NCBI GenBank assembly: GCA_902812365.1
Contig: CADDZC010000016.1
Span: forward strand, 1-56,333
Reading direction: 5' to 3'
Length of the DNA stretch: 56,333 nucleotides
Source: Acidobacteriota bacterium
GTDB taxonomy: Bacteria; Acidobacteriota; Terriglobia; UBA7540
This document shows positions 1-56,333 of the stretch, in pieces. The notes beneath the pieces were generated by a model. The model ran no database searches, was not told where the DNA came from, and saw only the letters and a list, made by a program, of their open reading frames with translations. The position numbers were made by a program, and so were the translations under genes. Numbering within the stretch: the stretch's first letter is position 1; each line of letters starts with the position of its first letter.

Positions 1-6
1 AACGTC

Positions 7-37
7 GTGATGCGAGGCCGAGAAGGCCTCGCATCAC
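7..37 (-). terminator. Strong hairpin, possible terminator of the XRE gene
   Basis: A perfect inverted repeat has 13-bp arms (7-19 and 25-37) and a 5-nt loop (GAGAA). It lies about 105 nt past the stop codon of the minus-strand XRE gene. No T-tract follows on either strand, so it is not a classical rho-independent terminator. It could also serve a gene beyond the left window edge. Confidence 0.45.
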
Positions 38-142
38 CCACACAGACTGAACGGACCGGGACAGTCCGGCCGCCGGGGGCCGCCTCCGGCTTCCCGCCGC
101 GCGCGTGTCCGAGGCGGCCGGGTCGGCGGCGTCCGCGCCGGA

Positions 143-520
143 TTAGCGTGCGGCCAGCTTGCGCGCGAAGTCGAGCAGGAAGGCGCGATCGGTTTCGACC
201 ATGCGCGCCGTGAGGCTCTTCAGCTTCAGCAGAAAGCGGGCCTCCGAACCGGTTGGGCCGCCCTCCTCCGCCAGCTCCTCGAGCGTTTTGCGCGGCGTGA
301 GGTTGGGCGTGGCCGGAGCGTCTTCCCCGGTATAGAAGAGCCGGTACAACGGCACGTCCAGGGCCGCCGCAAACCGCTCCAGAGTTTCCAGCGAGGGAAC
401 GGTATGGCCGTGCTCCACCCGCGAGATGTAGCACCGGAGCAGTCCGCTGGCCTTCTCGACGTCGCCCTGAGACAGGCCCTTCTGCTCCCGCAGCTGACGG
501 ATTCGTTCGCCAATTAACAT
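143..520 (-). CDS. XRE-family HTH transcriptional regulator
   Basis: A 125-residue DNA-binding protein. Residues about 7-60 form a Cro/C1-type helix-turn-helix: IRQLREQKGLSQGDVEKASG is followed by YISRVEHG and a leucine-rich helix that starts SLETLERFA. The remaining 65 residues have no recognisable ligand domain and end in a short basic helix. The ATG at 520 has an AGGGAG ribosome-binding sequence about 9 nt upstream. The gene stands alone between the left edge and pyrB, and the region upstream holds two inverted repeats that could be its own operators. Regulators of this size usually repress small regulons or themselves; the target here is unknown. The family call is firm, the role is not. 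Confidence 0.9.
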   Translation of the reverse strand: MLIGERIRQLREQKGLSQGDVEKASGLLRCYISRVEHGHTVPSLETLERFAAALDVPLYRLFYTGEDAPATPNLTPRKTLEELAEEGGPTGSEARFLLKLKSLTARMVETDRAFLLDFARKLAAR

Positions 521-552
521 TGTGTTGACTCCCTAACCTTGTACGGTTCTCT

Positions 553-570
553 GGCAGGTCATCGCCTGCC
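553..570. promoter_or_regulatory. Inverted repeat upstream of the XRE gene
   Basis: GGCAGG-TCATCG-CCTGCC is a perfect inverted repeat with 6-bp arms, 33 nt upstream of the XRE start codon. It lies in the 181-nt gap between the XRE gene and the 3' end of pyrB. It could be an operator or an RNA hairpin in the leader. Confidence 0.35.
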
Positions 571-620
571 TGATGAAGTTATCGCTGGAATTAACCCGAC
601 AGTCTATGACCCACCTGTAC

Positions 621-636
621 CAGTACTAAAGTACTG
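621..636. promoter_or_regulatory. Perfect 16-bp palindrome upstream of the XRE gene
   Basis: CAGTACT-AA-AGTACTG is a perfect palindrome in a locally AT-richer stretch about 100 nt upstream of the XRE start. Its symmetry and size suit a dimeric HTH regulator. XRE proteins often bind such sites next to their own gene, so autoregulation is the simplest guess. Confidence 0.45.
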
Positions 637-701
637 ATTGGATGATATCCCATCGAAACAAGGGCGTAAAGAGAGAAATCGCGCTCGCCGCCCCGCCGCG
701 C

Positions 702-1661
702 CTAGGGTTGGTCCGGCCGGGGTGCAGGCGGGGAAGCCGGCCGCTCCATGACCCGGGCCAGCAGGGCCATGCGGACGTATAGGCCGTTTTGGGCCTGGCG
801 GAAATAGGCGGCGCGAGGGTCCTGATCCACTTCCATGCTGATTTCGTCGACGCGGGGCAGCGGGTGCATGACGATGGCGTGCGGTTTCATCAGCCGGAGG
901 CTGGCGGCGTTGATGACGTAAAGGCCGCGGCACTTCTCATAATCGGCGATGCGGTCTCCGAAGCGCTCCTTTTGGATGCGGGTCTGGTAAACGACCGCCA
1001 CTTCCGGCAGCACCTTTTCGAGCGAGGACTCCTCGGTGTACTCCACGCCATGTTCGGCGAGGTAGGTCAGAATGTCATCCTTCATTCGCAAGGGAGGCGG
1101 CGCCACGAACCAGATGTGAACGTCGCGGAATTTGCCGAGCAGGTAAGCCAGCGAGCGCACGGTGCGCCCGTTGGCGAGATCGCCCACCATGGCGATGCGG
1201 AGGCCGTCGATCGAGCCGATCTCCTTCTCGATGGTGTAGAGGTCGAGCAGGGCCTGAGTCGGGTGCTGGCCCGGTCCGTCGCCGGCGTTGATCACCGGAA
1301 CCCGGGAAACGGCGGCGGCGCGCTGCGCGGCTCCCACTTCGTAGTGCCGCAGCACGATCAGGTCGGCGTAACCGTTGAGGATGCGGATCGTGTCTTCGAG
1401 CGTTTCGCCCTTCGAGACGGATGAGAACTCGGCGGCGTTCTCAGTGCTGATGACCCGGCCACCCAGCCGGTGCATCGCGGTCTCGAAGGAAAACCGGGTG
1501 CGGGTGGACGGTTCGTAGAAAAGGGTGGCCATGATGCGGTGGCGGAAGGCATCGGAGCCGCCCCGTTCCACCACCTGCTCCATTTGCCGCGTCAGGGTGA
1601 ACAGCTCCGCGAGCGTCGGCCGGTCAAACTGCTGCGCTTCAATCACGTGGTGGAGCTGCAT
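702..1661 (-). CDS. pyrB: Aspartate carbamoyltransferase catalytic subunit
   Basis: Catalyses carbamoyl phosphate + L-aspartate to N-carbamoyl-L-aspartate, the committed step of pyrimidine synthesis. The 319-residue product has the normal length. The carbamoyl-phosphate loop FYEPSTRTRFSFETA is intact, followed by HPTQALLDLYTI, the mobile-loop region RIQKERF and HPLPRVDEI near the C-terminus. The frame stays open well upstream, but homology begins at the ATG at 1661 (MQLHHVIEA), so the longer version is rejected. No pyrC or pyrI is adjacent. The gene is divergent from trpC, with 174 nt between the starts. A PyrR regulator is encoded 48 kb away in the same window and could control it. Confidence 0.96.
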   Translation of the reverse strand: MQLHHVIEAQQFDRPTLAELFTLTRQMEQVVERGGSDAFRHRIMATLFYEPSTRTRFSFETAMHRLGGRVISTENAAEFSSVSKGETLEDTIRILNGYADLIVLRHYEVGAAQRAAAVSRVPVINAGDGPGQHPTQALLDLYTIEKEIGSIDGLRIAMVGDLANGRTVRSLAYLLGKFRDVHIWFVAPPPLRMKDDILTYLAEHGVEYTEESSLEKVLPEVAVVYQTRIQKERFGDRIADYEKCRGLYVINAASLRLMKPHAIVMHPLPRVDEISMEVDQDPRAAYFRQAQNGLYVRMALLARVMERPASPPAPRPDQP

Positions 1662-1745
1662 CAGCGTTGAAGAGGTTTCGCCCTCACAGGCAGTCCATCC
1701 CTGAAGATAGCACAAGTGCGCGGCGGCGCACAAAGACGAGGAGCC

Positions 1746-1774
1746 TTGACGCTGGGGCGAACGGGCTTTAGAGT
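1746..1774 (+). promoter_or_regulatory. Predicted sigma-70-type promoter of the trpC cluster
   Basis: TTGACG (1746-1751) and TAGAGT (1769-1774) are separated by 17 nt and lie about 60 nt before the trpC start. Five of six and four of six bases match the consensus boxes. I see no Trp-rich leader peptide or attenuator in the short leader, so regulation by classical attenuation is not supported. Confidence 0.45.
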
Positions 1775-1835
1775 TAGAATCTGATTTCTTCGGCTCCCTC
1801 CGCCGGCAGCAAGACACGCGAAGGGCGCGCAACGG

Positions 1836-2657
1836 ATGGCGGTCCTCGAGGACATTCTGGCGGCCTGCCGGTCGCGGCTGGCGGCGACTTGCTCCCGCCG
1901 ACCTCTCGCCGAGGTCCGGGAAGCGGCCCGGCTGCGCTCGGAACGGCGGAACTTCGCCGAGGCGCTCCGGACCAGCGAGCTGGCGGTCATCGCTGAGCTC
2001 AAGCGGGCCTCGCCTTCGGGCGGAGTATTGCGCCGCGAGTATGCTTGCCGCGACTTGGCCGCCGCCTACGAGGCCGCGGGAGCGTCGGCACTGTCCGTGC
2101 TCACCGAGCCCCAGTATTTCGGAGGCTCGCTCGGCGACCTCGTGGCGGCGCGGCAGTCGGTGCGGCTGCCCGTCTTGCGCAAGGACTTCATCGTCGAGCA
2201 TTATCAGCTTTACGAATCCGTGGCGGCGGGGGCGGATGCGGTGCTGCTGATCGTCGCGGCGCTCAATGACCGGGACCTGCGGCGTCTGATCGGCTTGGCC
2301 GCCGAGCTTGGCGTGGGGGCGCTGGTGGAAGTGCACACGGCGGAAGAGGTTGACCGGGCGCTCGAGGCTGGGGCTCGCCTGATCGGAGTTAACAACCGCG
2401 ATTTGAACACCCTCAGGGTTGATCTTGAGACTTCTTTTCGCCTCCGAGCCAGGATACCCTCCGGCTGCGTCGCGGTCAGCGAAAGCGGCATCAAAACCGG
2501 CAGCCATTTAAAGCGGCTAAGGGAAGCTGGATTTGACGCGGCGCTGGTCGGCGAACACCTGATGACCTCGGCGGACCCGGGAGGCGCGCTCCGAACGATG
2601 TTGGAGGAGGCGAGATTGGAAACGCGAAATTCGAAGATCGGGGCTTCGCGGCGTTAA
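1836..2657 (+). CDS. trpC: Indole-3-glycerol-phosphate synthase
   Basis: Converts 1-(2-carboxyphenylamino)-1-deoxyribulose 5-phosphate to indole-3-glycerol phosphate in tryptophan synthesis. The 273-residue TIM-barrel protein carries the family motifs: VIAELKRASPSGG (catalytic Lys), VLTEPQYFGGSLGDL, LRKDFIVEHYQLYES with a second Lys, GVNNRDLNTL with Asn-Asn-Arg, and VSESGI before the phosphate loop. A C-terminal tail of about 15 residues goes slightly past the usual end. It is the first gene of trpC-F-B-A and lies 12 nt before trpF. TrpC and TrpF are separate proteins here, unlike the fused enterobacterial form. Confidence 0.96.
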   Translation: MAVLEDILAACRSRLAATCSRRPLAEVREAARLRSERRNFAEALRTSELAVIAELKRASPSGGVLRREYACRDLAAAYEAAGASALSVLTEPQYFGGSLGDLVAARQSVRLPVLRKDFIVEHYQLYESVAAGADAVLLIVAALNDRDLRRLIGLAAELGVGALVEVHTAEEVDRALEAGARLIGVNNRDLNTLRVDLETSFRLRARIPSGCVAVSESGIKTGSHLKRLREAGFDAALVGEHLMTSADPGGALRTMLEEARLETRNSKIGASRR

Positions 2658-2669
2658 AGGCCGCCGCGG

Positions 2670-3377
2670 ATGGCCAGCCCGCTTCGAGGATCGATGGCCT
2701 TGGTGAGTCTCGCGGATGATGTGGTGCCCAGGACGCGGGTGAAGATTTGTGGCATTACGCGCTCGGAAGACGCCGCGTGGGCAGTGAAACTGGGGGCCGC
2801 GGCGCTGGGGTTTAACTTTTATCAGCCTTCGCCGCGTTATATCGCCCCGGCGGCGGCGGCCCTGATTATTCGCCAACTGCCGCCGTTCGTCACGGCCGTC
2901 GGAGTGTTCGCAGACGAGACGCACGGGCGGCGAATCGTCCGCCTGGCGGAGCAGGCGGGAGTGGGCGCGGTGCAATTGCACGGGCCGCGGCTTCCCCGCG
3001 GCGCGGAATCCGGCTGGCTCGAGCGGTTTCCAGTGATCCGGGCGGTGGCCGTCAGGGAGGGCTTCGAAGTGCGGGAACTGGAGGGCATCAAGGCGGCAGC
3101 CCTGCTGCTTGATGGATTCGATCCGGCGCGCCTCGGAGGGACGGGTCGGCCGTTTGACTGGCAGATCGCCAAGCAAGCCAAGCAGTATGGTCACGTCATT
3201 CTGGCCGGCGGCCTGACGCCGGGGAACGTCCACCAGGCCGTGGGTGCCGTGCGGCCGTTTGCCGTTGATGTGGCCAGCGGCGTGGAGTCAGCGCCCGGCA
3301 TCAAGGATCCGGAGAAGGTGAGGGCCTTTATCGAAGCGGTCGAGCAGGCAGACCGGAGCGACGATGAGGCTAACTAG
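2670..3377 (+). CDS. trpF: Phosphoribosylanthranilate isomerase
   Basis: Performs the Amadori rearrangement of N-(5-phosphoribosyl)anthranilate, the step before TrpC. The protein has 235 residues. Key segments are VKICGITRSEDA (catalytic Cys), GFNFYQPSPRYI, VGVFADET, VQLHG, LLLDGFDPARLGGTGRPFDW with the catalytic Asp, LAGGLTPGNV and DVASGVESAPGIKDPEKV. The first 20 or so residues precede the conserved core, so ATG 2694 is a possible alternative start. Translation probably follows trpC directly, since only 12 nt separate them. Confidence 0.95.
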   Translation: MASPLRGSMALVSLADDVVPRTRVKICGITRSEDAAWAVKLGAAALGFNFYQPSPRYIAPAAAALIIRQLPPFVTAVGVFADETHGRRIVRLAEQAGVGAVQLHGPRLPRGAESGWLERFPVIRAVAVREGFEVRELEGIKAAALLLDGFDPARLGGTGRPFDWQIAKQAKQYGHVILAGGLTPGNVHQAVGAVRPFAVDVASGVESAPGIKDPEKVRAFIEAVEQADRSDDEAN

Positions 3378-3449
3378 CTTTAGAATCAACAGATCGATAG
3401 AGGATGCGGATCGTCCGCGGGCGAGCAGCAGGCCGCGGAGGGGCTGGCG

Positions 3450-4673
3450 TTGCGATCGGTAGAAAAGATGTTAACCTCAACACAGGAAAAGACTGATCCT
3501 GACTCACGGGGCCGCTTTGACGAGTTCGGCGGCCGTTACGTCCCAGAAACCCTCATGCACCCCGTCGAGGAGCTCGAGCTGGCTTACGACGAAGCCCGCC
3601 GCGATTCGCAATTCCGGGCGGAGCTGAACCGGCTGCTGCAGGATTTCGCGGGGCGGCCGACGCCGCTGTTCCACGCCCGGCGGCTGACGGAACACTTGGG
3701 TGGAGCTCAGATCTATTTGAAAAGAGAAGACTTACTCCATACCGGCGCCCATAAGATCAACAACTGCCTCGGCCAGGGACTCCTAGCCCGGCGCATGGGC
3801 AAGACGCGGATCATCGCCGAAACTGGAGCCGGCCAGCATGGAGTGGCAACAGCGACGGTCGCGGCGCTGCTCGGCTTTGAGTGCCGCATCTACATGGGAG
3901 AGGAGGACATGGCGCGGCAATCGCCTAACGTCTTCCGTATGAAAATGTTAGGAGCAGAAGTGGTGGGCGTCGCGGCAGGCTCGAAAACCCTGAAGGAAGC
4001 CATTAACGAGGCCATGCGCGATTGGGTGACCCATGTCCGCACCACTCACTACCTGCTCGGCTCCGTGCTTGGACCCCATCCTTATCCGGCGATGGTGCGC
4101 GATTTCCAGAGAGTGATTGGGCAGGAAACTCGCCGGCAAGCGTTGGCAGAACTAGGCCGGCTACCCAACTATCTCATCGCCTGCGTTGGCGGGGGCAGCA
4201 ATTCGATTGGCCTCTTCTACGATTTCATTCCGGACCGCGAGGTAAAAATGGTCGGGGTCGAGGCGGGCGGACGGGGCCGGCACCTCGGCGAACACGCGGC
4301 GCGCTTCGACGGCGGCCGCCCCGGAGTGCTCCACGGCACTTACACCTATGTGCTCCAAACCGAGGACGGCTTGATCTCGCCCACCCACTCGGTCTCGGCC
4401 GGATTGGATTACCCGGCCGTGGGCCCCGAGCACGCCGCCCTCTACCAGCGGCGCCGCGTCCAGTACACGCGCGTGAGCGACGACCAAGCGCTTGACGCCG
4501 CGCGCACGCTCGCCCGCACCGAAGGCATCATCCCTGCCCTCGAATCGGCCCATGCTCTGGCGGAAGTTATCCAGCGCGCGCCTGGCATGAGGCGCGATGA
4601 GGTGATCGTGGCGAACCTCTCCGGCCGGGGCGACAAGGATCTGGGGATTTTTCAGTCGGCGGGAGTCCTTTGA
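3450..4673 (+). CDS. trpB: Tryptophan synthase beta subunit
   Basis: PLP enzyme that condenses indole with L-serine to tryptophan. The 407-residue length is normal. The N-terminal block [10 protein letters not shown] is followed by [16 protein letters not shown], which holds the PLP lysine, then [13 protein letters not shown], the phosphate loop GGGSNSIG and the C-terminal HALAEV and NLSGRGDKD blocks. The TTG at 3450 has a GGAGG sequence about 9 nt upstream and is preferred; ATG 3468 is an alternative. It sits between trpF (72-nt gap) and trpA (78-nt gap) and should form the alpha2-beta2 channelling complex with TrpA. Confidence 0.97.
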
Positions 4674-4751
4674 CGGGCGATAGATAAGGGACGAACGAGG
4701 GGCGGCCGAGGCGCGCAGCCTCCACCTCTGCCCTCCTCCGATCCTCGTGCT

Positions 4752-5549
4752 ATGCCGATCGTTTCCGCGTCTCGCATCGAGGCCAAATTTCGCGACCTGC
4801 GCGACCGCGGTCGCAAGGGGCTGGTGCTCTATCTGACGGCCGGCGATCCCTCGCTCGAGGCGACGGGAGACTTGCTGGCCGCCCTGGAGCGCGGCGGCGC
4901 GGATATTATCGAGCTGGGCGTGCCGTTCTCCGATCCCCTGGCCGACGGGCCGGTGATCCAGCGGGCCTCCGAGCGCGCCGTGCGGGGCGGGGCCACGCTG
5001 GCAAGGATACTCCGCGCGCTGCCTCGCTGGCGCGAATCCGTCCAAGCTCCCATCGTCCTGTTCAGCTATTACAATCCGATTCTTCAGTATGGGCTGGAGA
5101 GATTTGCCCGCGAGGCCAGCAGCGCCGGGGCCGATGGCGTGCTGGCCGTCGATTTGACTCCGGAAGAAGCCGAATCTTACGTAGCGGCCGCGCGGGCCGA
5201 AGGGCTGGACACGGTGTTCCTGGCCGCGCCCACCTCCACCGACGAACGCCTGGCCTTGATCAGCCGGGTCTCGACCGGCTTCCTTTACCTGATCTCGCGC
5301 ACCGGAGTCACCGGCGAGCGAGAGGAAATCTCGGCGACCCTCCAGCCGCTCGTTGAGCGGGCGCAGCGGCTATCGCCGCTGCCTTTGGCGGCCGGATTCG
5401 GCATCTCGAACCCGGCCCAGGTGCGGCAAGTCCAGGCGCTGGCGGAGGCGGCGGTGGTGGGAAGCGCCGTCGTGCGCGCCATCGAAGAGCGCTATCCGGC
5501 GGGCGGGGCGGCCGCGATCGAGAACTGGGTGCGCTGGCTCAAGGGATGA
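4752..5549 (+). CDS. trpA: Tryptophan synthase alpha subunit
   Basis: Cleaves indole-3-glycerol phosphate to indole and glyceraldehyde 3-phosphate and passes indole to TrpB. The 265-residue TIM barrel has the catalytic Glu in DIIELGVPFSDPLADGPVIQ, with the catalytic Asp nearby in the same block. YYNPILQYG, GVLAVDLTPEEAESY, FLAAPTSTDERL, GFLYLISRTGVTGERE and AGFGISNPAQV follow in the family order. It closes the trpC-F-B-A run and is followed by a 128-nt gap and the chorismate mutase gene on the same strand. Confidence 0.97.
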   Translation: MPIVSASRIEAKFRDLRDRGRKGLVLYLTAGDPSLEATGDLLAALERGGADIIELGVPFSDPLADGPVIQRASERAVRGGATLARILRALPRWRESVQAPIVLFSYYNPILQYGLERFAREASSAGADGVLAVDLTPEEAESYVAAARAEGLDTVFLAAPTSTDERLALISRVSTGFLYLISRTGVTGEREEISATLQPLVERAQRLSPLPLAAGFGISNPAQVRQVQALAEAAVVGSAVVRAIEERYPAGGAAAIENWVRWLKG

Positions 5550-5677
5550 TCCGCCGCGGGCGCGGACCCCCCAAGCCTTGGACGTTGGAAGCCGCGCCCC
5601 ACCGCCCGTTGACGGGGCCGGCTGGACTTTGCGAGTGCGACTCCGGCGGTGGCTGCGGATCGGGAGATGAAACGGGC

Positions 5678-5959
5678 ATGAGTGATCTCGACGAGTGGCG
5701 CAAGCGCATCGATGAAATTGATCAGCAATTGGTGAAGCTCCTGAATGAGCGGGCGCAGTGCGCCGTTGAAATCGGCCACATCAAAAAGAGACTTCGCCAG
5801 CCGGCCTGGCAGCCGCAGAGGGAGATGGACATTCTGCGGCACGTGGTGAAATCGAACCCGGGACCGCTGGATGACGCGGCCATCCGGCGGCTGTTCGAGC
5901 GCATCATCGACGAAGCGCGCGCCCTCGAACGCCATGTGATGGACAATGAACCAAAGTGA
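5678..5959 (+). CDS. aroQ: Chorismate mutase, AroQ type
   Basis: Rearranges chorismate to prephenate, the branch point to Phe and Tyr. The 93-residue all-helical protein shows the AroQ pattern: WRKRIDEIDQQLVKLLNERA, then CAVEIGHIKK and a late RLFERIIDEAR helix. These supply the Arg, Lys and Glu residues that line the active site. The frame is open upstream to 5546 but the extra residues are low-complexity, so ATG 5678 is chosen. Its stop precedes aroF by 41 nt. In some bacteria this domain is fused to the N-terminus of DAHP synthase for feedback control; here the two are adjacent but separate and may act as a complex. Confidence 0.92.
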   Translation: MSDLDEWRKRIDEIDQQLVKLLNERAQCAVEIGHIKKRLRQPAWQPQREMDILRHVVKSNPGPLDDAAIRRLFERIIDEARALERHVMDNEPK

Positions 5960-6000
5960 CGAGGGACAGGCCGCACCCTCACGGGAAGGAGTCAGCGGTC

Positions 6001-7017
6001 ATGGTGGTCGTGATGCAAGAAGGGGCGACCGAAGACCAGATTCAGGCCGTTATCAACCGGCTGATGGAGCTCGGCTTTGACGTCCATCGCTCGACGGGCG
6101 TCGCCCAGACCGTGCTCGGCGCGATCGGGGTGCAGGCCGATTTTGATACTCGCAAGGTTGAGCTTCTCGACGGCGTGCAGGAAGTTCACCGCATCTCGTC
6201 GCCCTACAAACTCGCCAGCCGCCATTTTCGTCCCGAAGGCTCCCTGATCCAACTGGGAAAAGGGGTCGCCGTCGGAGGTCGCGAGATCGTCATCATGGCG
6301 GGGCCGTGCAGCGTCGAGAGCGCCGAGCAGATTGACGCCGTCGCCGCCTGCGTCGCCCAGCACGGGGCGCACGTTCTGCGCGGCGGGGCGTTCAAACCGC
6401 GGACATCCCCTTACACGTTCCAAGGCCTCGGACCCAAGGGCCTGGAGCTGATGCGGCGCGCCGCCGACCGGTACGGCCTGCTGGTCGTCTCCGAGGTTAT
6501 GGACCTCACTCAGATTCCTCTCCTGCTCGAGTACGCGGACGTGCTCCAGGTGGGGGCGCGCAACATGCAGAATTACAACCTGCTGAAGGAACTCGGCAAG
6601 GTCGACAAGCCCGTTCTGCTCAAACGAGGCATCGCCGCCACCATCGAAGAGTTGCTGCTCTCGGCGGAATACATCATGTCGGGCGGCAACTATAACGTGA
6701 TTCTTTGCGAGCGCGGCATCCGCACCTTTGAAAACGCCACTCGCAACACCCTCGACGTTTCCGCCATCCCGGTCATCCAGAAACTGTCCCACTTGCCGAT
6801 CATTGCCGATCCGTCGCACGCCACCGGGCGCCGCGACAAAGTGATCCCGATGGCGCGGGCGGCGGTGGCGGCCGGAGCGGACGGCATTCTGGTCGAGGTC
6901 CACAATGATCCTGAACGGGCCCTGAGCGACGGACCCCAGGCGCTCTATCCGTCTCAGTTTGAGCAATTGATGAAGCAGTTGCGGATGATCGCCCCGGCGG
7001 TGGAGCGAACTCTTTAG
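6001..7017 (+). CDS. aroF: 3-deoxy-7-phosphoheptulonate (DAHP) synthase
   Basis: Condenses phosphoenolpyruvate and erythrose 4-phosphate, the first step of the shikimate pathway. With ATG 6001 the protein has 338 residues, the usual length of the type I-beta form. Residues 1-65 or so make an ACT/ferredoxin-like regulatory domain (MVVVMQEGATEDQIQAVI...). The barrel then gives VIMAGPCSVES, RGGAFKPRTSPYTFQG, VGARNMQNYNLL, VLLKRG and DPSHATGRRD, which contain the metal and PEP ligands. A GGAAGGAG sequence precedes ATG 6001, while the longer frame from 5956 lacks support. The N-terminal domain implies feedback inhibition, probably by Tyr or Phe. Confidence 0.95.
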   Translation: MVVVMQEGATEDQIQAVINRLMELGFDVHRSTGVAQTVLGAIGVQADFDTRKVELLDGVQEVHRISSPYKLASRHFRPEGSLIQLGKGVAVGGREIVIMAGPCSVESAEQIDAVAACVAQHGAHVLRGGAFKPRTSPYTFQGLGPKGLELMRRAADRYGLLVVSEVMDLTQIPLLLEYADVLQVGARNMQNYNLLKELGKVDKPVLLKRGIAATIEELLLSAEYIMSGGNYNVILCERGIRTFENATRNTLDVSAIPVIQKLSHLPIIADPSHATGRRDKVIPMARAAVAAGADGILVEVHNDPERALSDGPQALYPSQFEQLMKQLRMIAPAVERTL

Positions 7018-7084
7018 ACGCGGACGAAGTCTCAAGGCCGGGCGCCGGCGCTTCGCCCCCCGGCCTGAAGCCTGTCACTTTTTT

Positions 7085-7951
7085 GTGGAAACGGCCTTCC
7101 GTCACATCACGATCGTCGGGCTCGGGCTCATTGGCGGCTCCTGGGCGCTCGCTCTCAAGCGGCGCGGCTTTGGCGGGACGGTGGTGGGCTGTGATCGCCC
7201 GGAAGTTCTGCGCCAGGCGCTCGGGGGCGGAGCCATTGATTTCGGCGAGCCAGACGCCGCCCGCGCCGTGGCGGAGGCCGACCTGGTCATTCTGGCCGCC
7301 CACGTCGGCGCGATCCTGGATCTTCTGCCGCTGCTCAAGAACCGGGCGCCCGAGCGCGCCCTCATCACCGATGTAGGCAGCACGAAGCGGGTGATTTGCG
7401 AGACGGCGCGGCAAATCTTCGATCGCACTCCGCTGTTTCTCGGAGGCCATCCGCTGGCCGGCAAGGAGCGCGTCGGGTTGGCTCACGCCGAGGCCGCCCT
7501 GTTTGAAAACGCGGGCTACGTCCTCACCCCGCTCTCCCCCGACGATCTCGGCGACCGGAGGGTCAGAGAGTTTTCTCGGCTCATCGAAAGCCTCGGCGGG
7601 CGGCCGTTCGTTACGGATGCGGCGGCGCACGACCGCGCCGTTGCGTTTCTTAGTCACCTGCCCCAGCTCGCCTCCACCGCCCTGGCCAGCGTCGTGGCCG
7701 AGCGCGCCGCCGAAGACTTTGTGCCGCTTGAGCTCGCCGCCTCAGGCTTCCGCGACGCCACCCGCCTCGCCGAGAGCCCTTACGGCCTCTGGCGCGACAT
7801 TTGCCTCACCAACACCGAAAACATCCAGACCGCACTGGAATCGCTTATTCAGAAGCTGGAAGCCATGAAGCTGCATCTGAGCGACCGGGAACTGGAGCGC
7901 GAGTTTGAGCAGGCTCGCCGCCTTCGCGACCAGCTTCGCGGAAAGAGCTAG
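7085..7951 (+). CDS. tyrA: Prephenate dehydrogenase
   Basis: Oxidative decarboxylation of prephenate to 4-hydroxyphenylpyruvate with NAD(P)+. The 288-residue protein starts with a Rossmann loop, ITIVGLGLIGGSWALAL. It continues with VILAAHVGAILDLL, ITDVGSTKR, the conserved active-site region LGGHPLAGKE, and the helical dimer domain with FLSHLPQL and ASGFRDATRLAESP. The start is GTG at 7085, 67 nt after aroF. No fused chorismate mutase or ACT domain is present; the mutase is the separate gene at 5678. The C-terminal 40 residues are a charged helix. Confidence 0.94.
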   Translation: METAFRHITIVGLGLIGGSWALALKRRGFGGTVVGCDRPEVLRQALGGGAIDFGEPDAARAVAEADLVILAAHVGAILDLLPLLKNRAPERALITDVGSTKRVICETARQIFDRTPLFLGGHPLAGKERVGLAHAEAALFENAGYVLTPLSPDDLGDRRVREFSRLIESLGGRPFVTDAAAHDRAVAFLSHLPQLASTALASVVAERAAEDFVPLELAASGFRDATRLAESPYGLWRDICLTNTENIQTALESLIQKLEAMKLHLSDRELEREFEQARRLRDQLRGKS

Positions 7952-8048
7952 CGAGGCGGCCCTGAGTTTGGCCAGCCGGATGCCGATCCTCGTGCTAACC
8001 TAGAGAGCGGACAGCGCCCTCTTGGCGGCGGTTGGCGGAGCCCTCGCG

Positions 8049-8555
8049 ATGCTGGAAGACGTTCTGGCCATCCTCGACACCACTCCCGGGAAGCTGCGGC
8101 GGGAAATCACGGCCATGCCACCACGCGCCCTTCAGAGCCGGCCCGCTCCCCACCGCTGGTCGGTGCAAGAGATTCTGGCGCACCTCGACGATGTGGAAGC
8201 GCTCGGCATGCGGGCGCGGGTCGAGGCCATCATCCGGCAGGATCGCCCCGAGCTACCGCTTTTTGATCAGGAGAGGCGCGCCGTGGAGCTCCGTTATGAC
8301 TTGAAAGATCCCTTCCGCAGCCTCGAGCATTTCGCCCGCCAGCGCCGCGCCAACGTCAAATGGCTGCGAACGCTGCGGCCCGCTGACCTCCGGCGTCCCG
8401 GGCTCCACCCGACGGTCGGCGAGATCACCGCGGGCGAAATCATCCATGCCTGGGCGCTGCACGATCTCGGGCATCTGAGGCAGATTCTGGAGATCGAGCG
8501 ATCGGCTCTGTGGCCGCGGATCGGGAATCTGAAGGCTCTGTACAAGCTGAGCTGA
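8049..8555 (+). CDS. DinB-like (DinB_2) four-helix protein
   Basis: A 168-residue cytosolic protein of the DinB/YfiT superfamily, four-helix-bundle proteins that usually hold one divalent metal through three histidines. The first histidine candidate is in [15 protein letters not shown] and the later pair is in [20 protein letters not shown], in the expected order. Members include thiol-dependent transferases and many proteins of unknown role. It is not related to DNA polymerase IV. It sits between tyrA and the CoA-transferase pair on the same strand, 31 nt before the latter. No specific substrate can be given. Confidence 0.8.
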
Positions 8556-8586
8556 AGGCCGGAGTCCCCCGGGGAGCAGGCGGGCT

Positions 8587-9297
8587 GTGAACAAACTCTT
8601 TCCCAGCGCCGACGCGGCCGTGGCCGACATTCCCGACGGCGCCTCGATCATGGTCGGCGGCTTCGGCCTGTGCGGAATACCCGAGAATCTGATCGACGCC
8701 CTCTGCCGAAAAGGGGTGAAGAATCTCACCGTGATCAGCAACAATGCCGGCGTCGATCATTTTGGTTTGGGGAAGTTGCTCGACACCGGGCAGATCCGCA
8801 AGCTGATCGGGACGTATGTCGGCGAAAATCGAGTGCTGGAAGACCTGGTGCTGCGCGGGGCCATCGAGATGGAGCTGAACCCGCAAGGCACGTTTGCGGA
8901 GCGCATTCGGGCGGGCGGAGCGGGCATTCCGGCGTTCTACACGCCGGCGGGAGTGGGTACGGTGGTGGCCGAGGGCAAAGAGCAGCGTGAATTCGACGGG
9001 CGGCGGTATCTGCTCGAGCGCGCGCTGCGGGCGGACTTCGCGCTGGTCAAGGCCTGGAAGGGCGACCGCTGGGGGAATCTGATTTACCGCAAGACGGCGC
9101 GCAATTTCAATCCGGTGATGGCCACGGCCGCCCGGGTGACGATCGCGGAGGTGGAAGAGCTGGTCGATCTGGGCGAGCTTGATCCCAATTGCGTCGCCAC
9201 ACCCGGGATTTACGTGAAGCGGATCGTGCGGGGAACCGGTTACGAGAAGCGGATTGAAAAAAGGACGGTCAGAAGGCCGCCGTCGGCAAGCAGCTGA
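8587..9297 (+). CDS. scoA: 3-oxoacid CoA-transferase subunit A
   Basis: One half of a heteromeric family I CoA-transferase that moves CoA between succinyl-CoA (or acetyl-CoA) and a 3-oxoacid such as acetoacetate. Signature segments are [16 protein letters not shown] near the N-terminus, [23 protein letters not shown], and [14 protein letters not shown]. The length of 236 residues is typical of the alpha subunit. The start is GTG at 8587. ScoB follows after 23 nt. Substrate (acetoacetate versus other 3-oxoacids) cannot be told from sequence; atoD would be the equivalent name in acetoacetate degraders. Confidence 0.93.
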
Positions 9298-9320
9298 GAG
9301 GCTGGCCTCGACTTTCGGGG

Positions 9321-9974
9321 ATGGACAAACGCGAACAGATCGCCCGCCGAATCGCCCAGGAATTGAGAGACGGTTACTATGTCAACCTCGGCATCGGGAT
9401 TCCCACCCTGGTGTCGAACTTCGTTCCGGCCGACATCGAGGTGATCCTGCAGTCGGAAAATGGCATGCTGGGCGTCGGGCCGTTTCCGCTCGAGGGCGAA
9501 GAAGACCCCGACCTGATCAACGCCGGAAAGGAGACGGTGACCGAGATTCCCGGCACCGCCTATTTTTCCAGCGCCGACTCGTTTGCGATGATTCGCGGCG
9601 GCCATATCGATCTGACCGTGTTGGGGGCGATGGAGGTGGACGAGCAGGGGAACCTGGCGAGCTGGACGATTCCCGGCAAGATGGTCAAAGGCATGGGGGG
9701 CAGCATGGATTTGGTGGCAGGCGCGAACCGGGTGATCGTCGCCATGGAGCACACGACGAAGCAAGGGCGGCCGAAAATTCTCAAGCGCTGTTCCTTGCCG
9801 CTGACCGGCGAGAGAGTCGTGGACCGGGTAGTGACGGAACTGGCGGTGATCGACGTCACGCCGCGCGGGCTGGAGCTGAAAGAAATCGCGCCCGGCGTCA
9901 GTGTGGAAGCCGTGCAGAAGCTGACCGAACCTGCCCTGCGCGTCGGCGACGACCTCAAGGTCATGACCGTCTAG
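9321..9974 (+). CDS. scoB: 3-oxoacid CoA-transferase subunit B
   Basis: Catalytic half of the CoA-transferase. The covalent glutamyl-CoA residue is the Glu of [25 protein letters not shown] precedes it, and [15 protein letters not shown] and [20 protein letters not shown] follow, all hallmarks of the beta subunit. The length of 217 residues is normal. The pair scoA-scoB would link ketone-body or branched-chain degradation to acetyl-CoA. A TetR-family regulator encoded on the opposite strand 0.9 kb downstream is a possible controller, but that is only a positional guess. Confidence 0.94.
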
Positions 9975-10020
9975 CGGCCGGGCGCTCCCCGGATGCCGCC
10001 CAGCGCCGCCTTATGCCGGC

Positions 10021-10836
10021 TCAGCGCGCCCGTTCATAACAGCCGAGCACGCGCAGAAAGTTCGTGACTTCGGCCAGGTGATCCAGGGCCTTGCGGCAGC
10101 GCTGCTCCTTCACATGGCCGGCAAAATCGAGATAGAAGAAATATTCCCACGGCCGGCCGCGCAACGGGCGCGACTCCATTTTGGTCAGATCGATGTCCCG
10201 GAGTGCGAAGACGCTCAGGCACTTAAACAGAGCTCCCGGAATGTTGCGGGTGGAAAACACAATGGAAACCTTGTTGGCGCGGGGGGAGACGCGGGGGGTT
10301 TTCGAAAGCAGCAGGAAGCGCGTGTAGTTTTCGCGGTGGTCTTCCAGATGCCGGGCGAGAATGCGGGCTCCGTAGACGGCGGCGGCGGTTTGGCTGGCGA
10401 TGGCGGCCGCGCCGGGGGAGCGCTGGCTGGCGAGCAGCTTGACGCTGCCGGCGGTGTCGTAAGCGGGGATTTTTTCCACGCGGGGATGGCGCGCAAAGAA
10501 CCGCTCGCACTGGGCGAGCGCCACCGGATGGGAATAGACGCGTCGCAAGTTCTTGAGCGTGGTTTCCGGAAAGGCGATCAGATTGTGGACGATGCGCAGG
10601 TTGACTTCGCCGACGATGTGAAGGTTGTTCTCGAGCAGGTGATCAAAGTTTTCGTACACCGATCCCGCCAGCGTATTTTCGATCGGCACCAGGCAATAGC
10701 GAGCCTTGCCGGCGGCGACGCTGGCGAAGGCGGCGGCGAAGGTCTCGCACGGCAGCACGCGAATGCGCCGGCCGAGCAGCCGGTAAGCCGCTTCTTCGCT
10801 GAACGCGCCGCGCTCGCCCTGAAATGCCACCGTCAT
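10021..10836 (-). CDS. pheA: Prephenate dehydratase
   Basis: Converts prephenate to phenylpyruvate in phenylalanine synthesis. The 271-residue protein consists of the catalytic domain (VAFQGERGAFSEEAA at the start, PIENTLAGSV, and the conserved NYTRFLLL with the catalytic Thr-Arg-Phe) plus a C-terminal ACT domain (PGALFKCLSVFALRDIDLTK, then the Phe-binding ESRP motif). No chorismate mutase is fused. The ATG at 10836 overlaps the end of the upstream tetR gene by 4 nt (ATGA), which implies translational coupling. The longer frame from 10938 would run through tetR and is rejected. Phe feedback through the ACT domain is expected. Confidence 0.95.
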   Translation of the reverse strand: MTVAFQGERGAFSEEAAYRLLGRRIRVLPCETFAAAFASVAAGKARYCLVPIENTLAGSVYENFDHLLENNLHIVGEVNLRIVHNLIAFPETTLKNLRRVYSHPVALAQCERFFARHPRVEKIPAYDTAGSVKLLASQRSPGAAAIASQTAAAVYGARILARHLEDHRENYTRFLLLSKTPRVSPRANKVSIVFSTRNIPGALFKCLSVFALRDIDLTKMESRPLRGRPWEYFFYLDFAGHVKEQRCRKALDHLAEVTNFLRVLGCYERAR

Positions 10837-11435
10837 ACGCCGGAAGTCGAGGCCTCGCCCAGCAGACCGCGAAAGAAGAAATCCGCATAGGCTTGCGCCA
10901 ACTCGGGTTCTTTTACCGATCCTTCGGGGCGATACCACTGATAGAGCCAGTTGACCATCCCCAGCAGCGCGAAAGCGGCGAGGCGAGGAGAAATTTTGGG
11001 CTCGCCGCCCGACTGCTTTTGCACCTGATCAATCAAGTTTTCCAGGAACTCCACGTACCGGCGCTTGCGGGCGTTGATCTTCCCGCGCAGCGCGGCTTTG
11101 AGCGAACGGTTTTCGTGCAGGATGACCGTAATTTCCAGGTCGCGCGCCCGCACCACCAAATCGATGTGCCCAATAATCGTCTGCCGAAGCTTCTCGCGGG
11201 GATCGGCGATGTGGCTGACCTTGGCCAGCACGGTCTCGTCCAGAATGTCCATGCCGTAGTTCATGATCTCGTAGAGCAGGCGGTCTTTGCTCTCCACATG
11301 GTGATAGAGTCCCGCCTTGGTCAAACCGACGGCCCGGGCGATGTCTTGCATCGAGGCGCCGTCATAGCCCTTCTCGTAAAACACGCGCGCCGCGATCCTG
11401 CAGATCTCGCGGAGCTTCTGTTGGGGATCGCTCAT
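10833..11435 (-). CDS. TetR/AcrR-family transcriptional regulator
   Basis: A 200-residue one-domain repressor type. The N-terminal HTH (residues about 8-54) reads ICRIAARVFYEKGYDGASMQ, then DIARAVGLTKAGLYHHVESK. A helical ligand-binding domain follows and resembles acyl-CoA or fatty-acid responsive members (KstR2/FadR type) in general pattern, without a decisive motif. ATG 11435 is preferred to the longer frame because it starts just before the HTH. The gene lies 60 nt after the ATP-grasp gene and its stop overlaps the pheA start. Such coupling with an amino acid enzyme is unusual. A palindromic GTGT-ACC-ACAC at 11479-11489 could be its operator. Confidence 0.92.
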   Translation of the reverse strand: MSDPQQKLREICRIAARVFYEKGYDGASMQDIARAVGLTKAGLYHHVESKDRLLYEIMNYGMDILDETVLAKVSHIADPREKLRQTIIGHIDLVVRARDLEITVILHENRSLKAALRGKINARKRRYVEFLENLIDQVQKQSGGEPKISPRLAAFALLGMVNWLYQWYRPEGSVKEPELAQAYADFFFRGLLGEASTSGV

Positions 11436-11495
11436 CGGGGATCCGGGCCGGTGCCGGATCATCGCCGGCCGCCTCGCAGTGTACCACACAGCGCG

Positions 11496-12845
11496 CTACA
11501 ACGTGCGGCCTCGTCCCGCCGCCATGACCGGAAGGGTGGGGCTGACCGTGAAGCGCAGCTTGCGGTGCGCTTCCCGCAGGGCCTCTTCCACGCGCCCGGG
11601 CGAGCCGCCGCGGGCGAAGATGAATCCCAGGTAGCTGTTCCCCTCCGGCAACGGCACCAGTTTTTGCCCGGCCCGCGCGGTGATCTCAATCCCTTCGACG
11701 CCGCCCGTCGCGAGCGCCTCCTCCAGGCCTTCGACTCCCCGATAAACGCCGGCCTCCAAGATCGGAATCATCATCACTCCGGAGGAAACCGACTCGCGCG
11801 CGACATCGCTCAGGTCGGCTCCGAGGGCCAGACGGATCATCGCCTCCTCCAGCGTCAGGCCGCCCCGGGGGGAGACCAGGCGAACGGCGCGAGAACACAT
11901 TCCGCCGATCGAGCGCGCGGCCACTTCCAGCACCCAGACTCCGCGCAAGTTGACACGAAACTCGGCATGCACCGGACCGTGCCGGAGGTCGAGGGCCCGA
12001 ACCGCGTCCGCGAGCGTAACGGCAATCGCCTCCTGCGTTCGGCGCCCTCCCCGTGACGGTGTCACGTAGATGGTCTCCTCGAAGAACGGTCCCACCAAAG
12101 GATCAGGTTTGTCGAAGATAGCGAGTATTCTCAGCCGTCCCCGGTCCACCAGAGCTTCCACAGCCACTTCCTCCCCTTCGACGTAAGTCTCAACCTGAAT
12201 AAAGCGACTGGCCTCGTCCCGCATCACTTGAACATCAGGTGAGCGCAGCAGGGAGCGAATGCGCTCGAAAGCGGAAACGAATTCGTCCGGGTTATTGGCG
12301 CGAATTACGCCCCGGCTGGCCGACAGCGCCAAGGGCTTGAGAACGCACGGAAACGGAACTCGGTATCCGTCCGCCGCGCCATGAGAAGCGAATAGAATCC
12401 GGCGCGGGTCGGCGTCCGACGAGAAGCGGACAAAAGCCGGCACGTTCAAACCGGCCGCCCGGAGCCGCAACCGCGACCGATACTTGTCGCGGCAGATATC
12501 GGCGGCGACCGGGGGATGGCCGGGCAGGCCGAGCGCGGCCGAAACTCTTGCCGCCGCGGGCGTGGGACGATCGCCGAGCGACACCACGCCGTGGATTGGG
12601 TTTGCCCGCGCATAATCCACCACGGCGCGGGCGGCGGCTTCGGGGTCTTCAAAACGCAAGGGGAGGGCGTGATCCCGCCAAGGATCTTCGAGCACGTGAC
12701 AGCGGTCGCTACCAATGACGACCGCCAGATTCAACTTTTGGGCGGCCTCCACAAAAGCCTGGGTCTGGTAGCCGGTCGTGGTGCACAAAATCAGCAGCCG
12801 CTTCCCCACCAGATCCGTCGAGGCCCTCGAAACTGTTTCGCCCAT
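11496..12845 (-). CDS. ATP-grasp carboxylate-amine ligase, L-amino acid ligase-like
   Basis: A 449-residue ATP-grasp enzyme. Such enzymes activate a carboxylate as acyl phosphate and join it to an amine. The N-terminal domain has LLILCTTTGYQTQAFVEAA and VSLGDRPTPAAARVSAALGL. The ATP-binding core gives FPCVLKPLALSASRGVIRA (lysine of the grasp), QVETYVEGEEVAVEALVDRG and the metal site VHAEFRVNLRGVWVLEVAAR. The C-terminal domain (SYLGFIFARG...) resembles the LAL_C2 domain of dipeptide ligases of the BacD type. ATG 12845 has an ACGGAGG sequence 8 nt upstream, so it is preferred to GTG 12878. The product is unknown; a dipeptide or amino acid conjugate is likely. Confidence 0.88.
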   Translation of the reverse strand: MGETVSRASTDLVGKRLLILCTTTGYQTQAFVEAAQKLNLAVVIGSDRCHVLEDPWRDHALPLRFEDPEAAARAVVDYARANPIHGVVSLGDRPTPAAARVSAALGLPGHPPVAADICRDKYRSRLRLRAAGLNVPAFVRFSSDADPRRILFASHGAADGYRVPFPCVLKPLALSASRGVIRANNPDEFVSAFERIRSLLRSPDVQVMRDEASRFIQVETYVEGEEVAVEALVDRGRLRILAIFDKPDPLVGPFFEETIYVTPSRGGRRTQEAIAVTLADAVRALDLRHGPVHAEFRVNLRGVWVLEVAARSIGGMCSRAVRLVSPRGGLTLEEAMIRLALGADLSDVARESVSSGVMMIPILEAGVYRGVEGLEEALATGGVEGIEITARAGQKLVPLPEGNSYLGFIFARGGSPGRVEEALREAHRKLRFTVSPTLPVMAAGRGRTL

Positions 12846-12885
12846 CTGCCGGACCTCCGTGACTGCTCCGTGAACCACTTTCGGC

Positions 12886-13449
12886 CTAAGCCCGGCGGGC
12901 TCGAAACCGAAACCGCCGTTCTTTCACCTCGATGGCGATGCTCCCAAAGCCAGCCGCTTCCAGACGCACCCCAAACCCTGCCGGATCGACGGGCACGAAC
13001 GTGTCTCCCCAGTGCAGAATCTGCATGGCGCGGCTCCCAAGGCTGTCGACTCCGACGAAGGCGCCACCGGGCGCCAGGACCCGGCGAACCTCGCGCAGCA
13101 ACCGATCCTGCAAAGCCGGGGAAGGAACGTGATGAAGCATCGTCAACGAGACCGCACCGGAAAAGACTCCGTCTGCAAACGGCATGAGGCTGGCATCTCC
13201 GCGGACTATGTGAACGTTGCTGCCGTACAGGCGGCCGGCCAGAGCCTCGACGAGCCGCGAATCGATCTCGATGGCGGTCAGCCGGTCGCACCGCCGGCAC
13301 AAGGCATCCGTCGCTCCACCTGGACCGGGTCCGAGTTCGAGCACGTTCCGTCCCAGCTCAACATCGCCGAGCGCCCAAGGTAAGAGGCTCGTTTCCAGGC
13401 TTCTTTTCCACGGTTCGGAACTGCAGATCCAGCGGTGAAGCCAATTCAT
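12886..13449 (-). CDS. Class I SAM-dependent methyltransferase
   Basis: A 187-residue methyltransferase of the Methyltransf_11/25 type. Motif I is NVLELGPGPGGATDALC, motif II the acidic AIEIDSRLVEAL. GDASLMPFADGVFSGAVSLTMLHH is followed by LLREVRRVLAPGGAFVGVD. The first 25 residues (MNWLHRWICSSEPW...) are typical of methyltransferases acting on small molecules. ATG 13449 is chosen; the frame stays open to 13617 with no homologous sequence. It is the first gene of an apparent operon with the ATP-grasp ligase (40-nt gap), tetR and pheA, so it may methylate the ligase product. The substrate is unknown. Confidence 0.88.
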   Translation of the reverse strand: MNWLHRWICSSEPWKRSLETSLLPWALGDVELGRNVLELGPGPGGATDALCRRCDRLTAIEIDSRLVEALAGRLYGSNVHIVRGDASLMPFADGVFSGAVSLTMLHHVPSPALQDRLLREVRRVLAPGGAFVGVDSLGSRAMQILHWGDTFVPVDPAGFGVRLEAAGFGSIAIEVKERRFRFRARRA

Positions 13450-13671
13450 GAGCAACCACCGGACAGGCAAGAGCCCGCCAGAGTTTGCAGCGGTTCGGGG
13501 CCGGCCGCTAGCTGCCAGCATCCGTCGTCCCACAACTTCCGTCTCGACTTTAGCATGTCGAAACGGATTGATGAACAGGCGCGGAGCACAACGGCTTGAT
13601 GCTGGCACCTGCCTCATCCATGGGATGCCGGGATAACTTCGGGTTTCAGGCGCCGTCCTTACCCAAGCGGC

Positions 13672-15312
13672 TTAATCCGAAAATCGGTTGGCGATGGGGA
13701 AGCGGCGTCCGATTCCGAAGGCTTTGGCGGTCACTTTGAGCGCCGGAGCCGCCTGCTGGCGTTTGTACTCCGCGCGGTTGACCATAAGGATCGTTTCGCG
13801 CACCACCGCGGGATCCAGCCCATGCTTCTCAACGATCTGCTCGGCGCACAGGTTCTCCTCGATGTAGGCTCGCAGGATGGTGTCGAGAATTTCGTAAGGG
13901 GGCAGAGTGTCCTGGTCGGTTTGGTGGGGGCGCAGCTCCGCCGACGGAGGCTTTTCGAGCACGGCGCTCGGAATGCGCATGCCGTCGCGGTTGATATAAC
14001 GGGCCAGCTCATACACCATGGTTTTCGGTACATCGGCGATGACCGCCAGGCCGCCGGCCATGTCGCCATAGAGCGTGCAGTAACCGACCGCCAGCTCAGA
14101 TTTGTTGCCCGTGCTCAAGACCAGCGCGCCGAACTTGTTGGAAAGAGCCATCAGGATATTGCCGCGGACGCGGGCTTGAATGTTCTCTTCCGTGACATCC
14201 GGAGGGCGGCCGGCGAACGCCGGCTTCAGAGCCGAGAGATAGGAGTCGACGATCGAAGTGATCGAGATGACGCGGAACTCAATGCCCAGACGCCGCGCCA
14301 GCACTTCGGCGTCTCGCACGCTTCCCACCGAAGAATACGGTCCCGGCATGCTGACGCCGCACACATGCTCGCGACCGAGCGAGTCAGCGGCGATCGTGGC
14401 CACGACGGAGGAATCGATGCCTCCGCTCAGTCCCACGATAGCGTCCCGAAAGCCGCACTTGTAAACGTAGTCGCGGGTTCCGAGGAGCAAGGCCTGGTAC
14501 ACCTCGGCGACGTCGGATTCCGGCGCCGCCCTCAGGTCCCCGGTCCCCGGTTCGGTGTCAAACACGATCAGGTCTTCCGCGAAGCATCGGGCGCGCGCGG
14601 CGAGCTCGCCGCGGGCATTAAACGCCATGCTCGATCCATCGAAAACCAGTTGATCGTTGCCTCCCACCTGGTTGACGTAAACGACCGGGACTCTCCGTTC
14701 CACGGCGATGGCGCGCAGCATATCTTGGCGCATCCGGATCTTGCCGGTGGTGTAAGGTGAGGACGCGATGTTGAGGATAACATTCGCCCCGGCCCGCACC
14801 GTCTCCTCGACAGGATCACGCGGATAGAGCTGGCGCTTCCAGAAGTGCTTGTCGTTCCATGCATCTTCGCAGATGGTGATTCCCAACCGGTATCCGGCCA
14901 GTTCATACAGGGCCGGGGAACTACCTGGCTCAAAGTAGCGCGATTCATCGAAGACGTCGTAGAAGGGCAGCAACATCTTGTCATAGGTGAGGGCGATGCG
15001 ACCGTGGTGGACGAGGGCCGCCGAATCGGCGGTCGGCTTGCCTTGCCGCGCCTCGGAACGCCTCACGTACCCGATCAACGCCGCGATGTTGGGCAGCCGG
15101 TGCGCCAGGTGTTCCATTTCCTGCTCGCAACGGGAGACAAAGTTGCTCTTCTCCACCAGATCGCGCGGCGGATAGCCGCATAAGGCCAGCTCCGGAAACA
15201 AAACCAGCTCGGCCCCGCGTTGCCGGGCCTGTTCGGCAAACTCCACGATCTTGGCGGCATTGCCCGCAAAGTCTCCAACCGTGGTGTTGATCTGGGCGAG
15301 GGCAATCCTCAT
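13672..15312 (-). CDS. nadE: Glutamine-dependent NAD+ synthetase
   Basis: Amidates nicotinic acid adenine dinucleotide to NAD+ with ammonia taken from glutamine. The 546-residue length fits the two-domain form. Residues 1-260 are a nitrilase-type glutaminase with the triad Glu41 (FPELALCGYPP), Lys112 (YDKMLLPFYD) and Cys148 (TICEDAWND). Residues 275-546 are the synthetase, with the PP-loop GLSGGIDSS at 294-302, then STGNKSELAVGYCTLYGDMAGG and KPPSAELRPHQTDQD. It stands alone on the minus strand. The next gene is divergent, with the promoter region between them. All key residues are present. Confidence 0.97.
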   Translation of the reverse strand: MRIALAQINTTVGDFAGNAAKIVEFAEQARQRGAELVLFPELALCGYPPRDLVEKSNFVSRCEQEMEHLAHRLPNIAALIGYVRRSEARQGKPTADSAALVHHGRIALTYDKMLLPFYDVFDESRYFEPGSSPALYELAGYRLGITICEDAWNDKHFWKRQLYPRDPVEETVRAGANVILNIASSPYTTGKIRMRQDMLRAIAVERRVPVVYVNQVGGNDQLVFDGSSMAFNARGELAARARCFAEDLIVFDTEPGTGDLRAAPESDVAEVYQALLLGTRDYVYKCGFRDAIVGLSGGIDSSVVATIAADSLGREHVCGVSMPGPYSSVGSVRDAEVLARRLGIEFRVISITSIVDSYLSALKPAFAGRPPDVTEENIQARVRGNILMALSNKFGALVLSTGNKSELAVGYCTLYGDMAGGLAVIADVPKTMVYELARYINRDGMRIPSAVLEKPPSAELRPHQTDQDTLPPYEILDTILRAYIEENLCAEQIVEKHGLDPAVVRETILMVNRAEYKRQQAAPALKVTAKAFGIGRRFPIANRFSD

Positions 15313-15351
15313 GGAAGTCGCGCGGGCTCGCCTGGGCTCGGCGTTTTCCTT

Positions 15352-15379
15352 TTGCGCCGGTCCCTAAGCCCATTACAAT
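15352..15379 (+). promoter_or_regulatory. Predicted promoter of the gamma-glutamylcyclotransferase-like gene
   Basis: TTGCGC (15352-15357) and TACAAT (15374-15379) are spaced by 16 nt. A transcript from here would begin at about 15386, after the first in-frame ATG at 15385. This supports the GTG at 15433, which has a good AGGAGG, as the true start of the downstream gene. Confidence 0.45.
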
Positions 15380-15432
15380 AAATCATGGAGATGGGGCGGC
15401 TCGCAACCGGGAAGCGGCCACAGGAGGCTCAG

Positions 15433-15819
15433 GTGACGGATTGCGTCTTCGTCTACGGCACCCTGCGCCGGGGCTTTGCACGGCATGACCTTATCTGCGG
15501 GCTGGGCGGTTCTTGGGTGGGTCGCGGCACGATTCAAGGCGAGCTGTATGATCTGGGACTGTTTCCTGGCGCGCTGCGCTCCGAGGATCCCTCGGCGCGA
15601 GTCGCCGGCGAAGTGTACCGGTTCAAAGATTCCGTTCCTGCCCTACGGGCTCTCGACGAGTACGAAGGAGTGTCGGAGTATCGAGTCGGGCATTACGTGC
15701 GCGTGGTTTTGGAAGTGACCCTTGATGACGGCGCGGAGGTGAAGGCCTGGGCCTACTGTTTGCGCCGCCAACCGGACCCGGCGCGCCGGATCGTCTCCGG
15801 TGACTACGCTAAGCGGTGA
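15433..15819 (+). CDS. Gamma-glutamylcyclotransferase-like (AIG2/GGCT) protein
   Basis: A 128-residue GGCT-fold protein. The family forms 5-oxoproline by cyclising gamma-glutamyl groups. The hallmark substrate loop is FVYGTLRRGF at the N-terminus, and the catalytic Glu is in ALDEYEGVSEYRVG. AGEVYRF lies between them. GTG 15433 has AGGAGG 5 nt upstream and lies after a predicted promoter; ATG 15385 would add 16 unconserved residues and would sit at the transcription start. The 3' end overlaps the next reading frame by 20 nt. The exact substrate of bacterial members of this branch is generally not known. Confidence 0.85.
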   Translation: MTDCVFVYGTLRRGFARHDLICGLGGSWVGRGTIQGELYDLGLFPGALRSEDPSARVAGEVYRFKDSVPALRALDEYEGVSEYRVGHYVRVVLEVTLDDGAEVKAWAYCLRRQPDPARRIVSGDYAKR

Positions 15820-16189
15820 CGCCTGGATCAAATTGGTGGATTTCACTCCCCGACAAATCGCCATCCTACAAAGACTGGTCGAGGCGGGATTCGAAATTGT
15901 GCCGGTCGAGCGGGCGGAATCGTACCTCGGTGTGACCCAAGGCGGATTCATCGCCCTGGTGGACCCGTCGGGCGCCCGCCTCCGGCTTTACGGCCAAGCG
16001 GGCTATCGCATGGGCGAAGGGATCGGAATGCTGGTCGAGCGCGGAGGCCGTCGAGTGTTTGTGCGGCATGAACAGATGGTGGATGCGACGCCCGAGCTTC
16101 TGGCCGCCTACGACCAGTTTCGCTCCGAGCTGCGGGCGATGCTCGATTCCGAGGCAGCCTCGGTGAACGTTGCCAGCGAAAGACGCTAA
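15800..16189 (+). CDS. Uncharacterised protein overlapping the GGCT-like gene
   Basis: A 129-residue frame with a GTG start overlapping the end of the upstream gene by 20 nt. I do not recognise a family. It reads as a compact alpha/beta protein: an N-terminal helix FTPRQIAILQRLVEAGFEIV, then a strand-rich middle (FIALVDPSGARLRLYGQAGYR, IGMLVERGGRRVFVRHEQMVD) and a C-terminal helix ELLAAYDQFRSELRAML. No signal peptide or membrane segment is visible. Amino acid use is like that of real proteins here and the overlap suggests coupling, so it is probably a genuine gene. A 217-nt stretch with nothing recognisable follows. Confidence 0.65.
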   Translation: MTTLSGDAWIKLVDFTPRQIAILQRLVEAGFEIVPVERAESYLGVTQGGFIALVDPSGARLRLYGQAGYRMGEGIGMLVERGGRRVFVRHEQMVDATPELLAAYDQFRSELRAMLDSEAASVNVASERR

Positions 16190-16406
16190 GCCGGCGGCGG
16201 TGGAAGCGGGCTCGAGGTGGCGAGCTGTGGCGATCGACGTCGCCGGCTTGCCAGGGCTTCGGGTGCTTCCGCCTGAATCTGAAGCGCCGCTGCGCCGCCC
16301 GGGTGTTGATGGATTTTGAGGCGGGTGGTCGCGCGCTGCCGGGCGTGAACCGTGTCGACCCCGCCATTCATCCTATAAATCTGACTCGGGGAGGCGTAAG
16401 AATCGA

Positions 16407-17396
16407 ATGCCTGAGACCTTAGACCTGCTGATTGTGGGAGCGGGCCCTACGGGGCTCGCGTGCGGCATCGAGGCAGTGCGAGCCGGAATGAAGAGTCTGA
16501 TCGTCGAGAAGGGATGCCTGGTGAATTCTCTGTTCAACTATCCGAACACGATGACCTTCTTCACGACCCGGGAGCGGCTCGAAATTGGCGATATTCCGTT
16601 CTCGAGTGTCAATTTGAAGCCGACTCGCGCCGAGGCCCTCGAGTACTACCGCCGCGTGACGGAGCATTACCGGCTTCCCGTGGCCACCGAAGAGCGCGTG
16701 GAGGAGATTCGCCCGGTTAATCAACACTTTGAGGTCAAGACCGAGCAGCGAGCGGGGCGCTGCGCGCAGTACGCGGCCCGACGAGTTATTATCGCGACAG
16801 GGTATTACGACCGTCCCAACCTGATGGGCATCCCCGGGGAGGGGCTTCCCAAGGTGTCGCACTACGCGCTGGAAGCCCACGCGTTCTACCGGCGCCGGGT
16901 GGCGGTCATTGGTGGCGCCAACTCGGCCGCCGTCACCTCGCTCGAGCTGTTCCGCCATGGAGCGGACGTCACCCTGATTTACCGGAAGCCCGAGCTCAGC
17001 CGGCATATCAAGTACTGGATCCGGCCCGACCTGGAGAACCGGATCAAAGAAAAATCCATCCGGGCCCTCTTTTCGACCGAAGTGAGGGAAATCACCGACG
17101 ACTATATCACGGTGCAATCGGCGAACGGCGAGATCGAGCGGATCCAGAATGATTTCGTCTTCGCGCTCACCGGGTACCATCCCGACATTGACCTTCTCAG
17201 GCGGGCGGGCGTGCACGTAGACCTCAAGAGTTACCGGCCGGCCTGTGATCCAAAGACCCTGGAAACGAACGTTCCCGGACTCTATGTGGCGGGAGTAGTT
17301 CTCTCCGGCCGGCATACCAACGAAATTTTTATCGAAAACGGCCGCTTTCACGGAAAACAGATTATTGCCAGCATCCAGGGCGGAGCCGGGGCCTGA
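16407..17396 (+). CDS. ypdA: YpdA-like bacillithiol disulfide reductase family flavoprotein
   Basis: A 329-residue FAD/NAD(P)H oxidoreductase of the YpdA (Bdr) family, which reduces bacillithiol disulfide in Firmicutes. The FAD loop is LLIVGAGPTGLACGIEA, and the family-specific stretch FNYPNTMTFFTT follows at about residue 45. VIIATGYYDRPN, the NADPH loop VAVIGGANSAAVTSLEL and the C-terminal PGLYVAGVV...HTNEIFIENGRFHG complete the fold. No CxxC redox pair is present, as expected for YpdA and unlike thioredoxin reductase. The cell probably uses bacillithiol or a methylated relative, but no biosynthetic gene (bshA, B, C) is in the window. Confidence 0.85.
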   Translation: MPETLDLLIVGAGPTGLACGIEAVRAGMKSLIVEKGCLVNSLFNYPNTMTFFTTRERLEIGDIPFSSVNLKPTRAEALEYYRRVTEHYRLPVATEERVEEIRPVNQHFEVKTEQRAGRCAQYAARRVIIATGYYDRPNLMGIPGEGLPKVSHYALEAHAFYRRRVAVIGGANSAAVTSLELFRHGADVTLIYRKPELSRHIKYWIRPDLENRIKEKSIRALFSTEVREITDDYITVQSANGEIERIQNDFVFALTGYHPDIDLLRRAGVHVDLKSYRPACDPKTLETNVPGLYVAGVVLSGRHTNEIFIENGRFHGKQIIASIQGGAGA

Positions 17397-17416
17397 ACCG
17401 GTTTTGCCACCGTGCG

Positions 17417-18205
17417 ATGCCCACGACGATGACGGTTGCGCAGGGAATTCTGCTCTTCTTGGCGGCCACGCTGGCGGGAATCATGAACTCGGTGGCGGGC
17501 GGAGGAAGTTTCATCTCGTTTCCGGCCCTGCTCTTTACCGGCGTGCTTCCGATTCCCGCTAACGCCACCTCGACCGTGGCCCTCTGGCCGGGCATCGTCG
17601 CTAGCGCAAGCGCTTACCGCCGCAAGCTTCCTGGCAGCACCCGGCTGTGGATCCCCATGCTGGCCTCCAGCCTTCTGGGCGGTGCCGCCGGCGCTCTGCT
17701 GTTGCTCCACACCCGGCAATCCACGTTCATGCGTCTCGTCCCTTATCTGTTTCTGGGCGCGACATTACTCTTTGCGCTGGGAAAGAGAATCTCGGCGCGC
17801 TTCGATAGTCCGAACCGCATGGCAGGACCGTCGGGGCTCGCCCTGGCCGGCGCCGCCCTCGTGCAGTTACTGGTGGCGATTTACGGCGGTTACTTTGGCG
17901 GCGGCATCGGGATTCTGATGCTGGCCATCCTGACGATGCTGCCAATGAAAGACATTCACAGCATGAACGCCGTCAAGACGGTGCTAGCGGCGGCGATCAA
18001 TGGCGTCGCGATCGTGACGTTTGTTCTCGCCAAGGCGGTCGTGTGGCCCCAGGCCGCGCTGATGGTTTTCGGGGCGATGGCCGGAGGCTACGCCGGCGCC
18101 CGCTACGCTCAGCGCCTCGACCCGCGCTGGGTGCGGGCTTTTGTGATCGTAGTGGGGTTGTCGATGTCAGGCTATTTTATGCTCAAGTATTGGCCGTCAG
18201 GGTGA
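17417..18205 (+). CDS. TauE/SafE-family membrane permease
   Basis: A 262-residue integral membrane protein of the sulfite/organosulfur exporter family (DUF81). About eight hydrophobic segments are visible. The two half-repeats each carry the family's small-residue loop: LAGIMNSVAGGGSFISFPALL near the N-terminus and YGGYFGGGIGILMLAILTML in the middle. It starts 20 nt after ypdA and may be co-transcribed with it. Members move sulfite, sulfoacetate or related anions; the substrate cannot be read from sequence. Confidence 0.9.
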   Translation: MPTTMTVAQGILLFLAATLAGIMNSVAGGGSFISFPALLFTGVLPIPANATSTVALWPGIVASASAYRRKLPGSTRLWIPMLASSLLGGAAGALLLLHTRQSTFMRLVPYLFLGATLLFALGKRISARFDSPNRMAGPSGLALAGAALVQLLVAIYGGYFGGGIGILMLAILTMLPMKDIHSMNAVKTVLAAAINGVAIVTFVLAKAVVWPQAALMVFGAMAGGYAGARYAQRLDPRWVRAFVIVVGLSMSGYFMLKYWPSG

Positions 18206-18242
18206 GCTGCGGGGGCGGCAAACTCGCCGGTCGGGAAAGGCG

Positions 18243-18929
18243 TTAGAGGTGGTCTGGCGCGCTCGCGCGCGGCGCCGCCGGAGAGATCACCTTGACGGCG
18301 GCCGCTGGACGAGAAATGACAAAGGTGAGTTCCGTACCCGGAGGCAGCACCAGATCCGGATGCCGCCGCGTGAGCCGGTGGATGAGTGCGGCCGTGGCGC
18401 CGATGGCGGCTCCGTAAAGCGCCCCCGAGCCGCCGTCCGCGATCGCGCCGACGCCGGCCGCCACGCCCGCCCCGATCCCGCTCTCGATCGCGGTGTCACG
18501 CCGGCTCTTGCCGGCGCCCACGATCGTCCCCTCCTCGCCTTGCATTTTTGACCCGTTGACGTCTTCGGCTTTTTGCAGCGCGGCGGAGATGGCGTACTTC
18601 GTTCCGTCGGGAGTGACGATCATCTCCGGCGTCAGGCGCATTTCCGCATGGCCTTTGGCTCGGCCGGGCTCCTTCACAAACGAAATGTGACCTGTCAGGG
18701 TGCTGCCCGCCGGGACAACCTCGACACCGTGCCAGAAGATCGGCTCGTCGACTTCGGCGGTAAAGGGGTCGCCGTTCTGGTCGGTCCGGGTGCTGAGCGT
18801 GGAAGTCAGTTTCACATCCAACTCGGTGCCGGCCGGAATGGTAAACGTGTCCGTGGCCGCCACCGCCAGGGCAGGAAAGAATAAAGCGAAAAGCAGTGCG
18901 GCATCACCCCTGTTTCGAAGCCGCTTCAT
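18243..18929 (-). CDS. Secreted protein with glycine-zipper segment, paralogue of the next gene
   Basis: A 228-residue protein with a clear signal peptide (LLFALFFPALAVAA). I recognise no named family. Visible parts, in order: a strand-rich block with FTIPAGTELDVKLTSTLST, a block ending GHISFVKEPGRAKGHAEMR, a hinge EEGTIVGAGKSRRDTAIESG, a glycine/alanine-rich segment (GIGAGVAAGVGAIADGGSG) that could insert in a membrane, and a final strand PPGTELTFVISRP. The 19014-19823 gene has the same order and similar words, so the two are tandem duplicates. Both are on the minus strand with 84 nt between them. An envelope or periplasmic role is likely. Confidence 0.8.
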   Translation of the reverse strand: MKRLRNRGDAALLFALFFPALAVAATDTFTIPAGTELDVKLTSTLSTRTDQNGDPFTAEVDEPIFWHGVEVVPAGSTLTGHISFVKEPGRAKGHAEMRLTPEMIVTPDGTKYAISAALQKAEDVNGSKMQGEEGTIVGAGKSRRDTAIESGIGAGVAAGVGAIADGGSGALYGAAIGATAALIHRLTRRHPDLVLPPGTELTFVISRPAAAVKVISPAAPRASAPDHL

Positions 18930-19013
18930 GACTTCCCTTCTCTCGCCTGGCTTCTCGGCCGTTGTCCGGTACGGTTCGAGAGCAAGGCGCAAGGGGCGGC
19001 GGACCCGAGCCGG

Positions 19014-19823
19014 TTATTGGCTGGTTGAGCCGGATGCCGCCGGCACCTCCGAAGCCTGGACGCTGCGATTGACGATGAAAGTGAGGTCGGAGCCCTCCAC
19101 CAAAATCACATCTTTCTCATGCTTGAAAAGACTGTAGATCAAGGCCGTGCCGGCGCCGATGCCGGCACCGTACATGATATCCGTGCCCATGCCGGCGCCA
19201 CCGCAATTTCCGTAGTATTCACAGTCGATCTCGTGACCCATGCCGATCGTCGCGCCGATGCCCGCTCCGGCGGCCGCGGCGATGCCCGTCGCCTTGGCGG
19301 CATCTTTTTTACTCTTGCCGCACCCTTCAATCGTGCCTTCGTCATCTTTTCCGGTCTTGCCGCAGGGACTTCCCTGCGCATCTTCCAGTGATGCGGCGAG
19401 ATTGTATCGCAGATTGTCCGGAGTCGTCACGCTATCCAGCACAACGCGCATTTCGGCCCGACCCTTGATCCGTTTGGAAGGCTTGATAAAGGCCACATGG
19501 CCGTCCACCAGGCTGCCCTCGGGAATAATCGTCTTGCCGTTGGCGACCAAGGGCTGATCGACGACGCCCGTGAACTTATCACCCGTCTTGTTCGTCTTTG
19601 ACGTCAGGGTCGTGGTCAGGCGCACGTGCAACAGGCTGCCCGCCGGCAGGGTCAGGTTTGTGCCCGAAGAAGTCAAAGTGCCGCTGCTGGCCGTCTTGGG
19701 CGAGACACTACCCGTAGTGCTGGGAACCTGAGCCGCCGGTTGGCCGCGCTGGGCTCCGGAGAGGACAGGAACCAGCACTCCCACGAGGAGACTCGCCACG
19801 GTTACCTCTCGCGCTCCCCGCAT
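19014..19823 (-). CDS. Secreted protein with glycine-zipper segment, paralogue of the preceding gene
   Basis: A 269-residue paralogue of the 18243-18929 product. The start ATG 19823 has a GGAGGAA sequence just upstream and gives a signal peptide (VASLLVGVLVPVLSGAQ). A Ser/Thr-rich linker follows, then LPAGSLLHVRLTTTLTSKT, GHVAFIKPSKRIKGRAEMR, EGTIEGCGKSKKDAAKATG, a long glycine-zipper-like segment (AAAGAGIGATIGMG) and EGSDLTFIVNR. Unlike its paralogue it has four cysteines in the middle (SPCGKTG, EGCGKS, IDCEYYGNCGG), compatible with disulfides outside the cytoplasm. The function is unknown. Confidence 0.8.
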   Translation of the reverse strand: MRGAREVTVASLLVGVLVPVLSGAQRGQPAAQVPSTTGSVSPKTASSGTLTSSGTNLTLPAGSLLHVRLTTTLTSKTNKTGDKFTGVVDQPLVANGKTIIPEGSLVDGHVAFIKPSKRIKGRAEMRVVLDSVTTPDNLRYNLAASLEDAQGSPCGKTGKDDEGTIEGCGKSKKDAAKATGIAAAAGAGIGATIGMGHEIDCEYYGNCGGAGMGTDIMYGAGIGAGTALIYSLFKHEKDVILVEGSDLTFIVNRSVQASEVPAASGSTSQ

Positions 19824-20044
19824 AAATTCCTCCCCTCCCCCAGTGAACCCGGATAGCCCGTGCCCCGACGCTCGAATCACTTTACACCCGGCTTCCTGGG
19901 TTGGCAACCGTCCTCATTCATTTCGATTCCCAAGGCCTTTTCCAGGTTGCACCGGCCAGACAGCCTTTGTCACGGCGCGGCGGGCGGCGTGGGGAGAGTT
20001 CGTTTCGCCTCGGCATCTATGGCCGGCGAAAGTGAAGAGGATCG

Positions 20045-20431
20045 CTACGGCTTTGTTGCGGCGCTGGAATTCGCTGCGGAGGCGGGCGGTTTGCCACTAT
20101 CGCCGGACACCATGTAAATGATCTCACCGGGTCGGGCCAAGTGCATCCGCTCGCGGGCCACGCGCTCAATGGCTTTCGGATCGGACTTGAGAGCCTTCAC
20201 CTGGTTTTCAAGCTGCTGATTCTCCCGGCGCAATTCCGAGATTCGCTGCTCGAGCGCGCGATGCTCCCGGCGCTGGCGCCGGTACGTCAGATAGCCGTTG
20301 GGCCCGTAAACCTCCCGGACGATCACCATTACGCACCCGATCACTAGCAGGATCGAGACGCCGTAGTACAGCCTCCGGTGCTCAGAACGAAATCGCTTGA
20401 GTCTGGAACTGGCGGACATGGTAACGCGCAT
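20045..20431 (-). CDS. FtsB/DivIC-family septum formation initiator
   Basis: A 128-residue single-pass membrane protein. A short basic N-terminus precedes one transmembrane helix (YYGVSILLVIGCVMVIVREV), then a coiled coil rich in Arg, Glu and Leu (HRALEQRISELRRENQQLEN). The closing motif DPKAIERVARERMHLARPGE is typical of FtsB/DivIC. These proteins form a complex with FtsL and FtsQ at the division site. The C-terminal 20 residues are Ser/Ala/Pro-rich. ATG 20431 has a GAGG 5 nt upstream; ATG 20419 is a close alternative. It is downstream of the phosphohexomutase gene on the same strand, with 51 nt between. Confidence 0.87.
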   Translation of the reverse strand: MRVTMSASSRLKRFRSEHRRLYYGVSILLVIGCVMVIVREVYGPNGYLTYRRQRREHRALEQRISELRRENQQLENQVKALKSDPKAIERVARERMHLARPGEIIYMVSGDSGKPPASAANSSAATKP

Positions 20432-20482
20432 CGAGGCCTCGGCGGAAACTCCGGACCGCCGCCGATCGATAGCCGGGAGGGC

Positions 20483-21898
20483 TCAGTTGCCGAGAACAAA
20501 CTGCCGGGCTGACTTCACCAGATGATCCAATTCTTCCTGCGACGGTGCCTCGCAGTAGAGCCGGAGTACCGGTTCGGTGCCCGACAGGCGCATCAGCACC
20601 CAGGCCCCGTCGGTGCAGATCATTTTAAGCCCGTCGGTGCGGTCAATGCGAGCAATTTTGTGCGCGTCTAGCTGATCCCAATCACGCTGGAGCTTGTCCG
20701 CCAGCCGCTTCTGGACGTCGGGGGTGAGGGAGAGATTGATGCGCACCGAATAAGAGGGTCCGACCTTATCAAACAAGGCCTGGAGCTGCTGCTTCACCGA
20801 GCGTCCCCGCCTGGCCACGGCCTCGGCCACCAGCAGACCGGCGAGAATTCCGTCCTTTTCCGGCAGGTGCCCGCGGATGCTGAGTCCCGCGCTCTCTTCG
20901 CCGCCCAGCACGATCTTGTCCTGCTTGATCAGCTCACCGATGTATTTGAATCCCACCGGAGTCTGATAAAGAGGAACGCCGTGGTGGCGGGCGACCGCGT
21001 CCAGCAGATGCGTGGTGGCGACGCTGCGTCCGAGACCCCCGGGAAGGCGCCGGTCTTCGATGAGGTAATCCGCCAGCAGGGCCAGAATGTAGTTCGGTTG
21101 AATCCAGGTTCCGTCGGCATCGACGATGCCGAAACGGTCCGCGTCGCCATCCGTGGCCAGTCCGACGGCGCAGCCACGCTCGCGCACGAACTGAGAGAGC
21201 TCGGCCAAGTTGGGCTCGCTCGGTTCGGAACCAACACCGGAAAATAACACGTCGCGGCGGTCATGGAGGGTCCAGACGTCCGATCCGCATTCGCGCAATA
21301 AGTCATTGAGATAACCGCGACCCGTCCCGTAAAGCGGATCGTAGGCGATTTTCAGGCGAGCGTGCCCGATTGCGGGCAGATCGACCTTGCGGCGAATCGC
21401 CTCAAGATACGCCGGCCGCGGATCGGTGGGGTGACGAAGCGGGGCCGCGAAGTTCGGCCCCTTCAGCGAGTACTCATCGGCCAGCACCTTCCGGATGTTA
21501 TCCTCGATCTCCCGCGTCACTTCCGGCAGGGCCGGAGCGCCGTCGGGACCCGAAAACTTCAACCCGTTGTATTCCGCCGGGTTATGGCTGGCTGTGATGT
21601 TGAGTCCGCCGTCAAGCTCGCGGTGAATAATCTCCCAAGCCAGTGCCGGCGTCGGGTCGGGTCGCACGGCCACATCGGTCACCACGCCGTGGGAGTTTAG
21701 AATCTCGGCGGCGGCGGCGGCGAACCGTTCGGACATGAACCGCGTATCGTAGCCCACCACCACGTGCGGTCGCTCGCGGCGGGCGAGCAGATAGTGGGCG
21801 ATGCCGGCGGCCGCCAGCCGAACGTTGGCGAAGGTGAAGGTCTCGGCGATGATCCCGCGCCATCCCGACGTGCCGAATTTTACCGGAGACTCAACCAT
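20483..21898 (-). CDS. Phosphoglucomutase/phosphomannomutase
   Basis: An alpha-D-phosphohexomutase of 471 residues that interconverts hexose 1- and 6-phosphates. The four family sites are intact: the phosphoserine loop ITASHNPAEYNGLKF (Ser104), the metal loop TDGDADRFG (Asp at 250-254), the sugar-specificity loop GGEESAG, and the phosphate-binding loop RLSGTEPVLRLY. The GGEESAG loop suits both glucose and mannose phosphates. It begins FGTSGWRG, as in bacterial phosphoglucomutases. Products would feed glycogen, trehalose or envelope polysaccharide synthesis. The gene name (pgm, manB or algC) cannot be fixed. Confidence 0.94.
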   Translation of the reverse strand: MVESPVKFGTSGWRGIIAETFTFANVRLAAAGIAHYLLARRERPHVVVGYDTRFMSERFAAAAAEILNSHGVVTDVAVRPDPTPALAWEIIHRELDGGLNITASHNPAEYNGLKFSGPDGAPALPEVTREIEDNIRKVLADEYSLKGPNFAAPLRHPTDPRPAYLEAIRRKVDLPAIGHARLKIAYDPLYGTGRGYLNDLLRECGSDVWTLHDRRDVLFSGVGSEPSEPNLAELSQFVRERGCAVGLATDGDADRFGIVDADGTWIQPNYILALLADYLIEDRRLPGGLGRSVATTHLLDAVARHHGVPLYQTPVGFKYIGELIKQDKIVLGGEESAGLSIRGHLPEKDGILAGLLVAEAVARRGRSVKQQLQALFDKVGPSYSVRINLSLTPDVQKRLADKLQRDWDQLDAHKIARIDRTDGLKMICTDGAWVLMRLSGTEPVLRLYCEAPSQEELDHLVKSARQFVLGN

Positions 21899-21956
21899 CG
21901 ATGCTTATTGTAGTCTTGGCGTCAAGCGGGGCGGCGGTGTGAAGCTGAATTGGTCT

Positions 21957-23075
21957 CTAACGTTCCGCCCGCGTCCGGGTTTCCGGCGCCTCCGGAGTAA
22001 CGGCGGCTTCCGTCAAACTCGGACTGCCCGGCCACTGCCGGCTTTCCTCCCGCAGCAGGCGAACCAGACCCATCGTGAGCGAGAGAACGATGGGACCGAT
22101 GAAGATTCCGAGGAAGCCAAACGCCTCGACGCCGCCGAGCAAGGCAAAGAAAATAAACAGAGTATTCATCTTGACCCGTTCCCGCACCACCAGCGGCCGC
22201 ACGATATTGTCAATCAGGCCGACGAATGCCGTTCCCCAGATGACCAAAATCAGCGCTTTCCACCAATGGTGCTGCGCTAGCAGCACCACCGAAGCCGGCA
22301 CCCATACCAGAGCCGTACCGACGACCGGGATGAGGGAGCAGACCGCGGTGACGAGGCCCCAGAGAATCGCCGAAGGAAGGCCCAGTATCCAGAAAGCCAG
22401 ACCCAGCAGCACTCCCTGAATCAACGAGACAACGAGCACTCCGTGCGTATTGGCAATCACCGTATCGACGACCATATCCAGGAGATGCTCGACGTGGTGG
22501 CGTTCAAGAGGGATAGCCGCCACCAGCTTTTGCCGCGCCGTCTCTCCTTCTCGAAACAGAAAGAACAGCGTAAAGAAGGTAATCACGGCGTCGAAGAGGA
22601 AGCGGCCCGCGTTACCGACCACGCCGGCCGCCCAGCCGAGCATCAAGGTGCTGACTTGTTCCAGCCGAGCGCGAATCTGAGCGTGGATATTAAGAGGCGA
22701 AAGGTCGACGTAACGGCTGGCCCATGCTGCCGGCCTATCGATGAGCGTGGCGATATACGCACTCCAGCCCCCGCCTTCAGCGCTCCTCCGGCTGAGGGCT
22801 TGGTACAGGTTGCTGACGTCGCCGGCGATGACGCGCGCCAGAGCAAGGGCCGGAACGACGATCAGCAACAGCACGAGGATCGTTGAAATCAACGCCGCGA
22901 CCCCCGGCGGTTTGAACCATCGCCGGATACGGGCGTGGACGGGGTAAAAAATGATGGCCATGACGCCGGCTAGAATGACCGGCTTCAAAAAAGGCTTAGC
23001 CATGATGTAACACAGATATACGCCGACGGCCGTGAGCGCCAGGAGAAAGCCGAAGGTCAGCCGCTTGCTAGCCAT
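21957..23075 (-). CDS. AI-2E family transporter (PerM/YdiK type)
   Basis: A 372-residue polytopic membrane protein with about eight hydrophobic segments. The two N-terminal helices, a large polar region after the third, the mid-protein GVLVVSLIQGVLLGLAFWILGLPSAILWGLVTAVCSLIPVVGT block and the late GVEAFGFLGIFIGPIVLSL block are all characteristic. Some members export autoinducer-2, others act as Na+/H+ antiporters or are unassigned. It is 58 nt upstream of the phosphohexomutase on the same strand and divergent from nuoJ. The family is clear, the substrate is not. Confidence 0.92.
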   Translation of the reverse strand: MASKRLTFGFLLALTAVGVYLCYIMAKPFLKPVILAGVMAIIFYPVHARIRRWFKPPGVAALISTILVLLLIVVPALALARVIAGDVSNLYQALSRRSAEGGGWSAYIATLIDRPAAWASRYVDLSPLNIHAQIRARLEQVSTLMLGWAAGVVGNAGRFLFDAVITFFTLFFLFREGETARQKLVAAIPLERHHVEHLLDMVVDTVIANTHGVLVVSLIQGVLLGLAFWILGLPSAILWGLVTAVCSLIPVVGTALVWVPASVVLLAQHHWWKALILVIWGTAFVGLIDNIVRPLVVRERVKMNTLFIFFALLGGVEAFGFLGIFIGPIVLSLTMGLVRLLREESRQWPGSPSLTEAAVTPEAPETRTRAER

Positions 23076-23107
23076 GCCCGGACAACCGCTGGGCGGTCGG
23101 CTCGATG

Positions 23108-23137
23108 TTAGCCGGAAACCCGTTCCTATGCTATAGT
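23108..23137 (+). promoter_or_regulatory. Possible promoter of the nuoJ-N module
   Basis: TTAGCC (23108-23113), an 18-nt spacer and TATAGT (23132-23137) lie about 120 nt upstream of nuoJ in the 185-nt gap from the divergent permease gene. The -10 box is good, the -35 box weak. No other candidate in the gap is better. Confidence 0.35.
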
Positions 23138-23260
23138 CCGCTGCTTCGGGTCAGAGAAGCGCTCTCGTGGTTGGCAGAAAGTGGGTTCGGGACGGCGTGA
23201 AGAGACTGTTCCCCCGGGCCCCGGACCCTCTTGTAGAGGAAGTCGCCCGTTCTTACTGGA

Positions 23261-23776
23261 ATGCTCGTTTGGATCGCTTTCGTTCTGCTGTCGGCCATCA
23301 TGCTGGGTTCCAGCGTTCTGGCGATCACGCGACCTCAGCCTCGACGCTGCCTGCGGTGGCTGGTCGTGGGGCTCGTCGGCACGGCGGGAATGTATCTGCT
23401 CGCTGGAGATGTCCTTCTGGCCGGGGCGCAGGCGATTTTCGGGGCGGGAATCGGGGTGGCGGGGTTCCGGCCAGCGATCGCAGCCCTCATTCCGGACCCC
23501 GTTCCTTCGGAAAGAATCTGGAATCCGCGCCTCAAGCTTACACTCGCGGTGGTATGGGCGCTGGCCGGCGCCGTAGCTTACGCCATCCTGCGAAGCTCCG
23601 GCCCAGCGCTTCGAACCGGCACCCCGGGAGTGATCGAGCGGAAAGCTCCGCCGGTTATTCCCCCGGCTGGAGTCTCGTCCCTAGCCCCATGCGGACTGCT
23701 CATTGAGGTCGGGTTGCTCCTTGCGATCGCGGTAACTTTGGGAGTTGCTAGCCTGTCGAGGAGCAAGCCGGAATGA
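23261..23776 (+). CDS. nuoJ: Divergent NADH-quinone oxidoreductase subunit J-like protein
   Basis: A 171-residue membrane protein in the nuoJ position, immediately before nuoK and overlapping it by 4 nt. The N-terminal helix (VWIAFVLLSAIMLGSSVLAI) and the next (MYLLAGDVLLAGAQAIFGAG) follow the NuoJ hydrophobic pattern. However, the normally well-conserved third-helix motif (roughly YAGAxxVLFxFVxMxL, which undergoes the helix kink in complex I) is replaced by FGAGIGVAGFRPAIAALI. The C-terminal segment has one more helix. The call leans on position and topology. It would sit in the membrane arm of complex I next to NuoK and NuoA. Confidence 0.75.
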   Translation: MLVWIAFVLLSAIMLGSSVLAITRPQPRRCLRWLVVGLVGTAGMYLLAGDVLLAGAQAIFGAGIGVAGFRPAIAALIPDPVPSERIWNPRLKLTLAVVWALAGAVAYAILRSSGPALRTGTPGVIERKAPPVIPPAGVSSLAPCGLLIEVGLLLAIAVTLGVASLSRSKPE

Positions 23777-24075
23777 TCCCCGTTCTCGCCTACGTGATCG
23801 TCGGCGCGGCACTCTTTATGGTAGGGGTGACCGGTGTCCTGATTCGTCGCCACGTGGTTGTGATCTTGATGTCAGTGGAACTGATGCTCAATGCAGCGAA
23901 CATTAACCTCATCGTCTTCTCGCGGCCGTTGCCGTCGCCGGAGGGGCGACTCGTGGCCGTTTTCATTCTGCTCGACGCGCTCGCCCAGTTTGCCGTTGGC
24001 CTGGCTCTGGCTCGGGTGCTGGCCCGGAACCGCGCCTCGATGAACGTGGATGAGAATCGTTTACTCAGGTGGTGA
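23773..24075 (+). CDS. nuoK: NADH-quinone oxidoreductase subunit K
   Basis: A 100-residue three-helix membrane subunit that forms part of the ion path between the peripheral and antiporter-like parts of complex I. Helix 2 keeps the conserved glutamate Glu36 in ILMSVELMLNAANIN. The second conserved glutamate, position 72 in E. coli and in most homologues, is Gln72 here (LLDALAQFAVGLALA), with an Asp at 68. The start overlaps the nuoJ stop (ATGA). The 3' end overlaps the nuoL-tail frame by 26 nt. The length is normal. Confidence 0.92.
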   Translation: MIPVLAYVIVGAALFMVGVTGVLIRRHVVVILMSVELMLNAANINLIVFSRPLPSPEGRLVAVFILLDALAQFAVGLALARVLARNRASMNVDENRLLRW

Positions 24076-24364
24076 TTGGGGCCGCCTCGTCCGGCGCGCC
24101 GCCCGACTGGTGGCGTCTTTCGAATCCGTCGCGGACGGAGGAATGAATGGATTGGCGTGGTCTGTCCGCATGGTGGCGGAACTGCTCCGCCTCTGGGATC
24201 GGTATTTTATGGACGGCCTGATTAACATCATCGGTTTCGGCATTCGGATCGCCGGCTACCCGTTGCGGCTCGCGCAGGCGGGCCTTTTCCAAGCCTATGT
24301 TTTGACCATGGTAGTCACCGTGCTGATCTTTTTGGCTTACGGCGCCTGGCATTTCGGGTTTTAG
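24050..24364 (+). CDS. NuoL C-terminal tail only, truncated subunit L
   Basis: A 104-residue frame exactly where nuoL (about 600 residues or more) belongs, between nuoK and nuoM. It resembles the very end of NuoL: an amphipathic stretch LWDRYFMDGLINIIGFGIR, then LAQAGLFQAYVLTMVVTVLIFLAYG, which corresponds to the end of the lateral helix and the last transmembrane helix. The antiporter core of about 14 helices is missing. No part of it is found in any frame of the adjacent DNA. The start at 24050 overlaps nuoK; ATG 24143 is an alternative with a GGAGG only 1 nt away. It may be a real small subunit or a deletion remnant. Confidence 0.65.
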   Translation: MRIVYSGGDWGRLVRRAARLVASFESVADGGMNGLAWSVRMVAELLRLWDRYFMDGLINIIGFGIRIAGYPLRLAQAGLFQAYVLTMVVTVLIFLAYGAWHFGF

Positions 24365-24462
24365 CCGGACACGGAAGGACTCCCCCGAGCGCCGGCCGGC
24401 GCTTTTCGATGATTCGGCCAGTCGATGATGTGCCGGCCCGCTGATTCCTTCCCGAACGGACC

Positions 24463-26121
24463 ATGGATTTCTTCGAGCGTCACCTTCTCACTCTCGTTTG
24501 GTTGGGGCCACTGGCGGGCATGGTGCCGCTGCTCCTCATTCCTCCGTCCAACGCAAAAGCGATCCGATGGTGGTCGAGCTTGGTCATGCTGGCCACCTTC
24601 TTGGCTTCGCTCGCCCTGGTGCGAGGGTTTTTCGGGAGCGCCGCGGGCCCGCAGTTCCGATATGTCGAAAGCTATGCATGGATTCCCTCCTTGGGTGCCC
24701 GCTACCTGTTGGGGATCGACGGCATCAGCCTGCTGCTCATCGAGCTAACGACCTTGTTCGGCTTGCTGGCCATAACCGCCTCCGGCTGGAGCGTCACGGA
24801 GCGCCCTCGGGCGTACTGCGCCTTGGTGATGTTGCTCGAAACGAGCTGTTTGGGGACGTTCATGGCTCTCGACCTTTTTCTTTTTTTCGTCTTTTGGGGC
24901 GTAACGCTGGTTCCTGTGTACTTCATTCTGGCGGGCTGGGGAGGCCCTCGCCGGCTCTACGCGGCCATGAAGTTCTTCCTCTATACCCTGTTCGGTTCCT
25001 TCCTCATGCTGGTGGGGATCTTGGCCCTTTACGTTCGCTATCACGCCGACACGGGAACTTACAGCCTGAGCCTGATCGACTGGACAGCCCACGCCCGAGC
25101 GTGGCCGGAACACTTGGCTTTCTGGGTCTTTTGGGCTTTCACGGCGGCATTCGCCGTCAAGATTCCGATGCTGCCTTTTCACACTTGGCTGCTGGATGCG
25201 CAGGTTGAGGCCCCCACCGCCGTGGTCGTCATGTTAGCCGGGGTCTTGCTCAAAACGGGCACCTACGGTTTTCTCCGCTTCTGCCTGCCGATCGTGCCGA
25301 CGGCCAGCTCCAAGGCGGTGAACGTCGAAGTGATGGTCGTGCTTTCCATTGTCGCTATCTTTTACGGGGCGCTCCTGTCACTCATGCAGCGCGAGATGAA
25401 ACAGATCGTCGTGTGTTCGTCGATCAGCCAACTGGGATTTTGCACACTGGGAATCTTCGCGCTAACCCCACGGGCGTTGGCCGGCAGCGTCATCCAGCAG
25501 GTGAATCACGGACTGTGGACGGCCGCGCTGCTTCTGCTGGTCGCTAGCATCGAACGGCGATGTCGAACGAGCGACCTGAGGGAACTCGGGGGCCTCGGGA
25601 GACCGATGCCGGTTTATGCGGTTTTCTTTTCGGTGGCGGTACTCGCCAGCGTGGGCCTCCCCCCGCTGAGCGGATTCGTCGGCTATTTCGCTATCCTTCA
25701 GGGTGTTTTCGAGGCCAATTGGCGTTGGGCCATTTGGGGTGTGGCCGGCGCCATGATGGGGGCCACCTATCCGCTCTGGCTTTATCAACGCGCGGTCTTG
25801 GGGGCCCGGGAAAATTCCAAAGGTCGGGGGGCCAAGGACCTGAACTGGGGCGAAGTCCTAACCCTCACACCGCTGACCCTGCTGATCGCGGGCATCGGAC
25901 TCTATCCTCGGCCGCTGCTGAACGTACTCCAAGAGCCGGTGGCGGCCATTGTCGAGAGCGTCCGCGCCGCCGCGGATGGGGTGACATCGGCCGGTCTCGG
26001 TGGCAGCCCGACGCCCGCTTCCCCACCAGCTCGCCGATTGGCCGCCTGCGGCGGAAATCCTGTCGCCGCCGAGGGCGGGCACCGGCTCGGCCCTCGCCGA
26101 AGGAAAGCAAGAGGCCGCTGA
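24463..26121 (+). CDS. nuoM: NADH-quinone oxidoreductase subunit M, with altered ion-path residues
   Basis: A 552-residue antiporter-like subunit of complex I. Homology is clear: LDLFLFFVFW...LVPVYFILAGWGGPRRLYAAMKFF, AVKIPMLPFHTWLLDAQVEAPT with Lys233, GVLLKTGTYGFLRF with Lys264, and NHGLWTAALLLLV. But the helix-5 glutamate (E. coli Glu144) is Gly146 (FVFWGVTLVP), the helix-12 glutamate (E. coli Glu407) is Tyr408 (GFVGYFAIL), and the SH of helix 10 is Ser-Gln (SSISQLGF). The last 60 residues are an extra polar, Pro/Arg-rich tail. The stop overlaps the nuoN start as TGATG, so the tail is probably translated. Confidence 0.93.
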   Translation: MDFFERHLLTLVWLGPLAGMVPLLLIPPSNAKAIRWWSSLVMLATFLASLALVRGFFGSAAGPQFRYVESYAWIPSLGARYLLGIDGISLLLIELTTLFGLLAITASGWSVTERPRAYCALVMLLETSCLGTFMALDLFLFFVFWGVTLVPVYFILAGWGGPRRLYAAMKFFLYTLFGSFLMLVGILALYVRYHADTGTYSLSLIDWTAHARAWPEHLAFWVFWAFTAAFAVKIPMLPFHTWLLDAQVEAPTAVVVMLAGVLLKTGTYGFLRFCLPIVPTASSKAVNVEVMVVLSIVAIFYGALLSLMQREMKQIVVCSSISQLGFCTLGIFALTPRALAGSVIQQVNHGLWTAALLLLVASIERRCRTSDLRELGGLGRPMPVYAVFFSVAVLASVGLPPLSGFVGYFAILQGVFEANWRWAIWGVAGAMMGATYPLWLYQRAVLGARENSKGRGAKDLNWGEVLTLTPLTLLIAGIGLYPRPLLNVLQEPVAAIVESVRAAADGVTSAGLGGSPTPASPPARRLAACGGNPVAAEGGHRLGPRRRKARGR

Positions 26122-27623
26122 TGGCTGGTCTGTCCCAAGCCCCAACCTATGGGGCGCTCAAACCCGAAATGCTTGTGGCCTTGTTTGGCTTGGCCGTTCC
26201 GCTTCTCGACCGCCGACTGGAAGAGGACGAGAAATCATTGAACGCTCTGACGGCGCTGCTCGGCCTGCTCTTCGCGGCGATTCAACTGGCTGAATTCTGG
26301 CCTGCGGCCGTCCAAAAGGTTTCACTTCCCGGGCTGACCGGGGTTTTCACGCTGGACGCTTTTGCCATTTATTTCAAGCTTGCGGTGGTCATCGTGACGA
26401 TGTTCGTGGTGCTCCTCTCCGTCAGGCACCGCGACGGAGGTGGAACCCGCTCCGGAGCGTACTATACGCTCCTCATGCTTGGAGCTGTTGGTATGATGCT
26501 GGTTGCCTCGGCAACCGACTTCCTGTTGCTATTTTTCAGTCTTGAGTTAACGGCCGCATCGGGATACCTGCTCATGGCAATCGCCGGGGAGAATCCGCGA
26601 TCCCGTGAAGCGGCGCTGAAATTTTTCCTTCTGGGGACCTTCGCCACTGCATTGCTTGCGTACGGGATGTCGCTGCTCTATGGACTGAGCGGCTCGACTC
26701 GGTTCAGCGCCCTCGGCCATTGCGTCGCGGGCAGCGCGAACCGCCAGCCGCTGCTCTGGGTTGGCAGCACTCTCCTGCTTGCGGGACTAATTTTTAAGAT
26801 CGGCGTGGTGCCCTTCCATCAGTGGGTTCCGGACTCCTACGAGGGAGCGCCTACGTCTGTCACCGTACTTCTGTCGACCAGTTTTATGGTGGCGGCGTTT
26901 GCCCCGGTGTTGCGGATATTGGTGATTGCCCTCCTGGCATGGCACGAGGCATTGCGCCTGATCGTCACCGGACTCGGCATCGCCACCCTGAGCCTGGGCA
27001 GCCTAGCCGCCTTGACTCAGAACAACATCAAGCGTTTTTTCGGCTACTCGGCGATTTCCCACGTCGGCTGGCTGTTGCTCGGCTTGATTGCCGGGCTGAC
27101 GCGGCCGCGATTGGCCGGCACGGAGCATCAGGCCGAACGAGACGGCCTCGTGGCGGTACTGATCTATCTGCTGGTGTACGCCGTCGCGACGCTTGGGGCG
27201 CTCGGAGTGGTGAGTCTAATGCGCCGCCAAGAGGTTGTGGGAGAGGAGATGGACGATCTGGCAGGTCTAATGGCGCATTCTCCAGGTTACGCCGTGCTCC
27301 TGCTCGCCTTCCTACTGTCACTGAGCGGCATTCCTCCCACCGCGGGCTTCATTGGGAAATATCTCGTCCTGTTGTCCGCTATGGAGACGGGACACCGCCG
27401 GCTGACGTTCATGGCGATCTTCTGGGCGACCGTGATGACCTACTGTTATCTCCGCATCGCCGCCCTCATCTTCGCCAAACCCGAGGCCGAAGGTTTGCCT
27501 CTTAGAAGGAGCCTGACAGCGGCGGCGGCACTGCTGGTCAGTGCGGTGGCCACGATTATCGTGGGTCTGGATCCGCAGCCCGTAATCGTGATAGCTCAGC
27601 AGGCCGTCCAATCTCTGTTTTGA
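26121..27623 (+). CDS. nuoN: NADH-quinone oxidoreductase subunit N
   Basis: A 500-residue antiporter-like subunit adjacent to NuoK in complex I. The helix-5 glutamate is kept (Glu142, LLLFFSLELTAASGYLLM), as are Lys226 (GLIFKIGVVPFHQWVPDSYEGAPT) and Lys413 (GFIGKYLVL). The middle lysine of the GPKAAGFA-type segment of homologues is Met256 here (LSTSFMVAAFAPVLRI). ATG 26121 overlaps the nuoM stop; the frame is open further upstream inside nuoM but that part is antisense-like noise. No nuoA-I gene is in the window, so the rest of the complex must be encoded elsewhere. Confidence 0.94.
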   Translation: MAGLSQAPTYGALKPEMLVALFGLAVPLLDRRLEEDEKSLNALTALLGLLFAAIQLAEFWPAAVQKVSLPGLTGVFTLDAFAIYFKLAVVIVTMFVVLLSVRHRDGGGTRSGAYYTLLMLGAVGMMLVASATDFLLLFFSLELTAASGYLLMAIAGENPRSREAALKFFLLGTFATALLAYGMSLLYGLSGSTRFSALGHCVAGSANRQPLLWVGSTLLLAGLIFKIGVVPFHQWVPDSYEGAPTSVTVLLSTSFMVAAFAPVLRILVIALLAWHEALRLIVTGLGIATLSLGSLAALTQNNIKRFFGYSAISHVGWLLLGLIAGLTRPRLAGTEHQAERDGLVAVLIYLLVYAVATLGALGVVSLMRRQEVVGEEMDDLAGLMAHSPGYAVLLLAFLLSLSGIPPTAGFIGKYLVLLSAMETGHRRLTFMAIFWATVMTYCYLRIAALIFAKPEAEGLPLRRSLTAAAALLVSAVATIIVGLDPQPVIVIAQQAVQSLF

Positions 27624-27908
27624 AAGCGCAGACCTTCCACCGGTGGCTGGCAACCCTGGGCACGCTCCAGATCCGGACCGGGTACTCGCATCGGCAGATT
27701 GCGCGCCGCCTTCGCCAGTGAGAAGAGGGGCCCGTTGGCCACAATGCCGGCGCTTTTTCGTAGCTCCCCGCAGCCTCGGCGCGACGGATGGCGTGAGTTG
27801 TGACCCGAACATCCAGAGGCCCGCCGGCTGCTTCTGCGACCGCTTTCAGAGATGAATCGGGGGGCTGTGAGCCGCCATCGGCTATCGCCCGGGCACTGAC
27901 CATGCCGG

Positions 27909-28583
27909 TCAGAAATGCTTTTCCATCCATGTTCGGATATGGGGAATCGCGGTTCGCGGGAATTGATGAGCCGAGTCGTAGAACCGGAAATCCAGCGAAC
28001 GGGCTCGGGCCGCCAGTTGACGCTGGAATTTCAGGTTTTGGTCCCGCGAGTACCACTCGTCTCGGGAAGCGGCGATGTGCAGAATGTGGGTCGCCGTTTT
28101 CGGACCGCGCGGATTTTCTTCCCAATCGCCAGGTACTCCGCCGCAGACAGCGACGACGCCGTGAATCTGACCCGGGTGGGCGAAGACGTATCGATAGTTG
28201 TAGGCACACGCTTGGGAGAACCCCAGCAGAAAGATTCGCTGCCGGTCCGCGTGATACCGGCGGCAGGCCACATCGATCAGGATACGAATGTCCGCGTGAT
28301 GCCGCGCGACGGATTCCTCCATTTTCCACGTCGTCCCCCAGCCGAATCCCACGCGCCGATGTTGCGGATCCTCAAAGCCGACGAAAAACTGGTTCGGACC
28401 CTGAAGAGACATCACTACCATCCGGTGGCCCGCAATGCGCCGCGCCACACGCATCATGGAGTCTTTATCGCCCTGATAGCCGTGAAGGGCGATCAACGCG
28501 GGCCACCGCCCGCGGTACCGGATCGCTCGTGGAAGTTCAAGCTCGTAATAGCGTCGAATAGGGGCGGAAAAGTATCGTTCCAT
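27909..28583 (-). CDS. Alpha/beta-hydrolase, phospholipase/carboxylesterase-like
   Basis: A 224-residue single-domain hydrolase of the YpfH/esterase D type. The oxyanion region is ALIALHGYQGDKDSMM. The nucleophile is Ser123 in LLGFSQACAYNYRY, the acid Asp175 in HIAASRDEWYS and the base His206 in FYDSAHQFPR, so the triad is complete and in order. There is no signal peptide, hence a cytosolic enzyme. It is convergent with nuoN; the 285 nt between them hold nothing I recognise. A 477-nt gene-free stretch lies upstream. The substrate is unknown; short-chain acyl esters are typical for the family. Confidence 0.87.
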   Translation of the reverse strand: MERYFSAPIRRYYELELPRAIRYRGRWPALIALHGYQGDKDSMMRVARRIAGHRMVVMSLQGPNQFFVGFEDPQHRRVGFGWGTTWKMEESVARHHADIRILIDVACRRYHADRQRIFLLGFSQACAYNYRYVFAHPGQIHGVVAVCGGVPGDWEENPRGPKTATHILHIAASRDEWYSRDQNLKFQRQLAARARSLDFRFYDSAHQFPRTAIPHIRTWMEKHF

Positions 28584-29060
28584 TAGACGTATTGCTTAGC
28601 TTCCCGGACAGAAGCTTCCGGCGTTGTTACTCCCGATTGGCTTCTCCTACACCGTAAGACTTTCCTCAGCGGGTGGCCATGATTCAGGAGCAATTCGCGG
28701 CCGACGACCATGCCAACTTTCCAAGGCTCGTCGGACGAGCCGTGGTCTGGGGGCGCGATGCCCAGCTCGCTGACAACCTGCCCGTGAAGGTTCGGAGTAC
28801 GCGGGGCGAGGCGCTCCGGCTGCAGAATCAGCCGCCCAGCCAGAGCAACCCGCCGGCCTCCGCCCTCCGCTGGTGCCGAATGATTGTTGACACTCTTGGT
28901 AGAGTGTCGAGATGCAAATCCAGTCTCTGAGGTGGTCCGCTCCGGATCTCGTGCTCGATTGCGCGCGACGGACGAACCTCATCGATTCTAGCACAAGGGA
29001 CCGGCGGCCCTGGGAAGCTGCGTGCAGCCCATTCGCCCGCAGGCACCCTCCCGGGCTACA
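28584..29060. other. Gene-free region of 477 nt with one inverted repeat
   Basis: No frame here looks like a real protein on either strand. The left part is unremarkable GC-rich sequence. Near the right side is a perfect inverted repeat that overlaps a TTGACA box (28888-28893, see the separate entry). The rest, up to the CNNM/CorC-like gene at 29061, shows nothing else. It could be the remains of a lost gene. Confidence 0.5.
28889..28908. promoter_or_regulatory. Operator-like inverted repeat overlapping a -35 box
   Basis: GACACTC-TTGGTA-GAGTGTC is a perfect inverted repeat with 7-bp arms. Together with the preceding base pair it contains TTGACA at 28888-28893, a consensus -35 box on the plus strand. 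No good -10 box lies 16-18 nt downstream. The next plus-strand gene begins 150 nt away. The form suggests a repressor site of PadR or similar dimeric type. Confidence 0.4.
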
Positions 29061-30452
29061 ATGAAGTTGCCTTCGATGGGTATGATTCTGAAAGCGTTCG
29101 TTGTGGCCTCCCTGATCGCCGTCAACGCGTTCTTTGTGGCCGCCGAGTACTCGCTCCTTAGCGTGCGGCGCACCCGGCTCGAGGAGCTGGCGGCCGGGGG
29201 CGAAGCGCGGGCGCAGATCGTGCAGCGCCTGCTGAGTGATGTGGGATTGTTGTTTTCGGAAATTCAGTTGGGTGTCACGGTAGCCAGCCTGCTCATGGGC
29301 TGGTTTGGGGAGCGTGTTTTCGCCGCTCTTCTCGAGCCTCTGTTCGGCGGCACGCTCCAGCGCTATGCGCGCTCCGCCGCTCATGGCGTGGCGGCCGGCA
29401 TCGCTTTTTTCCTCATGACGGGTTTTCTGATGGTGCTCGGCGAGCTGGTGCCCAAGGCCGTGGCGTATGAACGGGCGGAAAGTGTGGCGCTGCTGGTGGC
29501 GCGCCCTTTGCTGTTCATCATGAGAATCGCCCGATATCCCGTCGCGGCACTCAATGAACTGGCGAACTTGGTGCTGCGCCTTCTCGGACGGCGGTCGGCC
29601 ACCGGACACGGCGCCTTGCACACGCCCGAAGAAGCCAAGCTGATCGTCTCCGCGATCCGCAAGCGCGGCTTACTCGCTGAAGACCAGGAGGAGATGATCC
29701 GCGGTGTCTTTGACTTGCACCGAGTGCGGGTGAGAGAAATCATGGTGCCGTGGCCGAGCCTCACTTGTCTGCCGCTCACATCCGACCTGAAATGGCTTCT
29801 GGACCGCGTCGTGAAGGACCAGCACTCGCGCATCCCCATCTACGAGGGGACGTCCGACCACGTGGTGGGGATTCTGTACACGAAAGACCTGTTGGCCGTC
29901 CTTTTTGATCGCCTCCAACGCGGCGTCTCACTCGACGCTCCCGTCGACCTCCGTCTCTTACTCCATTCGCCCATGATTGTGCCGGAGGCGATGCCGCTCA
30001 ACCAGATGTTGGATGAAGCCCGTTCGAAGCATGCCCAGATGGCCCTCGTCGTGGACGAATTTGGCACCTTCGTCGGTTTGGTGACACTCGAAGACGTGCT
30101 CGAGCAGGTCGTCGGCGAGATCCAGGATGAATATGATCGTGAGGAGAAAGCTATTCAGAAGGTGGGCGAAAATGCGCTGCTGGTGGATGCTGCGTCCGGG
30201 CTTCGCGAGCTCGCCGAGGATTATGGCATCAGCGTCCCGCGCGGAGCCGGATACGAGACGCTGGCCGGGTTCGTGCTGGCTCGATTGGGCGCCATTCCGC
30301 GCGTCGGCCAAGGTTTCAGCTTCGAAGGCCGGAAGTTTACGGTGGTCGATATGCAGGGACGCCGCATTACCAAGGTGCGCGTGGAGAAGCAGGAACCACC
30401 TCTCCCCGCCCCGCCCTCCGGGTCGCCTGCCGGCCGATCCCACCCCGCCTAA
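29061..30452 (+). CDS. CNNM/CorC-like transport protein with CBS domains (hemolysin family)
   Basis: A 463-residue membrane protein with the HlyC/CorC architecture. Residues about 1-190 are a DUF21/CNNM domain: ASLIAVNAFFVAAEYSLLSVRRTRLEELAA, then FSEIQLGVTVASLLMGWFGE and LVLGELVPKAVAYERAE-like sequence. Two CBS domains follow (VPWPSLTCLPL...HSRIPIYEGTSDHVVGILYTKDLL and MALVVDEFGTFVGLVTLEDVLEQVVGEIQDEYD). A CorC_HlyC domain ends the protein. CNNM relatives are linked to Mg2+ or Co2+ efflux. ATG 29061 is the chosen start. It is convergent with the SAM hydrolase gene, only 4 nt apart. Confidence 0.93.
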   Translation: MKLPSMGMILKAFVVASLIAVNAFFVAAEYSLLSVRRTRLEELAAGGEARAQIVQRLLSDVGLLFSEIQLGVTVASLLMGWFGERVFAALLEPLFGGTLQRYARSAAHGVAAGIAFFLMTGFLMVLGELVPKAVAYERAESVALLVARPLLFIMRIARYPVAALNELANLVLRLLGRRSATGHGALHTPEEAKLIVSAIRKRGLLAEDQEEMIRGVFDLHRVRVREIMVPWPSLTCLPLTSDLKWLLDRVVKDQHSRIPIYEGTSDHVVGILYTKDLLAVLFDRLQRGVSLDAPVDLRLLLHSPMIVPEAMPLNQMLDEARSKHAQMALVVDEFGTFVGLVTLEDVLEQVVGEIQDEYDREEKAIQKVGENALLVDAASGLRELAEDYGISVPRGAGYETLAGFVLARLGAIPRVGQGFSFEGRKFTVVDMQGRRITKVRVEKQEPPLPAPPSGSPAGRSHPA

Positions 30453-30456
30453 ACGA

Positions 30457-31257
30457 TCATCCCAACTCCAACCTCACCTCTGCTCCCCGAGAAACATTGA
30501 GCATGCGTGCCGCAGAGTCTCGGGTGACGGCCACCTCCAGGAAGCCCGCGCTCCCCAGTATGGCAAATGGCTCGGCGAGCCTTCCTTCGGCGTAACTGGT
30601 CTCGAGGCGAGTGATTTCGTGGTCATCAATGCGCAGCTTAAAGGCGGCGGGACGGGCCGAGAACAATTCGGGGACGTCGGCCGGAGCGATGTTGGTCATG
30701 ACATCGCCGAACTTATCGACGCGAAGCACCATGCCCAGGATCTGATTCTTGTTCACGCGGCGCGGCTTCGGCAGCGCCAGCCTCATGTAGTCATGGATGA
30801 TCTCGCCGAAGTTCCCGGGCTCGGTGCCTTTACTGAGCCAGGCCGCAACCGGGGCGAAAACATCGCGACCGTGAAATGTATGGCTGACCGGCTTGAGGAA
30901 ATAGTGATCGGCGGTGATGTGCCGCACCTCGAGGATTTCTTCGTCCTCAAAGGCCAGAGAGAGCACGCCGTTGTCCGGGGCCACAAACTTAGCCGTGGAG
31001 GTGCGGACCAGAATGGGTCGCCGCGAAGACCCCACGCCCGGATCCACAACCACGACGTGGATCGTACCGGAAGGGAAGTAGCGGTGACTCTGAGCGAACG
31101 TCAAGGCGCCATCCAGGATGTCGTGAGAGCTGACGCCGTGGCTGATATCGATCGTCTCCGCCTCCGGGTTGATGCTGAGAATGACGCCCTTCATAATGCC
31201 GACGAAGGGTTCCGTCAGCCCAAAGTCCGTCGTCAGGGTGATAATGGCTCGGCTCAT
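30457..31257 (-). CDS. SAM hydrolase (DUF62, SAM hydroxide adenosyltransferase)
   Basis: A 266-residue enzyme of the SAM-dependent fluorinase/chlorinase superfamily. Bacterial members lacking halogenase loops hydrolyse S-adenosylmethionine to adenosine and methionine. The N-terminal IITLTTDFGLTEPFVGIMKG, then VVVVDPGVGSSRRPILV, VAPDNGVLSL and HTFHGRDVFAPVAAWLS are hallmarks. The C-terminal barrel domain begins near VLRVDKFGDVMTNI. ATG 31257 is preferred to the frame from 31335. Upstream lies a strong hairpin shared with a divergent gene. Why cells degrade SAM this way is not established. Confidence 0.92.
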   Translation of the reverse strand: MSRAIITLTTDFGLTEPFVGIMKGVILSINPEAETIDISHGVSSHDILDGALTFAQSHRYFPSGTIHVVVVDPGVGSSRRPILVRTSTAKFVAPDNGVLSLAFEDEEILEVRHITADHYFLKPVSHTFHGRDVFAPVAAWLSKGTEPGNFGEIIHDYMRLALPKPRRVNKNQILGMVLRVDKFGDVMTNIAPADVPELFSARPAAFKLRIDDHEITRLETSYAEGRLAEPFAILGSAGFLEVAVTRDSAARMLNVSRGAEVRLELG

Positions 31258-31329
31258 GTAGGCCCCGCACCTCTCCCTGTCGAGCCATTTTAGCAGGTTA
31301 GCGGATCCCATGCCGGCTCGCACCGGGCA

Positions 31330-31357
31330 ACCCACTTCGGACGCCGCCGAAGTGGGT
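31330..31357. promoter_or_regulatory. Strong 11-bp inverted repeat between divergent genes
   Basis: ACCCACTTCGG-ACGCCG-CCGAAGTGGGT is a perfect inverted repeat with 11-bp arms and a 6-nt loop. It lies in the 222-nt space between the divergent SAM hydrolase and sugar phosphate isomerase genes, 72 nt and 122 nt from their starts. There is no T-tract. It may be an operator for both genes or a hairpin in a leader RNA. Confidence 0.5.
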
Positions 31358-31479
31358 CAGACGAGAGAACTCGGCATGAAAAGACCCTTTTGAGTTAAGA
31401 TGCGCCATGCCGTTCGCGCGCATCCCTGAGAATAGGCGGTTGATCATCAGGGGCTGAGGGCGCTTCGACAGAGGAGACC

Positions 31480-32319
31480 ATGAAGAAATCGATTGGCGAC
31501 AACATGATTCCGAAGGGCTGGAGCTTCGAACAAGGGCTCGAGCTGGTCAAGAGGGCGGGGTACGATGGCATTGAACTCTGGCTGGGGGACGTGCCGTGGT
31601 TTCAGATGAACACGACAGACGCCGCGGTGCAGCAGCTGCGGCGCAAGGTGGAAGATGCGGGCCTGGCCGTATCGAATGTGTCGACCGGGTTGCACTGGGA
31701 CTACCCGCTTTCAGCGCGCGATCCGCAGAGACGCGAAATGGGGATGAAGATCGTCGAACGACAAATCGAAACCGCGCAGATCCTGGGCGCCGGCGCGATT
31801 TTGGTGGTGGCCGGGCTCGTGACGGACGAGGTACCTTACAATGAGGTTTACGCCCGCTGTCTCGATGCCATGAGACAGTTAGCTCCTCTCGCCGAGAAGG
31901 CAGGCGTGAAGATTGGTTGCGAAAACTGCAACTCGGAACAGCGATTCTTGCTGAGTCCGCGGGAGTTTTGGACGTTCTTAAACGACGTCAATCACCCCTC
32001 GGTCGGCATTCATCTGGATGTCGGGAATATCCACGACACGGGATTCGCCGAGCAATGGATCGAGATTCATGGTCCCCGTATCACGCGCATCCATCTGAAA
32101 GATGTTCACAAACACCGGGGACGCTGCGGCAACGAGAGCGTCTACACGAATCTGTTCTTGGGCGACAACAACTGGCCGGCCATCCGTGCCGCGCTGACCA
32201 AAGTCGGCTACGACGGCTGGCTCGTTGCGGAAATGGAACTTCGTTATCGCTACGCCGTCGACCAGCAGTTCTATGATACCGCCGCGGCTATGGACCGGTT
32301 GATCACGGGGCGGCTGTAA
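31480..32319 (+). CDS. Sugar phosphate isomerase/epimerase (AP endonuclease 2 fold)
   Basis: A 279-residue TIM-barrel enzyme of the xylose-isomerase-like family, in which ketose or ketose phosphate epimerases (UlaE, tagatose 3-epimerase) and many acidobacterial enzymes belong. The pattern is right: GWSFEQGLELVKRAGYDGIELWL, a middle KIGCENCNSEQRFLLSP with the first metal Glu, GIHLDVGNIHDTG with Asp, and RIHLKDVHKH with His. The last acid is in WLVAEMELRY. The start has a GAGGAGACC ribosome-binding sequence. The next gene encodes a secreted unknown protein after 30 nt. The sugar is unknown. Confidence 0.9.
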   Translation: MKKSIGDNMIPKGWSFEQGLELVKRAGYDGIELWLGDVPWFQMNTTDAAVQQLRRKVEDAGLAVSNVSTGLHWDYPLSARDPQRREMGMKIVERQIETAQILGAGAILVVAGLVTDEVPYNEVYARCLDAMRQLAPLAEKAGVKIGCENCNSEQRFLLSPREFWTFLNDVNHPSVGIHLDVGNIHDTGFAEQWIEIHGPRITRIHLKDVHKHRGRCGNESVYTNLFLGDNNWPAIRAALTKVGYDGWLVAEMELRYRYAVDQQFYDTAAAMDRLITGRL

Positions 32320-32349
32320 AGCCTGCCCCGCCTGGTTTGAGGAGGGAAC

Positions 32350-33150
32350 GTGAGGGTTTCACGCCGGAGCTTTTTATGCGCGGCCGGCCCGGCAGCTTGG
32401 CTGGTTCGCGCCCCGCGGTGGGCCGCGTTCGGGCAACCTGAAGGTCCGGGCCCGCTCCATCCGGATTGCGCGCTAGTTGGCACGCACCACACCGCGCTGG
32501 CGGAGTTCATCGTTGGCTATGCGTCGGCGCTGGAGGCTTTGTCGATCCGCTTCCACAAGCTACACTCGACCGACAGCCTGCAAGGCGCCGCTTGGCGCGC
32601 CGTCATTGTGCCCGGTTGCATCGACTTGCGAGAGGCATGGGCCCGCGATATCTCGCGCCAAGTGGAATCCGGCGCACTCGTCGTATTGGAGTCGAACCCA
32701 GGGGTACTGTCGGAGGGCAGCTTTGAGGCATATCGTAGCCGGCTGCGGCGCTATTTTGGCCTCGAGGTGGCCATCCCGCGCAATCTATGGTCGGGCGTTG
32801 GACCTCAAGGTCGCGTCCCTTACGTCGACTATGACTGGCCGGTCAAGACGAAGATCCGCGATTTTAGCACCATCGTGCCAATCCGCTCCCAGGACTGCCA
32901 GGTGATCGCCCGGGTGGAGCAATGCGCGGTCGCGTGTCGTAAGAACGTGGGATGCGGAACCCTCGTTTTCCTCGGCTCCCCCCTGGGCCCGGCTTTATGG
33001 GCCGGAGACGCCGAAGCTGGCAGGTGGCTATGTCGATTGCTGCAAGCCGCCGGATTTTCGGCCGGAGGCCGATCGATCGCCGTCGAAACCCTCAGCGGCC
33101 GGCCCGGACCAGGAAAATGGGAACCTCCGCTTCATGGCGCACGTGGGTGA
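32350..33150 (+). CDS. Tat-exported protein of unknown function
   Basis: A 266-residue protein starting with GTG and preceded by GAGGAGGG. The N-terminus MRVSRRSFLCAAGPAAWLVR fits a Tat signal (SRRSFL plus a moderately hydrophobic run and a probable cleavage after WAAFG). I do not recognise the mature domain. It contains ALVGTHHTALAEFIVGYASA, VIVPGCIDLREAWARDI, ALVVLESNPGVLSEGSFEAY and LVFLGSPLGPALWAGDAEAG. The alternation suggests an alpha/beta fold, perhaps glutamine-amidotransferase-like as in ThuA or beta-galactosidase trimerisation domains. It is 30 nt after the isomerase gene. Its 3' end overlaps uspA by 59 nt on the opposite strand. Confidence 0.72.
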   Translation: MRVSRRSFLCAAGPAAWLVRAPRWAAFGQPEGPGPLHPDCALVGTHHTALAEFIVGYASALEALSIRFHKLHSTDSLQGAAWRAVIVPGCIDLREAWARDISRQVESGALVVLESNPGVLSEGSFEAYRSRLRRYFGLEVAIPRNLWSGVGPQGRVPYVDYDWPVKTKIRDFSTIVPIRSQDCQVIARVEQCAVACRKNVGCGTLVFLGSPLGPALWAGDAEAGRWLCRLLQAAGFSAGGRSIAVETLSGRPGPGKWEPPLHGARG

Positions 33151-33517
33151 TGGTAGCACCGTAAATCAAATCGGAAAGCAGACGGTGACCGTGGGTCGTC
33201 ATAGCGATCAGGTCGCACTGTTCCTCGCGGGCGGCCTTTAGAATCTCTTCCGCCGGCTTGCCCTTGCCGTGGCGCGCGGAAACCGCAAAACCCTCCCGAC
33301 GCAATTCGCTCTCGACTCGGCTCAGATATTCGCGGTCTTCGGCCATTTCCGCCGAGTCGGAAAGGTTAAGGCTTGTCTGCCACTGCGCCGCCCAGCCCGT
33401 GGAAACATGGAGCAGCAGGATTTCGGCGTGCGTCAACCGGGCCAGCTCCTTCACTTTCGGAAGAAGCGCTTCATCAGCCTTGCTGTGATCGAGCGCCACC
33501 AGAATCTTCTTAAACAT
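33092..33517 (-). CDS. Universal stress protein (UspA family)
   Basis: A 141-residue cytosolic single-domain protein. It starts KKILVALDHSKADEALLPKV and ends with the ATP-binding signature LIAMTTHGHRLLSDLIYGATI. This is close to the G-2x-G-9x-G(S/T) motif, though the usual final Gly-Ser pair is replaced (YGATITHVRHEAEVPIFLV). A Gly-rich loop variant such as this may or may not bind ATP. The 3' end overlaps the convergent Tat-protein gene by 59 nt. UspA-type genes respond to stress and often stand alone, as here. Confidence 0.9.
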   Translation of the reverse strand: MFKKILVALDHSKADEALLPKVKELARLTHAEILLLHVSTGWAAQWQTSLNLSDSAEMAEDREYLSRVESELRREGFAVSARHGKGKPAEEILKAAREEQCDLIAMTTHGHRLLSDLIYGATITHVRHEAEVPIFLVRAGR

Positions 33518-33663
33518 CGAAGCCCCTCCGGGGATGGGCCTGAAAGCAAATCGAGACGCCTCAGCCGCTCAAGCACCGCCGCTGGTCCACTCCAACCTGG
33601 GCCAGGGGCGCGCGGTGAGCTTGCCCTGGCACCCCCCTCTGTCCCCGGTCTATCCTTCCGCAC

Positions 33664-34995
33664 CTAACCCCGGAAGACCAAGATCAGCAGGTACGCATTC
33701 AAAGCCGCAATCAGCCAGGCCACAAACCAAGCCAGGGCACGAAGCCAGCCGGGGTTGGCGAAGACTCCCATCTTAGTCTTGTCGCTAGTAAAACTGACCA
33801 ACGGAAACACCGCAAATGAAAGTTGCAGGCTCAAAATGACCTGGCTCAACACCAGCAATCGAGCGGTGCCTTGCCTTCCGTAAAGCCCCACGGTCACGAT
33901 CGCCGGGATTATCGCCAGCAGGCGTGTGATCAGCCGCCGTAACCAGGGGGCGAGCCGAATATTGAGGAAGCCTTCCATGACGACTTGGCCGGCGAGGGTG
34001 CCCGTCAGTGTAGAATTCTGACCCGAGCAGAGCAGGGCCACGGCAAACAAGACGCTCGCCAGCGAGGTTCCCAACAGAGGAGACAGAGTGTGATAGGCAT
34101 CTTGAATCTCCGCCATCTGATGCAGGCCATGACGAAAAAAAGTGGCCGCGGCCATGACGAGGATGGCAGCGTTGATGAGAAAGGCGAAATTGAGAGCCAA
34201 AAACGAATCGAGGAAGTTGTAGCGAATGGCCGTCCTGACGCCTTGGGGAGTCCGCTGGATGGCCCGCGTCTGCACGAGCGACGAATGGAGATACAAGTTG
34301 TGAGGCATAACCGTAGCCCCGAGGATGCTGATGCCGATATACAGCATCTCGCGATTGGTCAGTATCTCCGGAGTAGGAATCAGGCCGTGGGCGATACCCA
34401 GCCAATCCGGCCGGGCCATGACGATTTCGGCCAGATAACACACGCCGATGGTCCCGATCAGGCAGAGGACGACAATTTCGAGATAGCGGAACCCGCGGTG
34501 TTGCAAGTAGAGAATAGCGAGCACGTCCAGCGCGGTCAGGCAGACTCCCCATAAAAGCGGAATGTGAAATAGCAGATTGAGGGCAATGGCCGAACCGATC
34601 ACCTCGGCGAGGTCGCAGGCCGCGATCGCTAGCTCACAAACCAACCAAAGCGCGATCGAGGCGCGACGGGAGTAATGATCGCGGCACGCCTGAGCAAGGT
34701 CACGACCGGTGACGATGCCGAGCCGCGCGGCCAGCGATTGCAGCAAAATCGCCATCCCGTTTGACACCAGCAAGACGAAGAGCAGGCGGTACGCAAACTG
34801 CGAACCGCCGGCGATGTCGGTGGCCCAGTTGCCCGGGTCCATATAGCCGACGGCGATTAAAAAGCCGGGACCGGAGAAGGCCACGGCTTTCCGCCAGAAC
34901 CCAGCTCGCGCCGGAACGGAAATGCTTCGATACACTTCGGGGAGGGAAGGTGTGGAGCGGCCCTCCTCATAGACCGTCAGCGGGCTCTGGTCCAT
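33664..34995 (-). CDS. mntH: Nramp-type divalent metal transporter
   Basis: A 443-residue proton-coupled Mn2+/Fe2+ importer with 11 hydrophobic segments. The metal-binding DPGN motif of helix 1 is at residues 53-56 (GYMDPGNWATDIAGG), and the helix-6 MPH motif is in GATVMPHNLYLHSSLVQ. GQNSTLTGTLAGQVVMEGF matches the family consensus transport signature region. Both metal-binding motifs are intact, so it should be functional. The next gene upstream on the same strand is the small 103-residue protein, separated by a hairpin that probably ends transcription. No Fur or MntR box is obvious in the 153-nt leader. Confidence 0.95.
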   Translation of the reverse strand: MDQSPLTVYEEGRSTPSLPEVYRSISVPARAGFWRKAVAFSGPGFLIAVGYMDPGNWATDIAGGSQFAYRLLFVLLVSNGMAILLQSLAARLGIVTGRDLAQACRDHYSRRASIALWLVCELAIAACDLAEVIGSAIALNLLFHIPLLWGVCLTALDVLAILYLQHRGFRYLEIVVLCLIGTIGVCYLAEIVMARPDWLGIAHGLIPTPEILTNREMLYIGISILGATVMPHNLYLHSSLVQTRAIQRTPQGVRTAIRYNFLDSFLALNFAFLINAAILVMAAATFFRHGLHQMAEIQDAYHTLSPLLGTSLASVLFAVALLCSGQNSTLTGTLAGQVVMEGFLNIRLAPWLRRLITRLLAIIPAIVTVGLYGRQGTARLLVLSQVILSLQLSFAVFPLVSFTSDKTKMGVFANPGWLRALAWFVAWLIAALNAYLLILVFRG

Positions 34996-35109
34996 GGCTT
35001 CTTATGATGTCACATTCTGGCCCGACACCGGCTGAGTTTTCGGGGGCCCGGGGCGCCACGCCGACCGAGATGTATGGCCGAGAATGAAGGGAGGGGAGCC
35101 GCGGCGGCG

Positions 35110-35137
35110 AGCCTCTCCAGGTTGGCCTGGAGAGGCT
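35110..35137 (-). terminator. Hairpin after the proline-rich small gene, likely terminator
   Basis: AGCCTCTCCAGG-TTGG-CCTGGAGAGGCT is a perfect inverted repeat with 12-bp arms and a 4-nt loop, only 11 nt past the stop codon at 35149. On the minus strand it is followed by CGCC rather than T residues, so it is a hairpin terminator without a clear U-tract. It separates this gene from mntH. Confidence 0.6.
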
Positions 35138-35148
35138 TTGCCGTCGGT

Positions 35149-35460
35149 TCATTTCTTGCTAGCGGCTCTCGCCGCTTCTTGGTGAGACTTACTCAGATTC
35201 TGGACCGCGTGCGACAGCCGCTGCTCGGCAAGAGATCGAATCTGCTGTGCGACGTTTTGATCCCGCAGCAAGTAAGAGAGGGTGTGGATGTGGAGTGCGG
35301 CCATAATGTCATCGATAGCCGGTGGGTAATTGATCGGACCCGGGCCGGGCCCCTTGACGATCGGAAAGTGAAGCTGCCACAACAATTGCGGCCACCACGC
35401 TGGTGCATCCGCGCGGGGCGGCAAAGGTTGAGGGTTGAGCTCATTCTTGACATCCGCCAT
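35149..35460 (-). CDS. Small uncharacterised protein with NPQPLPPR motif
   Basis: A 103-residue protein I cannot place. It starts MADVKNELNPQPLPPRADAP, a proline-rich head, then has a tryptophan-rich part (WWPQLLWQLHF), another proline stretch (GPGPGPINYPPAID), and an amphipathic helical C-terminus (LAEQRLSHAVQNLSKSHQEA) that may be a coiled coil. There is no signal peptide. AGGAG precedes the start. It is flanked by an AT-rich upstream region and by a strong hairpin 11 nt after the stop, so it looks like a separate transcription unit. Composition and the defined ends support a real gene. Confidence 0.7.
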   Translation of the reverse strand: MADVKNELNPQPLPPRADAPAWWPQLLWQLHFPIVKGPGPGPINYPPAIDDIMAALHIHTLSYLLRDQNVAQQIRSLAEQRLSHAVQNLSKSHQEAARAASKK

Positions 35461-36073
35461 CTGGAGTCTCCTTGGGCATCTTCAGTTGCTTGACCTTGGT
35501 TTGAAAAGTCAAGTTGGGTGAGCCGATACGAATCTTATATTCTCAGTACCGTCGGTGTTGGTCAAGTATGTTATACGACATCATGTAAGTCGGCCGTATT
35601 CATTTGTATACTCTATCTCATGACACTGGCGGTTTGGGGTGAACGCTCTGGCCGCCACCTTGGACTTCGCGATCTCCGGGTCGCAGGTACAAACTGCGGC
35701 ACCGCCCCTCGGCGGATCCCGCCCGTCCCCCCGGTGGACAACTTTACTTCTCCTGTGACTGCAGCGCGGGCTACAATGCGCGGCCGCTGGCGCACCGGTT
35801 GGGATCCTTAACCGGGCGAGGAGCCGAATGAGACTGGTTCATCCATGAAACGCCGGTGACGAGGCAGGTTACTCGTTGAGAGCTTCATACCGCGATCACG
35901 GCCCTTCTGGCGGGTCGTGGTTCATGTTCAGCCCGGTACGCAATCCTCCAGCCGTGCTAAGATGGTCCGTGGTTCCAACCGACTCCGTTCCCGAAGCGTT
36001 TGAACCGGTAGCCGACACGCCCAGCCAGCTAGACCGAACCTCGGCGCCGGCCACCGGTTCGGTGCTCCAACCC
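35461..36073. other. Gene-free region of 613 nt with an AT-rich core
   Basis: Between the small proline-rich gene and purSL. Positions about 35510-35630 are markedly AT-rich compared with the surroundings and probably carry promoters; TATAC and TTATAC runs are visible, but no clear pair of boxes. A TACAAT box lies at 35772-35777. A CCGGTT/AACCGG inverted repeat lies at 35795-35815. The purSL frame is open from 35876 but not conserved before 36074. Confidence 0.5.
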
Positions 36074-38890
36074 ATGGCCATTCAAGCCCTCTATGTGCTA
36101 TCGGGGGATGACGCGGAAGCTCGCGGCTGGCTCGCCTTCCTGCGACGGCATGGATATCCAAATCTCAGTGATCTCGTCATCGAACGGGTTTACTGGCTCG
36201 AAGGAACGGTGGACACGGAGCGGTTGATGCCGCTCGTCGCGAATCCGCTGTACCAGACGGCGGCGACCCAATCGCAGCTTGATGCGGCTCGCGGCCCCAT
36301 TCTCGAGATCGCTTACCAGCCGGCGGTCACCGACCCGGAAACTCCGTCGCTTCTCGCCGCCGCCCACGCCCTTGGCCAGACGGGCCTGCGGTTTGCGCGG
36401 CTCAGCAAACGTTACCAGTTCGCCGGTCTCGACGAGGAACAAGCGCGAAAGCTCGTGGCGCGCTTTCTCTGTAACCGAGTCGTCGAGCGCCTCCGAGAAC
36501 CCGGCGAAGTCGTCTCCACCTTGCGGCCCTTCGGAACTCCCGACCCCTCGACGACGATCCCGCTCGCTGGCTTGAGCGATCGCGAGCTGATCCTGCTCTC
36601 GACGGCGCGCTCCTGGTATGCGCCGCTATCCCAACTCAAGGCCATCCAGGCCCACGAGCTGGCGATCGGACGTCCCCATACGGATGCGGAAATCGAGATT
36701 CTCGTGCAGAGTTGGAGCGATCATTGCTACCACACCACCTGGAAGAGGTTGGGGCTGTTGAAACGATTGTCCGCAGCTACGGCCAAGATCGCTCATCCGC
36801 TGGTGGTTTCAGCTTTCAAAGACAACGCCGGCGGGATGGAGTTCTATGAAGACTGGGTCGTGACCATCAAGGGCGAGACGCACAACTTTCCCAGCTCCAT
36901 TGCGCCCTTCGGCGGCGTGGCTACGAAGCACGGGGGAGTGATTCGCGACACGTTGGGGTTCGGCAAGGGAGCCTATCCCATTGGCGGGACGACGGTCATG
37001 GGAACGGCGCACCCGCGCCTTCCCGAGGAGCAGTCGCCGCCCGGAGCGCTTCCGCCGCAGCTTATTGTCAGCGAGTCGGTGCGGGCCACGTCCTACTATT
37101 GCAATCCGATGGGCATTCCGATGATGCACGCGCTCTACCGCGCCCATCCGGGCTATGTCAAGTGCTTCGCCCTGGGCCATTCCATCGGCCTGGTGCCCCG
37201 GAAATACGCCCTCAAGGACGCCCCCGAGGCCGGGGACTTGGCCCTGCTGATCGGAGGCGAGACGGGGCGCGACGGCATCCACGGCGCCACCGCCAGTTCC
37301 ACGCGGATGACCGGCAACACGTCGGCTAAGGAGTCGGCAGCCGTCCAGATCGGCCATCCCATCACGGAGCGCTCTTTCACCACGGCCATCCCTGTCCTGC
37401 GCGACGCCAACTGCATCCGCGCCATCACGGATTTGGGGGCCGGGGGCATCTCGAGCGCCGTCGGCGAGATGGGCGCCGGCGTGGGAGCGGAACTCGATCT
37501 TGACGCCGTCCCGCTCAAGGATCGCAGCCTGACCGCATGGGAAATCCTTCTTTCCGAATCCCAGGAGCGGATGCTGATCGTGGTCCCGCCGGACAAGCTG
37601 GCGGAAGCCGAGGACACGCTCGATCGCTACGAAGTGAAGCACCGCGTCATCGGACGCTTCACCGGCCGCCGGCGCCTGGAAGCGACCTGGCGCGGCCACA
37701 AGGTCGTGGACCTCGAGATGGACTTCTTGTGGGGCGGTTGCCCGCTCGACCCCATCTCGACCAGCGAGCCCCGCCGGCCGCTTCAGCCGCTCCGCTTGCC
37801 CGCGCTGCGCACGGCAGCGGAGTGGTCAACCGCCGTGCGAAGGGTGCTTTCCCATTACCATGCCTGCGACCAGAGCGCGGCGGGCGCGCGCTTTGATACG
37901 ACCGTGCAAGGCCGGACCGTCGTCGGTCCGTACGGGGGGAAGAATCATCGCATGCCCACCAATATTTATGTCTCCGCGCCCCTGCATGGGAAAAGCTACG
38001 GAGTCGTCACGACGCTGGCCTTGAACCCGTTTTATGGCGATATCGACCCGGCCCGCATGGGGAAGCTGATGATGATCGAGGCCATTACCAAAGCGGTGGT
38101 GGCGGGCGTGGATTACCGGCAGATGGTCCTGTGCGACAATTTTTACACGGCGCGCCTCCGGCCCGAGGTGGCGTGGGACTTGACGCGCATGGTGGACACG
38201 ATCGCTGAGTTCTCCGAAGCGATGGGCGTGCCATTTATCTCCGGCAAAGATTCCAGCTCGGGAACCTTTGAGGCGGAGGGGCGCGCCATTGACGTCCCCC
38301 CGACGTTGGCCGTAGCGGTGTTGGGGCGTGTGCCCGACGTCAAGAAGGTCGTGACCAAGGAATTCCGGCGGGCGGGCAACAAAATTCTGGCCATCGGACC
38401 CCTGAGCGGCGAGGCGCTGGGCGGAAGCCTCTATGCCGACAGTTACGGGCAACGCGGCGATCGTCTGTTCGAGCCCGGCAGCCCGGAACAGGTCCGCCAG
38501 GTCTGGGACGCCTTACTGAAGCTCCACGCCGAGGCCGGGTACGTGTCCGGTTCGGCGATTGCCGAAGGCGGGATTCTGCTGCGACTCTTTGAGGCCTCAT
38601 ACGGCTCGGGCCTGGGCGCGCGGGTTGACCTGACGGAGGCGGCGGGACACGGGCCCGCCTCGACACCCGATCGGATCCTCTTCGGCGAGTTCATTGGCAC
38701 GGCCATGGTCGAAGTCCCGGCTGGCGGCGACGTCGAATCGATCTTGGACGGCGTCCCTCACCGGGTGCTCGGCGAGGTTCGTCCGGACGCGCAGCTGAGC
38801 TTGGCCGGCCACCCGGGGCTGATCTGGGAAGAATCCACGGCCGCGCTCGCCGAGGCCTGGAGCCGGCCGTTCCGGGAGGTCCTGGAATGA
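36074..38890 (+). CDS. purL: Phosphoribosylformylglycinamidine synthase, PurSL form
   Basis: Fourth step of purine synthesis: amidates formylglycinamide ribonucleotide using ATP and ammonia. With ATG 36074 it has 938 residues, longer than small PurL (about 740) and shorter than large PurL (about 1300). The first 170 residues contain PurS-like domains (MAIQALYVLSG, IERVYWLEG). The linker TDAEIEILVQSWSDHCYHTTW, IKGETHNFPSSIAPFGGVATKHGGVIRD and GGETGRDGIHGATASS are the synthetase core. There is no glutaminase domain; PurQ is a separate gene overlapping by 4 nt. The frame extends to 35876, so the start is not certain. Confidence 0.93.
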   Translation: MAIQALYVLSGDDAEARGWLAFLRRHGYPNLSDLVIERVYWLEGTVDTERLMPLVANPLYQTAATQSQLDAARGPILEIAYQPAVTDPETPSLLAAAHALGQTGLRFARLSKRYQFAGLDEEQARKLVARFLCNRVVERLREPGEVVSTLRPFGTPDPSTTIPLAGLSDRELILLSTARSWYAPLSQLKAIQAHELAIGRPHTDAEIEILVQSWSDHCYHTTWKRLGLLKRLSAATAKIAHPLVVSAFKDNAGGMEFYEDWVVTIKGETHNFPSSIAPFGGVATKHGGVIRDTLGFGKGAYPIGGTTVMGTAHPRLPEEQSPPGALPPQLIVSESVRATSYYCNPMGIPMMHALYRAHPGYVKCFALGHSIGLVPRKYALKDAPEAGDLALLIGGETGRDGIHGATASSTRMTGNTSAKESAAVQIGHPITERSFTTAIPVLRDANCIRAITDLGAGGISSAVGEMGAGVGAELDLDAVPLKDRSLTAWEILLSESQERMLIVVPPDKLAEAEDTLDRYEVKHRVIGRFTGRRRLEATWRGHKVVDLEMDFLWGGCPLDPISTSEPRRPLQPLRLPALRTAAEWSTAVRRVLSHYHACDQSAAGARFDTTVQGRTVVGPYGGKNHRMPTNIYVSAPLHGKSYGVVTTLALNPFYGDIDPARMGKLMMIEAITKAVVAGVDYRQMVLCDNFYTARLRPEVAWDLTRMVDTIAEFSEAMGVPFISGKDSSSGTFEAEGRAIDVPPTLAVAVLGRVPDVKKVVTKEFRRAGNKILAIGPLSGEALGGSLYADSYGQRGDRLFEPGSPEQVRQVWDALLKLHAEAGYVSGSAIAEGGILLRLFEASYGSGLGARVDLTEAAGHGPASTPDRILFGEFIGTAMVEVPAGGDVESILDGVPHRVLGEVRPDAQLSLAGHPGLIWEESTAALAEAWSRPFREVLE

Positions 38891-39624
38891 GCCGGGCCGT
38901 GACCGCCATCTTGTACGCTCCGGGCACCAATTGCCACGAGGAGACGGCGGCGGCGATTGAGCGGGCGGGCGGTCGGTCTGAAATGGTCGTGTTGCGCGAT
39001 CTGTGTGGCGGCCGCGCCAGCCTGCGTCGCTACCAAGCAGCAGTAATCCCCGGCGGCTTCTCCTATGGGGACCACTTGGGCGCGGGAAGAATTTTGGCCA
39101 CGATGCTGGTGGCGCGGCTCCGCGATGAACTCATCGCCTTCCTGGATTCGGGCAAGCCCCTACTCGGCGTCTGTAACGGCTTCCAGGTGCTGGTCGAAGC
39201 CGGCATTCTGCCTTACCGGACGCCCGGTTCACGTTCCATGGCCCTGCTGGAAAACCAGTCCTCCCACTTCGAGGATCGCAAGGTCCGCCTGCTCGTGACC
39301 GACGGCGATTCGCTGTGGACAAGAGGCCTGGCCGGCCAAGTGCTCGAAATGCCCTCCGCGCACGGCGAGGGACGCCCCTTGTTCTACGCCGTGGACGGCC
39401 GCCCACCGCCGCGCGTCACGTTCCGGTACGCGGACGCGGCCGGGAATCCCACGCCTGAATACCCGGAAAATCCCAATGGCGCTCCGGGGGCGGTGGCGGG
39501 CATCACCGATGAAACGGGGACCATCCTGGGCCTGATGCCGCACCCTGAACGAGCGGCGCTGCCGGTCCACTATTCCCAGGACGGCATCAAGCTGTTCCGG
39601 AATCTGATGGCGGCCCTCCGCTGA
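38887..39624 (+). CDS. purQ: Phosphoribosylformylglycinamidine synthase glutaminase subunit
   Basis: Class I glutamine amidotransferase that supplies ammonia to PurSL. The 245-residue protein begins with LYAPGTNCHEETAAAIERAG; the nucleophile Cys is in LLGVCNGFQVLVEAGILP. MALLENQSSHFEDRKVRL and the His/Glu pair of GLMPHPERAALPVH complete the fold. Its ATG overlaps the purSL stop (ATGA), so the two are made together as expected for a complex. The slightly longer length than Bacillus PurQ (227) comes from the middle (HGEGRPLFYAVDGRPPPRVT). It is convergent with the prepilin peptidase gene, 11 nt apart. Confidence 0.95.
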   Translation: MSRAVTAILYAPGTNCHEETAAAIERAGGRSEMVVLRDLCGGRASLRRYQAAVIPGGFSYGDHLGAGRILATMLVARLRDELIAFLDSGKPLLGVCNGFQVLVEAGILPYRTPGSRSMALLENQSSHFEDRKVRLLVTDGDSLWTRGLAGQVLEMPSAHGEGRPLFYAVDGRPPPRVTFRYADAAGNPTPEYPENPNGAPGAVAGITDETGTILGLMPHPERAALPVHYSQDGIKLFRNLMAALR

Positions 39625-39635
39625 AGCCCGCCGCC

Positions 39636-40493
39636 TCACCGCGCAAGACCCGCCCAGCGCAGATAAGCATCGATGAGCGAGCCGCCGCCGAGCGCCGCGT
39701 AAATGGCCGCGGCGCCCAGGAAACTTCCATAAGGCCAATGGAAATGGCGGAATCGCGGGCTGATGAGCTCCAAGGGGGCGGCGATCAGAGTTCCCAGAAC
39801 CGAGCCGAGTAGAATCGTCAACAGGAGGAGCGGCAGGCCGAGAAAGGTTCCCACCATCAGCATCAGCATCACGTCCCCAAAGCCCAAAGCCTCTTTATGC
39901 AGAATCCGGTAAGCGGCCTCGCCGACACCGTAGAACAGTCCGCCGCCCGCCAGCCCTCCCGTCACCGCACCGAGAAACGACGCGATCGGCTCGCGGGGGA
40001 AGTAACCGAACCGGTGCAGCAACCCGGCCACGGGCTGGCCATTGACCGGCGTCAGAAAGCTGAGCGCGATCCCGGCGGCGGTGCCGAGCAGCGTGACGGG
40101 ATGAGGAAGCCGCCGCGCGGTGAGGTCCGTAAAGATCAAGATTACAAGGAGCATGATGAAGATGGCTTGTTTGACGAAATCGGCGGTCGGGCCCAGCCGC
40201 GCATAGGCGACGGTGACCAGACACGCCGTCAGGCCTTCCACCAGCGGATAGAGAGGCGAGATTCGGGCGCCGCACCGCCGGCACCGGCCGCGAAGCAGGA
40301 GATAACTTAGGATGGGAATGTTATCGTACCAGGCGATGGGTTGGCCGCACCGCGGGCAATGAGAACCCGGCCTCACGATCGACTCGCCGCGCGGCAGCCG
40401 GTAAATACAAACATTCAGGAAGCTGCCGAAGACGAGTCCCAGCAGGGCGACCATCGCGTAAGGCATCGCCTCAGGGAGGGAGCGAAGACCCAT
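39636..40493 (-). CDS. Prepilin peptidase (type IV prepilin leader peptidase/N-methylase)
   Basis: A 285-residue inner-membrane aspartyl protease that cuts and N-methylates type IV prepilins or type II secretion pseudopilins. The methylase domain carries FGSFLNVCIYRLPRGESIV and the two CxxC pairs (SHCPRCGQPIAWYDNIPILSY, then GRCRRCGARISPLYPLVE). The catalytic aspartates are in ILIFTDLTARRLPHPVTL and LGFGDVMLMLMVGTFLG. It overlaps the upstream glycosyltransferase by 23 nt; ATG 40466 would avoid the overlap. No other pilus or secretion gene is in the window. Confidence 0.92.
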   Translation of the reverse strand: MGLRSLPEAMPYAMVALLGLVFGSFLNVCIYRLPRGESIVRPGSHCPRCGQPIAWYDNIPILSYLLLRGRCRRCGARISPLYPLVEGLTACLVTVAYARLGPTADFVKQAIFIMLLVILIFTDLTARRLPHPVTLLGTAAGIALSFLTPVNGQPVAGLLHRFGYFPREPIASFLGAVTGGLAGGGLFYGVGEAAYRILHKEALGFGDVMLMLMVGTFLGLPLLLLTILLGSVLGTLIAAPLELISPRFRHFHWPYGSFLGAAAIYAALGGGSLIDAYLRWAGLAR

Positions 40494-41565
40494 CGGAATC
40501 TCGATGGAGCAGTTTCGCGTACAGCTTCAGTACCCGCTCGGTCATTATATCACTTGAAAACGCCGCCGCCCGCACCCGCGCATGGCGGGCGAACGCTTCC
40601 AGCCGGTGGCGGTCTTGAGCCGCCCGCTCAACCGCCTCCGCCAACTCGCCCGGCGAGCCCGAGCGCACCAGCCAGCCCGTATACCCCTCCTCCACAATTT
40701 CCGGCAGGCCGCCCACGCGGCTCGCCACCACCGGCACTCCATAGGAGAGAGCCAGCAAGGCCGCCGAACCCAGGCCCTCGTCCCTCGACGGCATCAGGAA
40801 CAGGTCGAGAGCCGGTAAGAAGTCATCGAGGTGTTCAACATAATCCACAATGCGGACGTTGGCCGGCACGCAGCGGGGCCGGAGCGCCGGCCTTGAGACC
40901 GGCACCAGGAATCGCGCCTCGGGAAGCCTTCTCTCCAGCAGCCTCGCCGCGTCAAGCGCGACATCCAAACCCTTTTCGGGAGTGAGGGAGCCGAGCGTTC
41001 CCAGCACCAACCGGTCATCGTCGAACCCCCACCGGTTCCGGATGCGGCGGCGCGCGCCGGCCTCGGGCAGAGTCGCGGGCAGATCGACACCGTCGGGAAT
41101 CACGGCGATCATCGCCTCGGGCACGCCGCATTGGAGGAGGATGTGGCGGATGAAATCGGAGACGGCGATGACCGCGTGGCAGGTGCGCGTGTACTTAAGC
41201 CGGTGGATCAGCTTTCCGCCGCTCCAGGCTCGCGGAACAAAGGTGACGCGGCGATGCGCGACGCGACGCGCCTCCGTCCGGCGCGAAACCATCCAGGCCA
41301 GCGTCTGGCCGCGCCCGTCGTGGGCGTGCACGATATCCGGCGGCCGAAACTCGACCCGGCGTTGAAACTGCGCGAGACGAGAATAGCTTCCCAACCAGCC
41401 GGCCACTGGAAAGTTTTCCTGCTGCGCCCGGGCGGCGAGTCGGCTTCCTTCCGGGCAAACGATAAGCTGTTCGTGGCCTCGTTCCCGCAGGCGGCGCGCC
41501 AGCAGGAGGAGCTGCCACTGTCCGCCGCGCAGTTCCATGCCGGTGTCCACATGGATGATGGTCAT
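40471..41565 (-). CDS. GT4-family glycosyltransferase
   Basis: A 364-residue GT-B fold enzyme that moves a sugar from a nucleotide donor. It begins TIIHVDTGMELRGGQWQLLLLARRLRERGHEQLIVCPEG. The donor half has VLGTLGSLTPEKGLDVALDAARLL and the family signature PSRDEGLGSAALLALSYGVPVVASRVGGLPEIVEEGYTGWLV, which includes the E-x7-E pair. A cell-surface polysaccharide or lipopolysaccharide role is usual. The start overlaps the hemD stop by 4 nt (ATGA) and the stop overlaps the prepilin peptidase gene, so all three are probably one transcript. The acceptor is unknown. Confidence 0.92.
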   Translation of the reverse strand: MTIIHVDTGMELRGGQWQLLLLARRLRERGHEQLIVCPEGSRLAARAQQENFPVAGWLGSYSRLAQFQRRVEFRPPDIVHAHDGRGQTLAWMVSRRTEARRVAHRRVTFVPRAWSGGKLIHRLKYTRTCHAVIAVSDFIRHILLQCGVPEAMIAVIPDGVDLPATLPEAGARRRIRNRWGFDDDRLVLGTLGSLTPEKGLDVALDAARLLERRLPEARFLVPVSRPALRPRCVPANVRIVDYVEHLDDFLPALDLFLMPSRDEGLGSAALLALSYGVPVVASRVGGLPEIVEEGYTGWLVRSGSPGELAEAVERAAQDRHRLEAFARHARVRAAAFSSDIMTERVLKLYAKLLHRDSDGSSLPP

Positions 41566-42434
41566 CGCTCAGCGGTTGGCGCCGTTGGCGCGCGCTTCTT
41601 CTCCAGGAGCCCGGCCGCGCGCGCGGCCGCCTCCTTCACCAAGTGGCCCATCTTGGGATGGGCGGGTTCGAGATCGGCGGCCAGACCGTGCTTCCGCAAC
41701 TCGCCGGACGTGGTGGGGCCGATGGAAGCGATGACGGCGCCGGCGAGCGCCTGGCGGAGCGGCTCCTGGCACCTCATTCGGGCCGCCACCTGGAATAGAT
41801 GGCGAAGCTGGATCGACGACGTGAACAGCACGACCCGAACATCGCCGGCGGTGAGATGCCGGACCGCGGCCTCGAGCGGTGCGGGATCGTCGGGCAGCGC
41901 CCACTGATAAACCGAAACCGGAGTGACAATCGCCCCTCGCGCCTCCAGGCCCGCCAACAGCTCGGGATTCGATTCGCCGTATTCCTGCACGGCAACGCGG
42001 CGCCCGGCGAGCGGCAAGGCAGCGGCGTGCGAATCCAACGCGCTCAGAATTTCGCGCCAAGTGTTGGGTTCGGGAATCGCCAGCGTGACGGGAACACCCA
42101 GTTCGCGCAAAGCGGCGGCCGGCTTGGGTCCGCGGGCGACCGTCGAGACGCGCCCGAGGGCGGCCGTCCAGCGGTCGCGTCCGACGACGGTGGCCGCCAG
42201 GGCGGCGAGCACCCGCACGCCGACGCCGGTGAGGAAAATCACGACGTCAAAGCGGCCGTCCACGAGGCCGGTGACGAAGGCGCGGATCTCGGCGTCAGGC
42301 TCGAGCGGAACTTCGCGCACCGCGGGCGCGACGATCGGGTGCCCCCCCTGCCTCTTGATCAAGGCCGCGATTTCGTCCGCGTACCGGCTCTCGAAAGCCA
42401 GGACGCGAAGCCCGTTGAATCCCGCGCTCGGCAT
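41562..42434 (-). CDS. hemD: Uroporphyrinogen-III synthase
   Basis: Closes hydroxymethylbilane with inversion of ring D to uroporphyrinogen III, for heme and corrin synthesis. HemD has poor sequence conservation. The call rests on the two-domain pattern: LRVLAFESRYADEIAALIKRQGGHPIVAPAVREVPL at the start, FDVVIFLTGVGVRVLAAL, VARGPKPAAALRELGVPV in the middle, RRVAVQEYGESNPELLAGLE, VVLFTSSIQLRHLFQVA and VIASIGPTTSGELRKHGLAADLEPAHPKMGHLV near the end. The last segment is especially typical. The 290-residue length is slightly above average. No hemA, hemB or hemC is nearby. It is followed by the overlapping glycosyltransferase gene. Confidence 0.88.
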   Translation of the reverse strand: MPSAGFNGLRVLAFESRYADEIAALIKRQGGHPIVAPAVREVPLEPDAEIRAFVTGLVDGRFDVVIFLTGVGVRVLAALAATVVGRDRWTAALGRVSTVARGPKPAAALRELGVPVTLAIPEPNTWREILSALDSHAAALPLAGRRVAVQEYGESNPELLAGLEARGAIVTPVSVYQWALPDDPAPLEAAVRHLTAGDVRVVLFTSSIQLRHLFQVAARMRCQEPLRQALAGAVIASIGPTTSGELRKHGLAADLEPAHPKMGHLVKEAAARAAGLLEKKRAPTAPTAER

Positions 42435-42457
42435 TGGCTTCCTCGGCCCGCCCGCCA

Positions 42458-42481
42458 GGCGCGAAGCGCCCCCTCGGGGCG
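42458..42481 (-). promoter_or_regulatory. Two mutually exclusive hairpins in the hemD leader
   Basis: In plus-strand terms, GGCGC (42458-42462) pairs with GCGCC (42466-42470), while CGCCCC (42467-42472) pairs with GGGGCG (42476-42481). The two stems share 42467-42470, so only one can form at a time. They lie 24 to 47 nt upstream of the hemD start on the transcribed strand and could act as an attenuator-like switch. Confidence 0.35.
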
Positions 42482-42501
42482 AACGCCGCCGCCCGGAGTC
42501 G

Positions 42502-42906
42502 TCACGCCGCGATCAGATCCGGACGGCCTTCGAGCCGGTCGTACACGGTGCGGGCGTTCGTGGTGCCCAACGACTCGTGATAGAGGGACTTCAAGTTGAG
42601 CAAGGCGCGGGTTTCCTGATCAAACTGGCGAAGGGCGCGCAGATCGGCGAGGCGAATGGGGATTCGCCGTCCGTCCGCGAACCAGAATTTCTGGTAGCCC
42701 CGGTCTTCCAGCTCGTATTTTTGGCCGCGAATCAAGAAGCAAGGGGGGCCCGCGGGCACCCAACCCAGTTTCGCGTCACGCTTCAGGCTGTGCGCGCAGC
42801 CGTACTTCCGCACCTCGATCGTGCCGTCCGGCGCGTCAAGCACTTCGAAACCGGCTTGCTGGAATTCTTTTTTCACTTCCGCCGCGCTCGTCTTCTCCGT
42901 GATCAT
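42502..42906 (-). CDS. Uncharacterised protein, 134 residues
   Basis: I do not recognise this protein. It is cytosolic by composition. It starts ITEKTSAAEVKKEFQQAGFEVLDAP. A strand-rich part follows with TIEVRKYGCAHSLKRDAKLGWVPAG and FLIRGQKYELEDRGYQKFWF, then helices with RRIPIRLADLRALRQFDQETRALLNLKSLYHESLG. The first part could be a small alpha/beta sensor-like unit and the last part a helix pair. No catalytic signature stands out. ATG 42906 is the first start. It lies 67 nt upstream of hemD on the same strand and is divergent from cysM with a 116-nt gap. Confidence 0.65.
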   Translation of the reverse strand: MITEKTSAAEVKKEFQQAGFEVLDAPDGTIEVRKYGCAHSLKRDAKLGWVPAGPPCFLIRGQKYELEDRGYQKFWFADGRRIPIRLADLRALRQFDQETRALLNLKSLYHESLGTTNARTVYDRLEGRPDLIAA

Positions 42907-43022
42907 TCAGTTTACTCCGCCCTCTCCGGATCCCCAAAAGGCCGGCTTCCGAGAACCCCGCCCGCTCGCAGCCGGCCCGTCCGGTTGACACTGGCCAGCC
43001 CTAATGAGAATCTAAATGACCG

Positions 43023-43979
43023 ATGCCCCAAAACGCAAGGCCTACCTTGACGATTGAGAATCAAGGCTTTGTGCGCCAACCTGTCGATATCCTGTCGCTG
43101 ATTGGCCATACGCCGCTCCTGCGTCTGGGCCGGTTGGGCCGCGAAGTGCCCGGAGTCGAAATCTACGCCAAGGCCGAGTGGGAGAACCCGGGCGGTTCGG
43201 TCAAGGATCGCCCGGCCCTGAACATCGTGCTCGAGGCGGAGTGCAGCGGATCCCTAACGCGGGGCAAGACGCTCATTGATTCGACCTCGGGCAATACCGG
43301 CATCGCTTACGCCATGATCGGAGCCGCGCGGGGGTTTCGAGTGACGCTGTGCATGCCGGCCAACGTCAGTGTGGAACGTAAGCGCATCGTGAGCGCGTAC
43401 GGAGCCGAGATCATTTATACGGACCCCCTGGAAGGCTCCGACGGAGCCATCCGGCGGGTGCGGGAGCTCGTCCGGGCGCATCCCGAGCGCTATTTTTATG
43501 CCAACCAGTATGATAACCCCGCCAACTGGCGGGCTCACTACGAGACGACGGGGCCGGAAATCTTCGAGCAGACGGGTGGGCGGGTGACCCACTTTGTGGC
43601 CGGGCTGGGCACGAGCGGCACGTTTATGGGCACCTCGCGGCGCCTGAAGGAGCTGAATGCCGCCATTCGCTGCATCTCATTCCAGCCCGACTCGGCTTTC
43701 CACGGGTTGGAAGGCTTGAAATACATGCCGGCGGCGATCAAGCCGGGAATTTACGATCCCGCCCTGGCGGACGACAACCTGGAAATCTCGACCGAAGAAG
43801 CCTACGCGATGACACGGCGGCTGGCGCGCGAGGAAGGCTTGCTGGTGGGCGTTTCGGCGGGGGCGGCCATGGTCGCAGCCCTGCGAGTGGCACGCGAGAT
43901 TGGCCGTGGGGTGGTGGTGACCGTCTTCTCCGATAGTGGCGATAAGTACTTGAGCGAGCGGTTTTGGGACGAAAAATAG
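43023..43979 (+). CDS. cysM: Cysteine synthase, CysM-like PLP enzyme
   Basis: A 318-residue fold-type II PLP enzyme. The PLP lysine is in the motif NPGGSVKDRPALNIV, the substrate loop is STSGNTGIAYAMIG and the phosphate-binding loop is GLGTSGTFMGTSRRL. The segments SVERKRIVSAYGAEIIY and NQYDNPANWRAHYETTGPEI are close to mycobacterial CysM, which uses a CysO thiocarboxylate as sulfur donor. The residue corresponding to the mycobacterial phosphoserine-binding Arg220 appears to be Asp (QPDSAFHG), so the acceptor could be O-acetylserine or another form. The downstream genes mec, cysO and moeZ support the carrier-protein route. A TTGACA box lies 33 nt before ATG. Confidence 0.9.
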   Translation: MPQNARPTLTIENQGFVRQPVDILSLIGHTPLLRLGRLGREVPGVEIYAKAEWENPGGSVKDRPALNIVLEAECSGSLTRGKTLIDSTSGNTGIAYAMIGAARGFRVTLCMPANVSVERKRIVSAYGAEIIYTDPLEGSDGAIRRVRELVRAHPERYFYANQYDNPANWRAHYETTGPEIFEQTGGRVTHFVAGLGTSGTFMGTSRRLKELNAAIRCISFQPDSAFHGLEGLKYMPAAIKPGIYDPALADDNLEISTEEAYAMTRRLAREEGLLVGVSAGAAMVAALRVAREIGRGVVVTVFSDSGDKYLSERFWDEK

Positions 43980-44068
43980 GCGGCGAGCGATCCGGCGCGC
44001 GTCCTCGGGCCGAGGCGGCCATGGCCGCCGGCACGGGGCCGAGCACCGCCAGCCGCGTGGAGGGGCGC

Positions 44069-44314
44069 ATGGCCGAATGCAAAGACTACAGCGATGTCAC
44101 ACGGGAGCAATTGGGCAGGCTGAAGCAGAAGCTGCAGCAGATGGGGATTACGCCTCCGGAAGGCGACAATGGCACCATTGAGGCGATGGGCGTCAAGCTG
44201 ACGGTAGCGTACGACGAGAGCGGGCAAAAGCTCAGGGTCTGCATCGTCGAAAAGCCGGCGTTTATCCCGGAATTTATGGTGTGGGGCCAAATCGAGGGCT
44301 CGCTCAAGGGATAG
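44069..44314 (+). CDS. Unknown 81-residue protein within the cysteine cluster
   Basis: An 81-residue protein with ATG 44069 and a GTGGAGGGG ribosome-binding sequence. It begins MAECKDYSDVTREQLGRLKQ and reads as a helix, then a strand-rich second half (IEAMGVKLTVAYDESGQKLRVCIVEKPAFIPEFMVWGQIEG). I know no family for it. It has one Cys at residue 4 and a second in LRVCIV, without a CxxC. It sits between cysM and the JAMM protease gene in the same direction, with 89 and 76 nt gaps, so it may be a further part of the pathway or a regulator. Its small size and position make it a good candidate for testing. Confidence 0.6.
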   Translation: MAECKDYSDVTREQLGRLKQKLQQMGITPPEGDNGTIEAMGVKLTVAYDESGQKLRVCIVEKPAFIPEFMVWGQIEGSLKG

Positions 44315-44390
44315 ACCCCAGGTACAGTCGGACTGGGCCTCGGCCCCATTGCGCGAAGGCGCGGGATTCCAACGTTGCGGAGGGCGACCT

Positions 44391-44924
44391 ATGGCGCTAC
44401 AACTGAATCGTGACCATCTCGAAGCCATCCGCGATCACGGGCGGCGGGATTACCCGACTGAATGCTGCGGAATCCTGCTCGGCCACGCAAAGGGCGATCA
44501 CAAGCAAGTGGTTGAGGTGATTGCACTTAAGAACCTGAGGCGCGAGCCGGAGAAAGCCCGGGAACTGTTGCCCGTGGCGGACCCGGATCGGGAGACCGAA
44601 AGAAACCGATTCCTGATTGACCCTCGCGACCAGTTACGTATCGAGAAGGGTGCCCGGGCGAAGGGTCTGGAGGTCGTCGGGTACTATCATTCCCACCCGG
44701 ATCACCCCGCTCAGCCGTCGTCCTACGACCGAGAGCACGCGTGGCCATGGTATTCTTACGTCATCGTATCGGTGCAAGACGCTGATCCTAAAGAGGTTAA
44801 CTCATGGGTGCTAGCCGCCGATCGGTCGCGCTTTGAGCCGGAGGCAATCCAGCTCGCAAACTCCCCGCATCCGCACGCTGCGCCGGTTCATCTGAGCGAG
44901 CATTCAGAGTCGAACGGTTTGTGA
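44391..44924 (+). CDS. mec: JAMM/MPN+ metalloprotease, Mec-like
   Basis: A 177-residue Zn-dependent isopeptidase/peptidase of the JAB family. The Zn site is complete: Glu24 in YPTECCGILLG and HSHPDHPAQPSSYD, with His100, His102, Ser110 and Asp113. In mycobacteria Mec cleaves cysteine from the CysO-Cys adduct. ATG 44391 has GGAGGGC upstream; the longer frame from 44349 has no support. Here it lies 43 nt before the gene for a ubiquitin-like carrier, which strongly suggests the same role. It may also trim the extra tail of that carrier. Confidence 0.93.
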   Translation: MALQLNRDHLEAIRDHGRRDYPTECCGILLGHAKGDHKQVVEVIALKNLRREPEKARELLPVADPDRETERNRFLIDPRDQLRIEKGARAKGLEVVGYYHSHPDHPAQPSSYDREHAWPWYSYVIVSVQDADPKEVNSWVLAADRSRFEPEAIQLANSPHPHAAPVHLSEHSESNGL

Positions 44925-44967
44925 TATAGTGGACGTGCCTCAACAGATCGAAGTCCGGAGAGATGAA

Positions 44968-45294
44968 ATGCCGGTTAAGGTGATTATTCCCACTCCTTTA
45001 CGCCAGTATACGGCGAAGAAAGATGCGGTGGAGCTCGACGCTAAGACGGTCGGCGAGGCGCTGGCCACTCTGACCACTCAGTACGCCGACCTGCGCCGGC
45101 ACTTGTTTAATGAAGAGGGGAAGATTCGAAGCTTTGTGAACGTTTACTTGAACGACGAGGACATCCGGTATCTCCAGAGAGAGCAAACCCCCCTTCATGA
45201 AAACGATGTCTTGAGCATCGTTCCCTCCATTGCCGGCGGTTCGCTCTTGCGGGGTAACTGTAGTGGGCCGGAAACCGGGCCCACGGACCGCTAG
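44968..45294 (+). CDS. cysO: MoaD/ThiS-like sulfur carrier (CysO-like) with C-terminal tail
   Basis: A 108-residue beta-grasp protein. Residues 1-91 (PVKVIIPTPLRQYTAKKDAV ... NDVLSIVPSIAGG) match the sulfur-carrier family and place the terminal Gly-Gly at residues 90-91. Normally the protein ends there, because the last Gly is adenylated and thiocarboxylated. Here 17 residues follow (SLLRGNCSGPETGPTDR), so cleavage after Gly91 must come first. The adjacent JAMM protease could do this, as QbsD is known to trim QbsE. The Ser92 codon TCG is one base from TAG, so a lost stop is an alternative. ATG 44968 has CCGGAGAG upstream. Confidence 0.85.
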   Translation: MPVKVIIPTPLRQYTAKKDAVELDAKTVGEALATLTTQYADLRRHLFNEEGKIRSFVNVYLNDEDIRYLQREQTPLHENDVLSIVPSIAGGSLLRGNCSGPETGPTDR

Positions 45295-45386
45295 ACACGT
45301 GGTAAGTCATTGAAAATAAATGCATAAATATAAAAATCGAGGCGACCGCTCAGTCGTCTCGGGATTGGGTTTGCGAGGGTAAGATC

Positions 45387-46559
45387 ATGGCTACAATCAC
45401 TGCACTGCCGACCGCCGTGCAACTGTCCAAGGATGAGATTCTTCGCTACAGCCGGCATTTGATCATGCCCGAAGTGGGCATGGAGGGACAGCTTAAGTTG
45501 AAGCAGGCCAAGGTGTTATGCATCGGAGCGGGCGGCTTGGGCGCTCCCCTGATCCTCTACTTGGCCGCCGCCGGGGTGGGCAAGCTCGGCATTGTGGATT
45601 TCGACGCCGTGGACTTCACCAATCTCCAGCGCCAGGTGATCCACGGTACCAGCGACGTCGGGCGACCCAAGATCGACTCGGCCCGCGACACCATCCACGA
45701 CATCAACCCGAACGTCGAGGTTGTGGCCCACGAGACGCGGTTGACCTCAGACAATGCGCTCGATATCTTCCGCGACTACGACATCGTGGCCGACGGCACC
45801 GATAACTTTCCCACCCGCTATCTGGTTAACGACGCCTGCGTGCTGTTAGGCAAGCCGAACGTCTACGGCAGCATTTTCCGTTTTGAAGGCCAGGCTTCCG
45901 TCTTCTACGCCAAAGAAGGACCGTGCTATCGCTGCCTGTACCCGGAACCGCCTCCGCCCGGCCTGGTTCCGAGCTGCGCCGAAGGAGGCGTCCTCGGGGT
46001 GCTGCCCGGCATTGTAGGCTCGATTCAGGCGCTCGAGACGATCAAGCTGATCCTCGGCAAAGGCGAACCCCTGATTGGGCGACTCCTGCTGTTTGACGCT
46101 CTGGCGATGAAGTTCCGCGAGCTCAAGCTGCGCAAGAATCCCGACTGCCCGGTGTGCGGAGCGAACCCCACGGTCACTCAGCTCATCGATTACGAACAGT
46201 TCTGCGGAATTCGCGGGGAGGAGTACGTGGAGCCCGCGCGAGTGCCGGAAATCACCCCGATCGAGCTGAAAAAGATGATGGAGCAGCGGAAACCCTTCGT
46301 CCTGATCGACGTCCGCGAGCCCCACGAGTACGACATCTGCCGTATTCCCGGCTCCCATTTGATCCCGCTCGGCGAAGTGCCCCGACGCATGCACGAGCTC
46401 AACTCCGCTGACGAAATCGTGGTTCACTGCCGGTCGGGTGCGCGCAGCGCCAAGGCCGTGGAATTCCTGATGAAGTCCGGGTTCCGCAAGATTCGCAACC
46501 TCAAGGGTGGCATCCTGGCTTGGTCCGACCAGGTGGACCCGAGCGTTCCGAAATATTGA
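45387..46559 (+). CDS. moeZ: MoeZ-type adenylyltransferase/sulfurtransferase (ThiF plus rhodanese)
   Basis: A 390-residue two-domain protein that adenylates a carrier C-terminus and then transfers sulfur to it. The E1-like domain begins RYSRHLIMPEVGMEGQLKLKQAK. It has the nucleotide loop VLCIGAGGLGAPLILYLAAAGVG, FTNLQRQVIHG, ADGTDNFPTRYLVNDAC, PSCAEGGVLGVLPGIVGSIQALE, and two Zn CxxC pairs (CYRCLYP, CPVCG). The rhodanese domain (residues about 285-390) has IDVREPHEYDICRIPGSHLIPLG and the active loop VVHCRSGARSAKAVEFL with the persulfide cysteine. It follows cysO by 92 nt and should activate it. Confidence 0.95.
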   Translation: MATITALPTAVQLSKDEILRYSRHLIMPEVGMEGQLKLKQAKVLCIGAGGLGAPLILYLAAAGVGKLGIVDFDAVDFTNLQRQVIHGTSDVGRPKIDSARDTIHDINPNVEVVAHETRLTSDNALDIFRDYDIVADGTDNFPTRYLVNDACVLLGKPNVYGSIFRFEGQASVFYAKEGPCYRCLYPEPPPPGLVPSCAEGGVLGVLPGIVGSIQALETIKLILGKGEPLIGRLLLFDALAMKFRELKLRKNPDCPVCGANPTVTQLIDYEQFCGIRGEEYVEPARVPEITPIELKKMMEQRKPFVLIDVREPHEYDICRIPGSHLIPLGEVPRRMHELNSADEIVVHCRSGARSAKAVEFLMKSGFRKIRNLKGGILAWSDQVDPSVPKY

Positions 46560-46780
46560 ACCCATCCCCGGCGGGCCGGCCCGGGAAAGAGGGCGAAATC
46601 CGCCTGGCCCGGCCGGAATTCCCGCCGGCGATCAGCCCCCTCTTCCGAGCCTGGGGAAAACCGACGGAGCGGGGCGCCGGCAAGTCGGGAAAATGTTAAC
46701 AATGACTTTTCGGAGAGTGACAATGTCGTGTTACACTGCGTGACCGGAAAGTGAGCGCCGGATGGCAGGGGGTAGGGGAA

Positions 46781-48490
46781 ATGCCGCAGGTGATGCGCAG
46801 TCCCAAGGTTTATGACGCGATTATCGTCGGCTCGGGAGCGGGCGGCGGAATCGCTGCGTACGTCTTGACCCAGTCGGGGGCCAAGTGCTTGATGCTCGAA
46901 GCCGGTAGCTGGTACGACACGGCCAAGCAGTCAAAGATGTTCCAGTGGAACTATGAGGCGCCGCATCGCGGCGCGGCCACGCCGGAGAAGCCTTTTGGGT
47001 ATTTTGATGCCACGGTCGACGGAGGCTGGCACGTGCCCGGCGAACCGTACACCAACGCCCCGGGTAACGAGTGGAGGTGGTGGCGGGCGCGGATGCTGGG
47101 GGGCCGCACCAACCACTGGGGGCGCATCTCGCTGCGCATGGGGCCCTATGACTTCAAGCCTTACAGCCGGGACGGAAAGGGTTTCGACTGGCCGATTACT
47201 TACGAGGATCTGGCTCCCTATTACGACCGTGTCGAAGAGTTGATCGGAGTCTTCGGCACGGCGGAGGGGCTGGAAAACACGCCGGACGGAAAGTTCCTGC
47301 CGCCTCCCCAGCCCAGATGTTACGAGCTGGTCATCCAAAAGGCCTGCCAGAAGTTGGGCATTCCCTGCATTCCGTCGCGCCTCTCCATCCTGACGCGGCC
47401 GCTCAATGGCCGTCCGGCGTGCCACTATTGCGGGCAGTGCGGACGCAGTTGCGCCACCTTCTCGAATTTCTCCTCGCCCACCGTGCTGATCCCGCCCGCC
47501 CAGGCCACCGGGAATCTGGAAATCCGCTGTAATGCGATGGTGCGCGAAGTCCTCACCAACGATGAAGGTTGGGCCACCGCCGTTTCCTACATTGATAAGC
47601 AGACACGGAAGGAAGTGCAGGCTCGGGGCCGGATCGTGGTGCTCGCGGCCAGCGCCTGCGAGACGGCGCGGATTCTGCTCAATTCTAAAGCGCCGCGCCA
47701 CCCGAACGGACTCTCGAACGAGACGGGGCTGGTGGGAAAATATTTGATGGATACGGTCGGGGCCGACGGCAGCAACGGTTTCCTGCCCATTTTGATGGAT
47801 CTGCCGCCCCACAACTGCGATGGCGTGGGGGGCATGCACCTCTATATGCCCTGGTGGAACTACCAGAAGCAGTTGCGGGGCGAACTGCCCTTTTCGCGCG
47901 GCTATCACATTGAGTTTGGCGGGGGGCGCGGCATGCCGGGCCCGGGCGAGGGCAACGGGACGGAGCGCTTTCTCGGCGGCGGTTATGGCGTAGAGCTGAA
48001 GCGCGGCGTGCGCAAGCTGTATGGCGCTTTTGTCGGTTTCTCGTGCCGGGGGGAGATGATTCCGAACCGGGACAGCTACTGCGAAATCGATCCCGAGGTC
48101 GTCGACGAATGGGGCATCCCGGTGTTGAAGTTTCATTTCAAGTGGAGTGACGACGAAATTCTCATGGCCCGCCACGCTCGGGAGACCTTCCGCGAGATTA
48201 TCGAGACGGCGGGAGGCGAAGTGCTTTCCACCTTCGGTCCCGAAGACAACTGGGGAATCTCGCGCGGCGGCGAAATTATTCACGAAGTGGGGACGACGCA
48301 GATGGGCGACGACCGGCGGAAGTCGGTGCTGAATCCGTACTGTCAATCGTGGGAGTGCAAGAATCTGTTTGTGGCTGACGGGGCGCCCTTCGTGTCGAAC
48401 GCCGACAAGAATCCAACGCTGTCGATCATGGCGCTGGCCTGGCGGACGTGCGAATATGCGGCCGAGCAGGTCAAGAAGCTGAACGTTTAA
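46781..48490 (+). CDS. GMC-family oxidoreductase with four-cysteine motif
   Basis: A 569-residue FAD enzyme of the gluconate 2-dehydrogenase/GMC family. The FAD loop is YDAIIVGSGAGGGIAAYVL. GGRTNHWGRISLRM and FDWPITYEDLAPYYDRVEELIGVFG are typical. The C-terminal active-site block is IIHEVGTTQMGDD...NPTLSIMALAWR. Residues 214-224 read CHYCGQCGRSC (C-x2-C-x2-C-x3-C), an iron-sulfur-like pattern; related glucose and fructose dehydrogenases carry a [3Fe-4S] cluster. The next gene encodes a subunit 3 protein that is likely to be its partner. ATG 46781 follows a GGGG-rich sequence and is preferred to GTG 46751. The substrate is unknown. Confidence 0.9.
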   Translation: MPQVMRSPKVYDAIIVGSGAGGGIAAYVLTQSGAKCLMLEAGSWYDTAKQSKMFQWNYEAPHRGAATPEKPFGYFDATVDGGWHVPGEPYTNAPGNEWRWWRARMLGGRTNHWGRISLRMGPYDFKPYSRDGKGFDWPITYEDLAPYYDRVEELIGVFGTAEGLENTPDGKFLPPPQPRCYELVIQKACQKLGIPCIPSRLSILTRPLNGRPACHYCGQCGRSCATFSNFSSPTVLIPPAQATGNLEIRCNAMVREVLTNDEGWATAVSYIDKQTRKEVQARGRIVVLAASACETARILLNSKAPRHPNGLSNETGLVGKYLMDTVGADGSNGFLPILMDLPPHNCDGVGGMHLYMPWWNYQKQLRGELPFSRGYHIEFGGGRGMPGPGEGNGTERFLGGGYGVELKRGVRKLYGAFVGFSCRGEMIPNRDSYCEIDPEVVDEWGIPVLKFHFKWSDDEILMARHARETFREIIETAGGEVLSTFGPEDNWGISRGGEIIHEVGTTQMGDDRRKSVLNPYCQSWECKNLFVADGAPFVSNADKNPTLSIMALAWRTCEYAAEQVKKLNV

Positions 48491-48551
48491 CCGGGAGGCC
48501 GGCGAGAGGCGCCGGCGTTGCCGGGCCTCCGGCGGAGGACTGGGGGGAGCC

Positions 48552-49208
48552 ATGGAGAACCACGAAATCAAGCCTGCGGAAGGAAGCATGAAGCGGCGGG
48601 AGCTGCTGAAAGTGCTCGGCACGGGCACGGCGGCGGCTCTAGTGCCGTTTCCGGCCGGGGCCGACCCCGGCCCGGGTCCAGCCGCCCGCGTCGCAACGGC
48701 CGGCGCCGCGGCGGAGACGTACCAGCCCAAAATTCTGACCGCCCACGAGTGGAAGACCATCCGCGTGCTGAGCGACATCATTATCCCCGCCGACGAGCGC
48801 AGCGGCAGCGCCACCCAGGCAGGCGTGCCGGAATTCATCGACGATTGGCTGGACTTTCGCCGCGGCCTGCTGCTGGACCAGATTCGGGGCGGGCTGACGT
48901 GGCTCGATATGGAGTGCAACCGGCTCTATCAGCACGACTTCGTCGAGTGCTCGGAAGCGGAACAGAAGCAAATCCTTGACCGCATCGCCTTCCCGGCCAA
49001 GGCCTCTCCCGAAGACGCCCCCGCCGTCGCCTTTTTCAACCGCCTGCGCGATCTGGTGGTGAGCGGATTCTTCTCGAGCCGGATGGGCGTTCAGGACTTG
49101 CCCTACCTCGGCAACAAAATGGTGGCGGAGTGGACGGGTTGTCCCCGTGAGGTGGTGGCCAAGATTCGCGAGAACGCCGAAAAACAGGTTCCGTCGCTCG
49201 GCCTATAG
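48552..49208 (+). CDS. Gluconate 2-dehydrogenase subunit 3-like protein with Tat signal
   Basis: A 218-residue protein of the gluconate 2-dehydrogenase subunit 3 family, which helps export and fold the FAD-carrying partner. A Tat signal, MKRRELLKVLGTGTAAALV, starts at residue 13 (ATG 48588 also has a GGAAGGA ribosome-binding sequence and may be the real start). The mature part has LTAHEWKTIRVLSDIIIPAD, GSATQAGVPEFIDDWLD, LLLDQIRGGLTWLD, and FFNRLRDLVVSGFFSSRMGVQDLPYLGNK, all family hallmarks. It lies 61 nt after the GMC gene, so the pair probably forms a Tat-exported periplasmic dehydrogenase. A cytochrome subunit is not encoded nearby. Confidence 0.92.
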   Translation: MENHEIKPAEGSMKRRELLKVLGTGTAAALVPFPAGADPGPGPAARVATAGAAAETYQPKILTAHEWKTIRVLSDIIIPADERSGSATQAGVPEFIDDWLDFRRGLLLDQIRGGLTWLDMECNRLYQHDFVECSEAEQKQILDRIAFPAKASPEDAPAVAFFNRLRDLVVSGFFSSRMGVQDLPYLGNKMVAEWTGCPREVVAKIRENAEKQVPSLGL

Positions 49209-49215
49209 CCGGCCG

Positions 49216-49803
49216 CTAGCCCGAGCTGACCCGCTCGCACAGCATCACCCGCTCCTCGGCATCCACTTCCCGCAGGCGAACTTCGATCACCTCGCTCGCC
49301 GAGGTTTGAACGGTGCGGCCGACGTAATTGGCCTCAATCGGCAGCTCGCGGTGCCCGCGATCGATCAGGACGCACAGCTCGACGCGGCGAGGCCGGCCGT
49401 GGTCGATCAGAGCATCCAGGGCGGCGCGCGTCGTGCGGCCGGTATAGAGCACGTCATCAATCAGGATTACCTTCTTGCCTTCCACACTGTAGCTCGCTCC
49501 CGAAGGCTGCACCACGGGTTTCTGATCGACCGTCGAGAGATCGTCGCGGTAAAAGGTGATATCGAGGGTTTCCACCGGCGGCCGGGATCTCTCGATTTCG
49601 GCGATTTTCTTCGCTAGCCGTTCGGCCAGCGGCACGCCGCGGCGGCGGATGCCGACCAGAACCAGGTCGTCGACCCCGTTGTTCCGCTCCAGGATTTCAT
49701 GCGCCAGCCGCACCAGGGTGCGTTCGATCTCCGAAGCCGACATCAACTGGCCCTTTTCGCGCACGCGCGACCCGGCCGGCTGGGCTTCCGCCACATCGCT
49801 CAT
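49216..49803 (-). CDS. pyrR: Bifunctional pyrimidine regulator/uracil phosphoribosyltransferase
   Basis: A 195-residue PRTase-fold protein. The PRPP-binding loop VILIDDVLYTGRTTRAALDAL is canonical PyrR. DDLVLVGIRRRGVPLAERLA, ITFYRDDLSTV and VELCVLIDRGHRELPIEANYVGRTVQTS also match. In Bacillus PyrR binds pyr mRNA to stop transcription and has uracil phosphoribosyltransferase activity. The first 18 residues are an extra polar stretch; a shorter start at Met21 would be closer to the usual length of about 180. It is not next to any pyr gene (pyrB is 47 kb away), so RNA control cannot be confirmed here. Confidence 0.94.
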   Translation of the reverse strand: MSDVAEAQPAGSRVREKGQLMSASEIERTLVRLAHEILERNNGVDDLVLVGIRRRGVPLAERLAKKIAEIERSRPPVETLDITFYRDDLSTVDQKPVVQPSGASYSVEGKKVILIDDVLYTGRTTRAALDALIDHGRPRRVELCVLIDRGHRELPIEANYVGRTVQTSASEVIEVRLREVDAEERVMLCERVSSG

Positions 49804-49911
49804 AAAAGACTCCCGCGCGGCATTATACACGGCCCGGGCGGTGGCGGCCAGGGAGCCGGCGATCCGCGGCGGCCCCTCCCATTCCGGCGGAACGGTGGCG
49901 CGCTTCCCTCG

Positions 49912-50613
49912 CTAGGGAGACCCGGCTGCTCGCCGCCTTTGAAACTCCCGCCGCAGGGCGTTGACGTAATGATCCGCCTCGCGGGTGGGCTTGGGAATCC
50001 GCAGGCCGTCGAGGCACGGTCGGATTAGTTCCACGGCGGTTCGCACCGAAACGCGATGTCCGGGGGTAATGAAGATCGGCCGTACCCCGTCGCGCGTTCG
50101 GAGCACGGTGCCCACCTGCTCCCCGTCCAGGATAAGAGGCGAGGTGGCGCCCCGGTGCGCTGCCGGCTCCGGATAGTCGCCCACCAGAAGCGCCTTCGCG
50201 CAGCCGATGGTCGGTTTATCCAGGAGTACGCCGAGATGGCAGGCGATTCCAAACCGCCTCGGATGGGCGCGGCCGTGGCCATCCACCAGAATCAGATCGG
50301 GTTCCGCGCGGAGCCGGGCGAACGCCTCCAGCAGCACCGGAGTTTCACGAAAGGACAGCAGGCCCGGCACGTAAGGAAAGCGCAGTGGGCGCCGGGCCGA
50401 GCGCCGCTCCACTTCCCGCAGTTCCGGATAACGATAGACGATCACGCCGGCGAAGGCGATCTCGGTTTCGGGATCAAAGGCCAGGTCGGCGCCGGCGACC
50501 GAGCGAATGGGATCGAACCGGTCCTCGAGAATCACCCGTTCGCGCCAGCGCTCCTGGAAGCGCATGGCCTCGCGCGGTGTGAGATTCCAGCGGGTTTGAA
50601 ACCGAGGCTTCAT
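49912..50613 (-). CDS. nfi: Endonuclease V
   Basis: A 233-residue deoxyinosine 3'-endonuclease for repair of deaminated adenine. The first catalytic Asp is in VAGADLAFD. YVPGLLSFRETPVLLEAF contains the tyrosine wedge and the catalytic Glu, and VDGHGRAHPRRFGIACHLGVLL holds the catalytic aspartate. TIGCAKALLVG and FITPGHRVSVRTAVELI finish the fold. All active-site residues are present. It is upstream of pyrR on the same strand, with 108 nt between them. The start is ATG 50613. Confidence 0.94.
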   Translation of the reverse strand: MKPRFQTRWNLTPREAMRFQERWRERVILEDRFDPIRSVAGADLAFDPETEIAFAGVIVYRYPELREVERRSARRPLRFPYVPGLLSFRETPVLLEAFARLRAEPDLILVDGHGRAHPRRFGIACHLGVLLDKPTIGCAKALLVGDYPEPAAHRGATSPLILDGEQVGTVLRTRDGVRPIFITPGHRVSVRTAVELIRPCLDGLRIPKPTREADHYVNALRREFQRRRAAGSP

Positions 50614-50781
50614 GCCGGCTCGCCGCCGCGGCGCCCGGATATCATAGCAGCCCCCGGGGGGGGCCGGAGAGAGCGCCCGCGCCGCCCGGCCCCGCGCAAC
50701 TTTTCGCTTGCCCGCCCGCGCGATGGCGTTAGACTGGAATTTTGAAACGTTCGCTACAGGTCATCACTAGGGGGTCAAGGC

Positions 50782-52449
50782 ATGCCAACGGTTTATGATG
50801 CTGTCGTCGTGGGGTCGGGCGCTGCCGGCGGGATGGCGGCCACGGAGCTATGTCTCAAGGGCCTCAAGGTCCTGCTGCTCGAAGCCGGACCCAAGCTCGA
50901 CCTGGCGATGGACTTTCATCACCACGCGAAGCCTTACGAGTTTCCCTTTCGCGGGAGAATTCGGCCGGCCGAGCGCGCCAAGTACAACTACGCCGCCAAC
51001 GAATGGAACAAGCCGCATTTCATCAACGAGCTCGAGCATCCCTACACGGGGAAGCCTTTCGTGTGGGTGCGGGCCCGCTGCGTGGGCGGCAAGACGCTCC
51101 ACTGGGGATTGGTGTCGCTGCGTTTCAGTCCGCGCGACTTTCGAGCCGCCAGTTACGACGGCTACGGCGAGAATTGGCCGATCTCTTACGAGGATGTGGA
51201 ACCCTATTACACGCGGGTGGAGCGGATGATTGGAGTGTGCGGGCACGCCGACCATCTCGAAAACAATCCCGACAGCCACTTCCTGAGGCCGGTGCCGTTC
51301 ACCTGCCCGGAGGTGATCTTCAAGAAGGCGGTGGAAAGCAAGCTTCCCGGCCGGCACGTCATTTACGGCCGCTCGGCCGTGGTCACGGAGCCGTTTAACG
51401 GCCGCGTGCCGTGCCACTACTGCGGGCACTGCGGCCGGGTTTGTAACGTCGGCGCTTCTTTCAGCTTTCCCGGGGCGCTCCTGCCCATCGCCGAGAAGAC
51501 CGGCAATCTCACTTTGCGGCCGAACGCGGTGGCCTGGAAGGTGCTGACCGACAAGGAGGGCAAGGCGAAGAGCGTGCTCTTTGTGGATCGCCTGACCCGC
51601 CAGCCGGAAGAGGCTTTTGGCAAAGTGATTGTGCTCGGGGCGGGGGCTCTGGAATCCACCCGCATCCTCCTGAACTCGCGGAACGAAGAGCATCCGGCCG
51701 GCCTCGGTAATTCCAGCGGCGTCTTGGGGAAGTATTTCTGCGAGCAGATCATGGCCGGCGACATTATGGGCATAGTGCCCTCGCTGCGGGGGCGCCGCTC
51801 GTTCGCCGATGACGCGCGTCCGGACGGCACCGGCATTTACATTCCGCGCTTCCGGAATCTCGAGCAGCGGCATCCCCGTTTCATTCGCGGTTACGGCTTC
51901 GAGGGGGGCGGCGGGAGCGGCGAGTTTCCGGGCTTCGCGCGCAAAATTCCCGGCTTCGGGGCGAAGTTCAAGGAGGAAGTGAAGAAGCATTACGCCACCA
52001 TCATGAGCATCGGATCGTTTGGGGAGGTCTTGCCGCGGCCGGAAAACTACGTGGAGATTGACCCGGTGGTCCGGGATGCTTGGGGCATTCCGGTGCTGCG
52101 CATCAACGTCGAGTGGGGGTCCAACGAACTCGCCATGGCCCAAGACATGGTCGAGACGCAACGGGAGATGTTCCACGCGGCGGGCATCGAGGTGCTTTCC
52201 GAGCGCACGCGCCCGCTGGCACCGGGCTGGAGCATTCACGAGGCGGGCACGGCTCGGATGGGCGACGATCCGAAGAAGTCCGTGCTGAACAAATGGAATC
52301 AATGCCATGATGTGAAAAACCTTTTTGTGGTGGACGCGGCCTGTTTCGTCAACTCGACGGAGAAGAATCCCACGCTCACCATCCTCACGCTCGCCATGCG
52401 GGCCGCCGACTACATTGCGGACGAAATGCGGCGAGGAACGTTCGGATGA
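50782..52449 (+). CDS. GMC-family oxidoreductase with four-cysteine motif, second copy
   Basis: A 555-residue relative of the 46781-48490 product. The FAD loop is YDAVVVGSGAAGGMAATELCL. GGKTLHWGLVSLRF, NWPISYEDVEPYYTRVERMIGVCG and the C-terminal SIHEAGTARMGDD...NPTLTILTLAMR match its paralogue. The four-cysteine motif CHYCGHCGRVC lies at residues 211-221. The start ATG 50782 has AGGGGG upstream. No subunit 3 gene follows; instead the next genes are convergent two-component genes. It either shares the single subunit 3 or works alone. Surface regions differ, for example the insert around GFEGGGGSGEFPGF, so the substrate is probably different. Confidence 0.9.
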   Translation: MPTVYDAVVVGSGAAGGMAATELCLKGLKVLLLEAGPKLDLAMDFHHHAKPYEFPFRGRIRPAERAKYNYAANEWNKPHFINELEHPYTGKPFVWVRARCVGGKTLHWGLVSLRFSPRDFRAASYDGYGENWPISYEDVEPYYTRVERMIGVCGHADHLENNPDSHFLRPVPFTCPEVIFKKAVESKLPGRHVIYGRSAVVTEPFNGRVPCHYCGHCGRVCNVGASFSFPGALLPIAEKTGNLTLRPNAVAWKVLTDKEGKAKSVLFVDRLTRQPEEAFGKVIVLGAGALESTRILLNSRNEEHPAGLGNSSGVLGKYFCEQIMAGDIMGIVPSLRGRRSFADDARPDGTGIYIPRFRNLEQRHPRFIRGYGFEGGGGSGEFPGFARKIPGFGAKFKEEVKKHYATIMSIGSFGEVLPRPENYVEIDPVVRDAWGIPVLRINVEWGSNELAMAQDMVETQREMFHAAGIEVLSERTRPLAPGWSIHEAGTARMGDDPKKSVLNKWNQCHDVKNLFVVDAACFVNSTEKNPTLTILTLAMRAADYIADEMRRGTFG

Positions 52450-52500
52450 GCGGGCGGCGCAGAGTGCCGCCCGGCCGGGCGATGACGTCGCCCCGCCGGC

Positions 52501-53175
52501 TCACGGCTGGGGAATCAGCCCGCGCTTGACGGCGTAGAGCACCAGCTCCGCCGTGCGGTGCACCCCCAGCGTCTCCATGACCCGAGCCCGGTGCACGGCC
52601 ACCGTGTTGACGCTGATCTCGAGCAGCGTGGCGATTTCCTTGTTCGACTTGCCCTGGGCGATCAACTGGAATACTTCCTTTTCGCGGAGCGTCAGGTTGT
52701 CGTAAGGGTCGGCGACCGCCTCCGGCTTGGCGCCACCCTTCAGGGTCTCAATCACCAGGTTGGAGATCGACGGGCTCATGTAGGCTCCGCCCTGGGCCAG
52801 CGCCATGATGGCCTGGGGAAGGTCCACGTCGACGGCGTCTTTGAGGATGTACCCCTTGGCCCCCGCCTCGAAAGCCTTGCGGACGTAAGCCTCGTTCGAG
52901 TACATGCTGAGGATCAGCACCTTGATCTCGGGGTTGGCCTTCAGGATTTCCTGCGTCGCCTCCAGGCCGCCGATTTCGGGCATGGAGAGGTCCATGACGA
53001 CGACGTCGGGCCGCAGGCGGCCGGCCAGCTCGATGGCCGACAGCCCGGTGTTGGCCTCGCCCACCACCCTCAGCCGGGGATCATCCTCGAGCATCCGGCG
53101 AAATCCCTGCCGGACGAGCGCGTGATCTTCCGCCAGCAAGACTCGCACTTTCTTCTCCGCATTCGGTGCCGTCAT
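52501..53175 (-). CDS. NarL-family response regulator
   Basis: A 224-residue two-domain regulator. The receiver (residues about 10-128) has the acidic pair in LLAEDHALVRQG, the phosphorylation Asp in PDVVVMDLSMPEIGG, a conserved Thr/Ser replaced by Ser in VLILSMYSNEAYV and the Lys in GYILKDA. A LuxR-type HTH follows (NLTLREKEVFQLIAQGKSNK, then EIATLLEISVNTVAVHR). It lies 5 nt after the histidine kinase gene, so the two form a pair. ATG 53175 is chosen because it starts just before the receiver. Target genes could include the neighbouring GMC dehydrogenase, but nothing in the sequence proves that. Confidence 0.95.
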   Translation of the reverse strand: MTAPNAEKKVRVLLAEDHALVRQGFRRMLEDDPRLRVVGEANTGLSAIELAGRLRPDVVVMDLSMPEIGGLEATQEILKANPEIKVLILSMYSNEAYVRKAFEAGAKGYILKDAVDVDLPQAIMALAQGGAYMSPSISNLVIETLKGGAKPEAVADPYDNLTLREKEVFQLIAQGKSNKEIATLLEISVNTVAVHRARVMETLGVHRTAELVLYAVKRGLIPQP

Positions 53176-53180
53176 CGCTT

Positions 53181-54629
53181 TCAGCTCGCTTTCTCGACGC
53201 TCGGTTTCAATTCGCGCCGGGGAATCCGCACGCTGACCGTGGTGCCCGCCCCGGGAGCCGACCGAATCGCCAGGGTGCCATTCAGATGCTCGGCGCGCTC
53301 CCGCATCCCCATCAATCCCAGCCCTTCCGGGGAATCGCGCCGCGACCGGGCGGGGCCCTCGAACCCCCTGCCGCAATCCTCGATTTCCAGGCTCAGGCAT
53401 CCGCCCTCTTCTTTCAATCTTACCCGGGCTTCCGGGCTGCCGGAATGCCGCGCCACGTTGCTGAGGGCTTCCTGAACGATGCGGTACAGGTGAACGGCGG
53501 CCTCGGGCGGTACGGCGCCGTCGGCCATGCTCGCCTCGAAGCTGACGTGGATTCCGGTCTGCCGCGCAAACTGCCTCGCCAGCCAGCGCAAGGCCTGCTC
53601 GAGGCCAAAATCATCGAGAATGGCGGGGTGGAACATCTGCGACTGGTCGCGCACCTTCTGCAGCGTCTCCTGCACGATCCCTTGCACCGACTGGACTTCC
53701 CGGACCAGCGCCGCCACCTCCGGCGAGTTTTGGCCCTCCGACTTGCGGGCCGCCCGACTCAACACCGCTCCGATGGCGGTGAGAATCTGCCCGAATTCGT
53801 CGTGGAGGTCCCGCGCCACCCGCCGCAGCGTCTCTTCCTGCACGTCGATCAGCTTCCAGGAGAGCTTCTGCAACTGGGCCGACTGCGACTGAAGCTGTTC
53901 GGCCAGGTGGTGGAGGCGCTCGAAGGTGCGGCGGTTGGCCTCGAAAACATACAGCCCGGTGCCGAGGGCGAGGAGGAACAGCACGCCGACGAGCACCAGC
54001 ACGTCCCGTTTCACCCGCCCGTAGACCAGGTTGATCGTCTCGGCGGCCTCCACCTGCGTCTGGTAGTTGAGCGCCAAGAGGCGGGCGGCGATCTCGGAGA
54101 TCACCGCCCGCTTGCTCTCCAGCTCGGTTTGAATCAGCCGCCGCGCCTCCGCTTCGCGGCCGCGCGCCGCCAGCGCGAAGGCCCGGTCCGTCGAGTGCCA
54201 GTAATCCGCCAGACTCAAGCGCAACTGCGCCCGCTTGTCGCGGGCCATCTCCCGAGTCCCGGGCGTGGTCACGGCGAAACGGTCTTCCAGCCGCAAGGCG
54301 TCATTCATGTCGCTGTGGAGCCGGTCGAAGGCGGCGCGCCAATCCGCCATCGGATACTTCGACTCGCCCAGCGTCAGGTCTCGCAGCGAGATGGCCAGCA
54401 GATAGGCGTCGTTCTGGAGGCGGAGCAACTGGAGCGAGTCCTTGCGATTTTTCTCGACTACGTTGACCTGGAAATCCTCCAGCCACCGAATCTCGTGCAG
54501 AGCGTAGAGCGCAAAGACGACAAACGCCGACAGAATGACGCACAGCCCCGCCCACAAGCGCCGCGACGGCGACGGAATCTCCGCCAGAAATTCGCGCGGG
54601 GTTGGCCGCTCGCCTCGGGGCTCGCTCAT
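53181..54629 (-). CDS. Sensor histidine kinase, HisKA_3/NarX type
   Basis: A 482-residue membrane kinase. Two transmembrane helices (GLCVILSAFVVFALYAL and DVLVLVGVLFLLALGTGLYVF) flank an extracytoplasmic helical sensor domain of about 160 residues that resembles a four-helix bundle (CHASE3 or 4HB type). The cytoplasmic part has a coiled coil, the HisKA_3 phosphorylation site His in RRVARDLHDEFGQILTAIG and the HATPase with YRIVQEALSNVARHSG, DCGRGFEGP and GLGLMGMRERAEHLNG. It precedes its response regulator by 5 nt and follows the FG-GAP protein gene by 7 nt. ATG 54629 is chosen to avoid overlap with the upstream gene. The signal is unknown. Confidence 0.95.
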   Translation of the reverse strand: MSEPRGERPTPREFLAEIPSPSRRLWAGLCVILSAFVVFALYALHEIRWLEDFQVNVVEKNRKDSLQLLRLQNDAYLLAISLRDLTLGESKYPMADWRAAFDRLHSDMNDALRLEDRFAVTTPGTREMARDKRAQLRLSLADYWHSTDRAFALAARGREAEARRLIQTELESKRAVISEIAARLLALNYQTQVEAAETINLVYGRVKRDVLVLVGVLFLLALGTGLYVFEANRRTFERLHHLAEQLQSQSAQLQKLSWKLIDVQEETLRRVARDLHDEFGQILTAIGAVLSRAARKSEGQNSPEVAALVREVQSVQGIVQETLQKVRDQSQMFHPAILDDFGLEQALRWLARQFARQTGIHVSFEASMADGAVPPEAAVHLYRIVQEALSNVARHSGSPEARVRLKEEGGCLSLEIEDCGRGFEGPARSRRDSPEGLGLMGMRERAEHLNGTLAIRSAPGAGTTVSVRIPRRELKPSVEKAS

Positions 54630-54636
54630 GGCCGGG

Positions 54637-56333
54637 TTACCCGCTGCGCGGACGGAACGGCGCCTCGTCCACAATCCCCTTCACCTCATCCACCACGTAA
54701 CTGCGCCCGGCGGCCAGTTCTCCAAACTCCTGGCTGATGCCGCTCGGCCAGTCCAATTTCACGCGCGAGACCGTCTGGCGCCCCCCCAACCCGAAGGTGA
54801 CGCTGCGGTCGGATTGCGACAGATAGCTCGACCCGCTCTTGACGGTCAGCCAGCGCGCCCCGTCCGGGGTCCAGATGCGCACGTTCGTGCCGATGCCGTC
54901 GCGATTGGATTTCACCCCCAGGGTGCGGAACCGGATGGCCTGATTCCTCGCGCCGTCGTTGCGGTAAAGGTAGGCGGGGCCGTTGTTGGTGGTCATCAGA
55001 ATGTCCAGGTCGCCGTCGTTGTCATAGTCGCCGTAAGCGGCGCCGCGGGCCACCTTGGGCGCGGCGAAGGAGCCGCCGAGCAGCGCGGTGACGTCGCGGA
55101 ACCGGTCGTGACCCTCGTTGTGAAACAGGTGGGGTGGCTCGGCGTAATGGACCATCGAGTCGACGCGGGCGATGCCTTCGTCAATGTGGCCGTCGGCCAC
55201 GAACAGGTCGAGCCGCCCGTCCAGATCGACGTCGAAGAAAAAACAACCGAAGCCGAGCGTTAGCCGGCTCGACTTGCCCACCTCCGACGCCGGCGCCTCG
55301 TCGATAAAGAAGCCGTGGCCTTCGTTGCGGTACAGCCCCACCATCTGGTTGGAAAAGTTCGTCACCACCAGGCTGGGCAGCCCCGAGTTGTCATAATCGG
55401 CGGCGTCCACGCCCATGCCGGCGCGCGCCACGCCGTCTTCGCTGAAGGCCACGCCGGCCGTCACCGCCGTTTCCGAAAACGTGCCGTCGCGGTTGTTGTG
55501 ATAGAGTTTGTTGGGCTGGGTATCGTTGGCGATGAACACATCCGGCCAGCCGTCTTGATCGTAGTCGATCATCGTCAGGCCCAGGGATTTCGAGGTGGGA
55601 TCATGCAGGCCGGCCCGCCCGGTGACATCCTCGAAGGTTCCGTCTCCCCGATTGCGGAACAGCCAGCACGTGGCGCCCGGATAGGCCTCCGGCGTGCAGT
55701 AGGATTTGGCGCGGCCGTCGAGCGAGCAATAGATGTCGGTGGCCGGCGACCAGCGGACGTAATTGGCCACCAGCAGGTCCAGGTGGCCGTCCCGATCATA
55801 GTCGAACCAGAGCGCCGACGTGCTCAGGCTGCTGTAACCCTCCAGCCCGGCTTCCCGCGTGACCTCGCGAAACGTGCCGTTGCCCTGGTTGTGAAAGAGG
55901 CGATTCTGGCCGTAGCAGGTGATGTAGACGTCGGGGAATCCGTCGTTGTCATAATCGCCGACCGCCACGCCAATGCCGTACATTTCTTGGTCCAGGCCGG
56001 CGGCGCGGGTGACGTCGGTGAAGGTGCCGTTGCGGTTATTCCGATAAAGCTTCATCGTCGAGCGCCCGCGGACGTGCCCCGGCCAGTCCCGGCTGTTGAC
56101 CAGCAGAATGTCGGGCCAGCCGTCACTGTCATAGTCCAGGAACGCGCAGCCGGAGCCGAGCGTCTCGGGCAGATACTTCTTCCCAAACGCCCCCGAATTG
56201 TGCTCGAAGTCAATGCCGGCCGGCCGCCGAACCGCGGGGGGATTGATTGACCGCGGCTCCTGGGTGCGGTAAGGTTGAAGACAGATGAACCGGCGAGACC
56301 TCCTGAAGATGCTGGCGGGGGCCGGCGGCGGCA
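54637..56333 (-). CDS. CRTAC1-like FG-GAP/ASPIC-UnbV repeat protein, 5' end outside window
   Basis: A large secreted-type beta-propeller protein, at least 565 residues. Many repeats of the form DYDNDGFPDVYI(T/A) bind Ca2+ like integrin FG-GAP units (for example VGDYDNDGFPDVYITCYGQN, MIDYDQDGWPDVFIANDTQP, FFDVDLDGRLDLFVADGHID). The N-terminal part GIDFEHNSGAFGKKYLPETL is typical of the family and lies upstream of ATG 56055. The C-terminal ASPIC/UnbV domain ends it (GIGTNVRIWTPDGARWLTVK ... VDEV). The frame stays open to 56333 with no ATG, GTG or TTG upstream of 56055, so the true start is probably beyond the edge. It is 7 nt before the kinase gene. Confidence 0.9.
   Translation of the reverse strand, partial: PPPAPASIFRRSRRFICLQPYRTQEPRSINPPAVRRPAGIDFEHNSGAFGKKYLPETLGSGCAFLDYDSDGWPDILLVNSRDWPGHVRGRSTMKLYRNNRNGTFTDVTRAAGLDQEMYGIGVAVGDYDNDGFPDVYITCYGQNRLFHNQGNGTFREVTREAGLEGYSSLSTSALWFDYDRDGHLDLLVANYVRWSPATDIYCSLDGRAKSYCTPEAYPGATCWLFRNRGDGTFEDVTGRAGLHDPTSKSLGLTMIDYDQDGWPDVFIANDTQPNKLYHNNRDGTFSETAVTAGVAFSEDGVARAGMGVDAADYDNSGLPSLVVTNFSNQMVGLYRNEGHGFFIDEAPASEVGKSSRLTLGFGCFFFDVDLDGRLDLFVADGHIDEGIARVDSMVHYAEPPHLFHNEGHDRFRDVTALLGGSFAAPKVARGAAYGDYDNDGDLDILMTTNNGPAYLYRNDGARNQAIRFRTLGVKSNRDGIGTNVRIWTPDGARWLTVKSGSSYLSQSDRSVTFGLGGRQTVSRVKLDWPSGISQEFGELAAGRSYVVDEVKGIVDEAPFRPRSG
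56285..56333 (+). CDS. Possible start of a Tat-signal protein, cut by the window edge
   Basis: ATG at 56285 opens MNRRDLLKMLAGAGGG, a textbook twin-arginine signal start, with no stop before the edge. Third positions are G or C almost throughout, as in real genes here. It would be divergent from the UnbV-type gene and would overlap it if that gene starts beyond the window. Only 16 residues are visible and there is no strong ribosome-binding sequence, so this is tentative. Confidence 0.4.
   Translation, partial: MNRRDLLKMLAGAGGG

Follow-up and report, generated by a model that had tools for sequence, protein, structure and literature searches.

Gene cluster nuoJ-K-L'-M-N on a contig of an Acidobacteriota genome, in which the nuoL position holds only a short remnant (L'), is interpreted here, with confidence that we would place at about even, as a reduced and non-pumping derivative of a second complex I (cluster 2) that is intact in relatives. 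The ancestral locus would have had the order nuoC-D-H-I-J-K-L-M-N, as in relatives of the same family and class, and comparison with these relatives shows that the genes of the quinone-module and coupling subunits C, D, H and I were deleted, as was the antiporter core of NuoL. The leftover J, K, L', M and N changed fast under relaxed constraint, with loss of several proton-pathway residues. The products are probably made and inserted into the membrane, where the former lateral helix and transmembrane helix 16 (TM16) of NuoL would hold J, K, N and M together as a block; their present role, if there is one, would be structural or altered, and an intact cluster on another contig (C31) presumably carries the respiratory work. 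The window, which is the whole stretch of 56,333 nucleotides that was analysed, is contig C16 of a metagenome-assembled genome of 3.5 Mb in 123 contigs (96.7% complete, 2.5% contamination), and the reduced cluster is seen in this one genome.

The five genes are open frames within positions 23261-27623 of the window and none of the frames is broken (window ORF table; Table 1). Adjacent frames overlap by 4 nt (J/K), by 26 nt (K/L') and as TGATG (M/N). Together with the gene order, the coordinates and a length of L' of about 104 residues, these overlaps had been described in an earlier note on this DNA, and the ORF table and profile matches agree with that description on every point. The start codon of L' is ambiguous, being either the ATG at 24050, which lies within nuoK, or an in-frame ATG at 24143. 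Pfam and NCBIfam profiles match NuoK, M and N strongly and NuoJ weakly, the latter under the Pfam cut-off. What can be recognised of a complex I is restricted to J (weakly), K, M and N, and the cluster is without a NuoL core as third antiporter, without its own NuoH, NuoD or hydrophilic arm, and without several of the central-axis Glu and Lys residues. The window NuoM matches models and structures of NuoM best, and Mrp proteins score far lower. Homology to NuoA, B, C, D, H or I was not found anywhere in the window, and promoter and terminator scans gave results at chance level. The divergent permease gene, which starts 186 bp upstream of nuoJ, occupies the place of nuoH and nuoI of the relatives and shows where the remnant ends on its upstream side.

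Table 1. Features of the nuoJ-K-L'-M-N locus (positions in the window).
Feature	Position	Strand	Basis
nuoJ-like, 171 aa, highly derived	23261..23776	+	Pfam Oxidored_q3 E 2.4e-4, under cut-off; alignment
nuoK, 100 aa	23773..24075	+	Oxidored_q2 E 3.4e-23; alignments with relatives and solved NuoK
L', nuoL remnant, 104 aa, lateral helix and TM16 only	24050..24364	+	NCBIfam NdhF/NuoL C-terminus E 1.2e-9
Inferred deletion junction, nuoK stop to NuoL homology	24076..24092	+	nuoK C-terminus alignment; tblastn with full NuoL
nuoM, 552 aa	24463..26121	+	TIGR01972 E 2e-147; alignments
nuoN, 500 aa	26121..27623	+	TIGR01770 E 2.5e-106; alignments
Divergent predicted membrane permease, AI-2E exporter type by inspection	21957..23075	-	ORF table

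Residues 36-101 of L' match positions 544-609 of NdhF/NuoL-type models of 613 residues (NCBIfam, Table 1). Aligned with the proteins of relatives, L' begins directly after the conserved NKYYVDELYDAL motif and is read as lateral helix plus TM16; helices are predicted at residues 9-28, 34-67 and 71-101 (single-sequence AlphaFold2 of L' alone, pLDDT 74). The earlier note had assigned to L' the end of the lateral helix and the last transmembrane helix. The latter assignment (TM16) stands, whereas the alignment and the predicted helices point to essentially the whole lateral helix rather than its end. With the full NuoL of relatives as query, tblastn gave a specific match in the window solely at 24089-24355 (residues about 606-695), the remaining matches being cross-matches to M and N. 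No NuoL antiporter core was found in any frame or strand of the window by these searches, and there is no second core in the assembly, which bears out the claimed absence of the core from every frame. The nuoK gene is complete, as its C-terminus aligns with that of relatives to the last residue, and the homology to NuoL has its start at around residue 606 of about 695. Because this start lies within about 15 nt past the nuoK stop, the K/L' overlap is best read, from the alignments, as a by-product of the deletion.

Orthologous NuoM loci were found among 60 relatives, with identities of 53-57% within the family and 45-53% within the class; the nearest relatives of the window NuoM are about 55% identical. 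A NuoL frame of 567-718 amino acids lies between K and M in all 17 family and class loci where the contig includes K as well as L. A search with L' gave matches in 33 of 61 genomes; the 32 matches outside the window genome are the C-termini of NuoL frames longer than L', and the two shortest of these frames lie at contig ends. In 396 genomes of the phylum, all seven short L'-matching frames that were examined among the matches listed are cuts at contig ends; this check covers those seven frames and only part of the matches with frames of 330-440 amino acids. The reduced L' state is unique in the sample. In one relative (G001) cluster 2 is seen in full as C-D-H-I-J-K-L-M-N, and NuoH adjoins J-N in many others. 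Comparison of gene content shows that the window copy lost C, D, H and I in addition to the NuoL core, a reduction larger than first noticed. A full nuoL in related genomes combined with a unique deletion in this copy had been named in the earlier note as an outcome that would speak against its view of the cluster, and this is what the related genomes revealed. When 399 genomes of the class were searched for the window NuoJ, no close relative of this protein was returned.

Another relative, G004, is the weakly supported sister in the tree described below. That it shares the window state was considered and rejected, since its NuoL is damaged but mostly full, with an in-frame gap around TM7-8; the missing segment is present in the congener G020. 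Cluster 2 of G004 (L055, contig C108, 9662-13403) carries extra ORFs between nuoK and nuoL, namely a 313-aa ORF and a four-helix-bundle-type protein before nuoL, and one more ORF is found downstream of nuoL.

The earlier note had proposed a search of the genome for other nuo clusters, and a complete one was indeed found on C31 (cluster 1: A, C, D, E, F, G, H, J, K, L, M and N; names beyond those searched by family were given by inspection), so the window cluster is paralogous. The nuoB gene is located on a separate contig, C22, where it stands alone (L112, 2404-2916). In the otherwise intact cluster 1, nuoI is absent between nuoH and nuoJ (L051, 11519-13072); nor was it found beside nuoH in the cluster-1 stretches of relatives that were examined, and one more distant match occurs in L098. 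NuoA, NuoB, NuoD and NuoH are each encoded once genome-wide and never on the window contig, which leaves the window cluster lacking its own genes for these four subunits. The NuoL core profile PF00662 has one match in the genome, on C31, and only C31 passes the cut-off of TIGR01974, while PF00361 matches L, M and N of C31 and M and N of the window.

These searches also bear on the suggestion of the earlier note that NuoL is split, with its core encoded elsewhere and L' translated separately as its tail. This would agree with the small, unbroken frame of L' at the place of nuoL, but the only core in the assembly belongs to the C31 NuoL, an open frame of 661 amino acids that has its own C-terminal tail. 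A tail-less NuoL, for which the earlier note had proposed to look, does not occur in the assembly, and we regard a split NuoL as scarcely credible.

Several residues of the proton pathway are changed. According to the alignments, NuoM carries the exchanges E146G, H323Q and E408Y (E. coli E144 of TM5, H322 and E407) and keeps Lys233 and Lys264. In NuoN the exchange K256M affects the equivalent of E. coli K247, and Glu142, Lys226 and Lys413 (E. coli E133, K217 and K395) are kept. NuoK retains its first Glu (MSVELML), whereas the second conserved Glu is replaced by Gln (AAAEAAVGL to ALAQFAVGL). The TM3 motif YVGGIMVLF of relatives is gone from NuoJ, the TM3 of which contains an Arg-Pro pair. In E. 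coli, H322 and E407 of NuoM constitute a proposed proton exit path, and the single exchange E407K still leaves pumping at about 75% (PMC9271201). A new Glu is found at residue 127 of NuoM (about 24841-24843), in the TM4 region, where LLLQ has become LLLE and relatives mostly have Gln. It is near the lost TM5 Glu in sequence and might partly compensate for it in the structure.

The earlier note had further considered a specialised working complex, in which two antiporter-like subunits, M and N, would be held by the L' clamp, perhaps with subunits A-I borrowed from C31. Such a complex would suit the open frames, the preserved coupling of M and N, the presence of Lys233 and Lys264 in M and of Glu142, Lys226 and Lys413 in N, and an L' that still has the lateral helix by which M and N are clamped. 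However, M is without the equivalents of E144, H322 and E407, N without that of K247, and the second Glu of K and the TM3 motif of J are lost. In E. coli the exchange K247A in NuoN alone nearly abolishes activity, with NADH oxidase down to about 10-13% (PMC13073174), and deletion of TM1-11 of NuoL leaves 26% of the wild-type complex and about 11% of the quinone reductase activity (PMC3274701). As C, D, H and I are gone as well, and the genome has no further copy of A, B, D or H to offer, a working complex of this type is highly improbable. More generally, known mutants suggest that a module devoid of redox arm and NuoH, and with a damaged proton path, could not act as a redox-driven pump, and proton pumping of this kind by the J-K-L'-M-N module is very unlikely.

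The window proteins have diverged far more than those of their relatives. Mean identities to the family orthologues are 24% for J, 50% for K, 38% for L', 54% for M and 46% for N, as compared to 59-71%, 70-86%, 61-71%, 80-83% and 66-72%, respectively, among the same relatives. In a maximum-likelihood tree of M and N the window branch falls among the family peers, with an exact sister of weak support (63%), and its terminal branch has a length of 1.21 substitutions per site versus 0.01-0.15 in these peers. Cluster 1 of the same genome shows no acceleration (e.g. M 68-74% versus 64-79% among peers). These identities and branch lengths indicate strong acceleration of J, K, L', M and N and none of cluster 1.

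If the excess change were neutral, about 17.5 stops would be expected in total (J 3.5, K 1.1, L' 1.5, M 6.9, N 4.6). The simulation behind these numbers starts from the DNA of a relative, ignores indels, assumes an equilibrium at 63% GC and treats all excess change as neutral. No stop or frameshift was observed in the five frames; for L' taken alone, zero stops has a 22% chance under neutrality. Excess change is near-equal at invariant and variable sites in J, L' and M, with weak residual constraint in M. NuoN and NuoK have less excess change at invariant sites, a clear residual constraint, and the hydrophobic segments in J, K, M and N equal or exceed in number those of most neutral simulations. 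The pattern of substitutions indicates that the ancestral function is no longer guarded and that the frames were guarded for at least much of the branch. This is compatible with products that were repurposed or have just a structural part to play, and also with a module whose usefulness ended only recently. The description of the cluster in the earlier note as maintained and not decayed is half right: all five frames are open, but key residues in J, K, M and N are lost.

A rival reading is that the cluster is a dead relic. It would then be a functionless pseudo-operon, lost fairly recently after a relaxed phase, in which stops have not yet accumulated. This would be in line with the equal excess change at both classes of sites in J and L', the weak constraint on M, the Arg-Pro pair in TM3 of J, the missing partner genes and a complete cluster 1 that makes the window cluster dispensable. 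It is opposed by the zero stops and frameshifts against the number expected under neutrality, by the lower excess change at invariant sites of NuoN and NuoK, and by the retained hydrophobic segments. Broken frames, which would mark a pseudogene operon, are seen in none of the five. We consider a relic a serious possibility, somewhat on the doubtful side. Within the non-pumping derivative that we prefer, J, K, M and N with the L' clamp could form a repurposed, selected membrane module, a pseudo-antiporter assembly held by the orphan NuoL lateral helix. It might, for instance, serve as a scaffold, allow a leak, provide an altered ion path or regulate the intact complex I; such a module, including any of these roles, is a speculative and rather unlikely option.

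An artefact would require that nuoL is whole in the organism and about 1.8 kb were dropped by the assembler, or that C16 stems from another organism. The 123-contig assembly with its 2.5% contamination, the 74% identical second copy of a neighbouring phosphoglucomutase (PGM)-like gene on C5 and damaged nuoL copies in other draft genomes of the set could be taken in that sense. Yet the window contains no Ns, there is no long direct repeat near the junction, and the composition of the C16 flanks fits the genome as well as that of other contigs does. Assembly error, the other cause that had been named against the earlier interpretation, could account for the gap in L alone and not for the loss of C, D, H, I and pump residues or the acceleration of J, K, M and N, which makes a mere artefact an insufficient explanation; we rate it as improbable. 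Given the PGM-like duplicate, an origin of C16 from a close relative keeps a small probability, in which case the argument from the contig itself would hold regardless.

Among known systems, the highest similarity is to the cluster 2 complex I of relatives (G001 C18, G006 C37 and G052 C4), with which the J-K-L-M-N order is shared and to which M is 53-57% identical in the family. Unlike the window cluster, these have a full NuoL of about 690 amino acids, all pump residues, normal rates of change and NuoH nearby. Complex I variants with an altered number of antiporter-like subunits, including the 2M type, are reported by Chadwick et al. (2018) and show that this number is able to change in evolution. 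These variants reportedly gained an antiporter and kept the pump residues, whereas the window cluster has lost both an antiporter and such residues. The engineered GRLn mutant of E. coli has antiporter helices (TM1-11) removed and the C-terminal part of NuoL retained (PMC3274701); TM12-15 are still present in it, NuoM, N and K are normal and no other Nuo subunit is missing, whereas the window cluster has only the lateral helix and TM16 and its partners are missing. A likeness also exists to the bc1 complex of acidophilic Acetobacteraceae, in which genes are kept, catalytic residues are lost and a structural role was proposed; this is a different complex and occurs in many taxa, while the window case is one genome (PMC10715153). 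Mrp-type Na+/H+ antiporters resemble the cluster as stand-alone membrane complexes with NuoK-, NuoM/N- and NuoL-like subunits. They require a full MrpA (NuoL-like) and intact Glu and Lys in MrpD, both missing here, and an Mrp identity was rejected for want of a NuoL/MrpA core and of the TM5 Glu in M.

NuoL, M and N stand together in the sampled relatives, from which the window case departs. It would show how the membrane arm of complex I is dismantled in evolution, or what reuse this arm allows, and annotation as nuoJKLMN does not imply a working proton pump.

Outside the nuo locus, the PGM/GlmM-like gene of the window is located at 20483-21898 and its second copy in the same assembly at C5:88121-89524; most relatives have a single copy. 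On the minus strand, the adjacent ORFs 18243-18992 and 19014-19907 resemble tandem paralogues and have a glycine-rich hydrophobic stretch near the C-terminus.
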